Shown in pieces: positions 1 to 64,000 of a stretch of 64,000 bases of DNA; within the stretch, counting starts at the first letter, position 1, and each line of letters opens with the position of its first letter. Position numbers and translations under genes: made by a program. Source of the stretch: Leifsonia poae (GTDB lineage: Bacteria > Actinomycetota > Actinomycetes > Actinomycetales > Microbacteriaceae); NCBI RefSeq assembly GCF_020009625.1, contig NZ_JAIHLP010000002.1, positions 3,844,001-3,908,000 of the forward strand. Direction: 5' to 3'. Under the pieces are notes generated by a model. It searched no databases, had not been told where the DNA came from, and saw only the letters and a list, made by a program, of their open reading frames with translations.

Positions 1-1
1 C

Positions 2-253
2 AATGCCGACGAGGTGCGGTTGGGCGTCAGCGTGCGCGGAGCGCTCGCCCTGTTGCGCGCCTCGAAGACCCTCGCCGCCTCCGTCGGGAGATACTACGTG
101 ACCCCCGACGATGTGAAAGCGCTCGCCGAACCCGTGCTCGCCCACCGGCTCGTCCTCGATCCGGAGGCCGAGTTCGAGGGCGTCACCGCCTCCAGCGTCA
201 TCGCGCAGCTCCTCATCGAGACGCCGCCGCCCTCCGATCGGCCCGCCGTGTGA
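2..253 (+). CDS. MoxR-family AAA+ ATPase, C-terminal end (partial)
   Basis: The window opens inside this gene; the frame is open from base 2. The roughly 83 remaining residues are the C-terminal lid region of a MoxR-type AAA+ ATPase, recognisable from VRLGVSVRGALALLR followed by YVTPDDVKALAEPVLAHR. The Walker motifs lie outside the window. MoxR proteins are thought to act as chaperone-like ATPases and are habitually encoded just before DUF58 and transglutaminase-like genes, as here. The stop codon overlaps the GTG start of the next gene (GTGA), so the two are translationally coupled. Family assignment is secure from the context plus the C-terminal sequence; the cellular substrate is unknown. 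Confidence 0.85.
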   Translation, partial: NADEVRLGVSVRGALALLRASKTLAASVGRYYVTPDDVKALAEPVLAHRLVLDPEAEFEGVTASSVIAQLLIETPPPSDRPAV

Positions 254-1593
254 CGAACACCGTCAGTCGAACCCAAGTAGAGCTCACCAACGCGCGCGCC
301 CGGATCGTCGGCAGCAGAGACGGCAGGCTGGCGGATGCGATCGTCTGGCTGGTGCGCTCGACCCGCGTCGCCTGGACCGCGGTGGCGACGGGCTGGCGCT
401 GGCTGAGCGCAGTCGTCACCCCGTTGGGCTGGTCTATGGTCGCCGTGGCCGTTCTCGCCCTGCTGTTCGGGTACAGCTACGGCTGGACCGAGGCGGTCGT
501 GATCGGGTGGACCGCCGTGGCGATGCTCCTCGTCGCGACGGTCTATCTGGCGGGACGCAACGTCTACGATGTGACCCTTTCTCTGCCGGCGAACCGGGTG
601 GTCGTCGGTGACCGGGCTCCCGGCGAGGTGCAGGTTCGTAATCCAGGGCGCCGCCGGCTGGCCGGCGTGCGCGTCGAAGTGCCGGTGGGGGAGGGACTCG
701 CCGAGTTCGCTTCGCCGTCGCTGGCGCGCGACGAGACGCACAGCGATGTGTTCATCGTCCCGACCTCGCGGCGCGGGATCGTGCCGATCGGTCCTGTGCG
801 CACGGTCCGGGCCGACCCCGTGGGGCTGCTCCGTCGGGAGGTGGTGTGGGCCGAATCGCTCGACCTGTTCGTTCACCCGCGCACCATCGCCATCCCGAGC
901 ATGAGCACCGGGTTCGTGCGCGATCTCGAGGGGGCGCCCACCCGCGACCTCACGGCGAGCGATGTCGCCTTCCACGCTCTCCGCGAATACCTGCCGGGCG
1001 ACGAACGCCGCAACATCCACTGGAAGAGCACCGCCAAGACCGGCAGCTACATGGTGCGGCAGTATGAGGAGACGCGACGCAGCCACCTGCTCGTGGCGCT
1101 GAGCCTCTCCACCGACGACTATGCGACCGACGAAGAGTTCGAACTCGCCGTGAGCGCCACCGGCTCACTCGGTGCGCGCGCCATCCAGGATTCCCGCACG
1201 GTCTCGGTGGTCGCGAGTGCGATCACGCCCGATTTCGCCAAACATGCGGTGCACAGCGTGCGCCGGTTGAGCACGATCAACCGGGGCCGGTTGCTCGACG
1301 ACCTGGCCGGGGTGACCAGTGCGACGACGGCGTTGCGGGTGCCGGAGCTCGCCCAGATCGCCGCCGAGGATGCCGCCGGCACCTCCATCGCCTTCCTGAT
1401 CTGCGGGTCGGCCGTCTCCGCCGCGCAGCTGCGTGCATCGTCCACGCAGTTTCCGCTGGGTGTCGATGTGGTGGCCGTCGTGTGCGACGCGGGCGCCGTG
1501 CCGTCGCTGCGTCGGGTGACCGATCTGAGCGTGCTCACCATCGGGTATCTCGAAGACCTGCAGAAGAGTCTCGCCAAGAGGATGGCGGCCTGA
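250..1593 (+). CDS. DUF58 domain membrane protein
   Basis: A 447-residue protein. Two hydrophobic segments at about residues 57-100 are followed by a large soluble region that carries the DUF58 signature (YLPGDERRNIHWKSTA near residues 246-262). DUF58 proteins have a von Willebrand A-like fold and are the usual partners of MoxR ATPases; no biochemical activity is established. The GTG start overlaps the stop of the MoxR gene by four bases and the next gene follows after one base, so this is the middle of an operon. Residues 1-50 are basic and probably cytoplasmic. Confidence 0.9.
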   Translation: MTNTVSRTQVELTNARARIVGSRDGRLADAIVWLVRSTRVAWTAVATGWRWLSAVVTPLGWSMVAVAVLALLFGYSYGWTEAVVIGWTAVAMLLVATVYLAGRNVYDVTLSLPANRVVVGDRAPGEVQVRNPGRRRLAGVRVEVPVGEGLAEFASPSLARDETHSDVFIVPTSRRGIVPIGPVRTVRADPVGLLRREVVWAESLDLFVHPRTIAIPSMSTGFVRDLEGAPTRDLTASDVAFHALREYLPGDERRNIHWKSTAKTGSYMVRQYEETRRSHLLVALSLSTDDYATDEEFELAVSATGSLGARAIQDSRTVSVVASAITPDFAKHAVHSVRRLSTINRGRLLDDLAGVTSATTALRVPELAQIAAEDAAGTSIAFLICGSAVSAAQLRASSTQFPLGVDVVAVVCDAGAVPSLRRVTDLSVLTIGYLEDLQKSLAKRMAA

Positions 1594-1594
1594 G

Positions 1595-3913
1595 ATGAAC
1601 CGCGACCGCGCGGGCTTCGTGCTCGTCAACACGCTCTTCGCCCTGGCCGGCACCGGGCTCGCCGCCCTGTCATTCTGGGCGGTGTACCAATCGACGACCT
1701 TCCTGCTGATGCTGGCCATCACCCTCGCCGTCGGCACCGTCGTCGCCGTGCTCGGCGCCGTCTTCCGGTGGCCGAGCATCGTGGTGACCGGCCTCGTCGT
1801 CGCGGTGTTCCTCGGCCTCGGAGTGCAGCTCGCCGTTCCGGGGGAGGCGACGGCCGGCGGTCTGCTCCCCACCGGACAGGGCTTCGTCGATCTCGTGCAG
1901 GCCACCTGGCTCAGCTGGAAGCAGTTGGTGACGATCTCGCTCCCGGTGGGGTCGTACCAGGCCCTGCTCGTTCCGGCGTACCTGCTCACGCTGCTGACCA
2001 TCGTGGTCTCCCTCTCCGTGTCCCTGCGCGCGAAGCGCGGAGAACTCGCCACAGTGCCGCCCGTGTTGCTGTTCCTCGCCGGCATCCTCCTCGGCTCCGG
2101 TGTGACGGCGGTGCCGCTGTGGCTTGCCCTGAGCACACTCGCCGTTCTGCTCTCCTGGACCATCTGGTTCCGCTGGCAGCGTCGTTCGGCCGCGCTCCGC
2201 GGTCTCGCTGAACAGAGTGGACTGACCGTGGAGACGCCGCGGGAGCGACGGTTCGTCGGTGTGCGGACCATCGCAGGTGCGGCGGTGATCCTCGTGGTGG
2301 CCGGCGTCGCAGGGACGGCGGCGAGCCTGCTGCTTCCGGCGAACTCGGAGCGTCAAGTGGTGCGCACGGCGGTGGAGCAGCCGTTCGACCCGCGTGCGTA
2401 CGCCAGTCCCCTGAGCGGGTTCCGCAAGTATCTCGAGCCGGCGAAAGCCGATGAGCCGATGCTCACTGTCAGAGGGATGCCGGGCGACGACCGCATCCGC
2501 ATCGCCACCCTCGACACCTACGACGGCGTCACATACTCCGTGGGGACGTCCCAGGTCGCCAGCGCCTCGGGAACCTTTGTGCGGATGCCGTACCGCCTCG
2601 ACCAGGCCGGGGTCGATGGGCAGCGTGAACGCATCTCGGTGACCGTGCGGGGCTTCACCGGACCCTGGGTTCCCGGGAGCGGGCAGCTGCAACAGGTCGT
2701 CTTCGGGGGCGGCGACGCCGCGGTACTCGACGGTTCGTTCTACTACAACGACGTCACGGGAACGGGCGCGGTCACCCGCGGTCTGAGAAGGGGGGACAGC
2801 TACACCCTCGACACCGTCGTGAAGCCGAAACTGACCGCCACCCAGCTCGAGAAGGTGAAGCCCGGGAGCGCGGTGGTGCCCAAGCCTGCCGTGATCCCCG
2901 ACGAACTCCAGCAGACGCTGCAGAAGTACATTGCCGGCATCGCCGGTGACGGCGCCAAGTTGGCGGCGGCGCTGCGCGGACTGGCGGAATACGGCTACAT
3001 CAGCCACGGCATCGGTGCCGACGAACCCGCCAGCCGGTCCGGGCACGGGGCCGACCGCATCACCGAGCTGCTCACCGACATCCCGATGCTCGGCGACCAG
3101 GAGCAGTACGCGGTGACGGCGGCCCTGATGGCCCGGCAGCTGGGGTTCCCGGCACGCGTCGTCGTCGGGTTCGTCGCGCCGGACGGTGCGCGCCCCGATC
3201 AGTCGATCACCCTCACCGGATCGGACATCTCGGCCTGGATCGAGGTACAGACCAGCGAAGAGGGCTGGGTCACCGTGGATCCGACTCCGCCGGTGCGACC
3301 GGTGCCGCCCAAACAGCCCGACCAGCCGACGCAGATCTCCCGGCCCCAGACCAATGTGCAGCCTCCGGTCGACGAGAACCCGCAGCAGCGGGAGGATCCT
3401 CCTCAGGCTCAGGTCGACAAATCCGATCAGCCGCAGCAGAACCCGTTGCTCGATGCGATTCTCGGCATTCTGGTCGTCGCAGGCTGGGTGCTGCTGGTGC
3501 TTGCCGTGCTCGCGGCCCCGTTCCTCGCCGTGATCGGTGCCAAATGGCGGAGGCGGACGCTGCGACGGTCGGCGTCGACCTCGGTCGAACGTATCGCCGG
3601 TGGTTGGCGCGAGTTCGCCGACGCCGCCGTCGATCACGGCTACGAGCCCCCGCCGTCGGCCACGCGCAAAGAGCTCGCGGCGACGATCGGCGGTGTGCGC
3701 GCCTCGGCACTGGCCGCGGTGGCGGATCGCGCCGTCTTCAGCCCGAGCGCGCCGACCGTCGAGGAGGCGGACTCGGTGTGGCGTGCGGTCGATGAGCTGC
3801 GCGAAGCGCTCGGGCAGCGCGAGACGCGCTGGAAGCGACTGCTTGCGGCGGTCTCCCTGCGTTCGCTCGGCTACCGTGGATGGACAAGCAACAGAAAGCG
3901 GGGCAGGCGATGA
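1595..3913 (+). CDS. Transglutaminase-fold membrane protein (TgpA-like), catalytic residues lost
   Basis: A 772-residue protein with the TgpA layout. Several N-terminal membrane segments (about residues 5-215 and one near 225-245) are followed by an extracytoplasmic transglutaminase-like domain (about 430-570), a Pro/Gln-rich linker, a further membrane helix near residues 625-650 and a cytoplasmic tail. The core motif MARQLGFPARVVVGF is well conserved. The nucleophile position that normally reads G-x-C-x-Q-F/Y-A reads GDQEQYA (Gln502 for Cys), and the usual H-A-W reads SAW (Ser546 for His); only Asp562 of the triad remains. I therefore infer a non-catalytic, perhaps peptide-binding role. It belongs to the MoxR-DUF58 operon. 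Confidence 0.85.
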   Translation: MNRDRAGFVLVNTLFALAGTGLAALSFWAVYQSTTFLLMLAITLAVGTVVAVLGAVFRWPSIVVTGLVVAVFLGLGVQLAVPGEATAGGLLPTGQGFVDLVQATWLSWKQLVTISLPVGSYQALLVPAYLLTLLTIVVSLSVSLRAKRGELATVPPVLLFLAGILLGSGVTAVPLWLALSTLAVLLSWTIWFRWQRRSAALRGLAEQSGLTVETPRERRFVGVRTIAGAAVILVVAGVAGTAASLLLPANSERQVVRTAVEQPFDPRAYASPLSGFRKYLEPAKADEPMLTVRGMPGDDRIRIATLDTYDGVTYSVGTSQVASASGTFVRMPYRLDQAGVDGQRERISVTVRGFTGPWVPGSGQLQQVVFGGGDAAVLDGSFYYNDVTGTGAVTRGLRRGDSYTLDTVVKPKLTATQLEKVKPGSAVVPKPAVIPDELQQTLQKYIAGIAGDGAKLAAALRGLAEYGYISHGIGADEPASRSGHGADRITELLTDIPMLGDQEQYAVTAALMARQLGFPARVVVGFVAPDGARPDQSITLTGSDISAWIEVQTSEEGWVTVDPTPPVRPVPPKQPDQPTQISRPQTNVQPPVDENPQQREDPPQAQVDKSDQPQQNPLLDAILGILVVAGWVLLVLAVLAAPFLAVIGAKWRRRTLRRSASTSVERIAGGWREFADAAVDHGYEPPPSATRKELAATIGGVRASALAAVADRAVFSPSAPTVEEADSVWRAVDELREALGQRETRWKRLLAAVSLRSLGYRGWTSNRKRGRR

Positions 3914-4479
3914 ACTGTCGGGTGTGTGGAAACGAGCTCACCGAGGGGACTCTCTTCTGCGGGTCGTGCGGCAGTTCGGTGACGGCGACCAGGGTCCGTC
4001 CTCCCGCGGTCGCCGACCCGCGCCCTTCCGACACGACGATCGTGGAGCGCTTGCCCAAACCCGCCGTCGCCGGTCGTTTCCCCGGCGACGAGCTGCCCGC
4101 GACCGGGGCCCTTCACGTCGAGCCGATCGAGTCGGCGCCGCCGGCCGCTCCGGTCGCGACGTACACTCTGAGCTTCTCGACGGGTGAGAGCATCCTCGTT
4201 GCGGGCACCGGGCTCGTCGGCCGCCGCCCGATCACGCAGCCGGGCGAGGAGGTCGATCAGCTCGTCGCCATCGTCGACCCGTCACGTTCGGTGTCGAAGA
4301 CCCACCTCGAGTTCGGGCTGGAGGCAGGCGAACTGTGGATCTGCGACCGGTACTCCGGAAACGGGACGGTCGCGCATCCCCTCGGCGGTGTCGCGCGGCA
4401 GTGCGAGGCCGGTCGCCGGTACCGGGTCACAACGGGCACGCGCGTCGAGATCGGTGACCAGTGGTTCGACGTGAGCTGA
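3910..4479 (+). CDS. Zinc-ribbon and FHA domain protein
   Basis: I choose the ATG at 3910 (189 residues), which overlaps the preceding stop as ATGA and starts MNCRVCGNELTEG. An in-frame ATG at 3880 would overlap the previous gene by 34 bases. The N terminus holds a zinc ribbon with two Cys pairs (CRVC and CGSC). After a Pro/Ala-rich linker comes a forkhead-associated domain with SVSKTHLEF near residue 126 and an SGNGT loop, which binds phosphothreonine in this family. The likely role is as an adaptor that links Ser/Thr kinase signalling to the MoxR/DUF58/transglutaminase-like module. It is the last gene of the operon. Confidence 0.85.
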   Translation: MNCRVCGNELTEGTLFCGSCGSSVTATRVRPPAVADPRPSDTTIVERLPKPAVAGRFPGDELPATGALHVEPIESAPPAAPVATYTLSFSTGESILVAGTGLVGRRPITQPGEEVDQLVAIVDPSRSVSKTHLEFGLEAGELWICDRYSGNGTVAHPLGGVARQCEAGRRYRVTTGTRVEIGDQWFDVS

Positions 4480-4508
4480 CTCCGGCCGCTTCCGCCCGGT
4501 GCTGAGCT

Positions 4509-5624
4509 CTACGACAGGGCGTCCGCCACAGTGCCGGCGCTGAGGCCGTGGGCCTCGGCGACGGCGGCGTTCGTGACCGATCCAGCGTGCGTGTTGAGGC
4601 CGAGCGCGAGGGATGCGTCGGCCTCCAGGGCGTCGCGCCAGCCGCGGTTGGCGATCGCCCGGGCATAGGGAAGCGTCGCGTTCGTCAGCGCATAGGTGGA
4701 GGTGTGCGGCACGGCGCCGGGCATATTGGCCACGCAGTAGAACAGGGACTGGTGCACCGTGAAGGTGGGGGCGGTGTGCGTGGTCGGGTGCGAGTCGGCG
4801 AAGCAGCCGCCCTGGTCGACCGCGATGTCCACGAGCACGCTCCCCGGTTTCATCCGGGACACCAGCTCGTTGCTGACCAGCTTGGGCGCCTTGGCGCCGG
4901 GGACCAGCACCGAGCCGATCACCAGGTCGGAGGCGACCACGGCCTTGTCGATCTCGAAGCTGTTCGAGGCGATCGTCTTGATGCGGCCGGCGTAGAGGGC
5001 GTCGAGTTCGCGCAGCCGGGCGATGTTCGTGTCGAGAACGGTTACCTCGGCGCCCAGACCGACGGCGACACCGATCGCGTTCGTTCCTGCGACGCCTCCG
5101 CCGAGCACGGTGACGACGGCCGGATGCGTGCCCGGGACGCCGGGGACGAGGAGTCCGGGGCCGCCGTTCGGCTTCAGCATGGTGTTCGCACCGACGATCG
5201 GCGCGAGCCGACCGGCCACCTCGCTCATCGGAGCCAGAAGCGGCAGCGCCCGGTTGGGCAGCTGCACGGTCTCATAGGCGATCGCGGTGACCCGGGAGTC
5301 GATGAGCGCATGTGTGAGCTCGGGCTCGGCGGCGAGATGCAGATATGTGAAGAGCACGAGCCCCGGGCGGAAGTGGCCGTACTCGCTCGCGATCGGTTCT
5401 TTGACCTTGAGCACGAGATCCGCGATCTGCCAGGTGCTCGCGGCGTCGGGGAGGATCGTCGCCCCTGCCGATGCGTAGAGCTCGTCTGGGATGGAGGAGC
5501 CGGTTCCGGCCTCCGTCTCGACGAAGACCTCGTGGCCGTTCGCGATGAGGTCGTGAACCCCGGCCGGAGTGATGGCCACCCGGAACTCGTTGTCCTTGAT
5601 CTCGCGGGGGATCGCGACCTTCAT
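4509..5624 (-). CDS. ald: Alanine dehydrogenase
   Basis: A 371-residue, full-length NAD-dependent L-alanine dehydrogenase that interconverts alanine with pyruvate and ammonium. The start MKVAIPREIKDNEFRVAITP includes the pyruvate-binding Arg15. The catalytic Lys (LKVKEP, Lys75) and His (YLHLA, His96) are present, as is the Rossmann glycine motif VLGGGVAGTNA and the conserved VDIAVDQGG. An AGGAGC ribosome site precedes the ATG by a few bases. It is divergent from the polyamine transporter, and the 368-base gap between them carries phased repeats that may be operator sites. In mycobacteria ald is controlled by the Lrp/AsnC-family protein AldR; no such gene lies in this window. Confidence 0.97.
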   Translation of the reverse strand: MKVAIPREIKDNEFRVAITPAGVHDLIANGHEVFVETEAGTGSSIPDELYASAGATILPDAASTWQIADLVLKVKEPIASEYGHFRPGLVLFTYLHLAAEPELTHALIDSRVTAIAYETVQLPNRALPLLAPMSEVAGRLAPIVGANTMLKPNGGPGLLVPGVPGTHPAVVTVLGGGVAGTNAIGVAVGLGAEVTVLDTNIARLRELDALYAGRIKTIASNSFEIDKAVVASDLVIGSVLVPGAKAPKLVSNELVSRMKPGSVLVDIAVDQGGCFADSHPTTHTAPTFTVHQSLFYCVANMPGAVPHTSTYALTNATLPYARAIANRGWRDALEADASLALGLNTHAGSVTNAAVAEAHGLSAGTVADALS

Positions 5625-5683
5625 GGGGCTCCTAACACGTCGACGATGATCGGTTCAGCATTGACCTTAGTCGGAACGACGGA

Positions 5684-5848
5684 TGATTTCGACTGGAAAT
5701 CTTGCTTTTTGGTGCTGATTTCGTAAATTTTGTGGATCTTTATGGGTGATTTCGCCATCCCGCGATCGTCGTCGATGTGCCGACCGCGTTCGGAGGCGTG
5801 ACGGCTGCGTTTTCCCCCGCGGATCGCACCCTGAGGTGCTGATTTCGT
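5684..5848. promoter_or_regulatory. Phased TGATTTCG repeats between ald and the polyamine transporter
   Basis: The 368-base gap 5625-5992 holds no gene and is more AT-rich than its surroundings. The octamer TGATTTCG occurs four times on the + strand, at 5684, 5716, 5747 and 5840. The spacings are 32, 31 and 93 (3 x 31) bases, so all four copies lie on the same face of the helix. Two copies extend to an exact 14-base direct repeat (GGTGCTGATTTCGT at 5711 and 5835). This spacing is typical of Lrp/AsnC octamers that wrap DNA. The sites seen are direct; the regulator is an inference. A possible -10 for ald (TAAGGT on the minus strand, 5664-5669) lies beside the first copy. Confidence 0.6.
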
Positions 5849-5992
5849 GACGATCATGTTTCAAGATCGTCGTTTTGCCCCTCTTTTGCTGCGCGATGCC
5901 ACGTCCTGTGCCAGTATCGACCCACCGCAACGGCGCGGAGACGTCAGAGCGAGTGTGAGAGTGACCGTGTTCGACCCTGAAGGAGCACCACA

Positions 5993-7207
5993 GTGAATTC
6001 GAGGCAGCTTCCGCAAGACCCGATGATCCAGAAGCTGATCCAATCGGCTCGGCAGTCGCAGATGACGAGGCGGGGTGTTCTCGCCGGTGTCGGCGCCAGC
6101 GCAGCCGCCCTTGCTCTTGCGGCCTGTTCGACCGGGGGCGCATCCAGCAAGCCGACCGCGGCGAAAGATCAATCGTCGACGGACAAGACGATGACCTGGG
6201 CGAATTGGCAGGCCTATCTCGATCAAGATCAGGCGGGCAACTACCCGACGCTCCAGGCGTTCGAGAAGAAGTCGGGCATCACGGTCAAATACGATGTCGC
6301 GGTCGACGACAACAACACCTACTACGCCAAGGTCAAAGACCAGCTCGCGCTCGGCAAAGACATCGGCGCCGACACCGTCTGCCTCACCGACTGGATGGTC
6401 GCCCGGCTGATCCGGTTCGGCTACGTTCAGAGCTTCGATGCGGCGAGCATCCCGAACAAGAAGAACCTCACCCCGGCCCTGCAGGACGCCGACTTCGACC
6501 CCGGACGCAAGAAGTCCCTGCCCTGGCAGAGCGGGTTCGCCGGCATCTGCTGGAACAAGTCGAAAGTGCCCGGCGGACTCAAGTCGATCGACGATCTGTG
6601 GAAGTCGGAGCTCAAGGGCAAGGTCGGCGTGCTCAGCGAGATGCGCGACACGATGGGTCTGCTGCTCCTGCAGCAAGGGGTCGACATCTCGAAGAAATTC
6701 AGTGACGACGACTACAACAAGGCGATCGACAAGCTCACCAAAGAGGTCAACGACGGCCAGATCCGCAACATCAAGGGCAACTCGTACCTCAACGACCTGA
6801 AGAGCGGCGACACGCTCGCTGCCATCTGCTGGTCGGGCGACATCACCCAGTTGAACGCCGAAGCGGGGGACAACTGGGAGTTCGCCCTCCCCGACTCCGG
6901 TGGAACGCTCTGGAGCGACAACTTCGTCATCCCGATCGGCTCGCCGCGCAAGGCGAACGCCGAAGAGCTCATCAACTACTACTACGAGCCTGAGGTGGCG
7001 GCCGAGGTCGCCGCATGGGTGAACTACATCACCCCGGTCGTCGGCGCCAAAGAGGCGGCGGTGAAGATCGACCCCGATCTCGCAGACAACCAGCTCATCT
7101 TCCCCGACGACACGACGCTCGCCAATGCGCACATCTTCCGCTCGCTCACGCCGGCGGAGGAGCAGAAGTACCAGGCGGCCTTCCAGAAGGTGATATTGGG
7201 GGCCTGA
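5993..7207 (+). CDS. potD: Spermidine/putrescine-type ABC transporter, substrate-binding lipoprotein
   Basis: A 404-residue extracytoplasmic binding protein of the PotD/PotF class. The N terminus contains twin arginines (MTRRGVL, Arg26-Arg27), a hydrophobic stretch and a lipobox ending at Cys45 (LAAC), which suggests Tat-dependent export of a lipoprotein. The GTG start is preceded by AAGGAG at good spacing. Conserved PotD-type stretches include SLPWQSGFAGICWNKSKV and LWSDNFVIPIGSPRKANAEE. It is the first gene of a four-gene operon; the next start overlaps its stop (TGATG). The substrate is probably a polyamine, but related opine or amino-acid-derived cations cannot be excluded from sequence alone. 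Confidence 0.9.
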   Translation: MNSRQLPQDPMIQKLIQSARQSQMTRRGVLAGVGASAAALALAACSTGGASSKPTAAKDQSSTDKTMTWANWQAYLDQDQAGNYPTLQAFEKKSGITVKYDVAVDDNNTYYAKVKDQLALGKDIGADTVCLTDWMVARLIRFGYVQSFDAASIPNKKNLTPALQDADFDPGRKKSLPWQSGFAGICWNKSKVPGGLKSIDDLWKSELKGKVGVLSEMRDTMGLLLLQQGVDISKKFSDDDYNKAIDKLTKEVNDGQIRNIKGNSYLNDLKSGDTLAAICWSGDITQLNAEAGDNWEFALPDSGGTLWSDNFVIPIGSPRKANAEELINYYYEPEVAAEVAAWVNYITPVVGAKEAAVKIDPDLADNQLIFPDDTTLANAHIFRSLTPAEEQKYQAAFQKVILGA

Positions 7208-8406
7208 TGCCGAAGGGAGTATTCGCCGAGTCCGGCGCCGACCTGCAGCTGGTCGGGATCAAGAAGCGCTTCCCGGGGTTCACTGCCATCGAGCATCTGG
7301 ACCTCACCATCCCCGCCGGCTCGTTCTTCGCGCTGCTCGGCCCGAGCGGCTGTGGCAAGACGACGACGCTGCGCCTCGTAGCCGGGCTGGAGGAGCCGAC
7401 CGAGGGTCAGATCCTCATCGGCGGCACCGATGTCACCAAGACGAAGCCGTTTCAGCGGCCGGTCAACACGGTGTTCCAGAGCTATGCGCTCTTCCCCCAC
7501 ATGACGATCCTGGAGAATGTCGCGTTCGGCCTGCGCCGTCGCAAGATCGGGGATGCGGTCGCCCGTGCGCACGAGGCGCTGCGACTGGTGGAGCTCGACC
7601 ATCTCGCCGCCCGTCGCCCGGCATCCCTCTCGGGCGGCCAGCAGCAGCGGGTCGCCTTGGCGCGCGCGGTCGTCAACCGTCCAGCCCTGCTGCTGCTCGA
7701 CGAGCCGCTCGGCGCCCTCGACCTGAAACTGCGGAGGCAGATGCAGCTTGAGCTGAAGGCCATCCAGAACGAGGTCGGCCTCACCTTCGTGCACGTCACG
7801 CACGATCAGGAGGAGGCCATGACGATGGCCGACACGGTCGCCGTGATGAACAAAGGCGCCATCGAGCAGATGGGGGCGCCCGAGGTGCTCTACGAACTGC
7901 CGGCCACCGTCTTCGTCGCCAACTTCCTGGGACAGTCGAACCTGTTCGTCGGCCCGGTTCAGGACTCCGGCGGTGATGTCGTCGGCGTCGAGGTGGGTGG
8001 TCACCGGCTCAACGTCCCGCGCTCCCGCGCTCAGCGCGCCAGCGGACGTGTCACCGTGGGTGTCCGACCCGAGAAGCTCAGCCTGCACGAGACACCGGAG
8101 ACGATCGCGGCCGGGCGCAACCAGCTCGGGCCGGGCCGCGTCACAGATGTGTCGTTCAGCGGGGTGAGCACGCAGTACATCGTCGAGATCCCCGGCCTCG
8201 GATCGGTGATCGTGTTCGCGCAGAACATGAGCTCCGGGCCGGCGGCGTCGCGGGGCTCCGACGTCTGGGTCTCCTGGGATGCGGACCACACTTTCGTCCT
8301 CGCCGACGAGCCGCCGATCGACGGCAAGTTCGTCGATGACACCGACACGCAGATGATCGCCGCACAGGCGAAGGACCGCCTGCTGTCGGAGCTCGAGGAG
8401 GCGTAA
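7207..8406 (+). CDS. potA: Spermidine/putrescine-type ABC transporter, ATPase
   Basis: A 399-residue ABC ATPase starting at the ATG that overlaps the potD stop. It has Walker A GPSGCGKT (residues 45-52), a Q-loop at NTVFQSY (Gln91), signature LSGGQQQR (141-148), Walker B LLLLDEP followed by the D-loop, and the switch His199 (HVTHDQEEAM). A C-terminal TOBE-type regulatory domain with VGVRPEKLSL follows, as is usual for the PotA/CysA/MalK group. Length matches PotA. It energises import through the two permeases encoded immediately downstream. Confidence 0.95.
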   Translation: MPKGVFAESGADLQLVGIKKRFPGFTAIEHLDLTIPAGSFFALLGPSGCGKTTTLRLVAGLEEPTEGQILIGGTDVTKTKPFQRPVNTVFQSYALFPHMTILENVAFGLRRRKIGDAVARAHEALRLVELDHLAARRPASLSGGQQQRVALARAVVNRPALLLLDEPLGALDLKLRRQMQLELKAIQNEVGLTFVHVTHDQEEAMTMADTVAVMNKGAIEQMGAPEVLYELPATVFVANFLGQSNLFVGPVQDSGGDVVGVEVGGHRLNVPRSRAQRASGRVTVGVRPEKLSLHETPETIAAGRNQLGPGRVTDVSFSGVSTQYIVEIPGLGSVIVFAQNMSSGPAASRGSDVWVSWDADHTFVLADEPPIDGKFVDDTDTQMIAAQAKDRLLSELEEA

Positions 8407-9329
8407 TGGCCCTCGCCGCGTTCTCGACGGCCACGCCCCCGCAGCAGGATCAGGAGCCGGCACAGCGGCGCCGGAGCGGCATCGCGCTCGTGCTGCTGCT
8501 GCCCGGTGTCGTCTACCTCGTGCTGTTCTTCCTGACTCCTCTTGTCTCGTTGATCATCACCTCGTTCCAGACCCCCGTGGTCGGCGGCGACATCGGCCAG
8601 TACCAGGCTGCGTTCCGCTGGGAGAACTACACAGATGCGATCGGCACGTACTGGCCGCAGATCATCCGGTCGTTCGTCTACGCGATCATCGCCACGGCGG
8701 CCGCCCTGCTGATCAGCTACCCCCTCGCCTACTTCATCGGTGTGAAGGTCCGGCGGTTCCCCCTGCTGCAGAACCTGTTGATGACGCTCGTCATCGCCCC
8801 GTTCTTCATCAGCTTCCTGCTGCGCACGCTGGCGTGGAAGCAGCTGCTCTCCGACGACTCCTGGTTCACGACGTCGCTGAAGGCGCTCTCCGTTCTGCCG
8901 CCCGATGCCCACGTCACGGGCACGGCGTTCTCCGTGGTGTTCGGGTTGACCTACAACTTCATCCCGTTCATGACGCTGCCGCTCTACTCCACTCTCGAAC
9001 GACTGGATGTGCGCTACCTCGAAGCCGGAAGCGATCTGTACGCCAACGCGTTCACCACCTTCCGCAAGGTGACGCTGCCGCTGTCGATGCCGGGCATCGT
9101 CTCGGGAACCCTGCTCACGTTCATTCCGGCGGCGGGCGACTACATCAACGCCTCGCAGGATTTCCTCGGCGGGTCGGACACCTCGATGATCGGCAACGTG
9201 ATCGAGAGCAACTTCCTCGTGCTGCAGAATTATCCCACGGCGGCCGCGATGTCGGTGGTGCTGATGGCGGTCATCCTCGTGATCGTGGGCGTCTACGTGA
9301 AACGCAGCGGAACGGAGGACCTGCTGTGA
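8406..9329 (+). CDS. potB: Spermidine/putrescine-type ABC transporter, permease 1
   Basis: A 307-residue inner-membrane permease with about six hydrophobic helices and the binding-protein-dependent EAA loop EAGSDLYANAFTTFRKVTLPL near residue 205, which docks onto the ATPase. A Gln/Arg-rich cytoplasmic N terminus precedes the first helix at about residue 28. Its ATG overlaps the potA stop (TAATG) and its stop overlaps the next start (GTGA), so the operon is tightly coupled. It corresponds to PotB/PotH by position and by the longer periplasmic loop after helix 1. Confidence 0.93.
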   Translation: MALAAFSTATPPQQDQEPAQRRRSGIALVLLLPGVVYLVLFFLTPLVSLIITSFQTPVVGGDIGQYQAAFRWENYTDAIGTYWPQIIRSFVYAIIATAAALLISYPLAYFIGVKVRRFPLLQNLLMTLVIAPFFISFLLRTLAWKQLLSDDSWFTTSLKALSVLPPDAHVTGTAFSVVFGLTYNFIPFMTLPLYSTLERLDVRYLEAGSDLYANAFTTFRKVTLPLSMPGIVSGTLLTFIPAAGDYINASQDFLGGSDTSMIGNVIESNFLVLQNYPTAAAMSVVLMAVILVIVGVYVKRSGTEDLL

Positions 9330-10129
9330 AGGGCTTCCGGTTCAAAGGTCTGGGACTCGGCGTCTACGCCTTCCTCGCGCTCGCCTTCCTGCTCATCCCG
9401 ATCGTCTACACCTTCATCTACTCGTTCAATGACGCGCTCAAGAACAACATCGCCTGGCGGGGGTTCACCTGGCGCAACTGGACGAATGTATGCAGCGCCG
9501 CCGGCATCTGCGACGCGTTCATGGCCAGTATCATCATCGGTCTGATCGCCACGGTCGTCGCGACGATCCTCGGCACGATGATCGCGATCGCGCTCATGCG
9601 CTACCGGTTCCGGTTCCGCTCGCAGACCAGCCTGCTGCTGTTCCTGCCGATGGCGAGCCCGGAGGTCGTGCTCGGAGCGGGCCTGGCCGCCCAGTTCCTG
9701 AGTCTCGGCATCAACAAGGGGTTCGGCACCATCATCGTCGCCCACGTCATGTTCTGCATCAGCTTCGTCGTCGTGACGGTGAAGGCGCGCGTGGCGAGCC
9801 TGGATCCCTCGCTCGAGGAGGCGGGTCGCGACCTCTACGGATCGCCGATCGCCGTGTTCTGGCGCGTGACGTTCCCGTTGCTGCTGCCCGGCATCCTGTC
9901 GGCGGCGCTGCTGTCGTTCTCGCTGAGCTTCGACGACTTCATCATCACGAACTTCAACGCGGGTGCAGTGACCACTTTCCCGATGTACATCTATATCGCC
10001 GCCTCGCGTGGCATCCCCGCGCAGGCCAATGTGATCGCCTCGGCCGTATTCATCATCACGATCCTCGTGGTGCTGCTCTCGCAGATCACGGCCGCGGCGC
10101 GCGCGAAACGCTTGGCGCGCACGTCCTGA
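9326..10129 (+). CDS. potC: Spermidine/putrescine-type ABC transporter, permease 2
   Basis: A 267-residue permease. I use the GTG at 9326, which overlaps the potB stop by four bases and has GGAGGA about seven bases upstream; a longer open frame in the same phase runs back through potB and is not coding. Six predicted helices and the EAA motif EAGRDLYGSPIAVFWRVTFPL match PotC/PotI. It is the last gene of the operon, followed by a strong hairpin at 10150-10192. Confidence 0.93.
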   Translation: MKGFRFKGLGLGVYAFLALAFLLIPIVYTFIYSFNDALKNNIAWRGFTWRNWTNVCSAAGICDAFMASIIIGLIATVVATILGTMIAIALMRYRFRFRSQTSLLLFLPMASPEVVLGAGLAAQFLSLGINKGFGTIIVAHVMFCISFVVVTVKARVASLDPSLEEAGRDLYGSPIAVFWRVTFPLLLPGILSAALLSFSLSFDDFIITNFNAGAVTTFPMYIYIAASRGIPAQANVIASAVFIITILVVLLSQITAAARAKRLARTS

Positions 10130-10149
10130 CGCGCCACTAGACCCCCAAA

Positions 10150-10192
10150 ACCGTAACGGTCCGACACCATCCAGGTGCCGGGCCGTTACGGT
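10150..10192. terminator. Long hairpin between potC and the asparaginase gene
   Basis: The arms ACCGTAACGG (10150-10159) and CCGTTACGGT (10183-10192) pair perfectly. Pairing continues inward through TCCG/CGGG and CACC/GGTG with a single bulge, leaving a loop of about five bases. It sits between two convergent genes, so it probably serves as a bidirectional terminator. There is no clear U-tract, which is common in high-GC actinobacteria. Confidence 0.75.
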
Positions 10193-10224
10193 CTCCCGCG
10201 TGCGGGCGGCTTCGGATCACCGCA

Positions 10225-11223
10225 TCAGGCGGTGTAGGAGGCGCGGATCTCGCCCACCGGCGCCCCCCGGCCGAGCACGGCGAGGTCGAGTTTCGGGGTG
10301 ACGGCTTCCACCGCCGAGCGTTCGAGCGCTCCGGCGTCGACGAGCAGGGAGAGCGCGACGATGGATGCGGCCCGCAGGCTGCCGTCGAGCATCTTCAGGG
10401 TGACCGTCGTTCCGTCGGGGGCGGCCATCACCATCACGCCTTCGGCACCGAGCTTCGCGAAGACGCCGAGCCGGTCGATCACCACGGTGTTCGCCCGTCC
10501 GGGGCCGTCGATCGCCCAGCCGTCGGCGAGAACGGCGTTCTTCAGCAGGGCGGCATTGCGGTAGAGCGCGAACGGCGACCCGTCCGAGGCGGTGGCGATG
10601 CGCTGGATGCCGCGCGCCAGAGTGGTCAGAGCCATCGCATACACAGGGGCGCCGCATCCGTCGACGCCTGTGGCGACGACCTTCTCGCCGGTGAGCCGCT
10701 CGACGACGTCGCGCACCTGGTGCTGCATGGGATGCTGCGGGTCGAGGTAGCTCTCGATCGGCCAGCCGTTGACCATGCAGGCCAGGAGCATGGCGGCGTG
10801 CTTGCCGGAGCAGTTCATGAACAGCGGTGTGCGGCTTTCGCCGGCCCGGATGGCGTCGTCGCGCGCGGCGGAGTCCAGCGGCCAGTCAGGCGGGCAGAGC
10901 AGGGCGTTCTCGCTGAGCTGCGCTTGCGCGAGGAGCCCGCGGACCACTGACAGATGCGCCGGGGTTCCCCCGTGACTGGCGGTCGCCAGCACGGCGGCCG
11001 CACCGGTGAGCGGGACGCCCGCGCCCATCACGGCGATCGCCTGGAACGGCTTCAGGCTCGAGCGGGGGAAGACCGGGGCTTCCGGGGCGCCGAGCGAGTT
11101 CACGACGCCGCCGTCGGGGCCGAGCACGACGGCCGAGCCGAGGTGCCGGGACTCGACGAACCCGCTGCGTTCGACCACGGCGAGCTCGACCGCTTGGTCG
11201 CCGGTGAAGACCGCTGCGCTCAC
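10225..11223 (-). CDS. Type II-family L-asparaginase (Asparaginase_II)
   Basis: A 332-residue member of the Asparaginase_II family (thermolabile, R. etli AnsA-like), which is unrelated in sequence to E. coli AnsB. Typical stretches are VVERSGFVESRHLGSAVVL at the N terminus, FPRSSLKPFQ, TASHGG, NCSGKHAAML and TGVDGCGAPVYA. It hydrolyses asparagine to aspartate and ammonium. The GTG start at 11221-11223 overlaps the stop of the upstream aminotransferase (GTGA), so both are co-translated. That pairing, next to ald and a polyamine importer, fits nitrogen catabolism. The longer open frame extending upstream is the shadow of gabT. Confidence 0.9.
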   Translation of the reverse strand: MSAAVFTGDQAVELAVVERSGFVESRHLGSAVVLGPDGGVVNSLGAPEAPVFPRSSLKPFQAIAVMGAGVPLTGAAAVLATASHGGTPAHLSVVRGLLAQAQLSENALLCPPDWPLDSAARDDAIRAGESRTPLFMNCSGKHAAMLLACMVNGWPIESYLDPQHPMQHQVRDVVERLTGEKVVATGVDGCGAPVYAMALTTLARGIQRIATASDGSPFALYRNAALLKNAVLADGWAIDGPGRANTVVIDRLGVFAKLGAEGVMVMAAPDGTTVTLKMLDGSLRAASIVALSLLVDAGALERSAVEAVTPKLDLAVLGRGAPVGEIRASYTA

Positions 11224-12581
11224 AGGGCGGAGAAGGCGTCGTCGAGCACCGAGACGGCGTCGGCGATCAGATCGTTCGACACCGCGAGGCTCGGGAGGAA
11301 CCGCAGCACGTTTCCGTAGGTGCCGGCGGTGAGGACGAGCAGCCCGCGCTCCGCCGCGTAATTCGCGATGGCCGTGACGGCCGCGGAGTTCGGCTCCTTG
11401 GTCGTAGTGCCGGTGCCCGGCTGCACGAGCTCGATCGCGAGCATGGCGCCGATGCCGCGCACGTCGCCGATGATGTCGTACTTCTTCTGCAGCTCGAGCA
11501 GGGCGGGCCTCAGGGCGTTCTCGATGCGCTTGCCCTCGGCGAGCAGATCGTTCGCCTCGATCTCTTCGAACACGGCAACGGCGGCCGCCGCGGCGACAGG
11601 GTTGCCACCGAAGGTTCCGCCGAGACCGCCGGGCTGAGCCGCATCCATGATCTCGGCGCGGCCGGTGACGGCGGCCAGCGGGAGGCCGCCCGCGATGCCC
11701 TTGGCGCTCAGCACCAGGTCGGGGACGAGACCGAAATGTTCGCTCGCGTAATAGGCGCCGGTGCGGGCCATTCCGCTCTGGATCTCGTCGGCGATGAACA
11801 CGACGCCGTTGGCGGTGCACCACTCCTGCAGAGCCGGGAGATACCCATCGGCCGGCACCATGAACCCGCCCTCGCCCTGGATGGGCTCGGCGACGAGGCA
11901 GGCGAGGTCGGTGGCCCCGATGACCTTCTCGAGATAGCCGATCGTGCGCGCCGCGGCTTCGCCGCCGCTGAGACCGTCGTGGTAGGGGTACGAGCTGGGA
12001 GCGTGGTAGACGTCGCCGGCGAACGGTCCGAAACCGGTGGCGTACGGCATCGCCTTGTAGTTCATCGCCATCGTGAGGTTCGTGCGCCCGTGGTAGGCGT
12101 GGTCGAGCACTGCTACCGCGCGCCGTCCGGTGTGCTTGCGGGCGATCTTCACACCGTTCTCCACGGCCTCGGCGCCGGAATTCACGAGCACGGTCTTCTT
12201 CGCGTGGCCGCCGGGCGTGTGCTCGGCAAGCAACTCGGCCACGCGCACGTACTCCTCGTACGGGGTGATCGTGAACAGGGTGTGGATCACGTCTCGCAGC
12301 TGGCTTGCGGCTGCCTCGACGACGGCGGTCTCGGTGTGGCCGATCGTCGTCACGCCGATCCCGGCGCCGAAGTCTACGAACTGGTTGCCGTCGACGTCGA
12401 CGAGGATCGCCCCGTTCGCCTTGGCGATGTAGACCGGCAGCGTCGAGGAGACGCCCGCCGGGACGACTGCGAGTCGTCGCGCGTGCAGCTCCTGGGATTT
12501 GGGCCCGGGCACGGCGGTGACGATGCGGCGTTCCTGCGCGACGGTGTAGACGGGCGCAGCGGTGGTGGCGGATTCAGTCAT
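11220..12581 (-). CDS. gabT: 4-aminobutyrate aminotransferase (copy 1)
   Basis: A 453-residue class III PLP-dependent aminotransferase. It has VNSGAEAVENGVKIAR, the cofactor Asp265 in IADEIQSG and the PLP-binding Lys294 in LSAKGIAGG, with TFGGNPVA after it. It transfers the amino group of GABA to 2-oxoglutarate, giving succinate semialdehyde and glutamate. It overlaps the asparaginase gene by four bases. A second, clearly related copy lies at 15294-16631 on the same strand. A minus-strand TAAACT box is nine bases upstream of the ATG. No succinate-semialdehyde dehydrogenase gene is adjacent. Confidence 0.93.
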   Translation of the reverse strand: MTESATTAAPVYTVAQERRIVTAVPGPKSQELHARRLAVVPAGVSSTLPVYIAKANGAILVDVDGNQFVDFGAGIGVTTIGHTETAVVEAAASQLRDVIHTLFTITPYEEYVRVAELLAEHTPGGHAKKTVLVNSGAEAVENGVKIARKHTGRRAVAVLDHAYHGRTNLTMAMNYKAMPYATGFGPFAGDVYHAPSSYPYHDGLSGGEAAARTIGYLEKVIGATDLACLVAEPIQGEGGFMVPADGYLPALQEWCTANGVVFIADEIQSGMARTGAYYASEHFGLVPDLVLSAKGIAGGLPLAAVTGRAEIMDAAQPGGLGGTFGGNPVAAAAAVAVFEEIEANDLLAEGKRIENALRPALLELQKKYDIIGDVRGIGAMLAIELVQPGTGTTTKEPNSAAVTAIANYAAERGLLVLTAGTYGNVLRFLPSLAVSNDLIADAVSVLDDAFSAL

Positions 12582-12617
12582 GATGCATCGAGTTTAGCCC
12601 GGTGCGAGAATCGGAAC

Positions 12618-13091
12618 ATGAAGCTCGAACACAGCTATGCGATCGATCTGGAGTGGACCGGCAACCGGGGGAGCGGCACCAGCGGCTACAAGGACTACGG
12701 CCGCGATCATGTCGTGCGCGCATCGGGAAAGCCGGCCATCGACGGATCGGCCGACCGCGTCTTCTTCGGCGACCGCGATCGCTGGAATCCGGAGGAGTTG
12801 CTGCTCGCCGCACTGAGCCAGTGCCACATGCTGAGCTATCTGGCCGAGGCGGCGCGGGCCGGGGTGGTCGTGGTCGGATACACGGATGCGGCCACCGGCG
12901 TGATGGAGCAGACCGCCGACGGCGGCGGCCACTTCACCAGTGCGCTGTTGCGCCCGGTGGTGACGATCGCCGATCCGGCGCAGGCCGAACTCGCGGCTTC
13001 GCTGCACGGACCGTCCGCCGCGAAGTGTTTCATCGCCGCCTCGGTGAACTTCCCCGTCGAGCACGCCCCCGAGGTCGCCATCCTCGCGTGA
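12618..13091 (+). CDS. OsmC/Ohr family protein
   Basis: A 157-residue OsmC-fold protein. The ATG at 12618 starts MKLEHSYAIDLEW; longer in-frame extensions run antisense through gabT and are not credible. Both redox cysteines of the family are present: Cys69 (LSQCHML) and Cys137 (AAKCFIAASVNFPVEH). OsmC/Ohr proteins reduce organic hydroperoxides through this pair. It sits head-to-head with gabT copy 1 across 36 bases, and the start may be leaderless (GAGAAT box six bases before the ATG). Confidence 0.88.
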   Translation: MKLEHSYAIDLEWTGNRGSGTSGYKDYGRDHVVRASGKPAIDGSADRVFFGDRDRWNPEELLLAALSQCHMLSYLAEAARAGVVVVGYTDAATGVMEQTADGGGHFTSALLRPVVTIADPAQAELAASLHGPSAAKCFIAASVNFPVEHAPEVAILA

Positions 13092-13135
13092 CACGCGGGG
13101 CGCCACGTAACCTGTCACAGATTTACAATGGTTAT

Positions 13136-13624
13136 ATGCCTACGATTGCTCCGGCGCTCGGAGCCGAACTGCTCGTCGACTTCCTCAACACACTCGACAT
13201 CGAAGAGGGCGCCGATACGCTGGACGACGGTGCGGCGTTCGAGGTCTGGGCGAACCGGCACGGCGTCGGCATGGGCGACCGGGCCGAGGCCCGGGCGGTG
13301 CGCGACAGCCTGCGCGCGCTGGTCGATGGCGGGAGCGCCTCCTTGCCGGCGGTCGAACTCGAGACCGCCTGCAGTGAACGCTCGGTCGAATTGACGGCGA
13401 GCACGGCCGCGCAGGCCGCCGTCGCCGCCTCGGTGATCCTGAGCATTCAGGGCCGCCTCGACCGAGTGAAACTGTGCCACGCCGACGACTGCCGGTGGGC
13501 GTTCTACGACCGGTCCCGCAATGGTTCCCGCAATTGGTGCAGCATGGGCGTCTGCGGGAACCGGCAGAAGGCGCGCGCCTACCGGGCGAGGCAGGGCGAC
13601 GCAGCCGACGGGCCGACGGGCTAG
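13136..13624 (+). CDS. CGNR zinc-finger / ABATE-domain putative regulator
   Basis: A 162-residue protein with an N-terminal ABATE-like domain (GAELLVDFLNTLD) and a C-terminal CGNR zinc finger. The zinc finger has Cys114 and Cys119 (LCHADDC), then Cys135 and Cys140 in WCSMGVCGNRQKARAYR. Such proteins are presumed DNA-binding regulators. A near-consensus -10 (TACAAT, 13124-13129) ends six bases before the ATG, so the mRNA is probably leaderless. The arms TAACC (13108-13112) and GGTTA (13130-13134) flank this -10 as an inverted repeat and could be an autoregulatory site. Its stop overlaps the convergent plsC stop (CTAG). Confidence 0.82.
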   Translation: MPTIAPALGAELLVDFLNTLDIEEGADTLDDGAAFEVWANRHGVGMGDRAEARAVRDSLRALVDGGSASLPAVELETACSERSVELTASTAAQAAVAASVILSIQGRLDRVKLCHADDCRWAFYDRSRNGSRNWCSMGVCGNRQKARAYRARQGDAADGPTG

Positions 13625-14379
13625 AGCCGTTCCGGCCGGAAGGCGCGTTTCACGCGCTCCACGGCGCCGGCGGGCGGCGCCTCGTTGTACTTCTCGGCGA
13701 GCTCCTGTCCGGTGAGCGCCTGGATCGCGGCCATGATCTCGTCGGTGGCCTGGCGGCGCGCACGCCCGGAGTCCGCCGTGCCGTAGTGGCTGACGTCGAT
13801 CGGCTCGCCGAATGCCACAGTGATGCGCTTGACGCGCGGGATCTTCGTTCCGATCGGCTGCAGCTCGTTGGTGCCGATCAGGCCGACGGGGACCACCGTG
13901 GCGCCGGTGGTGAGGGCGAGCCACCCCACGCCGGTGCGTCCCTTGTAGAGGCGGCCGTCCAGTGAGCGGGTGCCCTCGGGATAGATGGCGAAAGCGGCGC
14001 CGGTGTCGAGGATGCGCTTGGACTGGTCGAGCGCATCCTGCGCGGCCTGGCCGGCACCGCGTTTGACGCCGACCGCGCCGATGGCGGTGAAGAACGAGCG
14101 GGAGAGCCAGCCGGTGAAGCCTTTCCCCTCGAAATAGTGCGACTTCGCCAGAAACTGCACGCGCCGGGGCGCCGTGAGAGGGATGACGATGCTGTCGATG
14201 AACGACAGATGGTTGCTGGCGAGGATGATCGCCCCGGTGCGCGGCACATTCTTGCGTCCGATGACCTTCGGCCGGTAGACCACCCGGGCGATGGGCGCGA
14301 TGACAGTGCGGCCGAACAGATAGAGGAAGCCGGGGCGCTTCACTGCGCTCGGCCCATCATCGGGTTCGGTAGTCGTCAC
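13621..14379 (-). CDS. 1-acyl-sn-glycerol-3-phosphate acyltransferase (PlsC family)
   Basis: A 252-residue membrane-associated acyltransferase. The catalytic HX4D motif is NHLSFID (His57, Asp62), and the substrate-binding YPEGTRS lies further on. It transfers an acyl chain to lysophosphatidate in phospholipid synthesis, although several paralogues with other acceptors usually coexist in actinobacteria. The GTG start follows a TACTCT box by seven bases, which suggests leaderless transcription. The C-terminal tail is basic. It converges with and overlaps the CGNR gene by four bases. Confidence 0.9.
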   Translation of the reverse strand: MTTTEPDDGPSAVKRPGFLYLFGRTVIAPIARVVYRPKVIGRKNVPRTGAIILASNHLSFIDSIVIPLTAPRRVQFLAKSHYFEGKGFTGWLSRSFFTAIGAVGVKRGAGQAAQDALDQSKRILDTGAAFAIYPEGTRSLDGRLYKGRTGVGWLALTTGATVVPVGLIGTNELQPIGTKIPRVKRITVAFGEPIDVSHYGTADSGRARRQATDEIMAAIQALTGQELAEKYNEAPPAGAVERVKRAFRPERL

Positions 14380-14427
14380 GAATACGAGAGTAGTCGCGCG
14401 CGTATTCCACGGACGGAATGTGCGCGC

Positions 14428-15282
14428 TCACACGCCGCGGAGCGGCCGGATCGGCGCGCAGCCGAACCCTCTGTCGTAGTTCAGGCAGTCCGGCAGCCAG
14501 CCGCTGAACCGCACCGCGAGCGGCGAGCCGAACCATTCCGTGTAGAGCCGTGAGAAGTTGAGGTTGCCGAAGGTGGAGCAACTCCCGGCGGGCCCGGTCG
14601 GCCGGGTGAGCGTCTCCTCGTTGGGCTGATACGGGGTGTAGTTGTAGAGGTTCGCGGTCGCCTGGTTGACGATGCGAACAGTGCTCGAGCCGCAGCTCGC
14701 GTCGGGATGGTACTGGATGCGGTTGGCGCCGATGCGGTAACGCCAATCGGCCGGGTGCACCGTGTACTCCCGGAACTGCCACGCGGCCCGGTACACCTGA
14801 TTGAAGAACCCGAAGTACTTCCGGTCGCAGGCGGCGGTGTCGGGGCAGGCGTAGCCGGTGGCCTTCTGGTAACCGGATGCGCTCGGTGCCGTCAATAGAG
14901 ACTGCTCCTTCTGCAACAGCACCAGCAGTACCCTCGGGCTGATCGTGCACGCCTGGGCGACGCGCGCGATGATGCTGCTGGCCGGTTCGTCACGCGCACC
15001 GCGCAGCGCCGTGCACCGGTCTTTCGACGCGGCAACGTCCGGGGTGTCGATGCGGTAGCGGGCGAGACACGGAACCCCGTCCTTCGGGGTGCAACTGCGA
15101 TCGTCGAGGAAGACCTGGATATCGGCGGCCGTCATTGCGTTCGGGTTGAAGAAGCTGTCGTCGCTGATGATCTCGCCGGCGTCGAACGCAGGGGTGCCGC
15201 TGGCGCCCACCGCCGGAACGAACGCGAGAACGGCGGCGACGACAGCGGACCCGGCGAGCACACGCCAACGGGAGGAACGCAT
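14428..15282 (-). CDS. Secreted protein with KEQ motif, possible cell-wall lytic fold
   Basis: A 284-residue exported protein. The ATG at 15280-15282 starts MRSSRWRVLAGSAVVAAVLA, a standard signal peptide with probable cleavage after VGA near residue 27. The mature part has seven or more cysteines and conserved blocks FFNPNAMTAADIQVFLDD, VLLVLLQKEQSLL, YGFFNQV-like YFGFFNQVYRAAWQFREY, NLYNYTPYQPNE and LYTEWFGSP. The central KEQ stretch resembles the catalytic-Glu helix of lysozyme-fold muramidases and glucosaminidases, but this is only a resemblance. The start lies 12 bases after the stop of gabT copy 2, so it is probably co-transcribed. Function is not established. Confidence 0.75.
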   Translation of the reverse strand: MRSSRWRVLAGSAVVAAVLAFVPAVGASGTPAFDAGEIISDDSFFNPNAMTAADIQVFLDDRSCTPKDGVPCLARYRIDTPDVAASKDRCTALRGARDEPASSIIARVAQACTISPRVLLVLLQKEQSLLTAPSASGYQKATGYACPDTAACDRKYFGFFNQVYRAAWQFREYTVHPADWRYRIGANRIQYHPDASCGSSTVRIVNQATANLYNYTPYQPNEETLTRPTGPAGSCSTFGNLNFSRLYTEWFGSPLAVRFSGWLPDCLNYDRGFGCAPIRPLRGV

Positions 15283-15293
15283 CCGGGTCGGTG

Positions 15294-16631
15294 TCAGTTG
15301 AAGCGGGCCAGAGCTTCTTCGAGCACGCTCGCAGCGTCGTCGATGAGCTCTTCGCTGATCACGACCGACGGAAGCAGTCGCAGCACGCTGTCCCAGCTTC
15401 CGGCGTCGAGGGGGATGACGCCGTTGGCCGTGGCGTGGGCGAGAACGGACTTCAGGGCCTCCGGGTTCGGCTTCTTGGTTCCGGGGTGCACGAGCTCGAC
15501 GCCGAACATCGCGCCCTTGCCGCGCACCTCGCCGACGACGGCGAACTTCTCGGCCCAATCGCCGATGCGGGCCCAGAGGGCGCGCTCCACACGCTGCGCC
15601 TCGGCGATGAGGTTCTCCTTCTCGATCACCTCGAACGTCGCGAGCGCCGCGGCCGTGGAGATCGGGTTGCCGCCGAAGGTGCCGCCGATGCCGCCCGGCT
15701 GCACCGCATCCATGATCTCGGCGCGGCCGGTGACCGCGGCGAGCGGGAAGCCGCCCGCGATGCCCTTGGCCGTGGTGACGAGGTCTGGCACGACGCCGTG
15801 GTGCTCGATCGAGTACCAGGCGCCTGTGCGAGCGATGCCGGCCTGGATCTCGTCGGCGACGAACACGATGCCGTTCTCGGTGCAGAACTCGGAGAGACGC
15901 TGGAAGTAGCCGGGGGCGGGGATGACGATGCCGCCATCGCCTTGGATGGGCTCGACGAACAGGGCGGCCAGTTCGGTGGCGCCGATGTGGGTGATGATGT
16001 AGTCGATCGTCCGCTCGGCGGCTTCGACGCCGGTCATCCCTGCGGGGTCGCGGAAGGGGTAGCTGACCGGAACGCTGTAGATCTCACCCGGGAACGGGCC
16101 CATGCCCGCCCGCTCGGGCCAGGGGCGGTAGGTCATCGCCATCGTGAGGTTGGTGCGGCCGTGGAAGGCATGGTCGAGCGTGGCGATCGCGCGGCGACCG
16201 GTGAACTTGCGGGCGATCTTCACCGCGTTCTCGACGGCCTCGGCCCCCGAGTTGACGAGGATGCTGCGTTTCTCGAAGTTGCCGGGGGTCACCTCGGCGA
16301 GCTTCTCGGCCACGCGGACGTAGTTCTCGTAGGGCGTGACGGTGAAAAGCGTGTGGGTCAGTTTCGCGGCCTGCGCGGCGGCTGCCGCCGCGACCTCCGG
16401 ATGCGCGTGCCCGATGGTCGTGACGCCGATGCCGCAGCCGAGATCGATCAGACGGTTGCCGTCGACGTCGACGAGGATGGCGCCCGAACCGCTTTCCATG
16501 TAGATGTTCGCGAGCGTTCCGGCGCCGCGGCTGACCGAGGCGACACGGCGTGCCTGCAGCGCGACGGAGCGGGGGCCCGGAAGGGCGGTGACGAGCTGAC
16601 GGGTTTGCGGAACGGAGAAATCGCGAGTCAT
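15294..16631 (-). CDS. gabT: 4-aminobutyrate aminotransferase (copy 2)
   Basis: A 445-residue class III aminotransferase related throughout to the copy at 11220-12581. It has VNSGAEAVENAVKIARKF, Asp260 in VADEIQAG, Lys289 in TAKGIAGGFPLAAVTGRAE and TFGGNPISTA. I take the ATG at 16629-16631. A minus-strand TACGAT box ends exactly six bases upstream, which supports a leaderless start, and the GGAGG seen there is too close to act as a ribosome site. The longer open frame extending to 17042 overlaps the divergent FKBP gene and is rejected. The two copies may differ in substrate (GABA, 5-aminovalerate or beta-alanine); sequence does not decide. Confidence 0.92.
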   Translation of the reverse strand: MTRDFSVPQTRQLVTALPGPRSVALQARRVASVSRGAGTLANIYMESGSGAILVDVDGNRLIDLGCGIGVTTIGHAHPEVAAAAAAQAAKLTHTLFTVTPYENYVRVAEKLAEVTPGNFEKRSILVNSGAEAVENAVKIARKFTGRRAIATLDHAFHGRTNLTMAMTYRPWPERAGMGPFPGEIYSVPVSYPFRDPAGMTGVEAAERTIDYIITHIGATELAALFVEPIQGDGGIVIPAPGYFQRLSEFCTENGIVFVADEIQAGIARTGAWYSIEHHGVVPDLVTTAKGIAGGFPLAAVTGRAEIMDAVQPGGIGGTFGGNPISTAAALATFEVIEKENLIAEAQRVERALWARIGDWAEKFAVVGEVRGKGAMFGVELVHPGTKKPNPEALKSVLAHATANGVIPLDAGSWDSVLRLLPSVVISEELIDDAASVLEEALARFN

Positions 16632-16722
16632 GCCTCCATCGTAGGTTGCCCGGCTGTCAGCTTCGGCATAGCCGGATGGGGCAGACTGTGCACAACCCTG
16701 CCCGCATCTCGAAGGTGTCTCT

Positions 16723-17700
16723 GTGCGTAAAACCCTCTCCGTCCTCGCCGCCGGCTTCGTCGTCGTCGCCCTCGCCGCCTGCAGTTCGGGTTCGCCGTCG
16801 GCCACCCCGACGCCGACCGCGACCAGTGCGTCGCTCACATGTGAGAACGTGAAGCCGGGGTCGGCCTCCGACTCGGTGAAGATCGCGAGCGCGTACGGCG
16901 CCGATCCGAAGGCCACCTTCACGACGCCGCTGAAGGCCACCAAGCTCGAGCGCACCGTCATCTCGAAGGGCGACGGCGCCGAGGTCAAAGGCGGCGACTC
17001 GATCGACATCGCACTCGCTGCGTACAACGGCACGACAGGCAAAGAGCTCGCGGCCTCGGCCGGCTTCGACGGTCAGTCCGCCCAAACCGTCTCCGTGGAT
17101 GTGAACACCTTCGTTCCCGGGATCGTGCGCGCGGTCGAGTGCCTCCCGCTCAAGTCGCGAATCGTGATCACCGGAACAGCAAAGCAGATGTTCGGCAAGG
17201 CCGACCTCACCCAGTTCAGCCTGAAAGACACCGACACGGTCGTCTTCGTGATCGACTCCGTCAGCAAGATCCCGACCCGCGCCGACGGTACCCCGGTCGC
17301 GCCGACCGCCGGGTTCCCGACCGTGAAGCTCGCCGCATCCGGTGAGCCGAACATCACGATCCCGAAGACCGACCCGCCCACCACCACGAAGATCGCCGTG
17401 CTCAAGCAGGGCGACGGCGAAGTCGTGCAGTCCGGCGACACGGTCACCGTGCAATACAAAGGCGTGCTGTGGCGCAACGGCGCGACCTTCGACTCCAGCT
17501 GGAGCCGCGGGGAGCCCGCCAGCTTCCAGACCACGGGTGTGGTCGCCGGATTCAAGAAGGCGCTCGAAGGTCAGAAAGTCGGTTCGCAGGTCATCGCGAT
17601 CGTCCCGCCGGCCGACGGCTACGGCACGAAGGGCAGCGGCGACATCACGGCGACCGACACGATGGTGTTCGTCATCGACATCCTGAAAACCGTTCGCTGA
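16723..17700 (+). CDS. FKBP-type peptidyl-prolyl isomerase lipoprotein, two FKBP-like halves
   Basis: A 325-residue lipoprotein. The signal [20 protein letters not shown] ends in a lipobox, followed by a Ser/Thr/Pro linker. The C-terminal half is a recognisable FKBP domain ([21 protein letters not shown], then [18 protein letters not shown] and PPADGYG). The N-terminal half has the same order of elements ([37 protein letters not shown]) but lacks the aromatic active-site residues, so it looks like a degenerate duplicate. The expected role is folding of exported proteins at the outer face of the membrane. GTG start. The 91-base gap to divergent gabT shows no clear operator. Confidence 0.9.
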
Positions 17701-17719
17701 CCACCTCTACGATGAGGTG

Positions 17720-18811
17720 ATGCGCAGAGTAGTCATCCTCGGATCCACCGGCTCCATCGGAACCCAGGCTCTCGATGTGATCGGGGCCAACCCCGACCGC
17801 TTCACCGTGGTCGGCCTCGCGGCCGGCCGCAACGGCGACGAGCTCGCGGCGCAGGCCGTGCGGTTCGGTGTCGCCGACACCGCGCTCGGCGCGGACGACG
17901 CCGAACGTCTGGTGCGCTCGGTGGAGGCGGATGTGGTGCTCAACGGCATCACCGGGTCGGTGGGCCTCGGACCGACGCTCGCGGCCCTGGAGACCGGCGC
18001 GAGCCTGGCCCTGGCCAACAAGGAGTCGCTCATCGTCGGGGGCGAGCTGGTCAAACGCGCGGCCGCACCCGGGCAGATCGTGCCCGTGGACTCCGAACAT
18101 TCGGCGCTCGCCCAGGCGCTGCGCTCCGGCTCGGACCGTGAGGTGCGCCGGCTCGTGCTCACCGCATCCGGTGGCCCGTTCCGAGGGCGCAGCCGCGAGT
18201 CGCTCGCGGAGGTGACGCCGAGCGAGGCGCTGGCGCACCCCACCTGGGACATGGGCCTGGTCGTCACCACGAACTCGTCCACGCTCGTCAACAAGGGACT
18301 CGAGATCATCGAGGCGAGCCTGCTCTTCGATGTGCCGTTCGAGCGCATCGAGGTCACCGTGCACCCGCAATCGGTCATCCACTCGATGGTCGAGTTCATC
18401 GACGGCTCGACGATCGCCCAGGCCTCGCCCCCCGACATGCGGCTGCCCATCTCGCTGAGCCTGGACTGGCCGAACCGGGTTCCGGATGTGGGGGTTCCAC
18501 TCGACTGGGCCCGCGCCCACACCTGGACCTTCGAGCCCCTCGACGATGCGGCGTTCCCCGCCGTCGCGCTCGCCAAACGGGTCGGGATCGCCGGCAGCAC
18601 CTACCCCGCGGTGTTCAACGCCGCCAACGAGCAGGCCGTCGCTGCCTTCCACGCAGGCGCCATCGGCTACCTCGACATCGTCGACACCGTGGCCCGCGTC
18701 GTCGACGAGCACACGCCCGACGGGGAGCTGAGCCGGGAGTCGCTGGTCGAGGCCGAGCGATGGGCCCGGGCCGAAGCCGACCGGATGATCGCCGGCGGCC
18801 GCGGCGCATAG
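17720..18811 (+). CDS. dxr: 1-deoxy-D-xylulose 5-phosphate reductoisomerase
   Basis: A 363-residue DXR, the second step of the non-mevalonate (MEP) isoprenoid pathway (NADPH-dependent formation of MEP). The NADPH-binding [14 protein letters not shown] is at the N terminus. Metal and substrate motifs [23 protein letters not shown] and [10 protein letters not shown] are intact. The ATG at 17720 is six bases after a TACGAT box (leaderless); a GTG three bases upstream is an alternative start. rseP and ispG follow, a standard actinobacterial arrangement. Confidence 0.97.
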
Positions 18812-18856
18812 GGACTGTGCGGCTGGTTCCAAGGTAGTCGCGGCTAGCCTGGGGTC

Positions 18857-20185
18857 GTGGAATCCGTGCTGCTCTTCATCCTCGGCGTGCTCATCATCCT
18901 GGTGGGGCTCGCTCTGTCGATCGGACTGCACGAGATCGGCCACCTCGTTCCGGCAAAGCTGTTCGGCGTGAAGGTCACGCAGTACATGATCGGGTTCGGC
19001 AAGACGCTGTTCTCGTTCCGGCGAGGCGAGACCGAATACGGCGTGAAGGCCATCCCGCTCGGCGGCTACATCTCCATGGTCGGGATGTTCCCGCCGAAGA
19101 AGGGCGACGAGCACGGTCGCAACGCCACGACCGGTTTCGTGCAGACGATGGCCCAAGATGCACGGGTCGCCAGTCTGGAGGCCGTTGCGGTCGGCGAAGA
19201 CGAGCGCACGTTCTACAAGCTCGCCGTCTGGAAGCGCATCATCATCATGCTCGGCGGCCCGGTCATGAACCTCCTGATCGGCGTCGTACTGTTCGGTGTC
19301 CTCCTGATGGGCTTCGGCACGCCGGCCGCCTCCACCACCATCGGCTCGGTGAGCCAATGCGTTCTGCCGTCGACGAGCGCCCGTCAGACCTGCGAAGCAG
19401 GCGATCCGGCTGGTCCGGCCGCACAGGCGGGCATCAAGCCGAATGACAAGATCATCAGCGTCGACGGGACGTCGATCGCCAGCTGGGATCAGTTCACCGC
19501 CATCGTGCGCGACTCATCGGGCCGCACACTTTCGGTCGTCGTCGAACGTGGCGGAGCCGAACAGACGGTCTCACTCACGCCCCGCACGAACACCGTGACG
19601 AAAGTGAACGCGCAGGGCGTCGCCGAGAAGGACGCCGCCGGAAAGGTGATCACCCAGAACGCCGGTTTCGTCGGCGTCAGCAGTGTGCAGGAGCTCGTTC
19701 CGCAGCCGATCACCTCCGTGCTCCCGGCGGTCGGTGCGCAGACCGGCGCGGTCGTCGGGGTCATCATCAACCTTCCCGAACGCCTGGTCGGCATCTGGAA
19801 CGCCGCTTTCGGGCCGGGCGAGCGCGACCCCAACGGCCCCATCAGCATCGTCGGCGTCGGCCGGGTGGCCGGAGAGGTCACCGCCCTCGACGGCGTGCCC
19901 GTCGTCGACAAGGCGTACACGATGATCGGCTTGCTCGCCTCGCTCAACATCGCGCTGTTCGTGTTCAATCTCATCCCGCTGCTTCCCCTCGACGGCGGAC
20001 ACGTCGCCGGCGCCGCGTGGGAGGGGATCCGCCGCAGCTTCGCGAAACTGTTCAAACGTCGCGACCCGGGGCCGGTCGACATGGCCAAACTCATGCCGCT
20101 CACGCTGGCTGTGGTCGTGCTGCTCGGCGGGATGAGCCTGCTGCTCGTGTACGCAGACATCGTGAAGCCGATCGGGCTCGGCTGA
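18857..20185 (+). CDS. rseP: Site-2 protease (RseP/M50 family)
   Basis: A 442-residue intramembrane zinc metalloprotease. The first helix carries HEIGH (His25, Glu26, His29), and the second metal site LPLDGGH is near residue 378. A PDZ domain lies at about 200-260 (SQCVLPS region, then AAQAGIKPNDKIISVDG). It cleaves membrane-bound anti-sigma factors and signal-peptide remnants. The GTG start follows a TAGCCT box by six bases, so it appears to have its own leaderless promoter despite lying within the dxr-ispG cluster. Confidence 0.95.
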   Translation: MESVLLFILGVLIILVGLALSIGLHEIGHLVPAKLFGVKVTQYMIGFGKTLFSFRRGETEYGVKAIPLGGYISMVGMFPPKKGDEHGRNATTGFVQTMAQDARVASLEAVAVGEDERTFYKLAVWKRIIIMLGGPVMNLLIGVVLFGVLLMGFGTPAASTTIGSVSQCVLPSTSARQTCEAGDPAGPAAQAGIKPNDKIISVDGTSIASWDQFTAIVRDSSGRTLSVVVERGGAEQTVSLTPRTNTVTKVNAQGVAEKDAAGKVITQNAGFVGVSSVQELVPQPITSVLPAVGAQTGAVVGVIINLPERLVGIWNAAFGPGERDPNGPISIVGVGRVAGEVTALDGVPVVDKAYTMIGLLASLNIALFVFNLIPLLPLDGGHVAGAAWEGIRRSFAKLFKRRDPGPVDMAKLMPLTLAVVVLLGGMSLLLVYADIVKPIGLG

Positions 20186-20224
20186 TCGGCCGGCGCTGAT
20201 CGGGGCGGCGCTGATCAGGCCGGG
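20181..20224. repeat. Three tandem 14-15 base GC-rich units after rseP
   Basis: Three tandem copies of a GCTGATCGGSSCGGC-type unit begin inside the rseP stop codon and occupy most of the 101-base gap to ispG. Similar short tandem GC-rich units occur at 22961, 32435 and 55651 in this window. Confidence 0.7.
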
Positions 20225-20286
20225 CGCCACGGCGACGCACATCCCGCGCCCAGCCACCTCCCACCCGGCCGCGTAGGATTGGTGTC

Positions 20287-21441
20287 GTGGCAGCAATCAA
20301 CCTGGGGATGCCCAAGATCCCGGAAACACTCGCACCCCGTCGCAAGACCCGGCAGATCAAGGTGGGCAAGGTCCTCGTCGGAGGCGATGCCCCGATCAGC
20401 GTCCAGTCGATGACCACGACGCCGACCACCAACATCAACGCGACCCTGCAGCAGATCGCTGAGCTCACCGCCTCCGGTTGCGACATCGTGCGCGTCGCGG
20501 TGCCGAGCCGCGACGACGCCCAGGCGCTGCCGATCATCGCCAAGAAGAGCCAGATCCCGGTGATCGCCGACATCCACTTCCAGCCGAACTACGTCTACGC
20601 GGCGATCGATGCCGGTTGCGCGGCCGTGCGAGTGAACCCCGGCAACATCCGCAGGTTCGACGACCAGGTCGGCAAGATCGCTGCTGCCGCCCAGGCCGCG
20701 GGCGTCTCGCTCCGCATCGGCGTCAACGCCGGATCGCTCGAACCGAGCCTGCTGCAGAAGTACGGCAAGGCCACGCCGGAGGCTCTCGTGGAGAGCGCCG
20801 TGTGGGAGGCCAGCCTGTTCGAGGAGCACGACTTCCACGACTTCAAGATCTCGGTGAAGCACAACGACCCCATCGTGATGGTCAAGGCCTACCGGCTGCT
20901 CGCCGAACGCGGCGACTGGCCCCTGCACCTCGGTGTCACCGAGGCCGGACCGGAGTTCCAGGGCACGATCAAGTCCGCCACCGCCTTCGGCATCCTGCTC
21001 TCGGAGGGCATCGGCGACACCATCCGCGTCTCGCTCTCCGCCCCGCCGGCGCAGGAGGTCAAAGTCGGCCTGCAGATCTTGCAGTCGCTGAACCTGCGCG
21101 AGCGCAAGCTCGAGATCGTCTCCTGCCCGAGCTGTGGGCGGGCCCAGGTGGATGTGTACAAGCTCGCCAACGACGTCACGAGTGGCCTCGAGGGCATGAG
21201 TGTGCCGCTGCGAGTCGCCGTGATGGGCTGCGTCGTGAACGGACCGGGGGAGGCCCGCGAGGCCGACCTCGGGGTCGCATCCGGCAACGGCAAGGGGCAG
21301 ATCTTCGTCAAGGGCGAGGTGATCAAGACCGTTCCCGAGTCGGAGATCGTCGCAACCCTCATCGCCGAAGCGAACCGTATCGCTGCCGAGATGCCCGCCT
21401 CCGAATCAGCCGCCCCCACGGTCACCGTCGGCGCCCACTGA
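20287..21441 (+). CDS. ispG: 4-hydroxy-3-methylbut-2-enyl diphosphate synthase
   Basis: A 384-residue GcpE/IspG, a [4Fe-4S] enzyme that makes HMBPP in the MEP pathway. The iron-sulfur ligands Cys280, Cys283 ([11 protein letters not shown]) and Cys315 ([13 protein letters not shown]) are present with the following Glu. The N-terminal TIM barrel shows [11 protein letters not shown] and VRVNPGNIR. The GTG start follows a TAGGAT box by seven bases. With dxr it gives two MEP-pathway genes in one cluster. Confidence 0.97.
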
Positions 21442-21450
21442 CCCCTCGAA

Positions 21451-21494
21451 CGCTCGGGGAGCGGAGAGTCCGAACACTCCACGCGTTCCGAGCG
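21451..21494. terminator. Inverted repeat between ispG and the ribonuclease gene
   Basis: CGCTCGG (21451-21457) pairs with CCGAGCG (21488-21494), with further pairing GAGT/ACTC inside. It fills the 54-base gap between two convergent genes and is a plausible bidirectional terminator. Confidence 0.5.
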
Positions 21495-21495
21495 A

Positions 21496-22944
21496 CTATT
21501 CGTGTGCCCGGCTGCTGCCGGGGGTCGTGAAGGTGCTCCGTCCGGTCGGGATGTCGGCCGTGGCGAGGCAGAGCCGGACGACCGTTCCCGGCTGAACGCC
21601 GTCGGGCCGGGGCGCCGAGGCGACGACGGCCGGCTCGGCGAGCTGCACGGTCATCGTGTCGCCCCGGACGGACAGCACGGTCGCTTCGAACTCGTCGCCG
21701 ATCCGGTCGGCGAGCAGTGCGGCCTCGACCCGGTCGATCGAGGCGGCGTTCAGCTGCGAGCCCAGTCGTGACGAAGCGCCCATGATCGACGGCAACTCGG
21801 TCAACGACCGCCGTGCCCAGGCGGGAACCTCCCTGCCGGCGCTGAGTGCCTCGCAGATCACGAGGACCCAGCGGTCGACGAGCCGGCGCAGCGGGGCCGT
21901 GGTGTGCGCATACGGGGCGGCGACCGCGGACTGGAGCGGATCGGCGGGAGCCTCGCCGTCCATGACGACGTAGCCCGCGCCGCGGAAGAGGCCGGTCGCT
22001 GCCTGCATCACCGCCAGCGCCCGCGGGTCCGTGTGGTCGAGACCGCGCAGATACTCGCCGTACGGCTGGTCGGCCGCCCACGGGAGGCCGAGCGCGGTCG
22101 TCTGCGCTCGGAACGAGGTCACGGCCTCCTCGGCCGGCGGCGGCATCGTGCGAAGGATGCCGATCCGGGCGTCGAGCATCAGCCGGGCGGCGGCCATCCC
22201 CGTCAACAGCGAGATCTGGGCATTCCACTCCTCGATGGGCAGGGGAGAACGCCGCTCCAGCGTGTACGCCCCCTCGCGCAGGACGATCTCCTCGTCGGGG
22301 GCGTTGAGACTGGCGCCGCCACGAAGACGTTCGCACTCGATACGGGCGAGCCCGACCGGCTTCAGCAGCAGGAGCGTCTCCGGTGCGCTGCCGTCGTCGA
22401 CGGCGGCCTGCGCGTCGGCATAGCTCCACTGACGGCGGGAGCGGACGCGCGCGCGGACGAGCGAGACGGAGACCTCCCGGCCGCCCGCATCCAGCACCAG
22501 CTCCCACACGAACGCCCCGCGGTCGACGCCGGCGAGCAGCGAGCCTGCCCTCTCGCCGATGGCCGACGGATGCAGCGGGATGCGGCCGTCGGCGGCGTAG
22601 ATCGTCTGCCCGCGTCGCCGTGCCTCGATGTCGACCGCGCCATCGGGCCGGACCAGCGCGGGCACATCCGCGATCGCGTAGCGCACACGAAAACCCGCCC
22701 CGGAGCGCTCGATGTGCACCGCCTGGTCGAGATCGGTGGAACCGTCAGGGTCGATGGTGACGAACGGCACCCCGGTGAGATCGGTCATAGGGAGGGTGAG
22801 CGCCGCCGCGGCTGCCTCGGCTTCGCGTTCGACAGGTTCGGGGAAGCCCTCCGGCAGATCGAGGCCGGTGCGGAGCGATGCGAGGGCGACGGCCAGCTCG
22901 CTCTGTGCGGCGGATGCGGTGACGTGCGTTCGACGGCTCGGCAT
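21496..22944 (-). CDS. RNB-domain ribonuclease (RNase II/R family)
   Basis: A 482-residue protein whose core is an RNB exoribonuclease domain: [13 protein letters not shown] carries the conserved metal-binding Asp residues, followed by [13 protein letters not shown] and [17 protein letters not shown]. It is shorter than E. coli RNase II/R and lacks obvious N-terminal cold-shock domains; a short beta-rich C-terminal region may stand in for S1. This compact form is common in actinobacteria. The ATG is six bases after a minus-strand TAGGCT box (leaderless). Confidence 0.88.
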
Positions 22945-22960
22945 GCCGTCAGCCTATTCC

Positions 22961-23002
22961 GCGGTCGGGGCTCCGCGGTCGGGGCTCCGCGGTCGGGGTG
23001 CC
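22961..23002. repeat. Three tandem 14-base units between the RNase and proS promoters
   Basis: The unit GCGGTCGGGGCTCC is repeated twice exactly and a third time with two changes (22961, 22975, 22989). It lies between two divergent genes, immediately upstream of the ribonuclease -10 box. Confidence 0.8.
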
Positions 23003-23068
23003 GCCGCAGCCGGCGTCACAACACCGCCCGGGCATCGGCGGGGCGCCCGCGCCCCTAAAATGGGTCCC

Positions 23069-24835
23069 GTGCCTACACGCCTGACGAACTACTTCCTCCG
23101 CACCCTCCGTGAAGACCCCTCCGACGCCGAGGTCGCCAGCCACCGGCTGCTGCTGCGCGCCGGTTACATCCGGCGCCAGGCGCCGGGCATCTTCGCGTGG
23201 TTGCCGCTGGGGCTGCGTGTGAAAGGCAAGATCGAGGCGATCATCCGCGAGGAGATGACGGCCGCCGGCGCGCACGAGGTGCATTTCCCGGCGCTGCTTC
23301 CCCGGGAGCCCTACGAGGTCACCGGCCGGTGGGAGGAGTATGGCGACAACCTCTTCCGCCTGAAAGACCGCAAGGGTTCCGACCTGCTGCTCGCACCCAC
23401 CCACGAGGAAGCGTTCACGCTGCTCGTCAAAGACCTCTACTCCAGTTACAAAGACCTGCCGTTGGCGATCTACCAGATCCAGGACAAGTACCGCGACGAG
23501 GCCCGACCCCGCGCCGGCCTGCTGCGCGGCCGTGAGTTCACGATGAAAGACGCGTACACCTTCGACTACACCGACGCCGGTCTCGACGCCAGCTACCAGC
23601 GCCAGCGCGACGCCTACGAGCGCATCTTCACCCGGCTCGGGCTGGAGTACGCGATCGTGCAGGCGGATGCCGGTGCGATGGGCGGCTCGCGCAGCGAGGA
23701 GTTCCTGCACCCCACCGTGATCGGCGAAGACACCTTCGTGCGCTCGGCCGGCGGGTACGCCGCCAACGTCGAAGCGTTCACCACCGTCGCTCCGCCCGCC
23801 CGGTCGTTCGAGAAGCTGACGCCGCTCGAAGTCCTCGACACGCCTGACACCCCGACGATCGCGGCGCTCGTCGCCGTGGCCAACGAGAAGCACCCTCGGC
23901 CCGACGGCCGCGCCTGGACGGCGGCGGACACCCTCAAGAACGTCGTGCTGGCCGTCGTCCACCTCGACGGCACACGCGAGGTCGTCGTGGTCGGGCTGCC
24001 GGGTGACCGCGAGGTCGACCTGAAACGGGCGGAGGTCGCCTTCGCTCCCGCCGAGGTCGAACCGGCCACCGAGGCCGACTTCCTGAAGCACCCGGAGCTC
24101 GTGAAGGGCTACATCGGGCCGTGGTCGGAGCGCGGGGCGATGCTGGGCGAAGAGTCGGCCACCGGCATCCGCTACCTCGTCGACCCCCGCGTGGTCGAAG
24201 GCTCCGGCTGGATCACGGGGGCGAACGTGCACGGCAAGCACGTATTCGGTCTCGTCGCCGGCCGTGACTTCGACTGGGACGCCACGGTCGAGGCGGCCGA
24301 AGTGCTCGCCGGCGACCCCGCTCCCGACGGCTCCGGTCCGGTCGAGCTCGCCCGCGGCATGGAGATCGGCCATGTCTTCCAGCTCGGCCGCAAATACGCC
24401 GAGGTGCTCGGGCTCAAGGTGCTCGATGAGAACGGCAAGCTCGTCACAGTGACCATGGGATCGTACGGCATCGGCGTCACGCGCATCCTCGCGATCATCG
24501 CCGAGCTCAACTGCGACGAAAAGGGCCTCATCTGGCCCGAAGCCGTCGCGCCGTTCGATGTGCACGTCGTCGCCGCCGGGCGCGAGCAGGTCGTGTTCGA
24601 CGTGGCCGAAGAGGTGACGGCCTCCCTGGAGGCGGCCGGACTCGACGTGCTGTTCGACGACCGTCCGAAGGTCTCGCCCGGGGTGAAGTTCGGCGACGCC
24701 GAGCTGATCGGGGTTCCCCGCATCGTCGTCGTCGGGCGGGGCGCCGCCGATGGCGTCGTCGAATTGTGGGACCGCCGCACCGGCGAGCGCAGCTCCGTTC
24801 CCGTCGCCGGCCTCCCCGCCGCCCTGCGCGCCTGA
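23069..24835 (+). CDS. proS: Prolyl-tRNA synthetase
   Basis: A 588-residue bacterial-type class II synthetase; the length indicates that the editing insertion between motifs 2 and 3 is present (about residues 225-400). N-terminal [32 protein letters not shown] is typical. Motif 2 includes [23 protein letters not shown] and motif 3 [13 protein letters not shown]. It charges tRNA-Pro and clears mischarged alanine. The GTG start follows TAAAAT by seven bases (leaderless). A strong hairpin follows. Confidence 0.97.
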
Positions 24836-24872
24836 TCTCCTACCCCGCCACCCAACGCGAAAACTGCCGAGT

Positions 24873-24899
24873 GTGCCCCATTTCAACGAAATGGGGCAC
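24873..24899. terminator. 12-bp hairpin downstream of proS
   Basis: GTGCCCCATTTC (24873-24884) and GAAATGGGGCAC (24888-24899) form a perfect 12-bp stem with a three-base loop, extended by one wobble and one further pair. No U-tract follows. It is 37 bases after the proS stop and probably terminates proS, but its sequence also resembles the larger palindrome just downstream. Confidence 0.65.
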
Positions 24900-24932
24900 G
24901 CGCGCGACCTCTTCCACGCCCTCGAAACTCGT

Positions 24933-24991
24933 GTGCGAAAGCTGCGAAATGCGACCCATTTCGGGTGAATGGGACGCATTCGGCAGCTTTC
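24933..24991. repeat. Large imperfect palindrome upstream of nusA
   Basis: GCGAAAGCTGC (24933-24943) pairs perfectly with GCAGCTTTCGC (24981-24991). The inner bases GAAATGCGACCCATT and AATGGGACGCATTC also pair with one bulge and one mismatch, giving a stem of about 26 bp. The right arm shares ACTGCCGA-type and CCCATTTC blocks with the hairpin at 24873, so the two look like diverged copies of one palindromic unit. The rest of the 249-base gap holds only the nusA promoter region. Confidence 0.65.
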
Positions 24992-25084
24992 GCGGGATCA
25001 CACCGGGCCGAGGATCGGGTACCGTAGGGAGCTGAGTCCGTCGCGCGGTTTCGCGGCGGCAAGATCTGAATAGAGGAGGCCGGC

Positions 25085-26113
25085 ATGGACATCGACCTCA
25101 GCGTCTTACGTCTCATGGAACGTGAGCGAGAGATCCCCTTCGATGAGCTGGTGCAGATTATCGAGCAGGCGATTCTGACCGCCTACCTGAAGCACACGAA
25201 CCAGGCCGACCACGGTCACGGTCACGGTCACGGCGAGAACGCGCACTCGGACGAGCCGCCCGCGGCCCGCGTGCACCTCGATCGCAAGACCGGACATGTG
25301 ACCGTCTACGTTCCGGAGAAGGACGAGGAAGGCAACGTCATCGGCGAAGCCGAAGACAGCCCGAGCGACTTCGGTCGCATCGCAGCGTTCGCTGCCAAAC
25401 AGGTGATCAACCAGCGCCTGCGTGACATCGCCGACGACGCGGTCCTCGGCGAGTTCCGCGGACGCGAAGGCGACATCGTTGCCGGCGTGATCCAGCAGGG
25501 ACCGAACCCGCGGATGATCCACGTGGATCTGGGCAGCATCGAGGCGATCCTGCCGCCCGAGGAGCAGGTTCCGGGCGAGGAGTACACGCACGGCTCGCGC
25601 ATCCGCGTGTACGTCACGAGTGTCTCGAAGGGGCTCAAGGGGCCGTCGATCATCGTCTCGCGCACCCACCCGGCGCTCGTGCGCAAGCTCTTCGCGCTCG
25701 AGGTGCCGGAGATCGCCAGCGGGGTCGTCGAGATCGTGTCGCTTGCCCGCGAGGCCGGGCACCGCACGAAGATCGCGGTGCGTGCCACCGAGCCCGGAGT
25801 CAACGCCAAGGGTGCCTGCATCGGTGAGCTCGGTCAGCGCGTGCGCGCGGTGACTGCCGAGCTCAACAACGAGAAGATCGACATCGTCGACTACTCGCCC
25901 GACCTGGCCACCTTCGTCTCGAGTGCCCTCTCGCCCGCCAAGGTGACCAGCGCGTTCGTGATCGACGAGTCGCTCAAGGCCGTCCGTGCCCTCGTTCCCG
26001 ACTACCAGCTCTCTCTTGCCATCGGCAAGGAAGGGCAGAATGCCCGCCTCGCTGCGAAGCTCACGGGCGCGAAGATCGACATCCAGCCGGATTCGATCCT
26101 CGACAAGGAGTGA
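25085..26113 (+). CDS. nusA: Transcription termination/antitermination factor NusA
   Basis: A 342-residue NusA of the short actinobacterial form (N-terminal domain, S1, KH1, KH2, no acidic repeats). [23 protein letters not shown] starts the RNA-polymerase-binding domain. S1 begins near residue 130 ([15 protein letters not shown]), and KH signatures include [19 protein letters not shown] and [21 protein letters not shown] His-Gly run ([10 protein letters not shown], about residues 43-52) sits in a loop of the N-terminal domain. AGGAGG precedes the ATG by six bases. rimP, which normally precedes nusA in bacteria, is not present between proS and nusA. Confidence 0.96.
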
Positions 26114-26146
26114 GTGCGCCCAGCCGGGCTGGCGCGCGGGTGTAAG

Positions 26147-26425
26147 ATGGAACCTGTTAGAACGTGCGTTGGATGCCGTTCTCGCGCTCCCCGATCCTCC
26201 CTCGTGAGGGTTGTCGCCCGAAACGCAGAACTCGTGGTGGACCATTCCGCCACTCTTCCCGGGCGGGGCGCGTGGCTCCATCCGACTGACGAGTGTCTCG
26301 ACAAAGCTTTGCAGAGGCGTGCCTTCGGGCGGGCGCTGCGGGTGGAGCAGGCACTCGAAACCCAGGCCATCCAGGACGCACTACGAGAGAACAGGCTGAA
26401 CGGCACAGTGAACTCAAATGAGTGA
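26147..26425 (+). CDS. ylxR: YlxR (DUF448) RNA-binding protein
   Basis: A 92-residue YlxR-family protein. The family signature is at the start: VRTCVGCRSRAPRSSLVRVV, then GRGAWLHPTDECLDKALQRRAFGRALR. YlxR proteins bind RNA (RNase P partner in some species) and are encoded between nusA and infB throughout bacteria, as here. I use the ATG at 26147 (MEPVRTC); an upstream in-frame start at 26114 would overlap the nusA end and adds a non-conserved stretch. Confidence 0.9.
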   Translation: MEPVRTCVGCRSRAPRSSLVRVVARNAELVVDHSATLPGRGAWLHPTDECLDKALQRRAFGRALRVEQALETQAIQDALRENRLNGTVNSNE

Positions 26426-26478
26426 CAACTAATGAGCGGCTCGAAATGAGACCCGTCCGTTACTAACGGTCTGCCCTG

Positions 26479-26497
26479 CTAGGGGTAGACCCCCTAG
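26479..26497 (+). promoter_or_regulatory. Small hairpin just ahead of the infB ribosome site
   Basis: CTAGGGG (26479-26485) and CCCCTAG (26491-26497) form a 7-bp stem with a five-base loop. The hairpin ends one base before ACAGGAG, the infB ribosome-binding site, so it could influence initiation or be a weak attenuator. Function is inferred only from position. Confidence 0.35.
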
Positions 26498-26508
26498 ACA
26501 GGAGAATT

Positions 26509-29310
26509 GTGGCTGCAAAACCACGCGTACACGAGGTCGCAACAGAACTCGGAGTCGACAGCAAGATCGCACTTGCGAAACTGAAAGAGATGGGCGAGTT
26601 CGTCAAGGGACCGTCCTCCAGCATCGAACCGCCGGTGGCGCGCAAGCTTCGTGCCGCCCTCGAGGCGGATGGCTTCACCGCGGACAAGGCGGCCAGCGCT
26701 GCCCCCGAGCACAAGGCGCCCGCGCCGGCCGCATCGCGTCCGTCTGCCCCGGCACCCGCGCCGGCTGCGTCCCCCAAGCCGGCGGGACCTGTTCCTGCCG
26801 CGCCCCTGTCGGTGGCCGAGCGTCAGGCGCTCGCCGAGCAGAAGGCCGCCGCCGAGGCGGCCGAAGCAGCGGCGGCGAAGGCGGCTGCGGCGAAGGCCGA
26901 GGCCGAGCCCTCCGGTGAGAAGCCTGCGACCGAAGCGGAGGCCAAGACGGCCACACCGCGTCCGGCAGGCGACGCCAGCAGCAGCATCCCGCGCCCCGGC
27001 GCCCCGCGTCCGGGCAACAACCCGTTCGCCTCCAACCAGGGCATGGGTCAGCGCCCGAGCACTCCGCGTCCGGGAAACAACCCGTTCGCCAGCTCGCAGG
27101 GCATGGGCCAGCGGCCGACGCCCGGCAACATCCCGCGTCCGACCCCGCCGCGTCCCGGTTCGCCGCGCCCCGGCGCGCCCGGCCAGGGCGCACGCCCAGG
27201 CGGTCAGCGTCCCGGTGGTGCCGGCGGCAGCCGTCCCGGTTTCCAGCAGCGCCCCGGAAGCGGCGGCGGTGCCGGTGCCGGCGCTGGTGCCGGTGGTGGT
27301 TTCCAGCGTCCCGGTGGCGGCTTCGGCGGCCCCCGTCCCGCTGGTGGCGGCGGTCGTGGCCGCGGCCCCGGTGGTGGAACCGCCGGTGCGTTCGGTCGTG
27401 GTGGCGGCAAGAGCAAGGCCCGCAAGTCGAAGCGCGCCAAGAGGCAGGAATTCGAACTGCGCGAAGCCCCGTCGCTGGGTGGCGTGAGCGTACCCCGTGG
27501 TGATGGCAACACCATCGTGCGGCTGCGCCGCGGTGCCTCCATCTCGGACTTCGCCGACAAGATCGACGCCAGCCCCGGAAACCTCGTGACCGTGCTGTTC
27601 CACCTCGGTGAGATGGCGACGGCGACGGAGTCCCTCGACGAGGCGACTTTCGGCATCCTCGGTGACGAACTGGGCTACAAGGTGCAGATCGTCTCGCCGG
27701 AGGACGAAGACCGCGAGCTGCTCGAAGGCTTCGACATCGACCTCGACCAGGAGCTCGAGGACGAGACCGATGAAGACCTGGAGATCCGCCCGCCGGTGGT
27801 CACCGTCATGGGTCACGTCGACCACGGTAAGACCCGACTGCTCGACGCGATCCGCAAGGCGAACGTCGTGGAGGGCGAGGCCGGTGGCATCACCCAGCAC
27901 ATCGGTGCCTACCAGGTGTGGACCGAGCACGATGGCAACGAGCGTGCCATCACCTTCATCGACACCCCGGGCCACGAGGCGTTCACCGCCATGCGTGCCC
28001 GTGGCGCCCAGGTCACCGACATCGCGATCCTCGTGGTCGCGGCCGACGACGGCATCATGCCGCAGACCATCGAGGCGCTCAACCACGCGCAGGCGGCCGG
28101 CGTTCCGATCGTCGTCGCGGTGAACAAGATCGACAAGCCGGAGGCGAACCCCGCGAAGGTGCGCCAGCAGCTCACCGAGTTCGGTCTCGTGGCCGAAGAA
28201 TACGGTGGAGACGTCATGTTCGTCGACGTGTCGGCGCGCAACGACATCGGCATCCAGGATCTTCTGGATGCGGTGCTGCTCACCGCCGACGCCGGGCTCG
28301 ACCTGCGCTCGAACCCCAACAAGGATGCCCGCGGTATCGCGATCGAGGCCAAGCTCGACAAGGGCCGCGGTGCGGTTGCGACCGTGCTCATCCAGTCGGG
28401 AACGTTGCGCGTCGGCGACCCGATCGTCGCGGGAACGGCTTACGGCCGCGTTCGTGCGATGGTCGACGAGAACGGCGACACCGTGCACGAGGCATACCCC
28501 TCGCGTCCGGTGCAGGTGCAGGGTCTCTCCAGCGTTCCGCGCGCCGGCGACACCTTCCTCGTCACCGAGGAGGACCGCACGGCCCGTCAGATCGCTGAGA
28601 AGCGTGAAGCCGCCGAGCGCAACGCCATGCTGGCGAAGTCGCGCAAGCGCATCTCGCTCGAGGACTTCACCCGCGCTCTGGAAGAGGGCAAGGTCGAGGC
28701 GCTCAACCTCATCATCAAGGGCGATGTGTCCGGTGCCGTGGAGGCGCTGGAGGAGTCGCTCATGAAGATCGAGGTGGACGATTCGGTTCAGCTGCGCATC
28801 CTGCACCGCGGTGTGGGTGCGATCACCGAGTCGGACATCGACCTGGCGACCATCGACAACGCGATCGTGATCGGGTTCAACGTCCGTCCGGACGTCAAGG
28901 CCCGCGAGCGTGCGGCCCGCGAGGGTGTGGATGTGCGCTTCTACTCGGTCATCTACAACGCGATCGACGACATCGAGAGCTCGCTGAAGGGCATGCTCAA
29001 GCCGGAATTCGAGGAGATCCAGTCGGGTGTCGCCGAGATCCGCGAGGTGTTCCGTTCTTCCAAGTTCGGCAACATCGCCGGTGTCATCGTGCGGTCGGGA
29101 ACGATCACGCGAAACGCGAAGGCTCGTGTCATCCGCGACGGCGTCGTGGTGGGGGACAACCTCGCTATCGAGTCGCTGCGTCGCTTCAAGGACGACGTCA
29201 CCGAGGTGCGGACGGACTTCGAGGCCGGTATCGGTCTCGGCAAGTTCAACGACATCCAGATCGGTGACGAGATCGAGACGACCGAGATGCGGGAGAAGCC
29301 CCGCGCCTAG
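26509..29310 (+). CDS. infB: Translation initiation factor IF-2
   Basis: A 933-residue GTPase that places initiator tRNA on the ribosome. A two-part N terminus ([29 protein letters not shown]) is followed by a long Ala/Pro/Gly-rich low-complexity linker (about residues 60-320) with repeats of RPGNNPFAS. The G domain has G1 GHVDHGKT (435-442), G3 DTPGHEAF and G4 NKID; domains III and IV follow. GTG start with a good ribosome site. The linker creates very long antisense open frames that are not genes. Confidence 0.97.
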
Positions 29311-29319
29311 TCGGCTGAC

Positions 29320-29351
29320 GGAGGTCCGGGAGTTCACCCTCCCGGGCCTCC
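29320..29351 (+). terminator. Hairpin between infB and rbfA
   Basis: GGAGGTCCGGGAG (29320-29332) pairs with CTCCCGGGCCTCC (29339-29351) over 13 positions with one G-U wobble and a six-base loop. It lies 10 bases after the infB stop. With rbfA only 43 bases further and no strong promoter between, it may be a partial terminator or an mRNA-processing element. Confidence 0.6.
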
Positions 29352-29394
29352 GGTCTTCCGGCGGTGAAGGTTTTGCAGGCGAAGGAGAGACGAA

Positions 29395-29910
29395 ATGGCT
29401 GATCCGGCACGCGCGAGAAAGCTCGCGGACAGAATCAAGGTGATCATCGCCAAGCGCTTGGAGCGCGGGATGCGTGACCCTCGCCTCGGCTTCGTGACCA
29501 TCACGGATGTTCAGGTGACCGGCGACCTTCAGCACGCTTCGGTGTTCTACACCGTCTACGGCACCGACGAGGAGCGCACCGACACGGCGGCGGCACTCGC
29601 GGCGGCCACCGGGATGCTGCGCAGCGAGGTGGGCAAGAACATCACGGCGCGTCTCACCCCGTCGCTCGAGTTCATCCTCGACGCCATCCCGGAGAATGCG
29701 GCCCACATCGAGGATCTGCTGCGGGAGGCGCGCGAGCGCGACACCGAGGTGGCCGGTCTCGCCGAGGGTGCGCAGTATGCCGGCGATGAGGACCCGTACG
29801 TGAAGCCCCGCGACTTCGACGCCGAGGAGAACGAGGCTGACGCCGCCGACGCCGCCGCCGCCGACGCCGCCGCCGCCGACGCCGCCGCAAAGGACTCGCG
29901 CGAGGCCTGA
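29395..29910 (+). CDS. rbfA: Ribosome-binding factor A
   Basis: A 171-residue RbfA that matures the 30S subunit and helps 16S 5'-end processing. The KH-like core is typical: MADPARARKLADRIKVIIAK, RDPRLGFVTITDVQVTGDL, ARLTPSLEFILD. The C-terminal 40 residues form an acidic Ala/Asp tail built of near-repeated ADAAA units, which is common in actinobacteria but here is a simple repeat. GAAGGAG is ten bases upstream of the ATG. Confidence 0.95.
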   Translation: MADPARARKLADRIKVIIAKRLERGMRDPRLGFVTITDVQVTGDLQHASVFYTVYGTDEERTDTAAALAAATGMLRSEVGKNITARLTPSLEFILDAIPENAAHIEDLLREARERDTEVAGLAEGAQYAGDEDPYVKPRDFDAEENEADAADAAAADAAAADAAAKDSREA

Positions 29911-29961
29911 GTCGCTGATCGGCTCGCGGCCCACTCGGCCGCGAGCTCGAACCTGTTGTCA

Positions 29962-29999
29962 CGAATTGCCGTGTGGTCAGTCGATCACGCGGCAATTCG
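29962..29999. repeat. Intergenic palindrome, copy B of a dispersed family
   Basis: CGAATTGCCG (29962-29971) pairs with CGGCAATTCG (29990-29999), extended by four more pairs (TGTG/CACG) around a ten-base loop. It lies between convergent rbfA and mutY. Both arms match the larger palindrome at 45982-46033 (shared CGAATYGCCGTGYGRTCA), which suggests a repeat family rather than only a terminator. Confidence 0.7.
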
Positions 30000-30064
30000 C
30001 GTCAAGTCGTGTTCCCCGCCGGCCGGGAAAGGGTCGGTGGTCGGTATCTGCGGGCGGGGCGTCG

Positions 30065-30928
30065 TCAGGGCAGAACGTAGCCATCGGGCGTCTCGACGGC
30101 GAGCCCGTCGGCGAGGAGGCCCGCCAGGGCCCGCTCGCGTTGCACCGCATCCGGCCAGACCCCCGCGATCTCGCCGGGCGTGACCGGGATGTGCGACGCG
30201 CGCAGCTCCGCGAGGATCAGCCCGCGCACCTGTCGGTCGCTTCCTTCGTACTTCTTCTGGACGGTCTTGCGCGGCCCGTCGTACGGAGGAGATCCGGCCA
30301 GGCGCCAGGCGCACACCTCGCGGAGCGGGCATTCGTCGCAGCGTGGCGTGCGCGCCACGCAGACGATCGCGCCGAGTTCCATCATGCCCGCGTTGAAGGC
30401 GGCCGCCGCCGGCCGGCCGGCCGGCAGCAGGGTCTCCATCGCGACGAGGTCCCGTTTCGCCGACGGTGGCCCCGGTTCGCCCTGTCCGTCGATGGCCCGG
30501 GCGATCACCCGGCGGATGTTGGTGTCGACCACGGGGTGCCGGTTGCCGTAGGCGAAGACGGCGACGGCCCGGGCGGTGTAGTCGCCGATGCCGGGAAGCG
30601 CGAGCAGCGCATCCACATCTTCAGGGACGACGCCGTCGTGCCGCTCGGTGATGGCCACGGCGCAGGCGTGCAGCCAGAGCGCACGCCGCGGGTAGCCGAG
30701 CGACTTCCAGGCGCGCACCGCCTCCCCGGGTGGCACGGCGGCCAGGTCGGCCGGTGTCGGCCACCGGGTCAGCCACTCGTCGAGCCGAGGGATGACGCGC
30801 GCCACCGGTGTCTGTTGCAGCATGAACTCGCTCACCAGCGTTCCCCAGGGCGTGAAGCCGTGCCGTCGCCACGGCAGGTCGCGCTTGTTCTCGTGGTACC
30901 AATCGACCACGGTGTCGGCGATAGTCAC
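30065..30928 (-). CDS. mutY: A/G-specific adenine glycosylase
   Basis: A 287-residue base-excision-repair enzyme that removes adenine opposite 8-oxoguanine. The helix-hairpin-helix LLALPGIGDYTARAVA and catalytic Asp in VVDTNIRRV are present, as is the [4Fe-4S] motif C-X6-C-X2-C-X5-C in CVARTPRCDECPLREVC. It lacks most of the C-terminal NUDIX-like domain, as is usual for short actinobacterial MutY. The GTG start at 30926-30928 overlaps the stop of the upstream CGNR gene (GTGA); the longer open frame to 31378 is a shadow. Confidence 0.94.
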   Translation of the reverse strand: MTIADTVVDWYHENKRDLPWRRHGFTPWGTLVSEFMLQQTPVARVIPRLDEWLTRWPTPADLAAVPPGEAVRAWKSLGYPRRALWLHACAVAITERHDGVVPEDVDALLALPGIGDYTARAVAVFAYGNRHPVVDTNIRRVIARAIDGQGEPGPPSAKRDLVAMETLLPAGRPAAAAFNAGMMELGAIVCVARTPRCDECPLREVCAWRLAGSPPYDGPRKTVQKKYEGSDRQVRGLILAELRASHIPVTPGEIAGVWPDAVQRERALAGLLADGLAVETPDGYVLP

Positions 30929-31500
30929 GTGTTCTTCGCCTTCTGGCGGAAGGCGCGCACCCGCAGACGGGTGGAGCAGGTGTCGCAGCAGGCCTTGCGC
31001 AGATGGCTCGGGTCGAGGTAGATCTTCGCGCAGGCGGCGTCCGAGCAGACGCCGAAGTCGGCGGGGTGGTGGGCGAGGTCGGCGACGGCGCTCTGGGCGA
31101 GGCGGCCGAGCGCATCCCGGGTGTTCTCGGGGCGCGTCGGGGTCACCGCGCCGGTGTCGCCGATGGTGAACGCGGGGGCGGATGCTCGACTGAGCTCGCC
31201 GAGGAGGGCGGCGGCGTCGGCGGCGGGAGGGGCGTCGGCCGTGAGGGGGAGCGTGTGCTGGGTGGAGGAGAGGGTGCTGTGGGCGAGGAGCCGGATGGCT
31301 TCCCGGGTCGCTCGGGCCAGCGCGAGGTCTGTCTCGTCGGGCGGCGTCGCCGGGGGGAGTCCGACCGTCGTGAGCCATTCCGTGAGCCGATCGGGGTCGG
31401 TGAGGCGTTCCAGCGGCTGCGGCGAGTAGGCGTGACGCCGGGTGCCGAGCAGGTCGGTCCAGGCGGCACCCGTGTTATAGACCAGTTCGAGATCCGACAT
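30925..31500 (-). CDS. CGNR-type zinc-finger / ABATE putative regulator
   Basis: A 191-residue protein. An ABATE-like N-terminal domain (MSDLELVYNTGAAWTDLLGTR) is followed by a Cys-rich C terminus: Cys152, Cys157, Cys171-172 and Cys175, then a basic helix RLRVRAFRQKAK. The usual CGNR tetrad reads CSTR here. The start at 31500 is six bases after a TACACT -10 (leaderless). Two identical GTAACG-N8-CGTTAC palindromes separate it from the divergent EamA exporter and overlap both promoters, so I infer that it represses itself and the exporter. It is translationally coupled to mutY. Confidence 0.8.
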   Translation of the reverse strand: MSDLELVYNTGAAWTDLLGTRRHAYSPQPLERLTDPDRLTEWLTTVGLPPATPPDETDLALARATREAIRLLAHSTLSSTQHTLPLTADAPPAADAAALLGELSRASAPAFTIGDTGAVTPTRPENTRDALGRLAQSAVADLAHHPADFGVCSDAACAKIYLDPSHLRKACCDTCSTRLRVRAFRQKAKNT

Positions 31501-31509
31501 GGACCCAGT

Positions 31510-31564
31510 GTAACGGTTTGACACGTTACTTGGCGAGTGCGAGAGTAACGACATGATCCGTTAC
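31510..31564. promoter_or_regulatory. Twin GTAACG-N8-CGTTAC operator
   Basis: Two palindromes with identical six-base arms and eight-base spacers lie at 31510-31529 and 31545-31564, 35 bases apart. The first covers the promoter of the CGNR gene (its TACACT -10 shares a half-site); the second spans the ATG of the EamA gene at 31553. The symmetry and duplication are directly visible; binding by the adjacent CGNR protein is inferred. Confidence 0.75.
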
Positions 31565-32554
31565 ATCACCTGGAGCCGGCTGCTGCCGTTCCTGTTCCTC
31601 CCCGTCTACGGATCGGGGTACATCGCGGGAGCGCTCGGCCTGCAGACGATGCGGCCGTTCGCGATGACTTTCTGGCGGTTCACGATCGCGGAAATCGTCG
31701 TGATGACGATCGCCCTCGTGCGGCGCACCCGCTGGCCGCGCGGCTGGCGACAGTGGTGGCCGATCCTGGCGGTGGGGCTCCTGATCCAGGTGGTGCAGTT
31801 CGGCGGCAATTACACCGCGATGGGGCTCGGGATGCCGGCCGGACTCACCTCGCTCATCGCCGGCAGCTCGTCGTTGATGATGGCGATCGGAGCGGTGCCG
31901 TTCCTGCGCGAACGTCTCACCGGATGGCGTCTGGTCGGGGTCTTCGTCGGCTTCATCGGAATCGCGGTGGCGTTGGCCGGCCACCTCGGCGTTCCAAGCG
32001 GGCCGGCCGGTGTGTTCGCGGCGTTCTGCGCGGCCGTCGGCTATGCGGGCGGTTCGTTGCTGCAACGAAAGTGCCTGGTGGGTGTGGACATCTGGTTGAG
32101 TGTGGCCATCCAGTTCGCGGTCGCGGCACCGGTGGCGTTCGTGCTGGCCGAGGTCACGGGTGGTGTCGCCGTGCCGCTGAGCGCCGGAACGCTCGTGCCG
32201 CTCGGCTGGATCGCGCTCGTCAACTCGGTCGGCGGGATGTGGCTGCTCGGGCAGATGCTGCGGCACCACACGGCCGCGACGCTGAGCGCCTGGAGCAACC
32301 TCATTCCGCCCTTCACCGCGCTTCTCGCGATTCCCTTCCTCGGGCAGCCGATGTCGGTCTCGCTCGGGATCGGGCTTGCCATCGCCCTGACGGGAACCGC
32401 CCTGGTGGTGCTTCCGTCGAGGCGTGGCGCAGAGGGAGCGAACGCAGCGGGGACGAACGCGGCGGGAGCGAACGCAGCGGGGACGAACGCAGCGGGGACG
32501 AACGCGGCGGATGCAGAGCCCACACACAGTGACGATCGGGTCCCGGCGGCTTAG
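31553..32554 (+). CDS. EamA/DMT-family transporter
   Basis: A 333-residue membrane protein with about ten helices in two EamA repeats (first SRLLPFLFLPVYGSGYIAGALG; second from about residue 145). Such proteins export amino acids, nucleosides or drugs; the substrate here is unknown. The last 40 residues are not part of the fold and comprise five GANAA/GTNAA pentapeptides encoded by a 15-base tandem repeat. The ATG lies inside an operator palindrome and the transcript is probably leaderless. Confidence 0.88.
   Translation: MIRYITWSRLLPFLFLPVYGSGYIAGALGLQTMRPFAMTFWRFTIAEIVVMTIALVRRTRWPRGWRQWWPILAVGLLIQVVQFGGNYTAMGLGMPAGLTSLIAGSSSLMMAIGAVPFLRERLTGWRLVGVFVGFIGIAVALAGHLGVPSGPAGVFAAFCAAVGYAGGSLLQRKCLVGVDIWLSVAIQFAVAAPVAFVLAEVTGGVAVPLSAGTLVPLGWIALVNSVGGMWLLGQMLRHHTAATLSAWSNLIPPFTALLAIPFLGQPMSVSLGIGLAIALTGTALVVLPSRRGAEGANAAGTNAAGANAAGTNAAGTNAADAEPTHSDDRVPAA
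32435..32509 (+). repeat. Five 15-base in-frame tandem repeats at the end of the EamA gene
   Basis: Units GGAGCGAACGCAGCG and GGGACGAACGCGGCG (one to three differences) repeat five times and encode GANAA/GTNAA. The copy number may vary between strains without disturbing the frame. Confidence 0.85.
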
Positions 32555-32563
32555 GCTCGACCC

Positions 32564-33238
32564 ATGTACTTGTCGCCGACCCCCCGCATCCTGTTCCTGC
32601 GCGAACTGGTGGGAGAGATCGCCCGCAACTACGGCCGTGGGCGGTCGATCGTGGCGGTCGACGGAATCGACGGAGCCGGCAAGACCTCGTTCGCCGACGA
32701 CCTGGCCGCGGTCTTCCGGGAGGCCGGGCATGACGCATACCGGGCGTCGATGGCCGACTTCCATCGTCCACGGGCCGACCGGTGGCGGCTCGGCCGCGAA
32801 TCCCCGGAGACGTTCTATCGCGACTCTTTCGACTATGTGACGTTCCGGCGCGTGCTCGTCGACCCGTTCCGTCTGGCCGGGAGCGCCGGATTCCAGACCG
32901 CGGCGTTCGACGTGCGCCGGGATGCGCCGATCGAGAGCCGCTGGGTCACCGCGCCGGCGGATGCCGTGCTGATCGTGGACGGCGTCTTCCTCGTGCGCCC
33001 GGAGCTGCGCGGTCTGTGGAACTACAGCATCCTGCTCGAGGTGCCGTGGGACGAGGCGTACGCACGGCTGGCGGAGCGCGATGGGGTCGACCCCGACCCG
33101 GATGCGCTCTCGAACGTGCGCTACCGCGAGGGCCAGGAACTGTATTTCGCCGAAGCCGACCCCCGCCAGTGGGCCAGCGCACTGGTCGACAACGCCGACC
33201 CTGCCGAGCCGCGGCGCCTCTTCGCCGACAGCTGCTGA
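32564..33238 (+). CDS. Uridine-kinase-like P-loop nucleoside kinase
   Basis: A 224-residue P-loop kinase of the uridine/pantothenate/phosphoribulokinase group. Walker A is VDGIDGAGKTSFADDLA near residue 35; SMADFHRPRADRWRLG and VLIVDGVFLVRPELRGLWNY correspond to the acceptor-binding and Walker B regions; RLAERDG is the lid. The acceptor is not identifiable from sequence. The ATG follows a TAGGCT box by six bases (leaderless), and it begins nine bases after the EamA stop. Confidence 0.85.
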   Translation: MYLSPTPRILFLRELVGEIARNYGRGRSIVAVDGIDGAGKTSFADDLAAVFREAGHDAYRASMADFHRPRADRWRLGRESPETFYRDSFDYVTFRRVLVDPFRLAGSAGFQTAAFDVRRDAPIESRWVTAPADAVLIVDGVFLVRPELRGLWNYSILLEVPWDEAYARLAERDGVDPDPDALSNVRYREGQELYFAEADPRQWASALVDNADPAEPRRLFADSC

Positions 33239-33277
33239 CCGGAGAGGGTCGGTGGCCGGGTCAGCATCCCGATCGGT

Positions 33278-34279
33278 CTAGAGCAGCGGTGCCAAGCGGG
33301 TGGTGACTGCGGGTGCGTCGAGGAACGCGCGTGTGCGTTCGACCTCGTGCACGAGCTCGACGAGGGCGGCGTTGATCGGAGCGGTTCGGCCGAGTTGCGT
33401 GGCCTCGTCGACGACGGCGCCGTTGAGATAGTCGATCTCGGTGATCTGCCCGCGTCGGATGCTCTGCAGGGTCGACCCGGGATTGGGCGTCTCGCCCATA
33501 CGCCGCCGCATCATCAAGGGGACGAGTTGACCGGCCCAGAGCGGCGCGGCGGCGACGAACCGCAGCAGGCCGTTGGTGAGGCCCTGGATGCTGCCGTAGC
33601 GCACGCCGCCGTCGAAGCCGGCCCGGGTGGCCTCGCGCATGCTCGCGGTCACGATGCGGCGCAGGGCGCGGTCGCCGAGGGTGTCCTGCACGCTCAATCC
33701 CGTGATGGCCGGCATGGCGTTGATCTGGTTCACGATCAGCTTCGTCCACTGGCAGCCGGAGAAGTTGTCGACCGCGATACTGGGCATGGCGCCCCCAAGG
33801 ACCGTCGTGGCGAAAACGGCCGCTTCGGGGGCTGCGCCGCTTCCGGCGCCGAGGTAGGTGTTCGCGGCCGTGGTCACGGAGACGGCGCCCGGCGAGAGGT
33901 AGCTCGCCGCGTAGAGCGCGAGGGCGCCGACGCAGTCAGAGGTCGGAAGCAGGGCCCTGGCGTGGTCGAGGCCGGCGAGCCCGTTCTGCACGACGACGAC
34001 GGGGATGCCGGCGAGGCGGTGCTGATTTTCACGGATCGCGGCCGCGGCATCCTGCGCTTTCGTGCAGAGGAAGGCGAGCTCGGGGGTCTCTGTCAGGGTT
34101 TCGGCGGCGGCGACGCGGGCGGTGTGTTCGCCCCAAGCGCCGGAGAGCCGGAGCCCGGATGCGGTGATCGTGGCGAGGTTGTGGCCTCGGGCGGTCACCT
34201 CTACCCGGTGGCCGGCACGGTCGAGCAGGGCCGTGATCGTGCCGCCGATGGCGCCCGCGCCGATCACACCGATTCGCAT
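33278..34279 (-). CDS. 2-dehydropantoate 2-reductase family protein
   Basis: A 333-residue ketopantoate reductase (ApbA/PanE) family member: N-terminal NADPH-binding GVIGAGAIGGTI, VVVVQNGLAG, and C-terminal WTKLIVNQINAMPAITG with the family Lys and Asn. PanE makes pantoate for coenzyme A. Without other pan genes nearby it could be a paralogue acting on another 2-keto acid. The ATG follows a minus-strand TACGCT box by six bases. The upstream extension of the frame to 34540 overlaps the MFS gene and is rejected. Confidence 0.88.
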   Translation of the reverse strand: MRIGVIGAGAIGGTITALLDRAGHRVEVTARGHNLATITASGLRLSGAWGEHTARVAAAETLTETPELAFLCTKAQDAAAAIRENQHRLAGIPVVVVQNGLAGLDHARALLPTSDCVGALALYAASYLSPGAVSVTTAANTYLGAGSGAAPEAAVFATTVLGGAMPSIAVDNFSGCQWTKLIVNQINAMPAITGLSVQDTLGDRALRRIVTASMREATRAGFDGGVRYGSIQGLTNGLLRFVAAAPLWAGQLVPLMMRRRMGETPNPGSTLQSIRRGQITEIDYLNGAVVDEATQLGRTAPINAALVELVHEVERTRAFLDAPAVTTRLAPLL

Positions 34280-34319
34280 GCCTTCAGCGTACGGGGTGAT
34301 CGGCGCGAGGCAGGGCGTC

Positions 34320-35792
34320 TCAGCTGCGAGGCGTCTCGTCGACGAGTGAGGCGCCCTGTGCCGATCCGATGGCGGCTTCGCTCTCGGCGATCTCGGTCGT
34401 GCGGTCGAGCCGGACCGCGCGGATCCCGGACGGCAGTGCCAGTGAGATGACGGCGGCGACGGCCAGCACGCCGGCGGCCACCCAGACGGCCGGGATCGCG
34501 GCGCTGACGTACCCGGTCGGGGTGAGCGTGCCGCCGGCACCGGTGAACACGGCTGTCAGCACGGCGACACCGAGGGCGACGCCGATCTCGCGAAGCGTGG
34601 AGTTGGTGCCGGAGGCCTTCGCGTGATCGGCGGGGCGCATGTTGACGAGCACGGCGGTCGAGCTCGGGGCGAACACCAGCCCCATTCCGATGCCGGCGAG
34701 GAGGAACGGGGGCCACATGGCCGAGTACGGGAGCGTCGCCGAGAGAGTGAGGGCGATCCAGCCCATCGACACGGCCAGCAGAACGAGGCCGAGGAGGATG
34801 GGCAGTCGCGTGCCGGTTCGCGGCGAGAGCAGCCCGGTCAGCGGGGCGACCACCATCGGGGCGAGTGTCCAGGGCATCGTCATCACGCCGGCCTCCAGCG
34901 GGGTGTGGCCCTGGACCACCTGCAGGAACTGGATGAGGATGAACACGGCGCCGAAGATGCCGAAGCTGAAGGTGACGCCCACGAGGTTCGCCACGGTGAA
35001 GCTGCGGTCGCGGAACAGCCGGAGGGGGAGGAGCGGGGCCGCGCTTCGGTTCTCCCAGAACAGGAAGGCGACGAGCAGGGCCGTGCCGGCGATGAGGGAG
35101 GTGAGCACTTCGGCGCTGTCCCAGCCGGCATCGTTGCCGCGGACGATGCCGAACACGAGCCCGAGCACTCCGAGTCCGGCCAGAACCAGTCCGACCACAT
35201 CGGCGCGCACGCGGGCGCCGAAGCTGTTCGGCAGCACGGCCAGCACCAATGGCACGGCGATCACGCCCAGAGGGACGTTCAGCCAGAAGATGGCCTGCCA
35301 GTTCCATCCCTGCACCACCGCGCCGCCGATGAGGGGCCCGGTCGCGACGCCGAGGCCGGAGATGCCGCCCCAGATGCCGATTGCGGCGGGGCGCAGCCGT
35401 TCGCTCACGCTTCCGGCGAGCAGGGTGAGGGAGAGGGGCATGAGGGCGGCGGCCCCGACGCCCTGGATCGCGCGGGCGCCGATCAGCATCCACGGCTCGG
35501 TGGCGAGCGCGCTCGCGGCGGAGGCCAGGGTGAAGATCACGATGCCGGCGAGGAAGACCGTTCGCCGCCCGAACCGGTCGCCGAGGGCCACGGCCATCAG
35601 CATGAAGGTGGCGAAGCTCAGGGTGTACGCGTTGACGACCCATTGCAGCTCTTCGATGGAGGCGTTGAGGTCGCGGGCGATCACCGGCAGGGCGCTGGTG
35701 ACCACGAGATTGTCGAGCGTCGCCATGAACATCGGGAGGGATGCGGCGACGATGGCGAGCCACACGGGGATGCGCCGGCTGGTGGAGGTCAT
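34320..35792 (-). CDS. DHA2-type MFS multidrug transporter
   Basis: A 490-residue, 14-helix drug:proton antiporter of the EmrB/QacA group. LPMFMATLDNLVVTSALPVI is the typical motif D1 in helix 1, GDRFGRR is motif A, and GLGVATGPLIGGAVVQGWNW is motif C. I use the ATG at 35790-35792 (MTSTSRRIP); an upstream start at 35876 would place the coding sequence through the operator region. It is divergent from the tetR gene with paired palindromes between, so TetR probably represses it. Substrates are unknown. Confidence 0.92.
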   Translation of the reverse strand: MTSTSRRIPVWLAIVAASLPMFMATLDNLVVTSALPVIARDLNASIEELQWVVNAYTLSFATFMLMAVALGDRFGRRTVFLAGIVIFTLASAASALATEPWMLIGARAIQGVGAAALMPLSLTLLAGSVSERLRPAAIGIWGGISGLGVATGPLIGGAVVQGWNWQAIFWLNVPLGVIAVPLVLAVLPNSFGARVRADVVGLVLAGLGVLGLVFGIVRGNDAGWDSAEVLTSLIAGTALLVAFLFWENRSAAPLLPLRLFRDRSFTVANLVGVTFSFGIFGAVFILIQFLQVVQGHTPLEAGVMTMPWTLAPMVVAPLTGLLSPRTGTRLPILLGLVLLAVSMGWIALTLSATLPYSAMWPPFLLAGIGMGLVFAPSSTAVLVNMRPADHAKASGTNSTLREIGVALGVAVLTAVFTGAGGTLTPTGYVSAAIPAVWVAAGVLAVAAVISLALPSGIRAVRLDRTTEIAESEAAIGSAQGASLVDETPRS

Positions 35793-35823
35793 GGGGCGAA
35801 CCTGTCTGTCGAGAACTTCCGGG

Positions 35824-35869
35824 GTAATCGGATGATTACAAGACGTGACACTAGTAATCAACTGATAAC
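35824..35869. promoter_or_regulatory. Twin GTAATC-N4-GATTAC palindromes between MFS and tetR
   Basis: GTAATC-GGAT-GATTAC (35824-35839, perfect six-base arms) and GTAATC-AACT-GATAAC (35854-35869, one mismatch) start 30 bases apart, close to three helical turns. The second overlaps the TAACCT -10 of tetR (35866-35871), and the first lies where the MFS promoter is expected. The arrangement fits two TetR dimers controlling both promoters. Confidence 0.75.
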
Positions 35870-35878
35870 CTGTCAAGT

Positions 35879-36493
35879 GTGACCGACAGAATCAGCGAAC
35901 GCATCCCAGCGGGGGAGCGGCGCGAACAGATCCTCGCCGCCGCGAGCCTGGTGTTCGGCGAGCGCGGGTACTTCGGCGCCACCACAGACCAGATCGCCAA
36001 AGCGGCCGGTATCAGCCAGCCCTATGTCGTGCGCATGTTCGGCAGCAAGGAGACCCTCTTCGTCGAGGTGCTCGCGCGGGCCCTCGACAAGGTGCTCGTC
36101 GCCTTCCGTGGCACCGTCGACGGTTGGAAGTCCGACGGGTCGCCCGACGACGAGATCGCCCGACGCATCGGCACCGCGTACGTGAACCTCATCGAGGATC
36201 GCGGCATCCTGCTCTCGCTGATGCAGTCGTTCAGCATGGGGCACGACCCGATGATCGGCGCGAAGGCGCGCGACGGGTTCATCGCCATCTACCGACTCCT
36301 GCGCGACGAGGCGGGTTTCGAGCCCGAGCAGGTGCGTGCGTTCCTGGCCGAGGGGATGCTGCTCAACACCCTGCTCGGCCTCCGGCTGCCCGAGCAGTAC
36401 GGTCTCGACGAGGCCGCGACGGAACTCCTCGAGTGCACCTTCCAGTCGAAGCTGCAGCTCGTGCTCGACGTGGTCGGCGAGAAGAGCGCATGA
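35879..36493 (+). CDS. TetR-family repressor
   Basis: A 204-residue TetR regulator. The N-terminal HTH (REQILAAASLVFGERGYFG, TTDQIAKAAGISQPYVVRMF) is followed by a divergent ligand domain. The GTG start is seven bases after a TAACCT -10 (leaderless). It faces the MFS transporter across the twin palindromes. Its stop overlaps the truB ATG (ATGA), so a drug-efflux regulator is translationally coupled to a housekeeping tRNA-modification gene. Confidence 0.92.
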   Translation: MTDRISERIPAGERREQILAAASLVFGERGYFGATTDQIAKAAGISQPYVVRMFGSKETLFVEVLARALDKVLVAFRGTVDGWKSDGSPDDEIARRIGTAYVNLIEDRGILLSLMQSFSMGHDPMIGAKARDGFIAIYRLLRDEAGFEPEQVRAFLAEGMLLNTLLGLRLPEQYGLDEAATELLECTFQSKLQLVLDVVGEKSA

Positions 36494-37398
36494 CGGCCAG
36501 CGGGATCCTGCTGGTCGACAAGCCCGGCGGCTGGACCAGCCACGACATCGTCGCGCGGACGCGCCGCCTCGCCGGAACACGGAAAGTGGGGCATGCTGGC
36601 ACCCTCGACCCGATGGCGACGGGGCTGCTCATCCTGGGGCTCAACTCGTCGACCCGTCTGCTCACCTACATCGTGGGCACCGACAAGGAGTACCGGGCGA
36701 CGATCCGTCTCGGGTCGGCGACGTCGACCGACGATGCGGAAGGCGACCTGCTCGCGCAGGCGCCGGCCGCCGCGCTCGCCGCGGTGTCAGACGAGGCGAT
36801 CCGCTCCGGCGTCGCTGCGCTCACCGGGGAGATCGATCAGGTTCCGAGTGCGGTGAGCGCCATCAAAGTCGACGGCAAACGCGCCTATGCGCGGGTTCGC
36901 GCGGGCGAAGAGGTCGTACTCGCGGCGCGGGCGGTCACCGTCTCGGTGTTCGAGATCGGCGACATCCGGCGCGCAGCGGAGGCGATCGATGTGGATGTCC
37001 GTGTCGTGTGCTCGTCGGGCACGTACATCCGCTCGCTGGCCCGTGATCTGGGTGCCGGGCTCGCTGTCGGGGGACACCTCACGGCGCTGCGGCGCACCCG
37101 GGTCGGGCCGTTCAGCGTCGACCACGCCCGGCCGATCGACGGGCTCGACGTCGCCGAGCGCCTCATCCCGGCCGCTCTGGCTGCCGGCGAACTGTTCGAA
37201 CGGCTCGAGTTGACCGAGCAGCAGGCGATCGATCTGACCCACGGCAAGCGCATCCATGTTCCCGACTGGGAGAATGGGAGCGGCGAGCCCATCGCGGCCC
37301 TCTCGCCGACCGGCCACCTGGTGGGGCTCATCGAGTTCCGTGGAAAGGAAGCAAGAACCCTCGTGAACTTCCCGACAGATGAGATCGCCACCGCATGA
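36490..37398 (+). CDS. truB: tRNA pseudouridine-55 synthase
   Basis: A 302-residue TruB that makes pseudouridine 55 in the T-loop of tRNAs. The catalytic Asp is in KVGHAGTLDPMATGLL, and the thumb and RNA-binding motifs (GEIDQVPSAVSAIKVDGKRAY; CSSGTYIRSLARDLG) are standard. The ATG overlaps the tetR stop; the in-frame extension back to 36124 is a shadow of tetR. In most actinobacteria truB follows rbfA directly; here 6.5 kb intervene. Confidence 0.96.
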   Translation: MTASGILLVDKPGGWTSHDIVARTRRLAGTRKVGHAGTLDPMATGLLILGLNSSTRLLTYIVGTDKEYRATIRLGSATSTDDAEGDLLAQAPAAALAAVSDEAIRSGVAALTGEIDQVPSAVSAIKVDGKRAYARVRAGEEVVLAARAVTVSVFEIGDIRRAAEAIDVDVRVVCSSGTYIRSLARDLGAGLAVGGHLTALRRTRVGPFSVDHARPIDGLDVAERLIPAALAAGELFERLELTEQQAIDLTHGKRIHVPDWENGSGEPIAALSPTGHLVGLIEFRGKEARTLVNFPTDEIATA

Positions 37399-37763
37399 TC
37401 GAATGGTTCACGACGGTCCAGGTGATCGTCGCCGCGGTCGCCGGCGTGCTCTGCCTCGTGCTCGGGCTCGCCAAGAAGGTCCCCGGCGACCTCAGCATGG
37501 GCGCCGTCGCCCTCGTCGAACTTCTCCTTGTGGCGCAGCTCGTGGTCACGATCGTCGCGCCGATCGCCGGAAATGAGCCGTCGGGCAGCCTCCCCGAGTT
37601 CTATATCTACCTGATCTCCGCGCTCATCCTCCCGGCCGCCGGCGCGTTCTGGGCGCTGATCGAACGCAACCGGTGGAGCACCGTCATCCTCGGAGGTGTG
37701 TGCCTGGCGATCGCCGTGATGGTCTACCGCATGGGCCAGATCTGGTTCGTGCAGGGCGCCTGA
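37395..37763 (+). CDS. Small four-helix membrane protein
   Basis: A 122-residue protein with four predicted membrane helices (about residues 5-26, 35-57, 67-90, 95-115). The ATG overlaps the truB stop (ATGA), so translation is coupled. The family is conserved next to truB/ribF in related actinobacteria as far as I recall, but I cannot assign a function. Confidence 0.75.
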   Translation: MIEWFTTVQVIVAAVAGVLCLVLGLAKKVPGDLSMGAVALVELLLVAQLVVTIVAPIAGNEPSGSLPEFYIYLISALILPAAGAFWALIERNRWSTVILGGVCLAIAVMVYRMGQIWFVQGA

Positions 37764-37803
37764 GGCGGGTTCCGTCCCGTTCGCGAGAATAGAATCGTCT
37801 TCG

Positions 37804-38289
37804 ATGTCACACCACACCATGCCCGCACGGGAGCACGACGGTAAGCACGACCGCACCCGCCGGATCTCCGGAATCGGCCGCGTCCTCGTCTTCGTCTACG
37901 GCGTGCTTGCGCTGGCGGCCACCGGGCGCAGCGTCTTTCAGATCATCGACCGGTTCCACGAAGCCCCTGTCGCCTTTTCGTTGTCTGCGCTCTCGGCCGT
38001 CGTCTACATCGTGGCAACGATCGCGCTCGTCGCCCCGGGCCACGTCTGGTACCGCGTGGCCTGGATCACGATCACATTCGAGCTCGTCGGTGTTCTCATC
38101 GTCGGGTCGCTCAGCCTGTTCGCCCCCGAGACGCTCGGACTGCACGACATCGATCCGTTCGGGCGGGATGCGACCGTCTGGTCGGTCTACGGCATGGGCT
38201 ACCTCTTCATCCCGCTCGCGCTGCCCGTGCTCGGCCTGATCTGGTTGCGCACCCACCGCCCTCGTCCGCTCGACGGGACGCCGTCGTGA
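37804..38289 (+). CDS. Four-helix membrane protein
   Basis: A 161-residue protein. A His-rich charged N terminus (MSHHTMPAREHDGKHDRTRR) is followed by four helices (about residues 25-45, 57-77, 84-105, 128-150). The ATG is eight bases after TAGAAT, so it may have its own near-leaderless promoter. Its stop overlaps the ribF GTG (GTGA). Function unknown. Confidence 0.75.
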   Translation: MSHHTMPAREHDGKHDRTRRISGIGRVLVFVYGVLALAATGRSVFQIIDRFHEAPVAFSLSALSAVVYIVATIALVAPGHVWYRVAWITITFELVGVLIVGSLSLFAPETLGLHDIDPFGRDATVWSVYGMGYLFIPLALPVLGLIWLRTHRPRPLDGTPS

Positions 38290-39227
38290 GAGTCTTCCGT
38301 GGCCTCGCGGAGGTCCCCGACGACTTCAGGCCGAGTGCCGTGACCATCGGCAAGTTCGACGGCGTGCACACCGGGCACCGGGCCGTCATCGGACGGCTCG
38401 GCGAGGTGGCCGCCGAGCGCGGCCTCACCTCGACCGTGGTCACCTTCGACCGCAACCCGCTTGAAGTCATCGCACCCGAGAAGTGCCCGGCCGCGCTCGT
38501 GAGCGTCGACCAGAAGCTCGACCTGCTGGCCGAGACCGGGGTCGAGGCCACCCTGATCATCGCATTCGACCGTGCCCTCGCCGACCTGGCGCCCGACGAG
38601 TTCGTGCACCGCATCCTCGTCGACCGGCTTCACGCGCGGTCGGTGCTCGTCGGAAGCGACTTCCGCTTCGGCGCCAACGGGGCCGGAGACGTCGCCCTGC
38701 TGCGCGAGCTCGGCGCGCGCGACGGGTTCGATGTGCACCTGATCGACGATGTGCGACCGGAACACGGCCGCCGAGTGTCGTCCACCTGGATTCGCGAACT
38801 GCTCGCCGAGGGCGACGTCGGCCACGCCGGGATGCTCCTCGGCCATGTGCCCACTCTGCGAGGCGTCATCGTGCACGGCGCGAAGCGCGGACGTGAGCTC
38901 GGATACCCGACGGCGAACCTCTCGCCGGACGCGGAGGGTCTGATCCCCGCCGACGGCGTCTACGCCGGTTGGCTCACCGATGGCGGGGAACGCTACCCCG
39001 CGGCGATCTCCGTCGGCAACAACCCGACCTTCGAGGGCGTGCCGCAGAAGCAGGTCGAGGCGTATGTGCTCGACCGTGAAATCGACCTGTACGACCACCA
39101 CGTGGAGATCGCGTTCGTCGAGCGCATCCGCGGCATGGTCGCCTATGCCGGTGTCGAGCCGCTCATCGCGCAGATCGCAGACGATGTGGCCGAGACCCGC
39201 CGCATTCTCGCCGCCGAGCCCGCCTGA
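38286..39227 (+). CDS. ribF: Bifunctional riboflavin kinase / FAD synthetase
   Basis: A 313-residue RibF. The N-terminal adenylyltransferase domain has GKFDGVHTGHRAVI (with the HxGH nucleotidyl-transfer motif) and SSTWIRELLAEGDV. The C-terminal flavokinase has RGRELGYPTANLSPD and GNNPTFEGVPQKQVEAYVLD. It converts riboflavin to FMN and FAD. It is translationally coupled on both sides: GTGA with the membrane protein upstream and TGATG with the MFS gene downstream. Confidence 0.96.
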   Translation: MRVFRGLAEVPDDFRPSAVTIGKFDGVHTGHRAVIGRLGEVAAERGLTSTVVTFDRNPLEVIAPEKCPAALVSVDQKLDLLAETGVEATLIIAFDRALADLAPDEFVHRILVDRLHARSVLVGSDFRFGANGAGDVALLRELGARDGFDVHLIDDVRPEHGRRVSSTWIRELLAEGDVGHAGMLLGHVPTLRGVIVHGAKRGRELGYPTANLSPDAEGLIPADGVYAGWLTDGGERYPAAISVGNNPTFEGVPQKQVEAYVLDREIDLYDHHVEIAFVERIRGMVAYAGVEPLIAQIADDVAETRRILAAEPA

Positions 39228-40447
39228 TGTCTCTCGCCCCGCCGCGACCGCTCTGGCACGGTCGCGCGATCGCCCTGCTCGGAATCCTTCTCGTCGCCTC
39301 CAACCTCCGCACCGCCGTCGCGGCGCTCTCGCCGATCTTCGCCGAGATCCGCACCGAGTTCGCCGTCACGAGCGTCGGTGTCGGACTGCTCGGGATGCTG
39401 CCGCCGATCTGTTTCGCGCTATTCGGTCTTCTCGCGCCCTCCTTCACCCGCAAGGCGAGCCTCGAACTGGTGATGGTGGTCGCGCTCGTGGTGATGCTCA
39501 CCGGGCATGTCCTGCGGGCCACGGCCGGTTCGTTCACGATGCTCGCGGTGGGGTCGGCGGTCGCCTTCGCCGGTATGGGCGTCGGCAACGTTCTGCTTCC
39601 CCCGCTGGTCAAACGCTACTTCCCGGACCGTATCGGACTCATCACCTCGCTCTACGCGACCGTCATGTCGGTGAGCACCCTGCTGCCGCCGCTGATCGCG
39701 GTGCCTGTCGCCGAGGCCACCGACTGGCATGTCTCGGTGGGGATGTGGGCGGCTGTGAGCCTGGTGGCGATCCTGCCGTGGCTGCGCATCCTGATGGTTC
39801 GCAGGCCCGCGCACCCCGCCCACGACGTGGCGGTGGAAGAGGCGGAGCCCGCCATGCTCGGACGGGTGTGGCATGCGCCGCTCGCCTGGGCGCTCGGGAT
39901 CGTGTTCGCCGCGTCGTCGCTGAACGCCTACGCGATGTTCGCCTGGCTGCCGGAGATCCTCCGCGATCTCGCGGGGAGCTCGCCGGCGGAGGCCGGAGCT
40001 CTGCTCTCCCTCTACGCGGGCATGGGGATCCCGGCCGGACTCCTTGTGCCGTTGCTCGCAGCCCGAATGACGAACGTGGCGCTGCTCATCTATGCGGGGG
40101 TCGCGAGCTTCCTGATCGGCTATCTGGGGCTCATCCTGATGCCGGAGACGGCGACCTGGCTCTGGGTGCTGTTCGCCGGCCTCGGCCCGCTGCTGTTCCC
40201 GCTCTGCTTGGTGCTCATCAATGTTCGCACCCGCACGCATGACGGCTCGGTGGCGCTGAGCGGGTTCACCCAGGGTTTGGGGTACACCCTAGGCGCGCTC
40301 GGACCGCTCGCCGTGGGGCTGCTCCACCAGCTCACCGGCGGCTGGACCGCCGCACTCATCGTGCTCACGGCAACCGCGCTCGCGGCGGCGGCGGCCGGGG
40401 CCGTCGTGGCCCGCCCCCGCAAACTCGAGGATTCGTTCCGCACTTGA
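39227..40447 (+). CDS. MFS transporter, CynX/NimT type
   Basis: A 406-residue, 12-helix major facilitator protein of the cyanate/nitroimidazole-transporter branch: ASNLRTAVAALSPIFAEIR in helix 1, MGVGNVLLPPLVKRYFPDRIG, and GFTQGLGYTLGALGPLAVGLL. The ATG overlaps the ribF stop by one base. The substrate is unknown; similar proteins are often annotated as 2-nitroimidazole or cyanate transporters without evidence. Confidence 0.88.
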   Translation: MSLAPPRPLWHGRAIALLGILLVASNLRTAVAALSPIFAEIRTEFAVTSVGVGLLGMLPPICFALFGLLAPSFTRKASLELVMVVALVVMLTGHVLRATAGSFTMLAVGSAVAFAGMGVGNVLLPPLVKRYFPDRIGLITSLYATVMSVSTLLPPLIAVPVAEATDWHVSVGMWAAVSLVAILPWLRILMVRRPAHPAHDVAVEEAEPAMLGRVWHAPLAWALGIVFAASSLNAYAMFAWLPEILRDLAGSSPAEAGALLSLYAGMGIPAGLLVPLLAARMTNVALLIYAGVASFLIGYLGLILMPETATWLWVLFAGLGPLLFPLCLVLINVRTRTHDGSVALSGFTQGLGYTLGALGPLAVGLLHQLTGGWTAALIVLTATALAAAAAGAVVARPRKLEDSFRT

Positions 40448-40528
40448 CCGCGCTTCTCGCCGAGATTGCGACCGTCGCGTCCTCCGGTTATCCGTGGACC
40501 GGCGGGGCGTGTGGGGGAGCCGGCTCGG

Positions 40529-41476
40529 TCAGGGGAGGAGGTGCGAGCGGTGGATGAGGGCGGCCGCGCCGATGAGCGGGCCCTCGGACGAGAGCGCGCT
40601 CGGCACGATGCGCACCTTGCGAACATAGGGGAAGTAGTGGTCGGCGATGACCCGGCGCATGTGGTCGAAGAGGTCGGGAGTCGACTGCGAGAAGCCGCCA
40701 CCGATGGCGACCAGCTCCAGGTCGAGGAGCGCCGTTGCGGAGGCGATGGCGCGGCCGACGGCCTCGCCGGTGCGGGCGATGGCACGGTGCGCGATCTCGT
40801 CGCCGGCGGCATAGGCGGCCGCGAGATCTTCTCCGGTGCTTCCGGTGAACCCCTGGTGCCGCGCCCAGGCGACCGTGTGCGGACCAGAAGCGATGGCTTC
40901 GAGGGCGCTCGGATTGCCGAACGTGTCCTCGCCGACGAGCTCGCCGACCTCCACATGTCCGATGTGCCCGGCGTTGCCGGTCGGCCCGGTGATGACGCGT
41001 CCGCCGACGATCAGTCCGCCGCCGATCCCGGTGGAGACCACCATGCCCATGACGTTGTCGACGCCCTGGGCCGCGCCGACCCAGTGCTCAGCGAGAGTGA
41101 TGGCGACGCCGTCCATCTCGAGGGTCACCCGCAGGTCGAGCCCGGCCTCGTTGACGACGCTCTGCACGAAGTCGCGCAGCGGGTAGTCGCGCCAATGCGG
41201 CACGTTGAGCGGCGAGACGAGCCCGGCATCGCGGTCGATCGGGCCGGCGCATCCGATGCCGGCTCCGACCAGTTCGGCGTCGGCGGGGAGCGCCGCGATG
41301 GCGTCGCGCACGACACCGCCGACGGAGGCCTCCAGGTCGGCGACGGTGGCGTTGCGACCGGTGGGGCGGCGGTGGCGGGAACCGTCGATCAGGCGGCCGT
41401 CGGTGTCGACGAGCGCGGCTTCGACCTTGGTTCCGCCGAAATCGACGGCGATGGCGAGGGGTGTAGGCACGGTCAT
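40529..41476 (-). CDS. ROK-family sugar kinase lacking the zinc motif
   Basis: A 315-residue ROK protein without an HTH, hence a kinase rather than a repressor. The phosphate-binding AVDFGGTKVEAALVD, the GAGIGCAGPID block and STGIGGGLIVGGRVITG are present. After GNAGHIGHVEV the family normally has a CxCGxxGCxE zinc site; here the stretch reads GEDTFGNPSALEA and has no cysteine. Probably a glucokinase or ManNAc/allose-type kinase; the substrate is not predictable. It is divergent from the deoxyribose operon across 85 bases with two palindromes. Confidence 0.85.
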   Translation of the reverse strand: MTVPTPLAIAVDFGGTKVEAALVDTDGRLIDGSRHRRPTGRNATVADLEASVGGVVRDAIAALPADAELVGAGIGCAGPIDRDAGLVSPLNVPHWRDYPLRDFVQSVVNEAGLDLRVTLEMDGVAITLAEHWVGAAQGVDNVMGMVVSTGIGGGLIVGGRVITGPTGNAGHIGHVEVGELVGEDTFGNPSALEAIASGPHTVAWARHQGFTGSTGEDLAAAYAAGDEIAHRAIARTGEAVGRAIASATALLDLELVAIGGGFSQSTPDLFDHMRRVIADHYFPYVRKVRIVPSALSSEGPLIGAAALIHRSHLLP

Positions 41477-41498
41477 TACCCTAAAGGAAAGACGCCAT

Positions 41499-41532
41499 GC
41501 TCATATGAGCAACAAGCGCGCAAGCGTTGCTC
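41499..41532. promoter_or_regulatory. Overlapping palindromes upstream of the SorC-type regulator
   Basis: A perfect 12-base palindrome GCTCATATGAGC (41499-41510) overlaps a larger inverted repeat, GAGCAAC (41507-41513) and GTTGCTC (41526-41532) with a 12-base spacer. They lie immediately before the TAAGCT -10 (41550-41555) of the regulator gene and between it and the ROK kinase. A likely operator for the SorC-family protein. Confidence 0.6.
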
Positions 41533-41561
41533 CTGGTGTCCCCGGTTCCTAAGCTGGGGGA

Positions 41562-42542
41562 GTGGCCCTGAACGACACCGACGAGATCCTGGCCGTCAAA
41601 GCGGCGGAGCTGTACTACGAGGCCGGCAAGACGCAAGACGAGATCGGCCTCGCGCTCAGCGTGAGCCGGTGGAAGGTCGGGCGTCTGCTCGTCGCGGCGC
41701 GTGAGCACGGTTTCGTGCGCATCGAGATCGTGCACCCGAGTGCTCGCCGGTTCTCGCTGGAACGCGAGCTCTGCGGCTTCTACGACCTGACGGACGCCGT
41801 CGTCGTCCCGGCGACCGACTCCGAGGCGGAAGTGCAGGCCCGCGTCGCACAGGCCGCCGCCGACTACCTCACCACCCTGCGCCCGGTGCCGCGCAGCCTC
41901 GGCGTGAGCTGGGGGCGCACCCTGAACGCTGTCGCCGCCCGCTTGCGCCCGGGCTGGGCCGTGGGCGTCAATCCGGTGCAGATCAACGGCAGCGTCTCCA
42001 GCACCCGGCAGGCCACCGCGGCCGCCGACACGGCAGTCGTGATCGCGCGCAAAGCCCAGGGAACCGCGACGCTCCTGCCGAGTCCGGCGATCTTCGAGCA
42101 GGCGGCGACGCGGCGGGCCATCGAGGCCGACCGCTCGGTGCAGAGCGTACTCGAGGTGGCGCGCAACGCCTCGGCCTACCTGTTCAGCGCGGGCGTCGTC
42201 GACGACAGCTCGGTGCACGTCGACAGCGGTTACCTCACCCTCGACGATGTCACCTCGCTTGCCGAGAAAGGCGCGGTGGGCGATGTTGTCGGCCGCTTCC
42301 TCACCGAGACAGGACAGGTCGCCGACGAAGACCTCAACGATCGAACCCTCGGCATCTCGCTCGACGAGCTGCGTGCCGCCACGACATCCATCGCCGTGAT
42401 CGCCGGAACGACGAAGCACCGGGTCGCGCATGCGGTGGTGTCGAGCGGCCTGTGCACCATCCTCATCACCGATGAGGCCACCGCGAACAGCCTGCTCGGT
42501 CGCAATCCGTCCGGGCACGAAATCAACACAATGAAGGAGTGA
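41562..42542 (+). CDS. SorC/DeoR-type transcriptional regulator of deoxyribose genes
   Basis: A 326-residue SorC-family regulator. The HTH (YYEAGKTQDEIGLALSVSRWKVGRLL) is followed by a sugar-phosphate-binding domain (GVSWGRTLNAVA; PSPAIFEQAATRRAIEAD; DELRAATTSIAVIAGTTKH). Such proteins respond to phosphorylated sugars, as in B. subtilis DeoR. GTG start six bases after TAAGCT, so leaderless. deoC starts one base after the stop, which supports control of deoxyribose-phosphate breakdown. Confidence 0.9.
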   Translation: MALNDTDEILAVKAAELYYEAGKTQDEIGLALSVSRWKVGRLLVAAREHGFVRIEIVHPSARRFSLERELCGFYDLTDAVVVPATDSEAEVQARVAQAAADYLTTLRPVPRSLGVSWGRTLNAVAARLRPGWAVGVNPVQINGSVSSTRQATAAADTAVVIARKAQGTATLLPSPAIFEQAATRRAIEADRSVQSVLEVARNASAYLFSAGVVDDSSVHVDSGYLTLDDVTSLAEKGAVGDVVGRFLTETGQVADEDLNDRTLGISLDELRAATTSIAVIAGTTKHRVAHAVVSSGLCTILITDEATANSLLGRNPSGHEINTMKE

Positions 42543-42543
42543 C

Positions 42544-43581
42544 GTGACCATCGAAACGACGCCGCCCGTGCGAACCCTCGCACCGGCGGCCCGGGCAGTG
42601 GATGTGCTGGGGGGCGACCTCACCGAGGCGAGCCTGCGCCGGTATCTGAACGGCATCCCCGGGGTCGACGCGGTCGGCCTGGAGCAGCGCGCCGCCGGCC
42701 TCGGCACGCGCTCGATCAAGACCACCAGCAAAGCATGGGCGCTCGACAAGATCATCGAGCTGATCGACCTCACCACCCTGGAAGGCGCTGACACGCCCGG
42801 CAAGGTGCGCTCGCTAGTGGCCAAAGCGCTGACGCCCGACCCGGGAGACCTGAGCGCGCCACGCCCGGCGGCGGTCTGCGTCTACGGCGACATGGTGCCG
42901 TACGCCGTTCAGGCGCTCGGCACCGCGCACGCCGGACACAGCCGGGTGGCCGGTGACACGGGCGGTGTGAACGTCGCCGCGGTGGCGACCGCGTTCCCGA
43001 GCGGGCGCGCATCCCTCGCCGTCAAATTGGCGGACACGGCGGATGCGGTGGCCGCCGGCGCCGATGAGATCGACATGGTCATCGACCGCGGGGCTTTCCT
43101 CTCGGGCCGGTTCGGGCTGGTGTTCGACGAGATCGTCGCCGTCAAGGAGGCCTGCCGCCGCCCCGACGGCAGCTACGCCCACCTCAAGGTGATCCTCGAG
43201 ACCGGCGAACTGAACACCTACGACAACGTGCGCCGGGCCTCCTGGCTCGCCATCCTCGCCGGCGGCGACTTCATCAAGACTTCCACTGGAAAGGTGTCCC
43301 CGGCGGCGACGCTGCCCGTCACCCTGCTCATGCTCGAGGTCGTTCGCGACTGGCATACGCTGACGGGCGAGCAGATCGGTGTGAAACCGGCCGGCGGCAT
43401 CCGCTCGTCGAAAGACGCGATCAAGTACCTCGTGACCGTCGCCGAGACCGCGGGAGAGCAGTGGCTGCAGCCGCACCTGTTCCGCTTCGGCGCCTCCAGC
43501 CTGCTCAACGACGTTCTGCTGCAGCGCCAGAAGCTGACGACCGGACACTACTCCGGCGCCGACTACGTCACGATCGACTAA
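42544..43581 (+). CDS. deoC: Deoxyribose-phosphate aldolase
   Basis: A 345-residue DERA that cleaves deoxyribose 5-phosphate to glyceraldehyde 3-phosphate and acetaldehyde. The Schiff-base Lys is in DFIKTSTGKVSP, with EIDMVIDRGAFLSG and KVILETGEL before it and GVKPAGGIRSSKDA after it. It has an N-terminal extension of about 90 residues relative to E. coli DeoC, which is normal for this actinobacterial/animal-like branch. The two aldehyde dehydrogenases downstream could oxidise the acetaldehyde produced. Confidence 0.95.
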   Translation: MTIETTPPVRTLAPAARAVDVLGGDLTEASLRRYLNGIPGVDAVGLEQRAAGLGTRSIKTTSKAWALDKIIELIDLTTLEGADTPGKVRSLVAKALTPDPGDLSAPRPAAVCVYGDMVPYAVQALGTAHAGHSRVAGDTGGVNVAAVATAFPSGRASLAVKLADTADAVAAGADEIDMVIDRGAFLSGRFGLVFDEIVAVKEACRRPDGSYAHLKVILETGELNTYDNVRRASWLAILAGGDFIKTSTGKVSPAATLPVTLLMLEVVRDWHTLTGEQIGVKPAGGIRSSKDAIKYLVTVAETAGEQWLQPHLFRFGASSLLNDVLLQRQKLTTGHYSGADYVTID

Positions 43582-43597
43582 CCGAAAGCCACGAACC

Positions 43598-45112
43598 ATG
43601 AGTTTTCTCGAATACGCACCGGCCCCCGAGTCGCGGTCGATCCTGAACCTGCGCGACAGCTACGGCCTGTTCATCGACGGCGAATTCGTCGCCGGCAACG
43701 GCACGCCGTTCCAAACCATCTCGCCCGCCACAGAGGAGCGCATCGCCACCATCGCGACAGCGAGCACCGCCGATGTCGACACGGCCGTCTCAGCCGCCCG
43801 CCGCTCCTACGAGCGGGTCTGGTCGCGGATGAGCGGCAGCGACCGCGGCAAGTACCTGTTCCGCATCGCCCGTCTCGTGCAGGAGCGCGCTCGCGAGCTC
43901 GCCGTCGCCGAGAGCCTCGACAACGGCAAGCCCATCAAGGAGAGCCGGGATGTGGATGTCCCCCTGGTCGCCGCCTGGTTCTTCTACTACGCGGGATGGG
44001 CCGACAAGCTCGACCACGCCGGCGTCGGCCCCGCGCCGCGCGCCCTCGGCGTCGCCGCACAGGTGATCCCGTGGAACTTCCCGCTGCTCATGCTGGCGTG
44101 GAAGATCGCCCCGGCCCTCGCGGCGGGCAACACTGTGGTGCTCAAGCCGGCGGAGACCACCTCGCTCACCGCGCTCCTCTTCGCGGAGATCGTGCAGCAG
44201 GCGGATCTGCCCGCCGGCGTGGTGAACATCGTCACCGGCGCCGGTGAGACCGGCCGCGACCTGGTCAGCCACCCGGACGTCAACAAGGTCGCCTTCACCG
44301 GTTCCACCGCCGTCGGCCGGGAGATCGCGCGGTCCGTCGCCGGAACCGACAAGAAGCTCACGCTTGAACTCGGCGGCAAGGCGGCGAACATCGTCTTCGA
44401 TGACGCGCCGATCGACCAGGCCGTCGAAGGCATCGTCAACGGCATCTTCTTCAACCAGGGTCACGTGTGCTGCGCGGGCAGCCGCCTCCTGGTACAGGAG
44501 TCGATCCACGACGAGGTCGTCAACCGCCTCAAGACGCGATTGTCGACCCTGCGCCTCGGCGACCCGCTCGACAAGAACACCGACATCGGGGCGATCAACA
44601 GCGCCGAGCAGTTGCAGCGCATCCGCGAACTCTCCGACATCGGCGAGGCCGAGGGGGCCGAGCGCTGGACCGCCGACTGCGTCATCCCGGAGAACGGGTT
44701 CTGGTTCGCGCCGACCATCTTCGACAATGTCTCCACCAGCCACCGGATCGCCCGGGAGGAGATCTTCGGGCCGGTGCTCTCCGTGCTCACATTCCGCACC
44801 CCGGCGGAGGCGATCGCCAAGGCGAACAACACGCCATACGGGCTGTCGGCCGGAATCTGGTCAGACAAGGGCAGCCGTATTCTCGCCGTCGCCGACAAGC
44901 TGCGCGCCGGAGTGATCTGGGCCAACACCTTCAACCGGTTCGATCCTGCCAGCCCGTTCGGCGGCTACAAGGAGTCCGGCTACGGGCGCGAGGGAGGGCG
45001 CCACGGGCTGGCGGCCTACCTGAAGCCGGGCCGGGCACTGCCGGCGGTCTCGACCCGCGCATCCACCTCGACCTCGTCGACCACATCGACCCGCAAGGGA
45101 GCCAAGAAATGA
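43598..45112 (+). CDS. Aldehyde dehydrogenase (full length)
   Basis: A 504-residue NAD(P)-dependent aldehyde dehydrogenase. PWNFPLLMLAWKIAPALAAG binds the cofactor, the general base Glu is in LELGGKAANIVFDD, and the catalytic Cys is in FNQGHVCCAGSR. GGYKESGYGREGG closes the fold. Ser/Thr-rich tail at the end. Downstream of deoC it probably oxidises acetaldehyde or a related product. The stop overlaps the start of the next gene (ATGA). Confidence 0.93.
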   Translation: MSFLEYAPAPESRSILNLRDSYGLFIDGEFVAGNGTPFQTISPATEERIATIATASTADVDTAVSAARRSYERVWSRMSGSDRGKYLFRIARLVQERARELAVAESLDNGKPIKESRDVDVPLVAAWFFYYAGWADKLDHAGVGPAPRALGVAAQVIPWNFPLLMLAWKIAPALAAGNTVVLKPAETTSLTALLFAEIVQQADLPAGVVNIVTGAGETGRDLVSHPDVNKVAFTGSTAVGREIARSVAGTDKKLTLELGGKAANIVFDDAPIDQAVEGIVNGIFFNQGHVCCAGSRLLVQESIHDEVVNRLKTRLSTLRLGDPLDKNTDIGAINSAEQLQRIRELSDIGEAEGAERWTADCVIPENGFWFAPTIFDNVSTSHRIAREEIFGPVLSVLTFRTPAEAIAKANNTPYGLSAGIWSDKGSRILAVADKLRAGVIWANTFNRFDPASPFGGYKESGYGREGGRHGLAAYLKPGRALPAVSTRASTSTSSTTSTRKGAKK

Positions 45113-45969
45113 GCCGCCTGACCGTGCCGAAGACGTACAAGCTCTACATCGGGGGCGCGTTCCCGCGCAGCGAGTCCGGCCGCACCACTGAGGTGCGGTC
45201 GGCCACGGGTGTGTTCCTCGCGAATGCCGCCAAGGCCTCCCGCAAAGACGCCCGTGACGCCGTCGTGGCGGCCCGCGCGGCCCTCGGTGGATGGGCGGGG
45301 GCGACCGCGTACAACCGCGGCCAGGTGCTCTACCGCATCGCGGAGCTGCTCGAAGGTCGTCGCGCCCAGTTCGTGGACGAGATCGTGCAGTCCGAAGGCC
45401 TCACCGCCGCGGCCGCCGGTGCGCAGGTCGACGAGGCGATCGACCGCTGGGTCTGGTACGCGGGCTGGGCCGACAAGTTCGCCCAGGTCGTGGGGAACGC
45501 CAACCCGGTCTCCGGCCCGTACTTCAACATCTCGGTGCCGGAACCGACCGGGGTCGTTGCGATCGTCGCACCGCAGGACTCCAGCCTGCTCGGCTTCGTG
45601 AGCGCGATCGCACCGGCCCTAGTCGCCGGCAACACGGTCGTGGTCGTGGCGAGCGAGCGATTCCCGCTATCGGCCATCAGCCTCAGCGAGGTGCTGGCGA
45701 CCAGTGACGTCCCGGGCGGGGTCGTCAACATCCTGACCGGTTCGCCGGCCGAGATCGCGCCGTGGCTGGCCTCCCACGCCGATGTGAACGCGCTGGACCT
45801 GGTGGGCGCGGGAGAGCTCGACTGGGTCGACCTGCAGATCGCCGCTGCTGACACGCTCAAGCGCGTGCTGCCGCCGGAGAACGGCGTTGAGGCGGCCTCG
45901 CCGGCGCTCGACCGCATCGCGTTCTTCACCGAGACGAAGACGGTCTGGCACACCAAGTCGCTCATCTGA
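45109..45969 (+). CDS. Half-length aldehyde dehydrogenase-like protein without catalytic Cys
   Basis: A 286-residue relative of the preceding enzyme. It covers only the N-terminal cofactor-binding part (YKLYIGGAFPRSESG, VWYAGWADKFAQVVGN, EPTGVVAIVAPQDSSLLGFVSAIAPALVAGNTVV, PGGVVNILTG) and ends before the Cys-bearing catalytic domain. I see no frameshifted remainder downstream. It is coupled to the full-length gene by ATGA overlap, so a regulatory or scaffold subunit is plausible. The longer open frame back to 44467 is a shadow. Confidence 0.85.
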   Translation: MSRLTVPKTYKLYIGGAFPRSESGRTTEVRSATGVFLANAAKASRKDARDAVVAARAALGGWAGATAYNRGQVLYRIAELLEGRRAQFVDEIVQSEGLTAAAAGAQVDEAIDRWVWYAGWADKFAQVVGNANPVSGPYFNISVPEPTGVVAIVAPQDSSLLGFVSAIAPALVAGNTVVVVASERFPLSAISLSEVLATSDVPGGVVNILTGSPAEIAPWLASHADVNALDLVGAGELDWVDLQIAAADTLKRVLPPENGVEAASPALDRIAFFTETKTVWHTKSLI

Positions 45970-45981
45970 CACATCCATCGG

Positions 45982-46033
45982 GGTGGCGCGAATCGCCGTG
46001 CGATCACCTGGTCGCACGGCGATTCGCGCCACC
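45982..46033. repeat. Perfect 22-bp inverted repeat, copy A of a dispersed family
   Basis: The arms at 45982-46003 and 46012-46033 are exact reverse complements over 22 bases, with an eight-base loop that itself can pair. It is 12 bases after the aldehyde dehydrogenase stop and could act as a terminator. It shares CGAATYGCCGTGYGRTCA with the palindrome at 29962-29999. Confidence 0.85.
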
Positions 46034-46136
46034 GTGTTCGGGTGATGAGGTCGAGAACTCGGGACCGTCGGGCTCCGGTGCACTGGCGCGCACCCCGATC
46101 CCGGGGGAGGATGGGGGAAGAACGTGAGGAGGTGCG

Positions 46137-46706
46137 ATGTCGGATGCGGCACCGATGGCCTTCGTCGGCGACAGTCTCACGCAGGGTGGGGACTGGCAGA
46201 CGTGGCTACCAGGAGAGACGGTCTACAACTTCGGTGTCGGCGGTGACGCCACCGACGATGTGATCGCTCGTCTCGATGATGTGATCGGCGCTCGCCCGGC
46301 GGTCGTCGCCCTGCTGATCGGCACCAACGACCTCGCCTGGCGGCGCTCCGTCGAGCATGTGGTGCGCAACGTGGAGACGATCCTTGTGACGCTGCGGCGG
46401 GAGCTGCCCGAGGTGCGCATCCTGGTGCAGTCGGTGCTGCCGCGCGGGCACGAGTTCGCCGACCAGATCCGAGACATCAACCGGCATCTGTGGCAGTTCG
46501 CGCCGACGGTGTACGCCCATTGGCTCGACCTCTGGCCGGCTCTGGCCCTGGAAGACGGTGAATTGAACCCGGCGTACAGCGACGACCGGCTGCACCTCAA
46601 CGCGGAGGGCTACCGCATCTGGGTGGACGAACTCGTCCCCGCCCTGGAGCGGGTGCGCCAGCTGCCCCCGACGAGCCGCGCGATCACCCTGCCCGATCTC
46701 GGCTGA
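46137..46706 (+). CDS. SGNH/GDSL-type hydrolase
   Basis: A 189-residue esterase-fold protein with no signal peptide. All four SGNH blocks are visible: FVGDSLTQGG (nucleophile Ser), NFGVGGDAT, LLIGTNDLAW and the catalytic Asp-His in DDRLHLNAEG. Family members remove acyl or acetyl groups from lipids, sugars or peptidoglycan. It starts at ATG with GAGGAGG close upstream, an ordinary ribosome site in contrast to the many leaderless neighbours. Confidence 0.9.
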   Translation: MSDAAPMAFVGDSLTQGGDWQTWLPGETVYNFGVGGDATDDVIARLDDVIGARPAVVALLIGTNDLAWRRSVEHVVRNVETILVTLRRELPEVRILVQSVLPRGHEFADQIRDINRHLWQFAPTVYAHWLDLWPALALEDGELNPAYSDDRLHLNAEGYRIWVDELVPALERVRQLPPTSRAITLPDLG

Positions 46707-46711
46707 TCCGG

Positions 46712-48049
46712 TCAGCGGGAGCGGAGGAGTGAGGCGTAGAAGCCGATGCCCCGCAGCCAGGTGCGCACGTGCATCCGTTCGTTGCGGGCGTGGAGAGTCG
46801 CCCGCTCATCACCGCTCATCTCGAACGGCGTGAAACGGTAGACGGCGTCGCTGATCGCGGTGAAATGCCGGCTGTCGCTCGCGCCGAGCATCACGTACGG
46901 GGTCACTATCGCTTCAGGGTGGGCTGTGCGGATAGCGGCCGCCATAGCGTCCCATTCCGGGCCGCTCGTCGGTGAGACGGGGGAGGGTTCGCTCGGGTCG
47001 ACGGCGACGATGCCCACCAGAGGGTCGTGGATCGCTTTGCGGATGTGGGCGAGGGTCTCGGCGACGCTGGAGCCGACCGCGATCCGCACGTTCACCACTG
47101 CCTCGGCTGTTTCGGGCAGTGCGTTCGCCGCCAGGCTGCCGCGGAGCTGCGTGACGGCGGTCGTCGTCCTGACGATCGCGCGCGTCTCGTCGCTCATCCG
47201 GCTGAGCACAGCCACCAGCGCCGGCTTGAGCCGGCGCGCGTTCGTGAACACCGTGCGTAGTGCGCCGCTTGTGTGCGCGCCCAGCGTCTCGACCATCTGC
47301 AGGTTCGTCTCGGAGAGTCGCGCCGGAAAGGGCTTGGCGTTCAGGCGGGTGATCGCGCGTGCGAGTCGAACGGTGGCGGTCAGTCGTGGGGGAGTCGAGG
47401 CGTGTCCGCCGCTCTGTTCGACGGTCAGGCTGATGCTGGTGATGCCCTTCTCACTCACCCCGACGACCGCGATCGGCTCGGTGACTCCGGGGAAGATCCC
47501 CTCGACGACGGCCCCGCCTTCGTCGACCACGAGTGCCGGGCGGATGCCGCGTTCGGTGAGGGTGGCGACGATCGAGATGGCCCCGGAGCCGACCGTCTCC
47601 TCGTCGTGCCCGAAGCTCAGGTACACATCGTTCTCCGGCGTGTATCCGTCGGCGACGAGTGTCTCGACGGCCTCCAGGATGGCGACCAGTGCGCCCTTGT
47701 CGTCGAGGGTGCCCCGGCTCCACAGGACCCTGTCATCGCCGTCGCCCGTGAGTTCTGCCCCGAACGGCGGATGCTGCCAGCCTTCCTCGGTGGCCGGCAC
47801 GACGTCGTAGTGGGCGAGCAGCACCGTCGGGGCGCCCTCGCCCCGCCCTCGCCAGCGGTAGAGCATCGAGTGCCCGTGGAGCTCGCGCTCGAGTGTGCCG
47901 TGCAGAGCGGGGTACAACTCGGGCAGCAGTCCGATGAAGCGGTCGAAGCTCGCCCAGTCGGTCTCGTCGATCGCGTTCCGCGACATGGTCGGCACGCGCA
48001 GAAGCGTGCGGAACCGCTCGAGTGCGGCATCCTCGTCGATCTCGGTCAT
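46712..48049 (-). CDS. M20-family metallopeptidase
   Basis: A 445-residue M20 peptidase (carboxypeptidase/dipeptidase type) with the expected zinc ligands and catalytic residues: VLLAHYDVVP, SRGTLDDKGALVAILEA and FGHDEETVGSGA, then a dimerisation domain and C-terminal GASDSRHFTAI. It hydrolyses small peptides or N-acylated amino acids. It lies 21 bases downstream of the macro-domain gene and probably shares its transcript. Confidence 0.9.
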   Translation of the reverse strand: MTEIDEDAALERFRTLLRVPTMSRNAIDETDWASFDRFIGLLPELYPALHGTLERELHGHSMLYRWRGRGEGAPTVLLAHYDVVPATEEGWQHPPFGAELTGDGDDRVLWSRGTLDDKGALVAILEAVETLVADGYTPENDVYLSFGHDEETVGSGAISIVATLTERGIRPALVVDEGGAVVEGIFPGVTEPIAVVGVSEKGITSISLTVEQSGGHASTPPRLTATVRLARAITRLNAKPFPARLSETNLQMVETLGAHTSGALRTVFTNARRLKPALVAVLSRMSDETRAIVRTTTAVTQLRGSLAANALPETAEAVVNVRIAVGSSVAETLAHIRKAIHDPLVGIVAVDPSEPSPVSPTSGPEWDAMAAAIRTAHPEAIVTPYVMLGASDSRHFTAISDAVYRFTPFEMSGDERATLHARNERMHVRTWLRGIGFYASLLRSR

Positions 48050-48070
48050 CTTCGTTCCCCCGGTTCGTCG

Positions 48071-48598
48071 TCAGTCGCCGCTCGCCGTGCGGAACGCCGC
48101 AAGCGCATCATCGGAGAACAGCACGAACCGCACCCGTTCGACCGGTCCGAAGGATGCGGCAAGCACGGCGCGCACGGTGCTCACGGCGATGCGCGCCGCA
48201 TCGTCCAGCGGCCACCCGTACGCCCCCGCCGAGATGGCAGGAAAGGCCACGCTCGTCGCCTCCAGCTCGCGGGCGACGCGGAGAGAGGAACGGTACGCGT
48301 TCTGCAGCAGCTCGGTGCGATCTTCTTCGGCCGACCAGACCGGGCCCACGGCGTGGATGACCCAGGTCGCGGGCAGGTCGCCCGCGGTCGTGGCCACGGC
48401 CCGGCCGGTGGGAAGCCCGTCGGGCAACGTCGTGGCCCGCAGCTCGCGGCATGCTTCGAGGATGGCCGGCCCTCCGGCGCGGTGAATCGCACCATCGACC
48501 CCGCCGCCGCCCAGCAGCGAGCTGTTCGCTGCGTTGACCACCGCATCCACGTGTTCGAGGGTGATGTCGCCGCGGACGATCTCGATGACGTCGTCCAC
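48071..48598 (-). CDS. Macro-domain protein (ADP-ribose binding / deacetylase type)
   Basis: A 175-residue macro domain of the YmdB/MacroD group: VDAVVNAANSSLLGGGG, VDGAIHRAGG and FPAISAGAYGWPLDDAARIA. Such proteins bind ADP-ribose and often hydrolyse O-acetyl-ADP-ribose or remove mono-ADP-ribose from proteins. The GTG start is four bases after the stop of the CsoR-family gene, so it lies inside a metal- or sulfide-regulated operon. Confidence 0.92.
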   Translation of the reverse strand: MDDVIEIVRGDITLEHVDAVVNAANSSLLGGGGVDGAIHRAGGPAILEACRELRATTLPDGLPTGRAVATTAGDLPATWVIHAVGPVWSAEEDRTELLQNAYRSSLRVARELEATSVAFPAISAGAYGWPLDDAARIAVSTVRAVLAASFGPVERVRFVLFSDDALAAFRTASGD

Positions 48599-48602
48599 GC
48601 TC

Positions 48603-48881
48603 TCAGCCCCGGTTGTTCGACAGCTCGTAGACCTTGAGGAGCTCCACGATCGCGTCGTCGCGCTGGCTGCCCCCTTCGTCGAACATCTCCGAGACGTGGG
48701 TCTTCAGATGGTTCTCCACCAGGAGCTTGTTGAGCGAGCCGAGCGACTTCTGGATGGCCAGGGACTGGGTGATGATGTCGATGCAGTAGTCCTCGTTCTC
48801 GATCATCTTCTCCAGGCCCCTCAGCTGGCCTTCGAGGATGCGCGTGCGGTGCATGGCGCGTTTCTTGATGTCTGCGATCAC
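48603..48881 (-). CDS. CsoR/RcnR-family (DUF156) metal- or sulfur-sensing repressor
   Basis: A 92-residue, all-helical repressor of the CsoR/RcnR/FrmR family (HRTRILEGQLRGLEKMIE, DYCIDIITQSLAIQKSL). The sensor residues are Cys33, His58 and His62. Copper-type CsoR has C-H-C and nickel/cobalt RcnR uses Cys with His ligands, so this C-H-H pattern is closer to RcnR-like metal sensing, with the ligand undetermined. The GTG start follows TATCCT by six bases (leaderless). A palindromic operator sits at 48909-48923, over the -35 region. The macro-domain and M20 genes follow. Confidence 0.9.
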   Translation of the reverse strand: MIADIKKRAMHRTRILEGQLRGLEKMIENEDYCIDIITQSLAIQKSLGSLNKLLVENHLKTHVSEMFDEGGSQRDDAIVELLKVYELSNNRG

Positions 48882-48908
48882 AGCTCCAGGATAGCCCCCG
48901 ATCCCTCA

Positions 48909-48923
48909 TACCCCACTGGGGTA
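48909..48923. promoter_or_regulatory. CsoR-family operator TACCCC-N3-GGGGTA
   Basis: A perfect palindrome with six-base arms and a G-tract centre, of the form known for CsoR/RcnR-type repressors. It begins 16 bases upstream of the TATCCT -10 of the repressor gene and so covers its -35 region. A related but imperfect site (TACCCC-AGAAC-GGGG) lies at 49079-49093, toward the RbsD-like gene. The rest of 48924-49156 shows G-rich stretches and a possible TATCCT -10 at 49120. Confidence 0.8.
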
Positions 48924-49171
48924 CATATCGCCGCCGGGTCGTGATTCTGCTCCCCGGATCGGCTCCCGCCTCTCGGGTGGGATTTCGGGTAACACGACGT
49001 CACATTCGCGCGCCGAGCAGGGCTTTAAGTCGGGTGGAATTCCGGATCGCGGGGCGGCGCCTGGCCTCTCGGCGACATTACCCCAGAACGGGGGGTGGGG
49101 GAGGACATACTGGGGGGTCTATCCTCCAGCTAGGGGTTGAGAAATATTCGTTTTACAGGAAAGGCCCGACT

Positions 49172-49597
49172 TTGCTGAAGAACCTCAGCCCGCTGCTGTC
49201 TGGTGCGCTCTTGAGCGCGCTGGATTCCATGGACGATGGCGACATGCTTACCCTTGTCGGCAGCGGCTATCCAGTGCAAGAAATAGTTTCACCCGTCATT
49301 CATCTTGGAGAGGTGACAACAGAGGCCGCGGCGGACGCGATCCTCAGTGTGTTCCCTCTCGACAACGCAGACCCGTCGCCGATCATGTTCCTCGATCTCG
49401 GCGGAGAACCGTACGATGTGCCCGACGTGGCGTTCGCAGTGAATGGCATCGCGTCCGATGCCGAACTTCGCCGCGTCGCAATGACACGTCTGGAGCTCGA
49501 CGACTTCGTCGCGCTCGCCCGCCAATCCGTGGTCACCGTACGAGTGGGGTCCGACGCCCCGCCCTGTGCGTTCCTGCTGCGAAAAGGCTCCTGCTAA
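49172..49597 (+). CDS. RbsD/FucU-family protein lacking catalytic residues
   Basis: A 141-residue protein. I choose the TTG at 49172 (LLKNLSPLLSGALLSALD), which aligns with the start of FucU-type sugar mutarotases and has AGGAAAGG seven bases upstream; the open frame back to 48941 adds an Arg-rich non-conserved stretch. The family's active-site positions are changed: M-G-H-G-D reads MDDGD, the D-A-N/H-F-P block reads GSGYP and the Y-x-N of the C-terminal strand reads PCA. The fold is probably kept but mutarotase activity is unlikely. No sugar genes are adjacent, and codon use is less GC-rich than its neighbours. Confidence 0.7.
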   Translation: MLKNLSPLLSGALLSALDSMDDGDMLTLVGSGYPVQEIVSPVIHLGEVTTEAAADAILSVFPLDNADPSPIMFLDLGGEPYDVPDVAFAVNGIASDAELRRVAMTRLELDDFVALARQSVVTVRVGSDAPPCAFLLRKGSC

Positions 49598-49613
49598 TCA
49601 CACACAGCCTGCG

Positions 49614-49646
49614 GCTCCGCCCGTGCCCTCTCGGCGCGGGCGGAGC
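49614..49646. terminator. 14-bp hairpin after the RbsD-like gene
   Basis: GCTCCGCCCGTGCC (49614-49627) pairs with GGCGCGGGCGGAGC (49633-49646) with one G-U wobble and a CTCTC loop. It lies 17 bases past the stop codon and is the best terminator-like structure in this gap. Confidence 0.75.
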
Positions 49647-49685
49647 GGCATTCCTCCACAGGCCGCTGCCGTAGACTCGATTCCC

Positions 49686-50030
49686 GTGTCACGACCAGCA
49701 TCCCAACAGCCCGCCTTCAGCCGTGTCGCGCTCGCGCCCGGACTGCTCGGCGCCATCGTGCTCATCGCCGGTCTCGCCCTGGTGGGTGGCGACTGGTACC
49801 TCTACGTCCAATACGCGACGGCCATCCTCGCGTTGATCCTCTGTGTCTTCGCTGGGCAGGCGAAGCAGTGGTGGTGGTTCGTCGGTTTGATCCCCGTCGC
49901 CGTCATCTGGAACCCGGTGTGGCCCATCCCGTTCGACGAGGTCGTGCTCCGCGGGCTCCACATCGCCGGCGCGGTGCTGTTCATCGCGGTCGCCGTGAAC
50001 GTGAAAGTGCCGACAGATCCCCGCCGCTGA
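49686..50030 (+). CDS. Small membrane protein (DUF6804-like)
   Basis: A 114-residue protein with four hydrophobic helices and a characteristic GQAKQWWWFVGLIPVAVIWNPVWPI segment. It resembles the uncharacterised DUF6804 family; that name is from memory and should be treated as tentative. The GTG at 49686 follows TAGACT by eight bases, so I prefer it over the longer frame that starts inside the previous gene. Confidence 0.72.
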   Translation: MSRPASQQPAFSRVALAPGLLGAIVLIAGLALVGGDWYLYVQYATAILALILCVFAGQAKQWWWFVGLIPVAVIWNPVWPIPFDEVVLRGLHIAGAVLFIAVAVNVKVPTDPRR

Positions 50031-50065
50031 CGGCTTGGCGTGTGGCCGTCGGGCGCAACCTCGCG

Positions 50066-50110
50066 TAAACTGATCCCGTGCCACCGCTGTTTCGATGAAG
50101 ACGGTGGCGC
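50066..50110 (+). promoter_or_regulatory. Leaderless six-codon reading frame inside a hairpin ahead of the SNF2 gene
   Basis: A TAAACT -10 (50066-50071) is followed six bases later by GTG, exactly as at the leaderless genes here. That GTG opens a frame of six codons (M-P-P-L-F-R, stop at 50096-50098). Its first nine bases (50078-50086) pair with 50102-50110 to form a stem whose 15-base loop contains the rest of the frame. The helicase ATG is 162 bases from the putative transcript start. Translation of the micro-frame would open the hairpin. The role as a leader peptide is inference. Confidence 0.45.
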
Positions 50111-50239
50111 GACCGTCGGCGTCAGCATCCGGATTCTGCATCCGGTCGCCGCGTCGAACCTCGTACGTCTACCGGCGTCCCGCCCTCCGCGGTGGTGACC
50201 CACGCGGTCGTCCGGCGACCGCCCGCTCTCTGGAGGACC

Positions 50240-52396
50240 ATGTCCCGTTCTGGTCAACGCACCGCCTCGTCGCGCCCGCAGCAGCGACGCACCCGCCACG
50301 CGAACAACGATGGACTCATCCCGGTGCTCGCCCGCAAGGTGCGCGAGGTGGAGGCCAAGGCCGCGGACGGCAAGAAGCTCGGGCCGACGAACCGCACCAA
50401 GTTCCAGGTGATCGCGTTCCTGATGCGCGAGGAGCGGGCGCGGGCCAAGTCGGACACCGAACTCGGTGACGCCGCCCGCGCTGAGCAGCTGAAGCGTCTC
50501 GACGGCATCGCGACGATCCTCGCGAAGACGGCGGCGCGCGACACCTCGCTCATCGCCCTGCTCGAATCCGAGGCACCGCCGACAGCCACCGCGCAGAAGA
50601 TGCGCCGCGACTGGTTGCTGGAGTCCGGCACCGAGCTCAGCCCGGACGACCTCATCATCACGACCGAACGACCGGTGGTCAAGCAGGACAGTGTCATCAC
50701 CCCCGAGCTCGCGGAGAAGCAGGTCATTCCGCAGTCGGTCCGGGCCCGCCAGCTCTCCAACCCGTTCCTCGCCCCCGACTTCTCGCGGGCCGCGGCGCCG
50801 GCCTCCGCCCCGCGGCGCCGGCTCGACTCCTGGGAACTGCTCGGCCCCCTGTTCAAGTCGTTCGAATACGGTGCAGGTGGTCAAGCGGCGAGCATGGAGC
50901 TTCCGCCTGCCCCTGCGATCGACCGGTATTCCCCTCCCGGCATGGAACTCATGCACCACCAGGCGCGCTTCATCGAGAGCGCGCGGCTCGGACATCGGAC
51001 CTTCCTGCTCGCCGACGAGCCCGGCCTCGGCAAGACGGCGCAGTCCATCCTCGCCGCCTCGGTCTCCGGCGCCTATCCATTGCTCGCGGTCGTGCCGAAC
51101 GTCGTCAAGATGAACTGGGCGCGCGAAGTGGAGCGCTGGGCGCCTCACCGGCGTGCCACTGTCATCCACGGCGACGGCGAGGGCCTGGATGCGTTCGCCG
51201 ATGTGGTCATCGTCAACTACGAGGTGCTCGACCGGCACCTCGCCTGGCTCAGCACGCTGGGCTTCAAGGGCATGGTGGTCGATGAGGCGCATTTCATCAA
51301 GAACCTGCACTCGCAGCGCTCCAAGTACGTGCTCGGCCTCGCCGACGCCATCCGGTCCACCGGCGACCCGCTGCTCATCGCGCTCACCGGAACCCCGCTG
51401 ATCAACGACATCGACGACTTCAAGGCGATCTGGCAGTTCCTCGGCTGGATAGACGGTAACAAGCCGACCCCGGCGCTCATGCAGCGACTGGAGGAGACGG
51501 AGCTCACGCCCGCCGACTTCGGCTTCTACGCCGCCGCCCGCGAGGCCGTCATCGATATGGGCATCGTGCGCCGCCGCAAACTCGATGTGGCCGCCGATCT
51601 GCCGAGCCGCCGGGTCGTCGACCTGCCCGTCGAGCTCGATGACGATCTGGGCCGTTCCATCCGGCAGGCCGAGCAGGAGCTCGCCGCGCGGCTCGTGTCG
51701 AAGTACCGTCGCGCCTCCGCCGCCGGCCGGCCCGACTCGTTCGACGGCGATGACGATGCCCACCGCAAACACCTCATCCGGCTTGTTGCCCAATCGGAGC
51801 TGGAGGAGTCGAAGTCGGCCAAGAGCGGGGACAACGTCTTCACCATGGTCCGCAAGATCGGTCAGGCGAAGGCCGGTCTCGCCTCCGACTATGCGGCCCA
51901 GCTGGCGCGCTCGGTCGGCAAGGTGGTGTTCTTCGCCAAGCACATCGACGTGATGGATGCGGCGGAGGACGCCTTCGCCGCCCGCGATCTGAAGACGATC
52001 TCGATCCGCGGCGACCAGACAGCGATCGCTCGCCAGAAGGAGATCGACGCCTTCAACAACGACCCGGACGTGTCGGTGGCCGTCTGCTCCCTGACCGCCG
52101 CAGGCGTCGGGCTCAACCTGCAGGCAGCCTCGAACGTCGTGCTCGCCGAGCTGTCGTGGACGGCCGCTGAGCAGACGCAGGCGATCGACCGCGTGCACCG
52201 CATCGGTCAGGAGGAGCCGGTGACGGCCTGGCGCATCATCGCCGCGCAGACGATCGACTCCAAGATCGCGGAGCTCATCGACGCCAAGCAGGGTCTCGCG
52301 GCGCGGGCTCTCGACGGCTCCGACGTCGAGCCCGGCTCGGCCGACTCCGTGCAGCTCGAGGCCCTCATCCACCTCCTCACCGACGCCCTGGACTGA
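50240..52396 (+). CDS. SNF2/SWI2-family DEAD-like helicase
   Basis: A 718-residue SNF2-type ATPase. Walker A is LADEPGLGKTAQS near residue 260, motif II VVDEAHFIKN, and motif VI QTQAIDRVHRIGQEEPV. The first 230 residues are Lys/Arg- and Ala-rich with no recognised domain. Bacterial SNF2 proteins remodel protein-DNA or polymerase-DNA complexes (RapA-like) or belong to defence systems; nothing nearby supports a defence role. TGGAGG precedes the ATG by five bases. The transcript has an unusually long leader for this region. Confidence 0.92.
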   Translation: MSRSGQRTASSRPQQRRTRHANNDGLIPVLARKVREVEAKAADGKKLGPTNRTKFQVIAFLMREERARAKSDTELGDAARAEQLKRLDGIATILAKTAARDTSLIALLESEAPPTATAQKMRRDWLLESGTELSPDDLIITTERPVVKQDSVITPELAEKQVIPQSVRARQLSNPFLAPDFSRAAAPASAPRRRLDSWELLGPLFKSFEYGAGGQAASMELPPAPAIDRYSPPGMELMHHQARFIESARLGHRTFLLADEPGLGKTAQSILAASVSGAYPLLAVVPNVVKMNWAREVERWAPHRRATVIHGDGEGLDAFADVVIVNYEVLDRHLAWLSTLGFKGMVVDEAHFIKNLHSQRSKYVLGLADAIRSTGDPLLIALTGTPLINDIDDFKAIWQFLGWIDGNKPTPALMQRLEETELTPADFGFYAAAREAVIDMGIVRRRKLDVAADLPSRRVVDLPVELDDDLGRSIRQAEQELAARLVSKYRRASAAGRPDSFDGDDDAHRKHLIRLVAQSELEESKSAKSGDNVFTMVRKIGQAKAGLASDYAAQLARSVGKVVFFAKHIDVMDAAEDAFAARDLKTISIRGDQTAIARQKEIDAFNNDPDVSVAVCSLTAAGVGLNLQAASNVVLAELSWTAAEQTQAIDRVHRIGQEEPVTAWRIIAAQTIDSKIAELIDAKQGLAARALDGSDVEPGSADSVQLEALIHLLTDALD

Positions 52397-52425
52397 CACG
52401 CCGTCGCCCCTCGACGGGTGGTCGG

Positions 52426-52641
52426 TCAGGGGACGTCGAGGTCGTCGACGTCGACGTCGTCTGCGTCGAGGGGGACGCGGCGGTCGTCGTCGGGGACGAC
52501 CTCGTCGGCGTCGAGTTCGTCGCTGTCGATCGGGAGGTCATCCTCGTCGAACGCTGCCGGAGCCGGCTCGTAGTCGCCGTCCTGCGCTTCGATGAAGTCG
52601 TGCGGTTCGTCCCCGCCGCGACGAGGGTCGCTCTCGCTCAT
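52426..52641 (-). CDS. Small acidic protein
   Basis: A 71-residue protein starting MSESDPRRGGDEPHDF. More than a third of residues are Asp or Glu, and no fold is recognisable; it is probably disordered. The ATG follows a minus-strand TACCCT box by six bases, which supports it as a real leaderless gene; the start at 52662 lies upstream of that box and is rejected. Function unknown. Confidence 0.6.
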   Translation of the reverse strand: MSESDPRRGGDEPHDFIEAQDGDYEPAPAAFDEDDLPIDSDELDADEVVPDDDRRVPLDADDVDVDDLDVP

Positions 52642-52685
52642 GCTGCGAGGGTACGCCTGCACCGCCCGGCGGTCGAGGCCCCGAC

Positions 52686-53315
52686 TCAGCTGCGGATGAG
52701 CCCGGTCTCGCGGGCCCGCGCGACGGCCGCCGTGCGCGAGGGGACGCCGAGCTTGGTGAAGATGTGCACCAGGTGGGATTTGACGGTCGCCTCGCTCAGA
52801 AACAGCGCACGCCCGATCTCGGCGTTGGTGCTGCCGGCGGCCACCAGGCCGAGCACCTCGATCTCACGAGCGCTCAGCCGGCTTCCACGCGCCTCTCGAT
52901 GTGCTCCGAGTCGGTCGGCGACGGCCGGGGTGAGGGCGGTCTGGCCCGCGGCTGCGGCCCGGACGGCGGCCACGAGCTCGGCCGGCGGTGCATCTTTGAG
53001 CAGGTAGCCGCTTGCCCCGGCCTCCACCGCACCGAGGATGTCGGCGTCGGTGTCGTAGTTGGTCAGCACGAGCACGTGCGGAGGATGCGCCGATGAGCGC
53101 AGGCTCCGGGTGGCCGTGGTGCCGTCCCCGTCGGCGTCGGCACCGAACTGCAGGTCCATCAGCACCACATCCGGTTCGAGGTCGGCGGAGAGCGCGATCG
53201 CTTCGGCCGGGCTCGATGCCTCGCCGACGACGGTCAGGTCGGGTTCGGTCGTGAACAGTGCGCGCAGCCCGGCGCGCACCACCGGATGGTCATCGGCGAG
53301 CAGCAGGCGGATCAT
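52686..53315 (-). CDS. LuxR-type response regulator
   Basis: A 209-residue NarL/LiaR-type regulator. The receiver domain has the acidic pair DD (residues 8-9), phospho-acceptor Asp54 in VVLMDLQFG and Lys in LLKDAPPAELV. The C-terminal HTH reads LSAREIEVLGLVAAGSTNAEIG and ATVKSHLVHIF. The ATG overlaps the stop of the kinase gene (ATGA). Its output genes are unknown; the immediate neighbours do not point to any. Confidence 0.93.
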   Translation of the reverse strand: MIRLLLADDHPVVRAGLRALFTTEPDLTVVGEASSPAEAIALSADLEPDVVLMDLQFGADADGDGTTATRSLRSSAHPPHVLVLTNYDTDADILGAVEAGASGYLLKDAPPAELVAAVRAAAAGQTALTPAVADRLGAHREARGSRLSAREIEVLGLVAAGSTNAEIGRALFLSEATVKSHLVHIFTKLGVPSRTAAVARARETGLIRS

Positions 53316-54511
53316 CCGTTCGCCGTGGTTGCGAGCGGAATCGAGACGGCGACGGCGGTGCCGCGTCCGAGGCGCGCCTCCACGACCGCCTCGCCGCCGA
53401 GCGCCTCGGCCCGTTCCCGGATGGCGCGCAGCCCGAACGAGTCGGGGTGGCGTTCGCCGGATCCGATCGCGTCGGTGTCGAATCCGCCGCCGTCGTCGAC
53501 GACGTCGAGCGTGACGGTGTCGTCCATGTAGCTGAGGGTGACGTCGGCGTTCGCCGCGTGGGCGTGCTGCACGACGTTCGCGAGGGAGCCCTGGGCGATG
53601 CGCAGCAGCGCGGTCTCCACGGTCATCGGGAGGACGACGGGCTCGCCGCTCTCGCGCACCGTGACCCGTACGCCGCTGGCCCGCTCGGTCTCAGCGCCCA
53701 GCCGGCGCAATGCGCCGGCGAGCGTCTTGTGTTCGAGGGCGGGCGGGGTGAGCTCGCGGATGAATCCGCGGGTCTCGGCGAGACTGGTGGCGGCCGTCTC
53801 GCGGGCCAGCCGGATGGTGTCGACGGCCGGGTGGCCCGGATCCGCGCGCTCGGCGGCGTGGAGCAGCAGTTGGATGCTCGACAGGCCCTGGGCGACAGTG
53901 TCGTGGATCTCCCGCGCGAGGCGGGCCCGCTCCGCCAGGGTGCCCGCTTCGCGCTCGGTGGCGGCGAGTTGCTCGCGGGTGGCGAGGAGATCGCGGATCA
54001 GGATGTCCCGTTCGTGCGCCTCACGGAACAGTGCGCGGTAGCCGAGCCCGATCGCGATGGCGACGGCGGCGCCGAGCACCGGGCCGACCACCCCGCCCAC
54101 GCTCCACCCGCTGTGCGCGGCGAACAGCAGAACGGCGCAGCCCGTCGCGACGGCGACGGCGACGACATTGGCGGGCAACGGCATCAGGTGCAGGAAGAGG
54201 AAGAACAGCGGGAAGACCAGGAAGGTCGCGTCTGCTGTGAGCACAGCGAGCACGAGCCATTCGACGCTCAGCAGGGCGAGCCAGACGAACCGCCAGCGGC
54301 CGATGAGGCGGGAGCGCAACGGACCGCCGGCGGCGTAGCTGACGACGAAGGCGATCGACACGACGATCACGGCGGCCGGCCGGGCCCAGTCGTGAGTGGT
54401 CGCCACCTCGATGCAGGCTCGGGCGAGCACGAAGCCGGCGAGTCCGACCACGAGGATGTGCAGCCCGATGCGCAAGGCCGTGAACACCGGGGTGAGTGCC
54501 GAATGGTTCAT
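53312..54511 (-). CDS. Sensor histidine kinase (HisKA_3 type)
   Basis: A 399-residue kinase with five or six membrane helices in the first 160 residues and almost no external domain, so sensing is probably within the membrane. A short coiled segment leads to the HisKA_3 dimerisation domain with phospho-acceptor His203 (RLAREIHDTVAQGLS) and the ATPase domain (DDGGGFDTDAI, GLRAIRERAEALGGE). It partners the response regulator directly downstream. The ATG follows TAGGCT by seven bases. LiaS/DesK-like architecture suggests cell-envelope sensing, by inference. Confidence 0.93.
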   Translation of the reverse strand: MNHSALTPVFTALRIGLHILVVGLAGFVLARACIEVATTHDWARPAAVIVVSIAFVVSYAAGGPLRSRLIGRWRFVWLALLSVEWLVLAVLTADATFLVFPLFFLFLHLMPLPANVVAVAVATGCAVLLFAAHSGWSVGGVVGPVLGAAVAIAIGLGYRALFREAHERDILIRDLLATREQLAATEREAGTLAERARLAREIHDTVAQGLSSIQLLLHAAERADPGHPAVDTIRLARETAATSLAETRGFIRELTPPALEHKTLAGALRRLGAETERASGVRVTVRESGEPVVLPMTVETALLRIAQGSLANVVQHAHAANADVTLSYMDDTVTLDVVDDGGGFDTDAIGSGERHPDSFGLRAIRERAEALGGEAVVEARLGRGTAVAVSIPLATTANG

Positions 54512-54556
54512 CCCCGCCAGCCTAGGGTGTGTCGGCGAGATGCGGCGGGTGCGGGA

Positions 54557-54949
54557 TCACTCGAGCGTGAAGACGAAGAACGGTCCTCTCTCGTCGTGAA
54601 TGATCCTCGCGGTCCCCGCGAAGCCGGCGAAGTCGCCGGTGCCGGTCCCCGGGATGATGTAGCCGAACGCCGAAGCGTCGTCGGGGCCCTGCATACCGCC
54701 GTGGTGGACAGTGAATGCCCCGGTGCGGCCATCGTCGGCGGTCGCGGTGATCCGTTCGGCGGCGAAATAGCCGCGGCTCTCCTCGGTGCCGGAGGAGACG
54801 AAGTGCGCCAGGGACTCGCCGACCAGACCCTCGGTGTAGACCTTGCGCATGATGATGGCCCCGACCCATTCCCCAGCGATACCCGGGAGCTCGGCCGGAT
54901 CCCAGCCGGTGACGTCGAAGCGGGCGGTGATGGTTTCGGTTTCGGTCAT
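54557..54949 (-). CDS. DUF3224 protein
   Basis: A 130-residue protein of the DUF3224 family, a small beta-barrel (allene-oxide-cyclase-like fold) of unknown function: ATG then TETETITARFDVTGWDP, HHGGMQGPD and PGTGTGDFAGFAGTARI. The ATG follows TAGGGT by six bases (leaderless). It stands alone between the two-component system and the CYTH gene. Confidence 0.85.
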   Translation of the reverse strand: MTETETITARFDVTGWDPAELPGIAGEWVGAIIMRKVYTEGLVGESLAHFVSSGTEESRGYFAAERITATADDGRTGAFTVHHGGMQGPDDASAFGYIIPGTGTGDFAGFAGTARIIHDERGPFFVFTLE

Positions 54950-55025
54950 GGTTTCACCCTAGGAGTCGGCCAGTGTGCCGGCTAGTAATTTCGCGACAGG
55001 GGGCGGTCTGGACTAGACAAGGGTG

Positions 55026-55640
55026 ATGGTGCACCACTCGCAGATCGAGATCGAACGCAAATACGACGTCGACGACGCGACGGAGCCTCCCCGGCTGGTG
55101 GGGGCCGGCGCCGTCGCGACCGAGACGGAGCCCGACACAGTGGAGCTCGTCGCCGTCTACCACGACACCGAAGAACTGACGCTCGCGCGGCACCGGGTCG
55201 CCGTGCGCATCCGCCGCGGGGGAGCCGACGAGGGCTGGCATGTGAAGCTGCCCGGCGAGGAGGGGCGCACCGAGCTGCACTGGTCGCTCGAGGAAGGCGA
55301 CCGGCCCCCGGCAGAGCTGCTCGACCTGCTGCGAGAGCAGATCGGGGATGCGCCGCTGCGGCCGATCGCTCGGGTCACAAACCGTCGCACCACCGTCGTC
55401 TTGCAGGATGCGGCCGGCTTCGCGCTCGCCGAGCTGTGCGATGACCATGTGGAGAGCGAGAATCTCGTCGCCGGTGGGGTGCGAGCGTGGCGCGAGTGGG
55501 AGGTCGAACTGCTCGAGGGCGCCCCCGACACGCGTTCCGGCCGGACCGCCCTGCTCGACGAGATCGAGCGGCGGCTTCTCGCCGCCGGTGCCGTGGTCTC
55601 GGCGAGTTCGTCGAAGCTGGCGCGCGCCCTCGGCCTCTGA
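55026..55640 (+). CDS. CYTH-domain protein
   Basis: A 204-residue CYTH domain. The ExExK signature IEIERKYDV is near the N terminus, and alternating basic and acidic strands (VAVRIRRGGADEGWHVKLP, ELCDDHVESEN, WREWEVELLEG) line the tunnel that binds triphosphates and metal ions. Family activities include inorganic triphosphatase, adenylate cyclase and thiamine triphosphatase. The CHAD domain often fused in actinobacteria is absent. I prefer the ATG at 55026, six bases after TAGACA; a GTG at 55023 is also in frame. Confidence 0.88.
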   Translation: MVHHSQIEIERKYDVDDATEPPRLVGAGAVATETEPDTVELVAVYHDTEELTLARHRVAVRIRRGGADEGWHVKLPGEEGRTELHWSLEEGDRPPAELLDLLREQIGDAPLRPIARVTNRRTTVVLQDAAGFALAELCDDHVESENLVAGGVRAWREWEVELLEGAPDTRSGRTALLDEIERRLLAAGAVVSASSSKLARALGL

Positions 55641-55650
55641 GATCGGTCGC

Positions 55651-55750
55651 GCCTGACCAGCGACGCCTGACCAGCGGCGCCGGACCAGCGGCACGCCGGA
55701 CCAGCGGCGCCTGACCAGCGGCGCCTGGCCGGTCGCGCCCGGCCGATCCC
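55651..55750. repeat. Seven tandem 14-base units between the CYTH and pfkA genes
   Basis: The unit GCCTGACCAGCGGC repeats from 55651 to about 55722 with few changes (one copy is 16 bases), followed by two decayed copies. It fills most of the 175-base gap. The remaining 65 bases before pfkA hold its promoter region and a ribosome site (AGGGAGC). The array is a good candidate for copy-number variation. Confidence 0.85.
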
Positions 55751-55815
55751 GTTTTTGTGCTCGGGGCGGGCGTCGGGCATGATTCACACGTAGGAACAAC
55801 ACCCCAGGGAGCACC

Positions 55816-56844
55816 ATGAAGATCGGCATTCTCACAAGCGGCGGCGACTGCCCGGGCCTGAACGCGGTCATCCGCGGCGCTGTGCTCAAAGGCGATCGCG
55901 TGTTCGACTCGGAGTTCGCCGGTTTCCGGTACGGCTGGCGCGGCGTCGTCGACGGCGACATCATGCCGCTCGACCGGCACAGTGTGCGCGGGCTCTCCCG
56001 CCAGGGTGGAACGATCCTGGGTTCCAGCCGAACCAACCCCTTCGAGGGCGACAACGGCGGCCCGGAGAACATCCAGCGCATGATAGACCAGCACGGCATC
56101 GACGCGATCATCGCGATCGGCGGGGAGGGCACGCTGACCGCGGCCCGCCGTCTGACCGACGCCGGGCTCAAGATCGTCGGCGTTCCGAAGACCATCGACA
56201 ACGACCTCGCCGCCACCGACTACTCCTTCGGCTTCGACACGGCCGTTGAGATCGCGACCGAGGCGATCGACCGGTTGCGCACCACGGCCGAGTCGCACCA
56301 GCGCTGCATGGTCGTCGAGGTCATGGGCCGCCACGTCGGCTGGATCGCCCTGCACTCCGGGATGGCAGGCGGCGCTCACGCCATCCTCATCCCCGAGCAG
56401 CCGCAGTCCATCGAGCAGATCGTGGAGTGGGTCGAGTCGGTGCGCGACCGCGGCCGGGCCCCGGTCATCGTCGTCTCCGAGGGCTTCCATCTCGACACGA
56501 TGGAGGAGGCTCACTCCCATAAGGGACTGGACGCGTTCAACCGTCCGCGCCTCGGCGGCATCGGCGAGATGCTCGCCCCGATGATCGAGGAGCGAACCGG
56601 CATCGAGTCGCGGGCGAGCGTGCTCGGTCATATGCAGCGCGGCGGCGTGCCGAGCGCATACGACCGCGTGCTGGCCACCCGTCTCGGCATGGCGGCGATC
56701 GACGCGGTCTACGAGGGTCGATGGGGGTCGATGGTGTCGCTGCGCGGCACGGATGTGGTCAACGTCTCGATCGCCGACGCCACCGGCGGCCTGAAGACGG
56801 TGCCTCAAGCCCGGTACGACGAGGCGGCTCTGCTGTTCGGTTGA
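55816..56844 (+). CDS. pfkA: 6-phosphofructokinase (group III)
   Basis: A 342-residue phosphofructokinase. TSGGDCPGLNAVIRG opens the fold, GGEGT is at 102-106 and PKTIDND at 124-130 with the catalytic Asp. Gly105, where PPi-dependent enzymes carry Asp, favours ATP; Lys125 is shared by the actinobacterial mixed-substrate group, whose studied members use ATP. MGRHVGWIALHSG and GHMQRGG-like LGHMQRGGVPSAYDR bind fructose 6-phosphate. It commits sugar to glycolysis. Confidence 0.94.
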   Translation: MKIGILTSGGDCPGLNAVIRGAVLKGDRVFDSEFAGFRYGWRGVVDGDIMPLDRHSVRGLSRQGGTILGSSRTNPFEGDNGGPENIQRMIDQHGIDAIIAIGGEGTLTAARRLTDAGLKIVGVPKTIDNDLAATDYSFGFDTAVEIATEAIDRLRTTAESHQRCMVVEVMGRHVGWIALHSGMAGGAHAILIPEQPQSIEQIVEWVESVRDRGRAPVIVVSEGFHLDTMEEAHSHKGLDAFNRPRLGGIGEMLAPMIEERTGIESRASVLGHMQRGGVPSAYDRVLATRLGMAAIDAVYEGRWGSMVSLRGTDVVNVSIADATGGLKTVPQARYDEAALLFG

Positions 56845-56887
56845 GCCGGCGGGACTAAGCTCTGCCGCACAGGCGGAAGGAGCTGCT

Positions 56888-57814
56888 GTGCCCAGGTTCG
56901 TTCAATTCGACAAGTTCGGTTCCCGTGAGTACCTCCGGGTGGTGGAGCGGAAACGTCCGTGGCCCGGCCCGGGTCAGATCCTGGTGCGCGTCATGGCGGC
57001 CGGACTGAACCTGATCGACGTGAAGGTCTACCGCGACGAGAGCGCCGGCGGCCGGTTCGGGGTCACGCTGCCGAGCGGCATCGGCCAGGACTTCGCCGGC
57101 TTCGTCGAGGAGCTCGGCGCTGGGGTCACCGCGTTCGAGGTCGGTGAGGCCGTCTTCGGCAGTGCCCCGTTCGCATCCATCGCCGATTTCGTGATCGTGC
57201 GGGCGGACGCGCAGGTTGCGCGCAAACCGGACCCGCTCCCGTTCGAGGTCGCCGGGTCACTCGGGGTCGTCGGCCGCACGGCGATGGCGGCGGTGGGCTC
57301 TCTGGGCCTCACCGAGCACGACACCGTGTTGGTGAGCGCGGCGGCGGGCGGTGTCGGGGTGCTGGCCGCGCAGCTGGCGATCCGCGCCGGGGCGAGAGTC
57401 GTCGGCACCGCGAGTGAGGAGAACCACGACTACCTCGAAGGGCTGGGCGTGATCCCGGTCGCCTACGGGGACGGGATGACGCAGCGCATCCGCGAGGCTC
57501 TCGACGACGGCGACCGTCTCACCGCAGTGCTCGATCAGCACGGGCCCGACACCATCGACGCCGCGCTGGAGCTCGGGGTGGCCGCCGACCGGATCAACAC
57601 GATCGCCGCCTTCGGGCCGTCTGCGCGGGGCGCGAACACCGTCGGCGGGGCCCAGACCACCGCCGAGGCCATGTCTGAGATCGCCGAGATGCTGGCCGAG
57701 AACGAATTGGTGCTGCCGATCGATTCGATCTTCCCGATCGAGCGCGTGGCGGAGGCCTACGGCCGGCTGGAGGCCGGACATCTGCGGGGCAAGATCGTGA
57801 TCGTCACCGAGTAG
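56888..57814 (+). CDS. Zinc-independent NADPH:quinone oxidoreductase-like MDR protein
   Basis: A 308-residue medium-chain dehydrogenase/reductase without the structural or catalytic zinc ligands. The quinone-reductase pattern is clear: VMAAGLNLIDVKVYR, GIGQDFAGFVEELG, VSAAAGGVGVLAAQLA (NADPH site) and C-terminal LEAGHLRGKIVI. GTG start with GAAGGAG nearby. The substrate is unknown. Confidence 0.9.
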   Translation: MPRFVQFDKFGSREYLRVVERKRPWPGPGQILVRVMAAGLNLIDVKVYRDESAGGRFGVTLPSGIGQDFAGFVEELGAGVTAFEVGEAVFGSAPFASIADFVIVRADAQVARKPDPLPFEVAGSLGVVGRTAMAAVGSLGLTEHDTVLVSAAAGGVGVLAAQLAIRAGARVVGTASEENHDYLEGLGVIPVAYGDGMTQRIREALDDGDRLTAVLDQHGPDTIDAALELGVAADRINTIAAFGPSARGANTVGGAQTTAEAMSEIAEMLAENELVLPIDSIFPIERVAEAYGRLEAGHLRGKIVIVTE

Positions 57815-57860
57815 GGAGAGGGCGGAACATGGCCGGAAAGAGGACCCCGGGAGGCGTCGG

Positions 57861-58268
57861 ATGATCGCCGACGGTCTCGCGCGCGAGCTGCGGCAGGCGG
57901 GGCTGCGCTGGCGCCCCGAATCGGGCGACACCTTCGCGATCGACCGGGCCGAGCTGACCGGTGACCGGTTCACGGTGAGCGATATGACGATCGAGCCGCA
58001 CGAGTTCGACACCGGTACGATTCTGGGCTTCAACGGCACCACCGAATGGGCGCTCGACTCGCTCGCGGTGGAGGACGCGCTCTGGATCCCGCGTGAGGAC
58101 CAGTTGCGCGGGCTACTCGGGGAGTCATTCCTGCACCTGGCCCGCACCGCGGACGGGTACCGGGTGAGCATCCGGCTGGGCGGCGAGGAGCGACTCTTCG
58201 AGGCCGAGGATGCGGCGACAGCGTATGGGCGGGCTCTGCTCTCCCTCATCGGGGCCTCGGTCTCCTGA
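57861..58268 (+). CDS. Hypothetical 135-residue protein
   Basis: I do not recognise a family. The ATG has GGGAGG upstream at about ten bases. The sequence is a mix of charged and hydrophobic residues with no membrane helix (starts MIADGLARELRQAGLRW, contains GFNGTTEWALDSLAVEDALWIPREDQL) and codon use fits the genome. The pattern resembles a conserved Microbacteriaceae pyrimidine-region hypothetical, but I cannot support any function. It lies 46 bases after the oxidoreductase and may be co-transcribed. Confidence 0.7.
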   Translation: MIADGLARELRQAGLRWRPESGDTFAIDRAELTGDRFTVSDMTIEPHEFDTGTILGFNGTTEWALDSLAVEDALWIPREDQLRGLLGESFLHLARTADGYRVSIRLGGEERLFEAEDAATAYGRALLSLIGASVS

Positions 58269-58295
58269 CCGACCGGTGCGGCGCGCTCACGGCGC

Positions 58296-59585
58296 TCACG
58301 GCGTGACGTCGGTGAGCGCCTTCGGGTCGAGGTCGGCGATGCGGCGAACACCGGCGAGCCCGAGCGTGATGTCCACTTCGGCGATCATCGAGCGAAGGAG
58401 ATCGCGCACCCCGCCTTCGCCGCCGAGGGTGAGCGCGTAGACGTACGGACGCCCGATCGCGACGGCGGTCGCCCCGAGGGCCAATGCGATCACGACGTCG
58501 GCTCCGCTGCGCACGCCACTGTCGAAGAGCACCGGGAGGCGGCCCGCGATGCGCTCGACCACGGCGGGCAGCGCATCCAGACTGGCGATCGCGCCGTCGA
58601 CCTGGCGACCGCCGTGGTTCGACACCTGCACCGCGTCCACCCCGGCGGTGATCGCCCGCTCGGCATCGTCGGGGTGGAGGATCCCTTTGAGCACGATGGG
58701 CAATGCCGTGCGCTCGCGCAGGAACGCCAGGTTCTCCCAGGTGAGCGCAGGATTCGCGAACACGTCGAGAAAGGTCTCGATGGCGGCGAGAGGTTCACCG
58801 GAGCGCAGGTTCTCGCGCAGCGTCCCCGGATGCCGGCGCAGGATGCCCGCGAACGAGGCGATCGCTGTGGGGGTGATCGGGCTGCGAGCCCGGGTGCCGC
58901 CGGCCGTGAGCCGCCGCCGGACCAGCTCCCGGAACACCGGATCGCTCGTGTACTGCGCGATCCCGCGGCCGCGGCTGAAAGGCAGGTAGCCGAGGTCGAG
59001 GTCGCGCGGCCGCCAGCCGAGGACGTGCGTGTCGAGGGTGACCACGATCGCCTCGCAGCCGGAGCGCTCGGCCCGTGAGACGAGACTCGCCACGAGTTCG
59101 TCGGAGGAGCTCCAGTAGAGCTGGAACCAGCGGCTCGCGCCGGGCGAGGCGGCGTCCATCGCGGCGGCGACGTCCTCCATCGGTGTCGACGCCTGGTTGG
59201 AGAGGACGGCGGGCACACCGGATGAGGCGGCGGCGCGTGCGGCTGCCGCATCCGCCCCGGCGTGCGCGAGGTCGAGCACCCCGATCGGCGCGAGCAGCAG
59301 CGGGGTCGCCCGGCGCCGGCCGAACAGGTCGATGCTCAGGTCGCGCTCGGCGACATCGCGCAGCACCCGTGGCACGATGCGATGACGCCCGAACGCCGCC
59401 GCATTGGCCGCGGCTGTGCGCTCGAGACCGGCTGAACCGGCGATGTACGCGAACGCCGCGCGGGACATCCGGCGTTCGGCGGCCTGTTCCAAGGCAGGGA
59501 ACGCGGTGGGGATGCGGGGCCGGCGCCCGGCGACGCCCGCCCGGTAGATCGCGGATTGGGCGTCACGTCCGGCGCTGGAGGGCAT
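58296..59585 (-). CDS. FMN-dependent alpha-hydroxy-acid oxidase (lactate 2-monooxygenase-like)
   Basis: A 429-residue TIM-barrel flavoprotein. PLLLAPIGVLDLAH and SNQASTPME bind FMN, WFQLYWSS and VVTLDTHVLGWRPRDLDLGY are near the substrate, the conserved Lys is in LKGILHPDDAER and the catalytic His-Arg in QVSNHGGRQVDG. The long loop after GWRPRDLDL and the overall length resemble lactate 2-monooxygenase rather than glycolate oxidase, so lactate is the likely substrate. I use the ATG at 59583-59585; further upstream ATGs lie beyond a probable CAGAAT -10. Confidence 0.87.
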   Translation of the reverse strand: MPSSAGRDAQSAIYRAGVAGRRPRIPTAFPALEQAAERRMSRAAFAYIAGSAGLERTAAANAAAFGRHRIVPRVLRDVAERDLSIDLFGRRRATPLLLAPIGVLDLAHAGADAAAARAAASSGVPAVLSNQASTPMEDVAAAMDAASPGASRWFQLYWSSSDELVASLVSRAERSGCEAIVVTLDTHVLGWRPRDLDLGYLPFSRGRGIAQYTSDPVFRELVRRRLTAGGTRARSPITPTAIASFAGILRRHPGTLRENLRSGEPLAAIETFLDVFANPALTWENLAFLRERTALPIVLKGILHPDDAERAITAGVDAVQVSNHGGRQVDGAIASLDALPAVVERIAGRLPVLFDSGVRSGADVVIALALGATAVAIGRPYVYALTLGGEGGVRDLLRSMIAEVDITLGLAGVRRIADLDPKALTDVTP

Positions 59586-59625
59586 GCAGCCCATTCTGCA
59601 CCCGGGCATGTGGGAGCATGGGCCC

Positions 59626-60015
59626 ATGATCGGTCATACGTTCTTCGAGGCGGTCGCTGTCGGGTTCGAAGTCGCCGGTGTCGCCGTGATGGTGATCGGC
59701 TTCGTCGTCGCTCTTCTCATCTCGGCTCGCGCCTGGCTGCGCACCCGGAACGGACAGACCGCGTTCCGCACGCTGCGGGAGAGTTTCGGCGGCGTCATCC
59801 TGCTCGGGCTGGAAGTGCTGGTGGCGGCCGACATCGTGAAGACGCTCATCTCGCCGTCACTGAACGACGTGCTGGTGCTCGCCCTGATCGTGCTCATCCG
59901 CACGGTGCTGAGTTTCTCGCTGCAGATCGAGATCGACGGCGTCGCGCCGTGGCGTCGTGCGCTGGTCACCGGCCCGGAACGGATCGCCCAGGCGGCAAAG
60001 CGCTCCGGCGAATAG
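59626..60015 (+). CDS. DUF1622 membrane protein
   Basis: A 129-residue protein of the DUF1622 family with three membrane helices (about residues 8-33, 53-73, 80-100). The conserved core SFGGVILLGLEVLVAADIVKTL is present. The ATG at 59626 (MIGHTFFEAVAVG) is preferred over one at 59584 that overlaps the divergent oxidase. Function of the family is unknown. Confidence 0.85.
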   Translation: MIGHTFFEAVAVGFEVAGVAVMVIGFVVALLISARAWLRTRNGQTAFRTLRESFGGVILLGLEVLVAADIVKTLISPSLNDVLVLALIVLIRTVLSFSLQIEIDGVAPWRRALVTGPERIAQAAKRSGE

Positions 60016-60021
60016 CGGCCG

Positions 60022-60408
60022 TCAGCGCTGGGCGCGCTCGGCGTTGCGGGCCTTCACGCGCGCGTTCTCGGCATGCACGGCCGCCTGCGTGGCGCGCTCG
60101 GTGACCAGCCAGGCCGGCGGCTCGGCGAGGAGGTCTTTGATCTGGGCGCTGGTGAGCGCGTCGTCGACGCCGGCGCGGGCGAGGCCGCTGATCGAGACGC
60201 CAAGCTTCTGCGCGACGACGTCACGCGGGTGGGGGCCGTCGGCACGCAGCGTCGCAAGCCACTCCGGGGGCTGCGCGGTCAGTTCGGCCAGCTCGGTGCG
60301 GCTGATCTCCGTGTTCTGGAACTCCGCCGGGGCGGCCGGGAGGTAGATCCCGAGCTTCTTGGCGGCGGTGGCCGCCTTCATCGTCTGGGGTTTCTTCTCC
60401 GGGCTCAT
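60022..60408 (-). CDS. DUF5997 protein
   Basis: A 128-residue soluble protein with two similar halves, each carrying an LG(I/V)..L...EF/G pattern and an AxPPxWL motif (TAQPPEWLATLRADGP and AEPPAWLVTERA), so an internal duplication is likely. It matches the actinobacterial DUF5997 family of unknown function. The ATG follows TACCCT by six bases (leaderless). It is divergent from an HTH-less LysR-domain protein with only 41 bases between start codons. Confidence 0.82.
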   Translation of the reverse strand: MSPEKKPQTMKAATAAKKLGIYLPAAPAEFQNTEISRTELAELTAQPPEWLATLRADGPHPRDVVAQKLGVSISGLARAGVDDALTSAQIKDLLAEPPAWLVTERATQAAVHAENARVKARNAERAQR

Positions 60409-60449
60409 GTCTCAAGGGTATCGTCCGGTGGCGCGATAGCCTTGCCAGC

Positions 60450-61145
60450 ATGGCGTCACCCTTCACGATCGCGTTCCCCCTCGGCGTCACCGTCGGAAAA
60501 TGGACGCGAGTCTTCGAGCAGCGGCATCCGGATGCGGAGCTGCGGGTGGTGCGCGTCGAACCGGCGGATCAGCGTTCCGCGCTGGCGACAGGAGAGGCCG
60601 ACATGGCCTTTGTCCGCGAGCCGTTCGAGGCCGAGGGGATGCACGTCATCCCGCTCTACGAGGAGAACGTGGTCGTGGTCATGAACCACGAGCATCTGCT
60701 CACGCTCGAGAAGGAGCTGAACCGGGCAGACCTGACCGACGAGAAGGAGCTCACCGGCGACTGGTCGGAGACGCTGTTCCGTCGGGTGGCGGCGGGGGAC
60801 GGGATCGCCGTGCTGCCGCAGTCGATCGCCAAGGCGTTCCAGCGCAAGGACGTGACGGCGATGAGGCTCGAAGATGCCGCGCCGAGCCGGGTGGGGCTGG
60901 CCTGGCCGCGCGACAGCCAGCATCCGATGGTCGACGAGTTCATCGGGATCGTGCGGGGGCGGTCGGCCCACAGCTCCCGCAACCCGGAGGTGGCGGCCGG
61001 GGAGGCGGCTCAGCGCCAGGAGGCGGAGCGCCGCAAGGTCGAGCGCCAGAAAGCGGCACGGCAGGCTTCGGCGCGCGAGGCTGCGGCGAAACGCAAGAAG
61101 GCGGGCGGGCAGATCAGGAAACGTGCACGGCGGGGCGGCGCTTGA
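60450..61145 (+). CDS. LysR-type substrate-binding domain protein without HTH
   Basis: A 231-residue protein. It begins directly with the LysR effector-binding fold ([54 protein letters not shown]), and no helix-turn-helix precedes it in any upstream frame. The last 60 residues are a Lys/Arg/Ala-rich tail, probably helical and nucleic-acid binding. Its TAGCCT -10 lies seven bases before the ATG and 16 bases from the -10 of the divergent DUF5997 gene. Its 3' end overlaps the permease gene by 32 bases. Confidence 0.85.
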
Positions 61146-63111
61146 CGTCGCGTTCTGCTTCGCGCAGCACCTCCCGGGTGACCGGGGCCACCTCGCCGAC
61201 GCCGGTGATGAGGAACCGGAACATATTGGAGATCGGATTGCCCTCCGTCCACTCGAAGTAGATCGTCGGAACGACGCCGGTCACATCCCGGATCTCGAGC
61301 AGCACGGCGGCGATGGTGTTGGGAACGTTGCCGCTCTTCACCCGCAGAACCCGGTAGCCGTGCTTGACCACGCCCTCGACCACGAGGTCTTCTTCGAAGT
61401 CGGAGGAGTCGGAGGGGAAGACCTCGAGGAAGATGGTGCGCGAGCGCTGGGGGATATGGCTGAACTTGCGCTCGTCTTTGTTCTTCTGCTCGTACTCCTT
61501 GTCGGTGTCGACATCGGGCTCGTGCGAGATGATGCGGATTTCACCCTCGTCGGCGTCTTCGAGCACGAAGTCGATGGCCGTGACGTCGAGCGTGACCGAG
61601 GTGGCCCGCAGTTGGAAGGACCGGCCGATGCGGGAGACGATCGAGATGACGAGGATGCCGATGATGAACAGGCTGGCGATCCGCAATCCGTCGGGACGCT
61701 CGATGACGTTCACCACGGTCGTGTAGACGAAGATCGCCGTGATGATGCTGAAGATCACGGTGCGTCTCGGCTGGTGCTTGCGCCACGCGGACAGGCTCAC
61801 GGCGAGGGAGGCCGAGGTGATGAGCACGAGAACGCCGGTCGCGTACGCACCGCCCTGCGCATCCACGTTCGCATCGAAGACGAGCGTGATGATGAACGCG
61901 ATGGTGGCGAAGACCAGCACGAGCGGCCGCACCGCGCGGGCCCACTGCGGCGCCATGCCGTAGCGCGGGAGGTAGCGGGGAACGAGGTTGAGGAGGCCCG
62001 CCATGGCGGAGGCGCCCGCGAACCACAGGATGAGGATGGTGCTCACGTCGTAGACGGTGCCGAAGACATTGCCCAGGTACTCATGCGCCAGGAACGCCAG
62101 CGCTCGACCGTTCGCCGCCCCGCCCGGCTGGAACTCCTTCTGCGGGATCAGCAGCGTGGTCGTGAAGCTCGAAGTGATGAGGAAGACGCTCATGATCAGG
62201 GCGGCGGTGGTGAGCAGCCGGTGAGCCCCGCGGATGCGCCCGGCCGGCCGGGCCGGATCGTCGTCTTTCTTGCCCTTGATCTGCGGCATGACCGCGACGC
62301 CCGTTTCGAACCCGGAGAGACCGAGTGCGAGCTTGGGGAAGACGAGCAGGGCGATTCCGACGACCATGAGCGGGTCGCCGTGCTGGGTGTTGAGCGCCGT
62401 CCACCAATCGTCGATGGCCGTCGGATGCTGGAACACCTCGACGATCGAGGTCGCGATCACCACGACGTTCAGCGCCAGGTAGACCGCCACGAGCACGACG
62501 GCGATGCCGATGGCCTCGCGGAACCCTTTGAGGAACACGGCGGCCAGCAGCGCCAGCAGCACCAGGGTGATTGCGACCTGGTTGCCGTGGAACCAGCTGG
62601 GCGTGTATGGGTTCTCGATGGCGTGCGCGGAGGCGTCGGCCGCCGACAGGGTGATCGTGATCATGAAGTCGGTGGCAGCGAAGCCGAGCAGGACCAGCAC
62701 GAAGAGCTTGCCCGCCCACCAGGGCAGCAGCCGCTCCAGCATGGCGATCGAGCCGGACCCCTTGAAGCTCTCCCGCGCGACGCGACGGTACACCGGGAGC
62801 GCACCGAACAATGTCAGGGCGACCAGGACCAGGGTGGCGAACGGCGAGACGATCCCGGCGGCGAGGGCGGCGATGGCCGGCTGGTAGCCGAGCGTGGAGA
62901 AGTAGTCGACACCGGTGAGGCACATGACCTGCCACCAGGAGTGCGGGCGTTCAGGGGCGCGGGCGTGCGGGCCCTGGTGGTCGCCGCGTTCGTCGACGAG
63001 CCCGGAGAGCAGCCAGTGGCGGAACGCCCCACCTTTCGGCTTCGTCGCCACTTCGTGCGCTTGGCCGGGAACGGGCCGGTCGGCTGCCTGCTCCGCAGGA
63101 GTGCTGGACAT
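61114..63111 (-). CDS. APC-superfamily permease with C-terminal cytoplasmic domain
   Basis: A 665-residue membrane protein with about 12 helices between residues 65 and 500 and a soluble C terminus of about 160 residues ([39 protein letters not shown]). [23 protein letters not shown] near residue 60 and [17 protein letters not shown] are typical of actinobacterial amino-acid/potassium APC permeases. The substrate is not decidable; the acidic cytosolic tail recalls potassium-transporting APC/KUP proteins. GAAGGA precedes the ATG. Confidence 0.85.
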
Positions 63112-63157
63112 CGGAATCCTTCGTCTACCGGCTACTACTGAGCTTCACAGTACCCGG

Positions 63158-64000
63158 TCACCAGGCCGAGACACGGTAGTCCTTGAGAAAGACTCCGAAG
63201 AGGTCATCCCCGGCCTCCCCGCGAACGATCGGGTCGTATACTCGCGCGGCTCCGTCGACGAGGTCGAGCGGTGCGTGGAAGCCTTCCTCGGCGAGTCGCA
63301 CCTTCGTGTAGTGCGGGCGTTCATCGGTGATCCAGCCCGTGTCGACGCTCGTCATCAGGATGCCGTCGGTTTCGAACATCTCGCGTGCGCTGGTGCGGGT
63401 GAGCATGTTGAGCGCGGCTTTCGCCATATTGGTGTGGGGATGTCCCGGCCCCTTGTACTGGCGGCCGAAGACGCCTTCCATCGCCGAGACGTTGACGATA
63501 TAGCTGCGCCCGGCGGTCGAGGCCGCCATCGAGGCTCGGAGCCGGCTGATCAGCAGGAACGGCGCCGTGGTGTTGCACAACTGCACCTCCAGCATCTCGA
63601 GCGGGTCCACATCCTGCACGGCCTGCGTCCAGCTGTTGACCCGGTTCAGATCGGGCACCAGCCCGCCGGCATCGATGGCCGTGCCGTCGGCGTGCTTCGC
63701 CAGCGACGACGAGCCGGGGGCCATCGCAAGCGCGGCGAGGTCGTTGGCGGTCAGAGCGGCCGGCCGGGCGAGTTCGCCGACCGTTCCGGCCAGGCTCGCC
63801 ACCGAGAGCAGCGGATGCGCGGCGACCGACGCCTGAAGGGCCTGCGGGTGCGGGTCGTTCGTATGACCGAATGTCTCCATCTCGGGCAGCGGGCCGTCGG
63901 GCAGCGGCTGCGACTCGGCCTCGGCGAGCAGAGAATACGAACCGGGGGAACGGCGCACGGTCTGGGCTGCGTTGTTGACGAGGATGTCGAGCGGACCCTG
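63158..64000 (-). CDS. Divergent short-chain dehydrogenase/reductase (partial)
   Basis: The gene runs off the window end; the frame is open to 64000 and reads LDILVNNAAQTVRR, the NNAG-type motif of SDR proteins, just inside. About 90 residues of an unusual Pro/Ala-rich insertion follow before the core resumes (NTTAPFLLISRL, YIVNVSAMEGVFGRQYKGPG, NMAKAALNMLTRTSA, TGWITDERP). The catalytic Ser is present, but the Tyr of YxxxK reads Thr (TNMAK). I could not see the cofactor-binding N terminus. It probably belongs to the extended NAD(P)-binding SDR group. Confidence 0.82.
   Translation of the reverse strand, partial: QGPLDILVNNAAQTVRRSPGSYSLLAEAESQPLPDGPLPEMETFGHTNDPHPQALQASVAAHPLLSVASLAGTVGELARPAALTANDLAALAMAPGSSSLAKHADGTAIDAGGLVPDLNRVNSWTQAVQDVDPLEMLEVQLCNTTAPFLLISRLRASMAASTAGRSYIVNVSAMEGVFGRQYKGPGHPHTNMAKAALNMLTRTSAREMFETDGILMTSVDTGWITDERPHYTKVRLAEEGFHAPLDLVDGAARVYDPIVRGEAGDDLFGVFLKDYRVSAW

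Follow-up and report, generated by a model that had tools for sequence, protein, structure and literature searches.

A paired palindrome between a CGNR/ABATE regulator gene and a divergent EamA transporter gene in Leifsonia poae, a probable case of a wider CGNR family operator

In TetR, MarR and similar systems, an autoregulated one-component repressor is paired with a divergent exporter, and palindromic operators lie over both promoters. A layout of this kind is found in the window analysed here, a stretch of 64,000 nucleotides from Leifsonia poae (family Microbacteriaceae), in which a gene for a CGNR/ABATE protein faces a gene for an EamA-family transporter and two palindromes lie at the junction. 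The locus raises the question of whether these palindromes are the DNA target of the CGNR protein. The CGNR finger and the ABATE domain were named in 2009 on the basis of one structure (PMC2954205); as far as the available text of that report goes, DNA binding and transcription regulation are only proposed for CGNR/ABATE proteins, and no operator is named for Jann_2411, the protein described there. Likewise, a search for CGNR, ABATE, DUF1470 and EamA with GTAACG yielded no paper on an operator by title or abstract, within literature that consisted largely of papers available without subscription. The features of the locus are the following:

30065..30928, minus strand: mutY-like adenine glycosylase gene (PF00730, PF00633, PF10576)
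30925..31500, minus strand: CGNR/ABATE regulator gene, 191 aa (profile matches, finger alignment, AlphaFold model compared with 3h0n)
31507..31512, minus strand: presumed -10 of the CGNR gene, TACACT-N6-ATG, read from the sequence, leaderless
31510..31529, no strand: putative operator site 1, GTAACG-GTTTGACA-CGTTAC
31518..31523, plus strand: presumed -35 of the EamA gene, TTGACA, read from the sequence
31541..31546, plus strand: presumed -10 of the EamA gene, GAGAGT, read from the sequence, with the ATG 6 bases on, leaderless
31545..31564, no strand: putative operator site 2, GTAACG-ACATGATC-CGTTAC, covering the EamA start codon
31553..32554, plus strand: EamA-family (DMT) transporter gene, 333 aa, the presumed target (PF00892, 81.3 bits)

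The pair of palindromes is confirmed and lies beyond chance. Both are exact copies of GTAACG-N8-CGTTAC, with identical arms and spacer length as the initial annotation had stated, and their starts are 35 bp apart. The gap between the two genes (31501-31552) indeed measures 52 bp; the pair does not fit into it as had been claimed, since the last 12 bp of site 2 already belong to the coding part of the EamA gene. In the whole genome of 4,144,138 bases, exactly two copies of the pattern are present, both at this locus, and the reversed pattern, which served as a control, has none; 60 Markov-1 versions of the window also contained no exact copy. Perfect palindromes with 6-bp arms and an N8 spacer number 40 in the window, and pairs with the same arms less than 200 bp apart occur twice, the second being an overlapping CCGCGG pair. 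When three mismatches were allowed, the count in the window was at chance level (14 vs 13.5 expected), so that the signal resides in the exact pair.

The regulator gene encodes a protein of the ABATE-CGNR type with a divergent finger motif. It passes the ABATE profile PF07336 (57.4 bits, curated cut-off 24.4) and falls short of the zf-CGNR profile PF11706 (19.3 bits, curated cut-off 24), which the relatives L092, L094, L004 and L081 pass with 39 to 48 bits. The literal CGNR motif is absent: residues 175 to 178 read CSTR, the replacement that had been noticed at the outset, and the finger as a whole reads CSTRLRVRA; other matches show CASR, CANR, CGVR or CQNR. The four cysteines of the zinc finger, C152, C157, C171 and C175, are invariant across 17 sequences and align with those of the 3h0n finger, as in a treble clef. 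The AlphaFold model (pLDDT 86.5) contains the ABATE fold followed by a C-terminal finger, and a Foldseek search with it returned 3h0n as the sole match at E<0.001 (E 8.1e-6, probability 1.00, TM 0.54/0.56, rmsd 6.3). Thus, the two-domain layout and all four finger cysteines are common to the Leifsonia regulator and Jann_2411 (PDB 3h0n), whereas the finger motif is CQNR in the latter and CSTR in the former, and the rmsd of 6.3 indicates that domain packing or details differ. In the available text on Jann_2411, a four-cysteine treble clef is described, as is a likely dimer with a cavity where its subunits meet (PMC2954205).

It had further been claimed that one palindrome overlaps the -10 of the regulator gene and that the other spans the transporter start codon, and both placements hold: site 1 and the presumed TACACT share three bases (TAC), and the EamA ATG at 31553 lies inside site 2. 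In addition, the spacer of site 1 contains the presumed EamA -35, TTGACA. The -10 consensus is TANNNT, to which the presumed EamA -10, GAGAGT, is a poor match. The same anatomy is seen at all five divergent pairs of an EamA gene and a CGNR gene whose finger is of the RVR type, namely in the present genome (G000) and in G314, G310, G123 and G917. In each of these loci, TACACT-N6-ATG is present, the palindrome and the TACACT hexamer overlap by three bases where the former ends and the latter begins, and the EamA strand carries TTGAC(A/G) in the spacer of site 1, followed by N17, NANNNT and a start codon 6 or 7 bases later. Read in this way, both the CGNR and the EamA transcripts would be leaderless.

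The EamA assignment is borne out by two separate PF00892 stretches in the transporter, as expected for the two-repeat architecture. Near its C-terminus (window 32436-32510), near-tandem GAACGCAGCGGGGAC-like repeats encode NAAGTNAAG-type residues. On the other side of the locus, the GTG start of the mutY-like gene overlaps the stop of the CGNR gene (GTGA), and this overlap is kept in the three genus members with an orthologue (including G310 and G314). The CGNR gene and the mutY-like gene are therefore probably co-transcribed, and a DNA-repair gene may come under the control of the regulator.

With a probability of about 0.82, we favour the reading that a dimer of the CGNR protein acts as a ligand-responsive repressor of its own promoter, which would also serve mutY, and of the EamA promoter, and is released by a ligand. 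As far as sequence reaches, this interpretation is well supported. The protein would be a one-component, DNA-binding regulator; the two treble-clef zinc fingers of a dimer would contact one GTAACG arm each, and two dimers would cover the 55 bp of the divergent promoter region. Occupancy of site 1 would block both the -10 of the regulator gene and the EamA -35, and occupancy of site 2 would block both the start codon and the transcription start of the EamA gene, such that the CGNR gene, the downstream mutY gene and the EamA gene would all be repressed without ligand. A small molecule bound in the ABATE domain or in the dimer cavity would then release the regulator, and the EamA transporter might export that molecule or a relative of it. 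The divergent transporter, the autoregulation and the shared palindromic operators proposed here resemble TetR/MarR-type pairs; however, those regulators use a helix-turn-helix, whereas here a putative C-terminal treble-clef finger on an ABATE domain would contact the DNA. It is also conceivable that the CGNR protein binds these sites and acts mainly as an activator, or has a dual role in which it activates the EamA gene when bound to ligand and represses itself. Two sites at near-constant spacing could serve looping or activation, but site 1 over the presumed CGNR -10 and EamA -35 and site 2 over the EamA start occupy positions typical of repression, and we regard predominant activation or a dual role as unlikely.

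The absence of palindromes upstream of orthologous pairs, which had been named beforehand as the outcome that would speak against a CGNR autorepressor, was not encountered: all five divergent RVR-type CGNR-EamA pairs, which come from two families and three genera, have two sites at the same promoter positions. Within the genus, the site pair is present in three of 28 genomes (the present one, G310 and G314), and a close orthologue of the regulator (E<1e-60) occurs in the same three, the G310 and G314 proteins being 57-61% identical. The other genus genomes either gave weaker matches only (14 genomes, best 1.2e-14) or no match at E 0.01 (11 genomes). In all three members with the pair, the spacing between the sites is 35 bp and the distances to both start codons are equal. 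When 15 genomes were checked for single exact sites, these were found in G310, G314 and G629 only, each just upstream of a CGNR gene. A scan of genome contigs gave one locus, L033 from Leifsonia sp. 71-9, a member of this genus, with a regulator that is 56% identical and with site sequences equal to those of G310. In 398 family genomes, the paired pattern was found in the present genome only, in a draw that did not contain G310 and G314 and with a pattern blind to GTAAT and N7 forms.

The two more distant pairs show which parts of the arrangement can vary. In both G123 and G917 the spacing between the sites is 37 bp, and in G123 all four arms read GTAAT in place of GTAAC. In G917 (family f31), which has two N8 sites and an EamA neighbour, the start codon is one base nearer to the start of the site than in the window, and the right arm is consequently read in another frame (MKSL vs MIRY in the window). 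The operator letters are kept despite the other reading frame, which argues for selection on the DNA and not on the protein. A database protein encoded on a 978-base contig, P0002, is 76% identical and extended at its N-terminus by RNVSNRYT, which matches the translated operator of the window and gives indirect support for one more regulator with such an operator.

Sites of this kind also accompany CGNR genes next to other partners. In G629, one N8 site with longer arms lies ahead of an operon of a CGNR gene and an alpha/beta hydrolase gene. In other Actinomycetes, GTAACG-N7-CGTTAC sites, mostly two of them, precede CGNR genes that are divergent from CMD and phosphotriesterase (PTE) genes. These neighbour assignments were verified by Pfam for one CMD, one PTE, two EamA genes and one hydrolase, and for the others they rest on likeness. 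Among 169 genomes of the genus to which G1001 belongs, seven have a relative at E<1e-30, and five of six new loci carried two sites; the sixth was matched from residue 94 only and stood outside the scoring. Protein orthologues were restricted to the query genome itself in the families of G629 (1/197) and G917 (1/5). Since the sites accompany the RVR-type CGNR genes through a change of partner from EamA to CMD/PTE and alpha/beta hydrolase genes, they are tied to the CGNR gene and not to EamA. Two regulators with a Lys-type finger lie by genes that, judged by likeness, are possibly EamA genes, one with a site (L097) and one without (L119).

Upstream regions of CGNR genes were then compared at large. 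The training set consisted of 133 CGNR-hit loci, which represent 131 different genes (L061 is the gene of L012, and L134 that of L072). Loci were dropped as repeats of one place (L033, L090, L091, L106, L161, L168) or as weak or cut (L025, L030, L044-L051, L053-L055, L112), and 9 further matches were left out; L167 was retained though its match starts at residue 94. Inverted repeats with arms of 4, 5 or 6 bp and spacers of 0 to 20 were counted in the 260 bp upstream and compared with the rest of the loci. The top dyads belong nearly all to one inverted-repeat family, given here with the number of loci and the background in brackets: AACC-N9 (46; 0), GAACC-N9 (24; 0), CGTCA-N13 (18; 1), GTAAC-N11 (17; 0), TCACC-N9 (17; 3), GTAAC-N9 (12; 0) and GTAACG-N8 (5; 0). 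Unrelated dyads stand lower in the list, such as GCTGG-N3 (10; 1) and CTTCC-N6 (5; 0), the latter from near relatives. The pattern GTAAY-N7..13-RTTAC has 50 upstream matches in 36 of the 133 loci and none in the remaining 345 kb of those loci. Upstream of the CGNR gene in L010, about 75-80 bp from the start of the match, lies TGTCAATACGGTTATTGACA, a palindrome with 8-bp arms that also contains AACC-N9-GGTT. Six loci (L128, L129, L130, L138, L140, L146) carry CGTCA-N13-TGACG in the register of GTCACC-N9-GGTGAC with the inner part free, and the CGTCA-N13-TGACG dyads are maybe a further subclass of site.

With the site classes fixed, 74 of the 133 training loci carry a strict site and 83 do so when a loose class is included (shuffle means 0.12 and 0.64), figures that come from the set on which the classes were chosen, with kin loci that are non-independent and two genes counted twice. 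The held-out set comprised 33 of the 34 leftover matches of one search, the 34th being already in training as L077. Here, 14 of 33 loci have a strict site and 17 have one with the loose class included, against shuffle means of 0.03 (largest 1) and 0.19 (largest 2), some of the genes being from genomes already used in training; the other 16 are without any site, loose class included. Outside the upstream regions, the loose class and CGTCA-N13 together occur 17 times in the training loci (347 kb) and four times in the held-out loci (38 kb). The palindrome pair of Leifsonia poae is thus probably one case of a wider CGNR family operator.

The finger can be read in frame at 90 loci, of which 20 are of the RVR type, 62 of the Lys type (one gene counted twice) and 8 of other types. 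The RVR loci have G-type sites only (18), both types (1) or none (1), the Lys loci have C-type sites (40) or none (22), and none of the eight others has a site. Among the 58 loci with an RVR or Lys finger and a single site type, the match is complete: G-type (GTAAY-N9/10) for 18 of 18 RVR fingers and C-type (ACC-N9-like) for 40 of 40 Lys fingers. Accordingly, neither an RVR finger with C-type sites only nor a Lys finger with a G-type site was met at the 90 loci. Distances between neighbouring sites are also restricted, with 28 of 38 falling between 35 and 43 bp. In a 39-row tree that included the finger columns, a branch with a support of 90/87 separates the RVR rows from the others, and the match between finger and site is therefore an association by clade and not proof of a code. 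We nevertheless lean towards a broader picture, in which CGNR/ABATE proteins would make up a large group of bacterial one-component regulators that share a single operator, a GT(A/C)AC-like inverted repeat, whose inner base (G/C) and half-site spacing (7, 8 or 9) would be set by the finger helix (xRVRA vs xKxxA) and the subfamily, in other words by a treble-clef recognition code.

These data bear on whether the sites belong to the CGNR protein at all. Another regulator encoded elsewhere, for instance of the TetR type, might own them, the CGNR gene being a regulated passenger; GTAACG-N8-CGTTAC resembles a generic dimer operator, and a TetR gene is present in the window at 35879-36493. However, in several genera the sites recur next to CGNR genes whose neighbours differ, their type matches the finger type, and both the site pair and the orthologue are missing from 25 of the 28 genus genomes, all of which makes a foreign owner highly improbable. 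That the palindromes act in RNA as a leader hairpin, arose by chance or form another DNA mark is less probable still and close to negligible: inverted repeats are able to form hairpins, but site 1 would lie outside both presumed leaderless transcripts, the shuffled windows contained no copy, and the sites are kept across families while their spacers changed. Repression by the CGNR protein itself remains the favoured reading. Its regulator-transporter layout is familiar; the novelty lies in a probable DNA target for proteins of this family, for which the literature searched names none. The locus offers a concrete candidate target for one member and candidates for many others, along with a set of naturally varying fingers and sites, and suggests EamA transporters, CMD/phosphotriesterase genes and alpha/beta hydrolases as the genes controlled. 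The TetR gene in the window is itself divergent from an MFS-like gene (34320-36493), a second regulator-transporter pair nearby.

The genome of Leifsonia poae contains a second CGNR gene with a site of its own. The shorter pattern GTAAC-N9..11-GTTAC occurs three times in this genome, as the two sites described above and as GTAACC-N9-GGTTAC at C2:1633799, which abuts the start codon of the second CGNR gene (L213, near 1633090-1633820 of C2). The two genes have in common a GTAAC inverted repeat right at the start codon; they differ in the form of the site, in the finger, which is CGNRAKVRA and hence of the Lys type in the second, and in the next gene, which by eye is pxpA-like. The coding sequence of the second gene (L213 positions 789-1520) lies in two frames and looks interrupted. 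Ten sites were picked by hand among the matches listed, with symmetric ones favoured; four lie by a CGNR gene (L213, L214, L215, L217) and six do not. Across 29 genomes, the short pattern gave 0 to 7 sites each vs 0 to 5 for the control, except for G629 with a control count of 20; with counts so near to the control, GTAAC-N9..11-GTTAC alone is not specific in larger genomes.

Plasmid records were searched with P0001, which gave five weak matches, and with an actinobacterial CGNR query, which gave 147 records, 11 of which were examined; start codons were guessed in the unannotated records (Paraburkholderia, Rhizobium jaguaris, Sinorhizobium fredii). A Rhodococcus opacus plasmid carries GAACC-N9-GGTTC at -62, and two Streptomyces plasmid records carry sites of the loose class. 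Near to the fixed classes but outside them, and noted post hoc, are GGAAC-N11-GTTCC in S. fredii, ACC-N9-GGT in Ensifer and AAACC-N9-GGTTT in Sphingobium; for R. jaguaris, no such site was seen among the matches listed. In Pantoea, Caballeronia, Paraburkholderia and Duffyella (L205, L206, L207, L209), GTTAC-N11/12-GTAAC lies upstream of the CGNR gene with the half-sites facing outward, an orientation that the repressor model leaves unexplained in these four proteobacterial loci. The sites in other phyla are leads only. In one further record (L208, 1-256), the PLSDB label NDM-10 (100% identity) is placed on a gene whose annotation reads metal ABC transporter binding protein, which looks like a labelling oddity.
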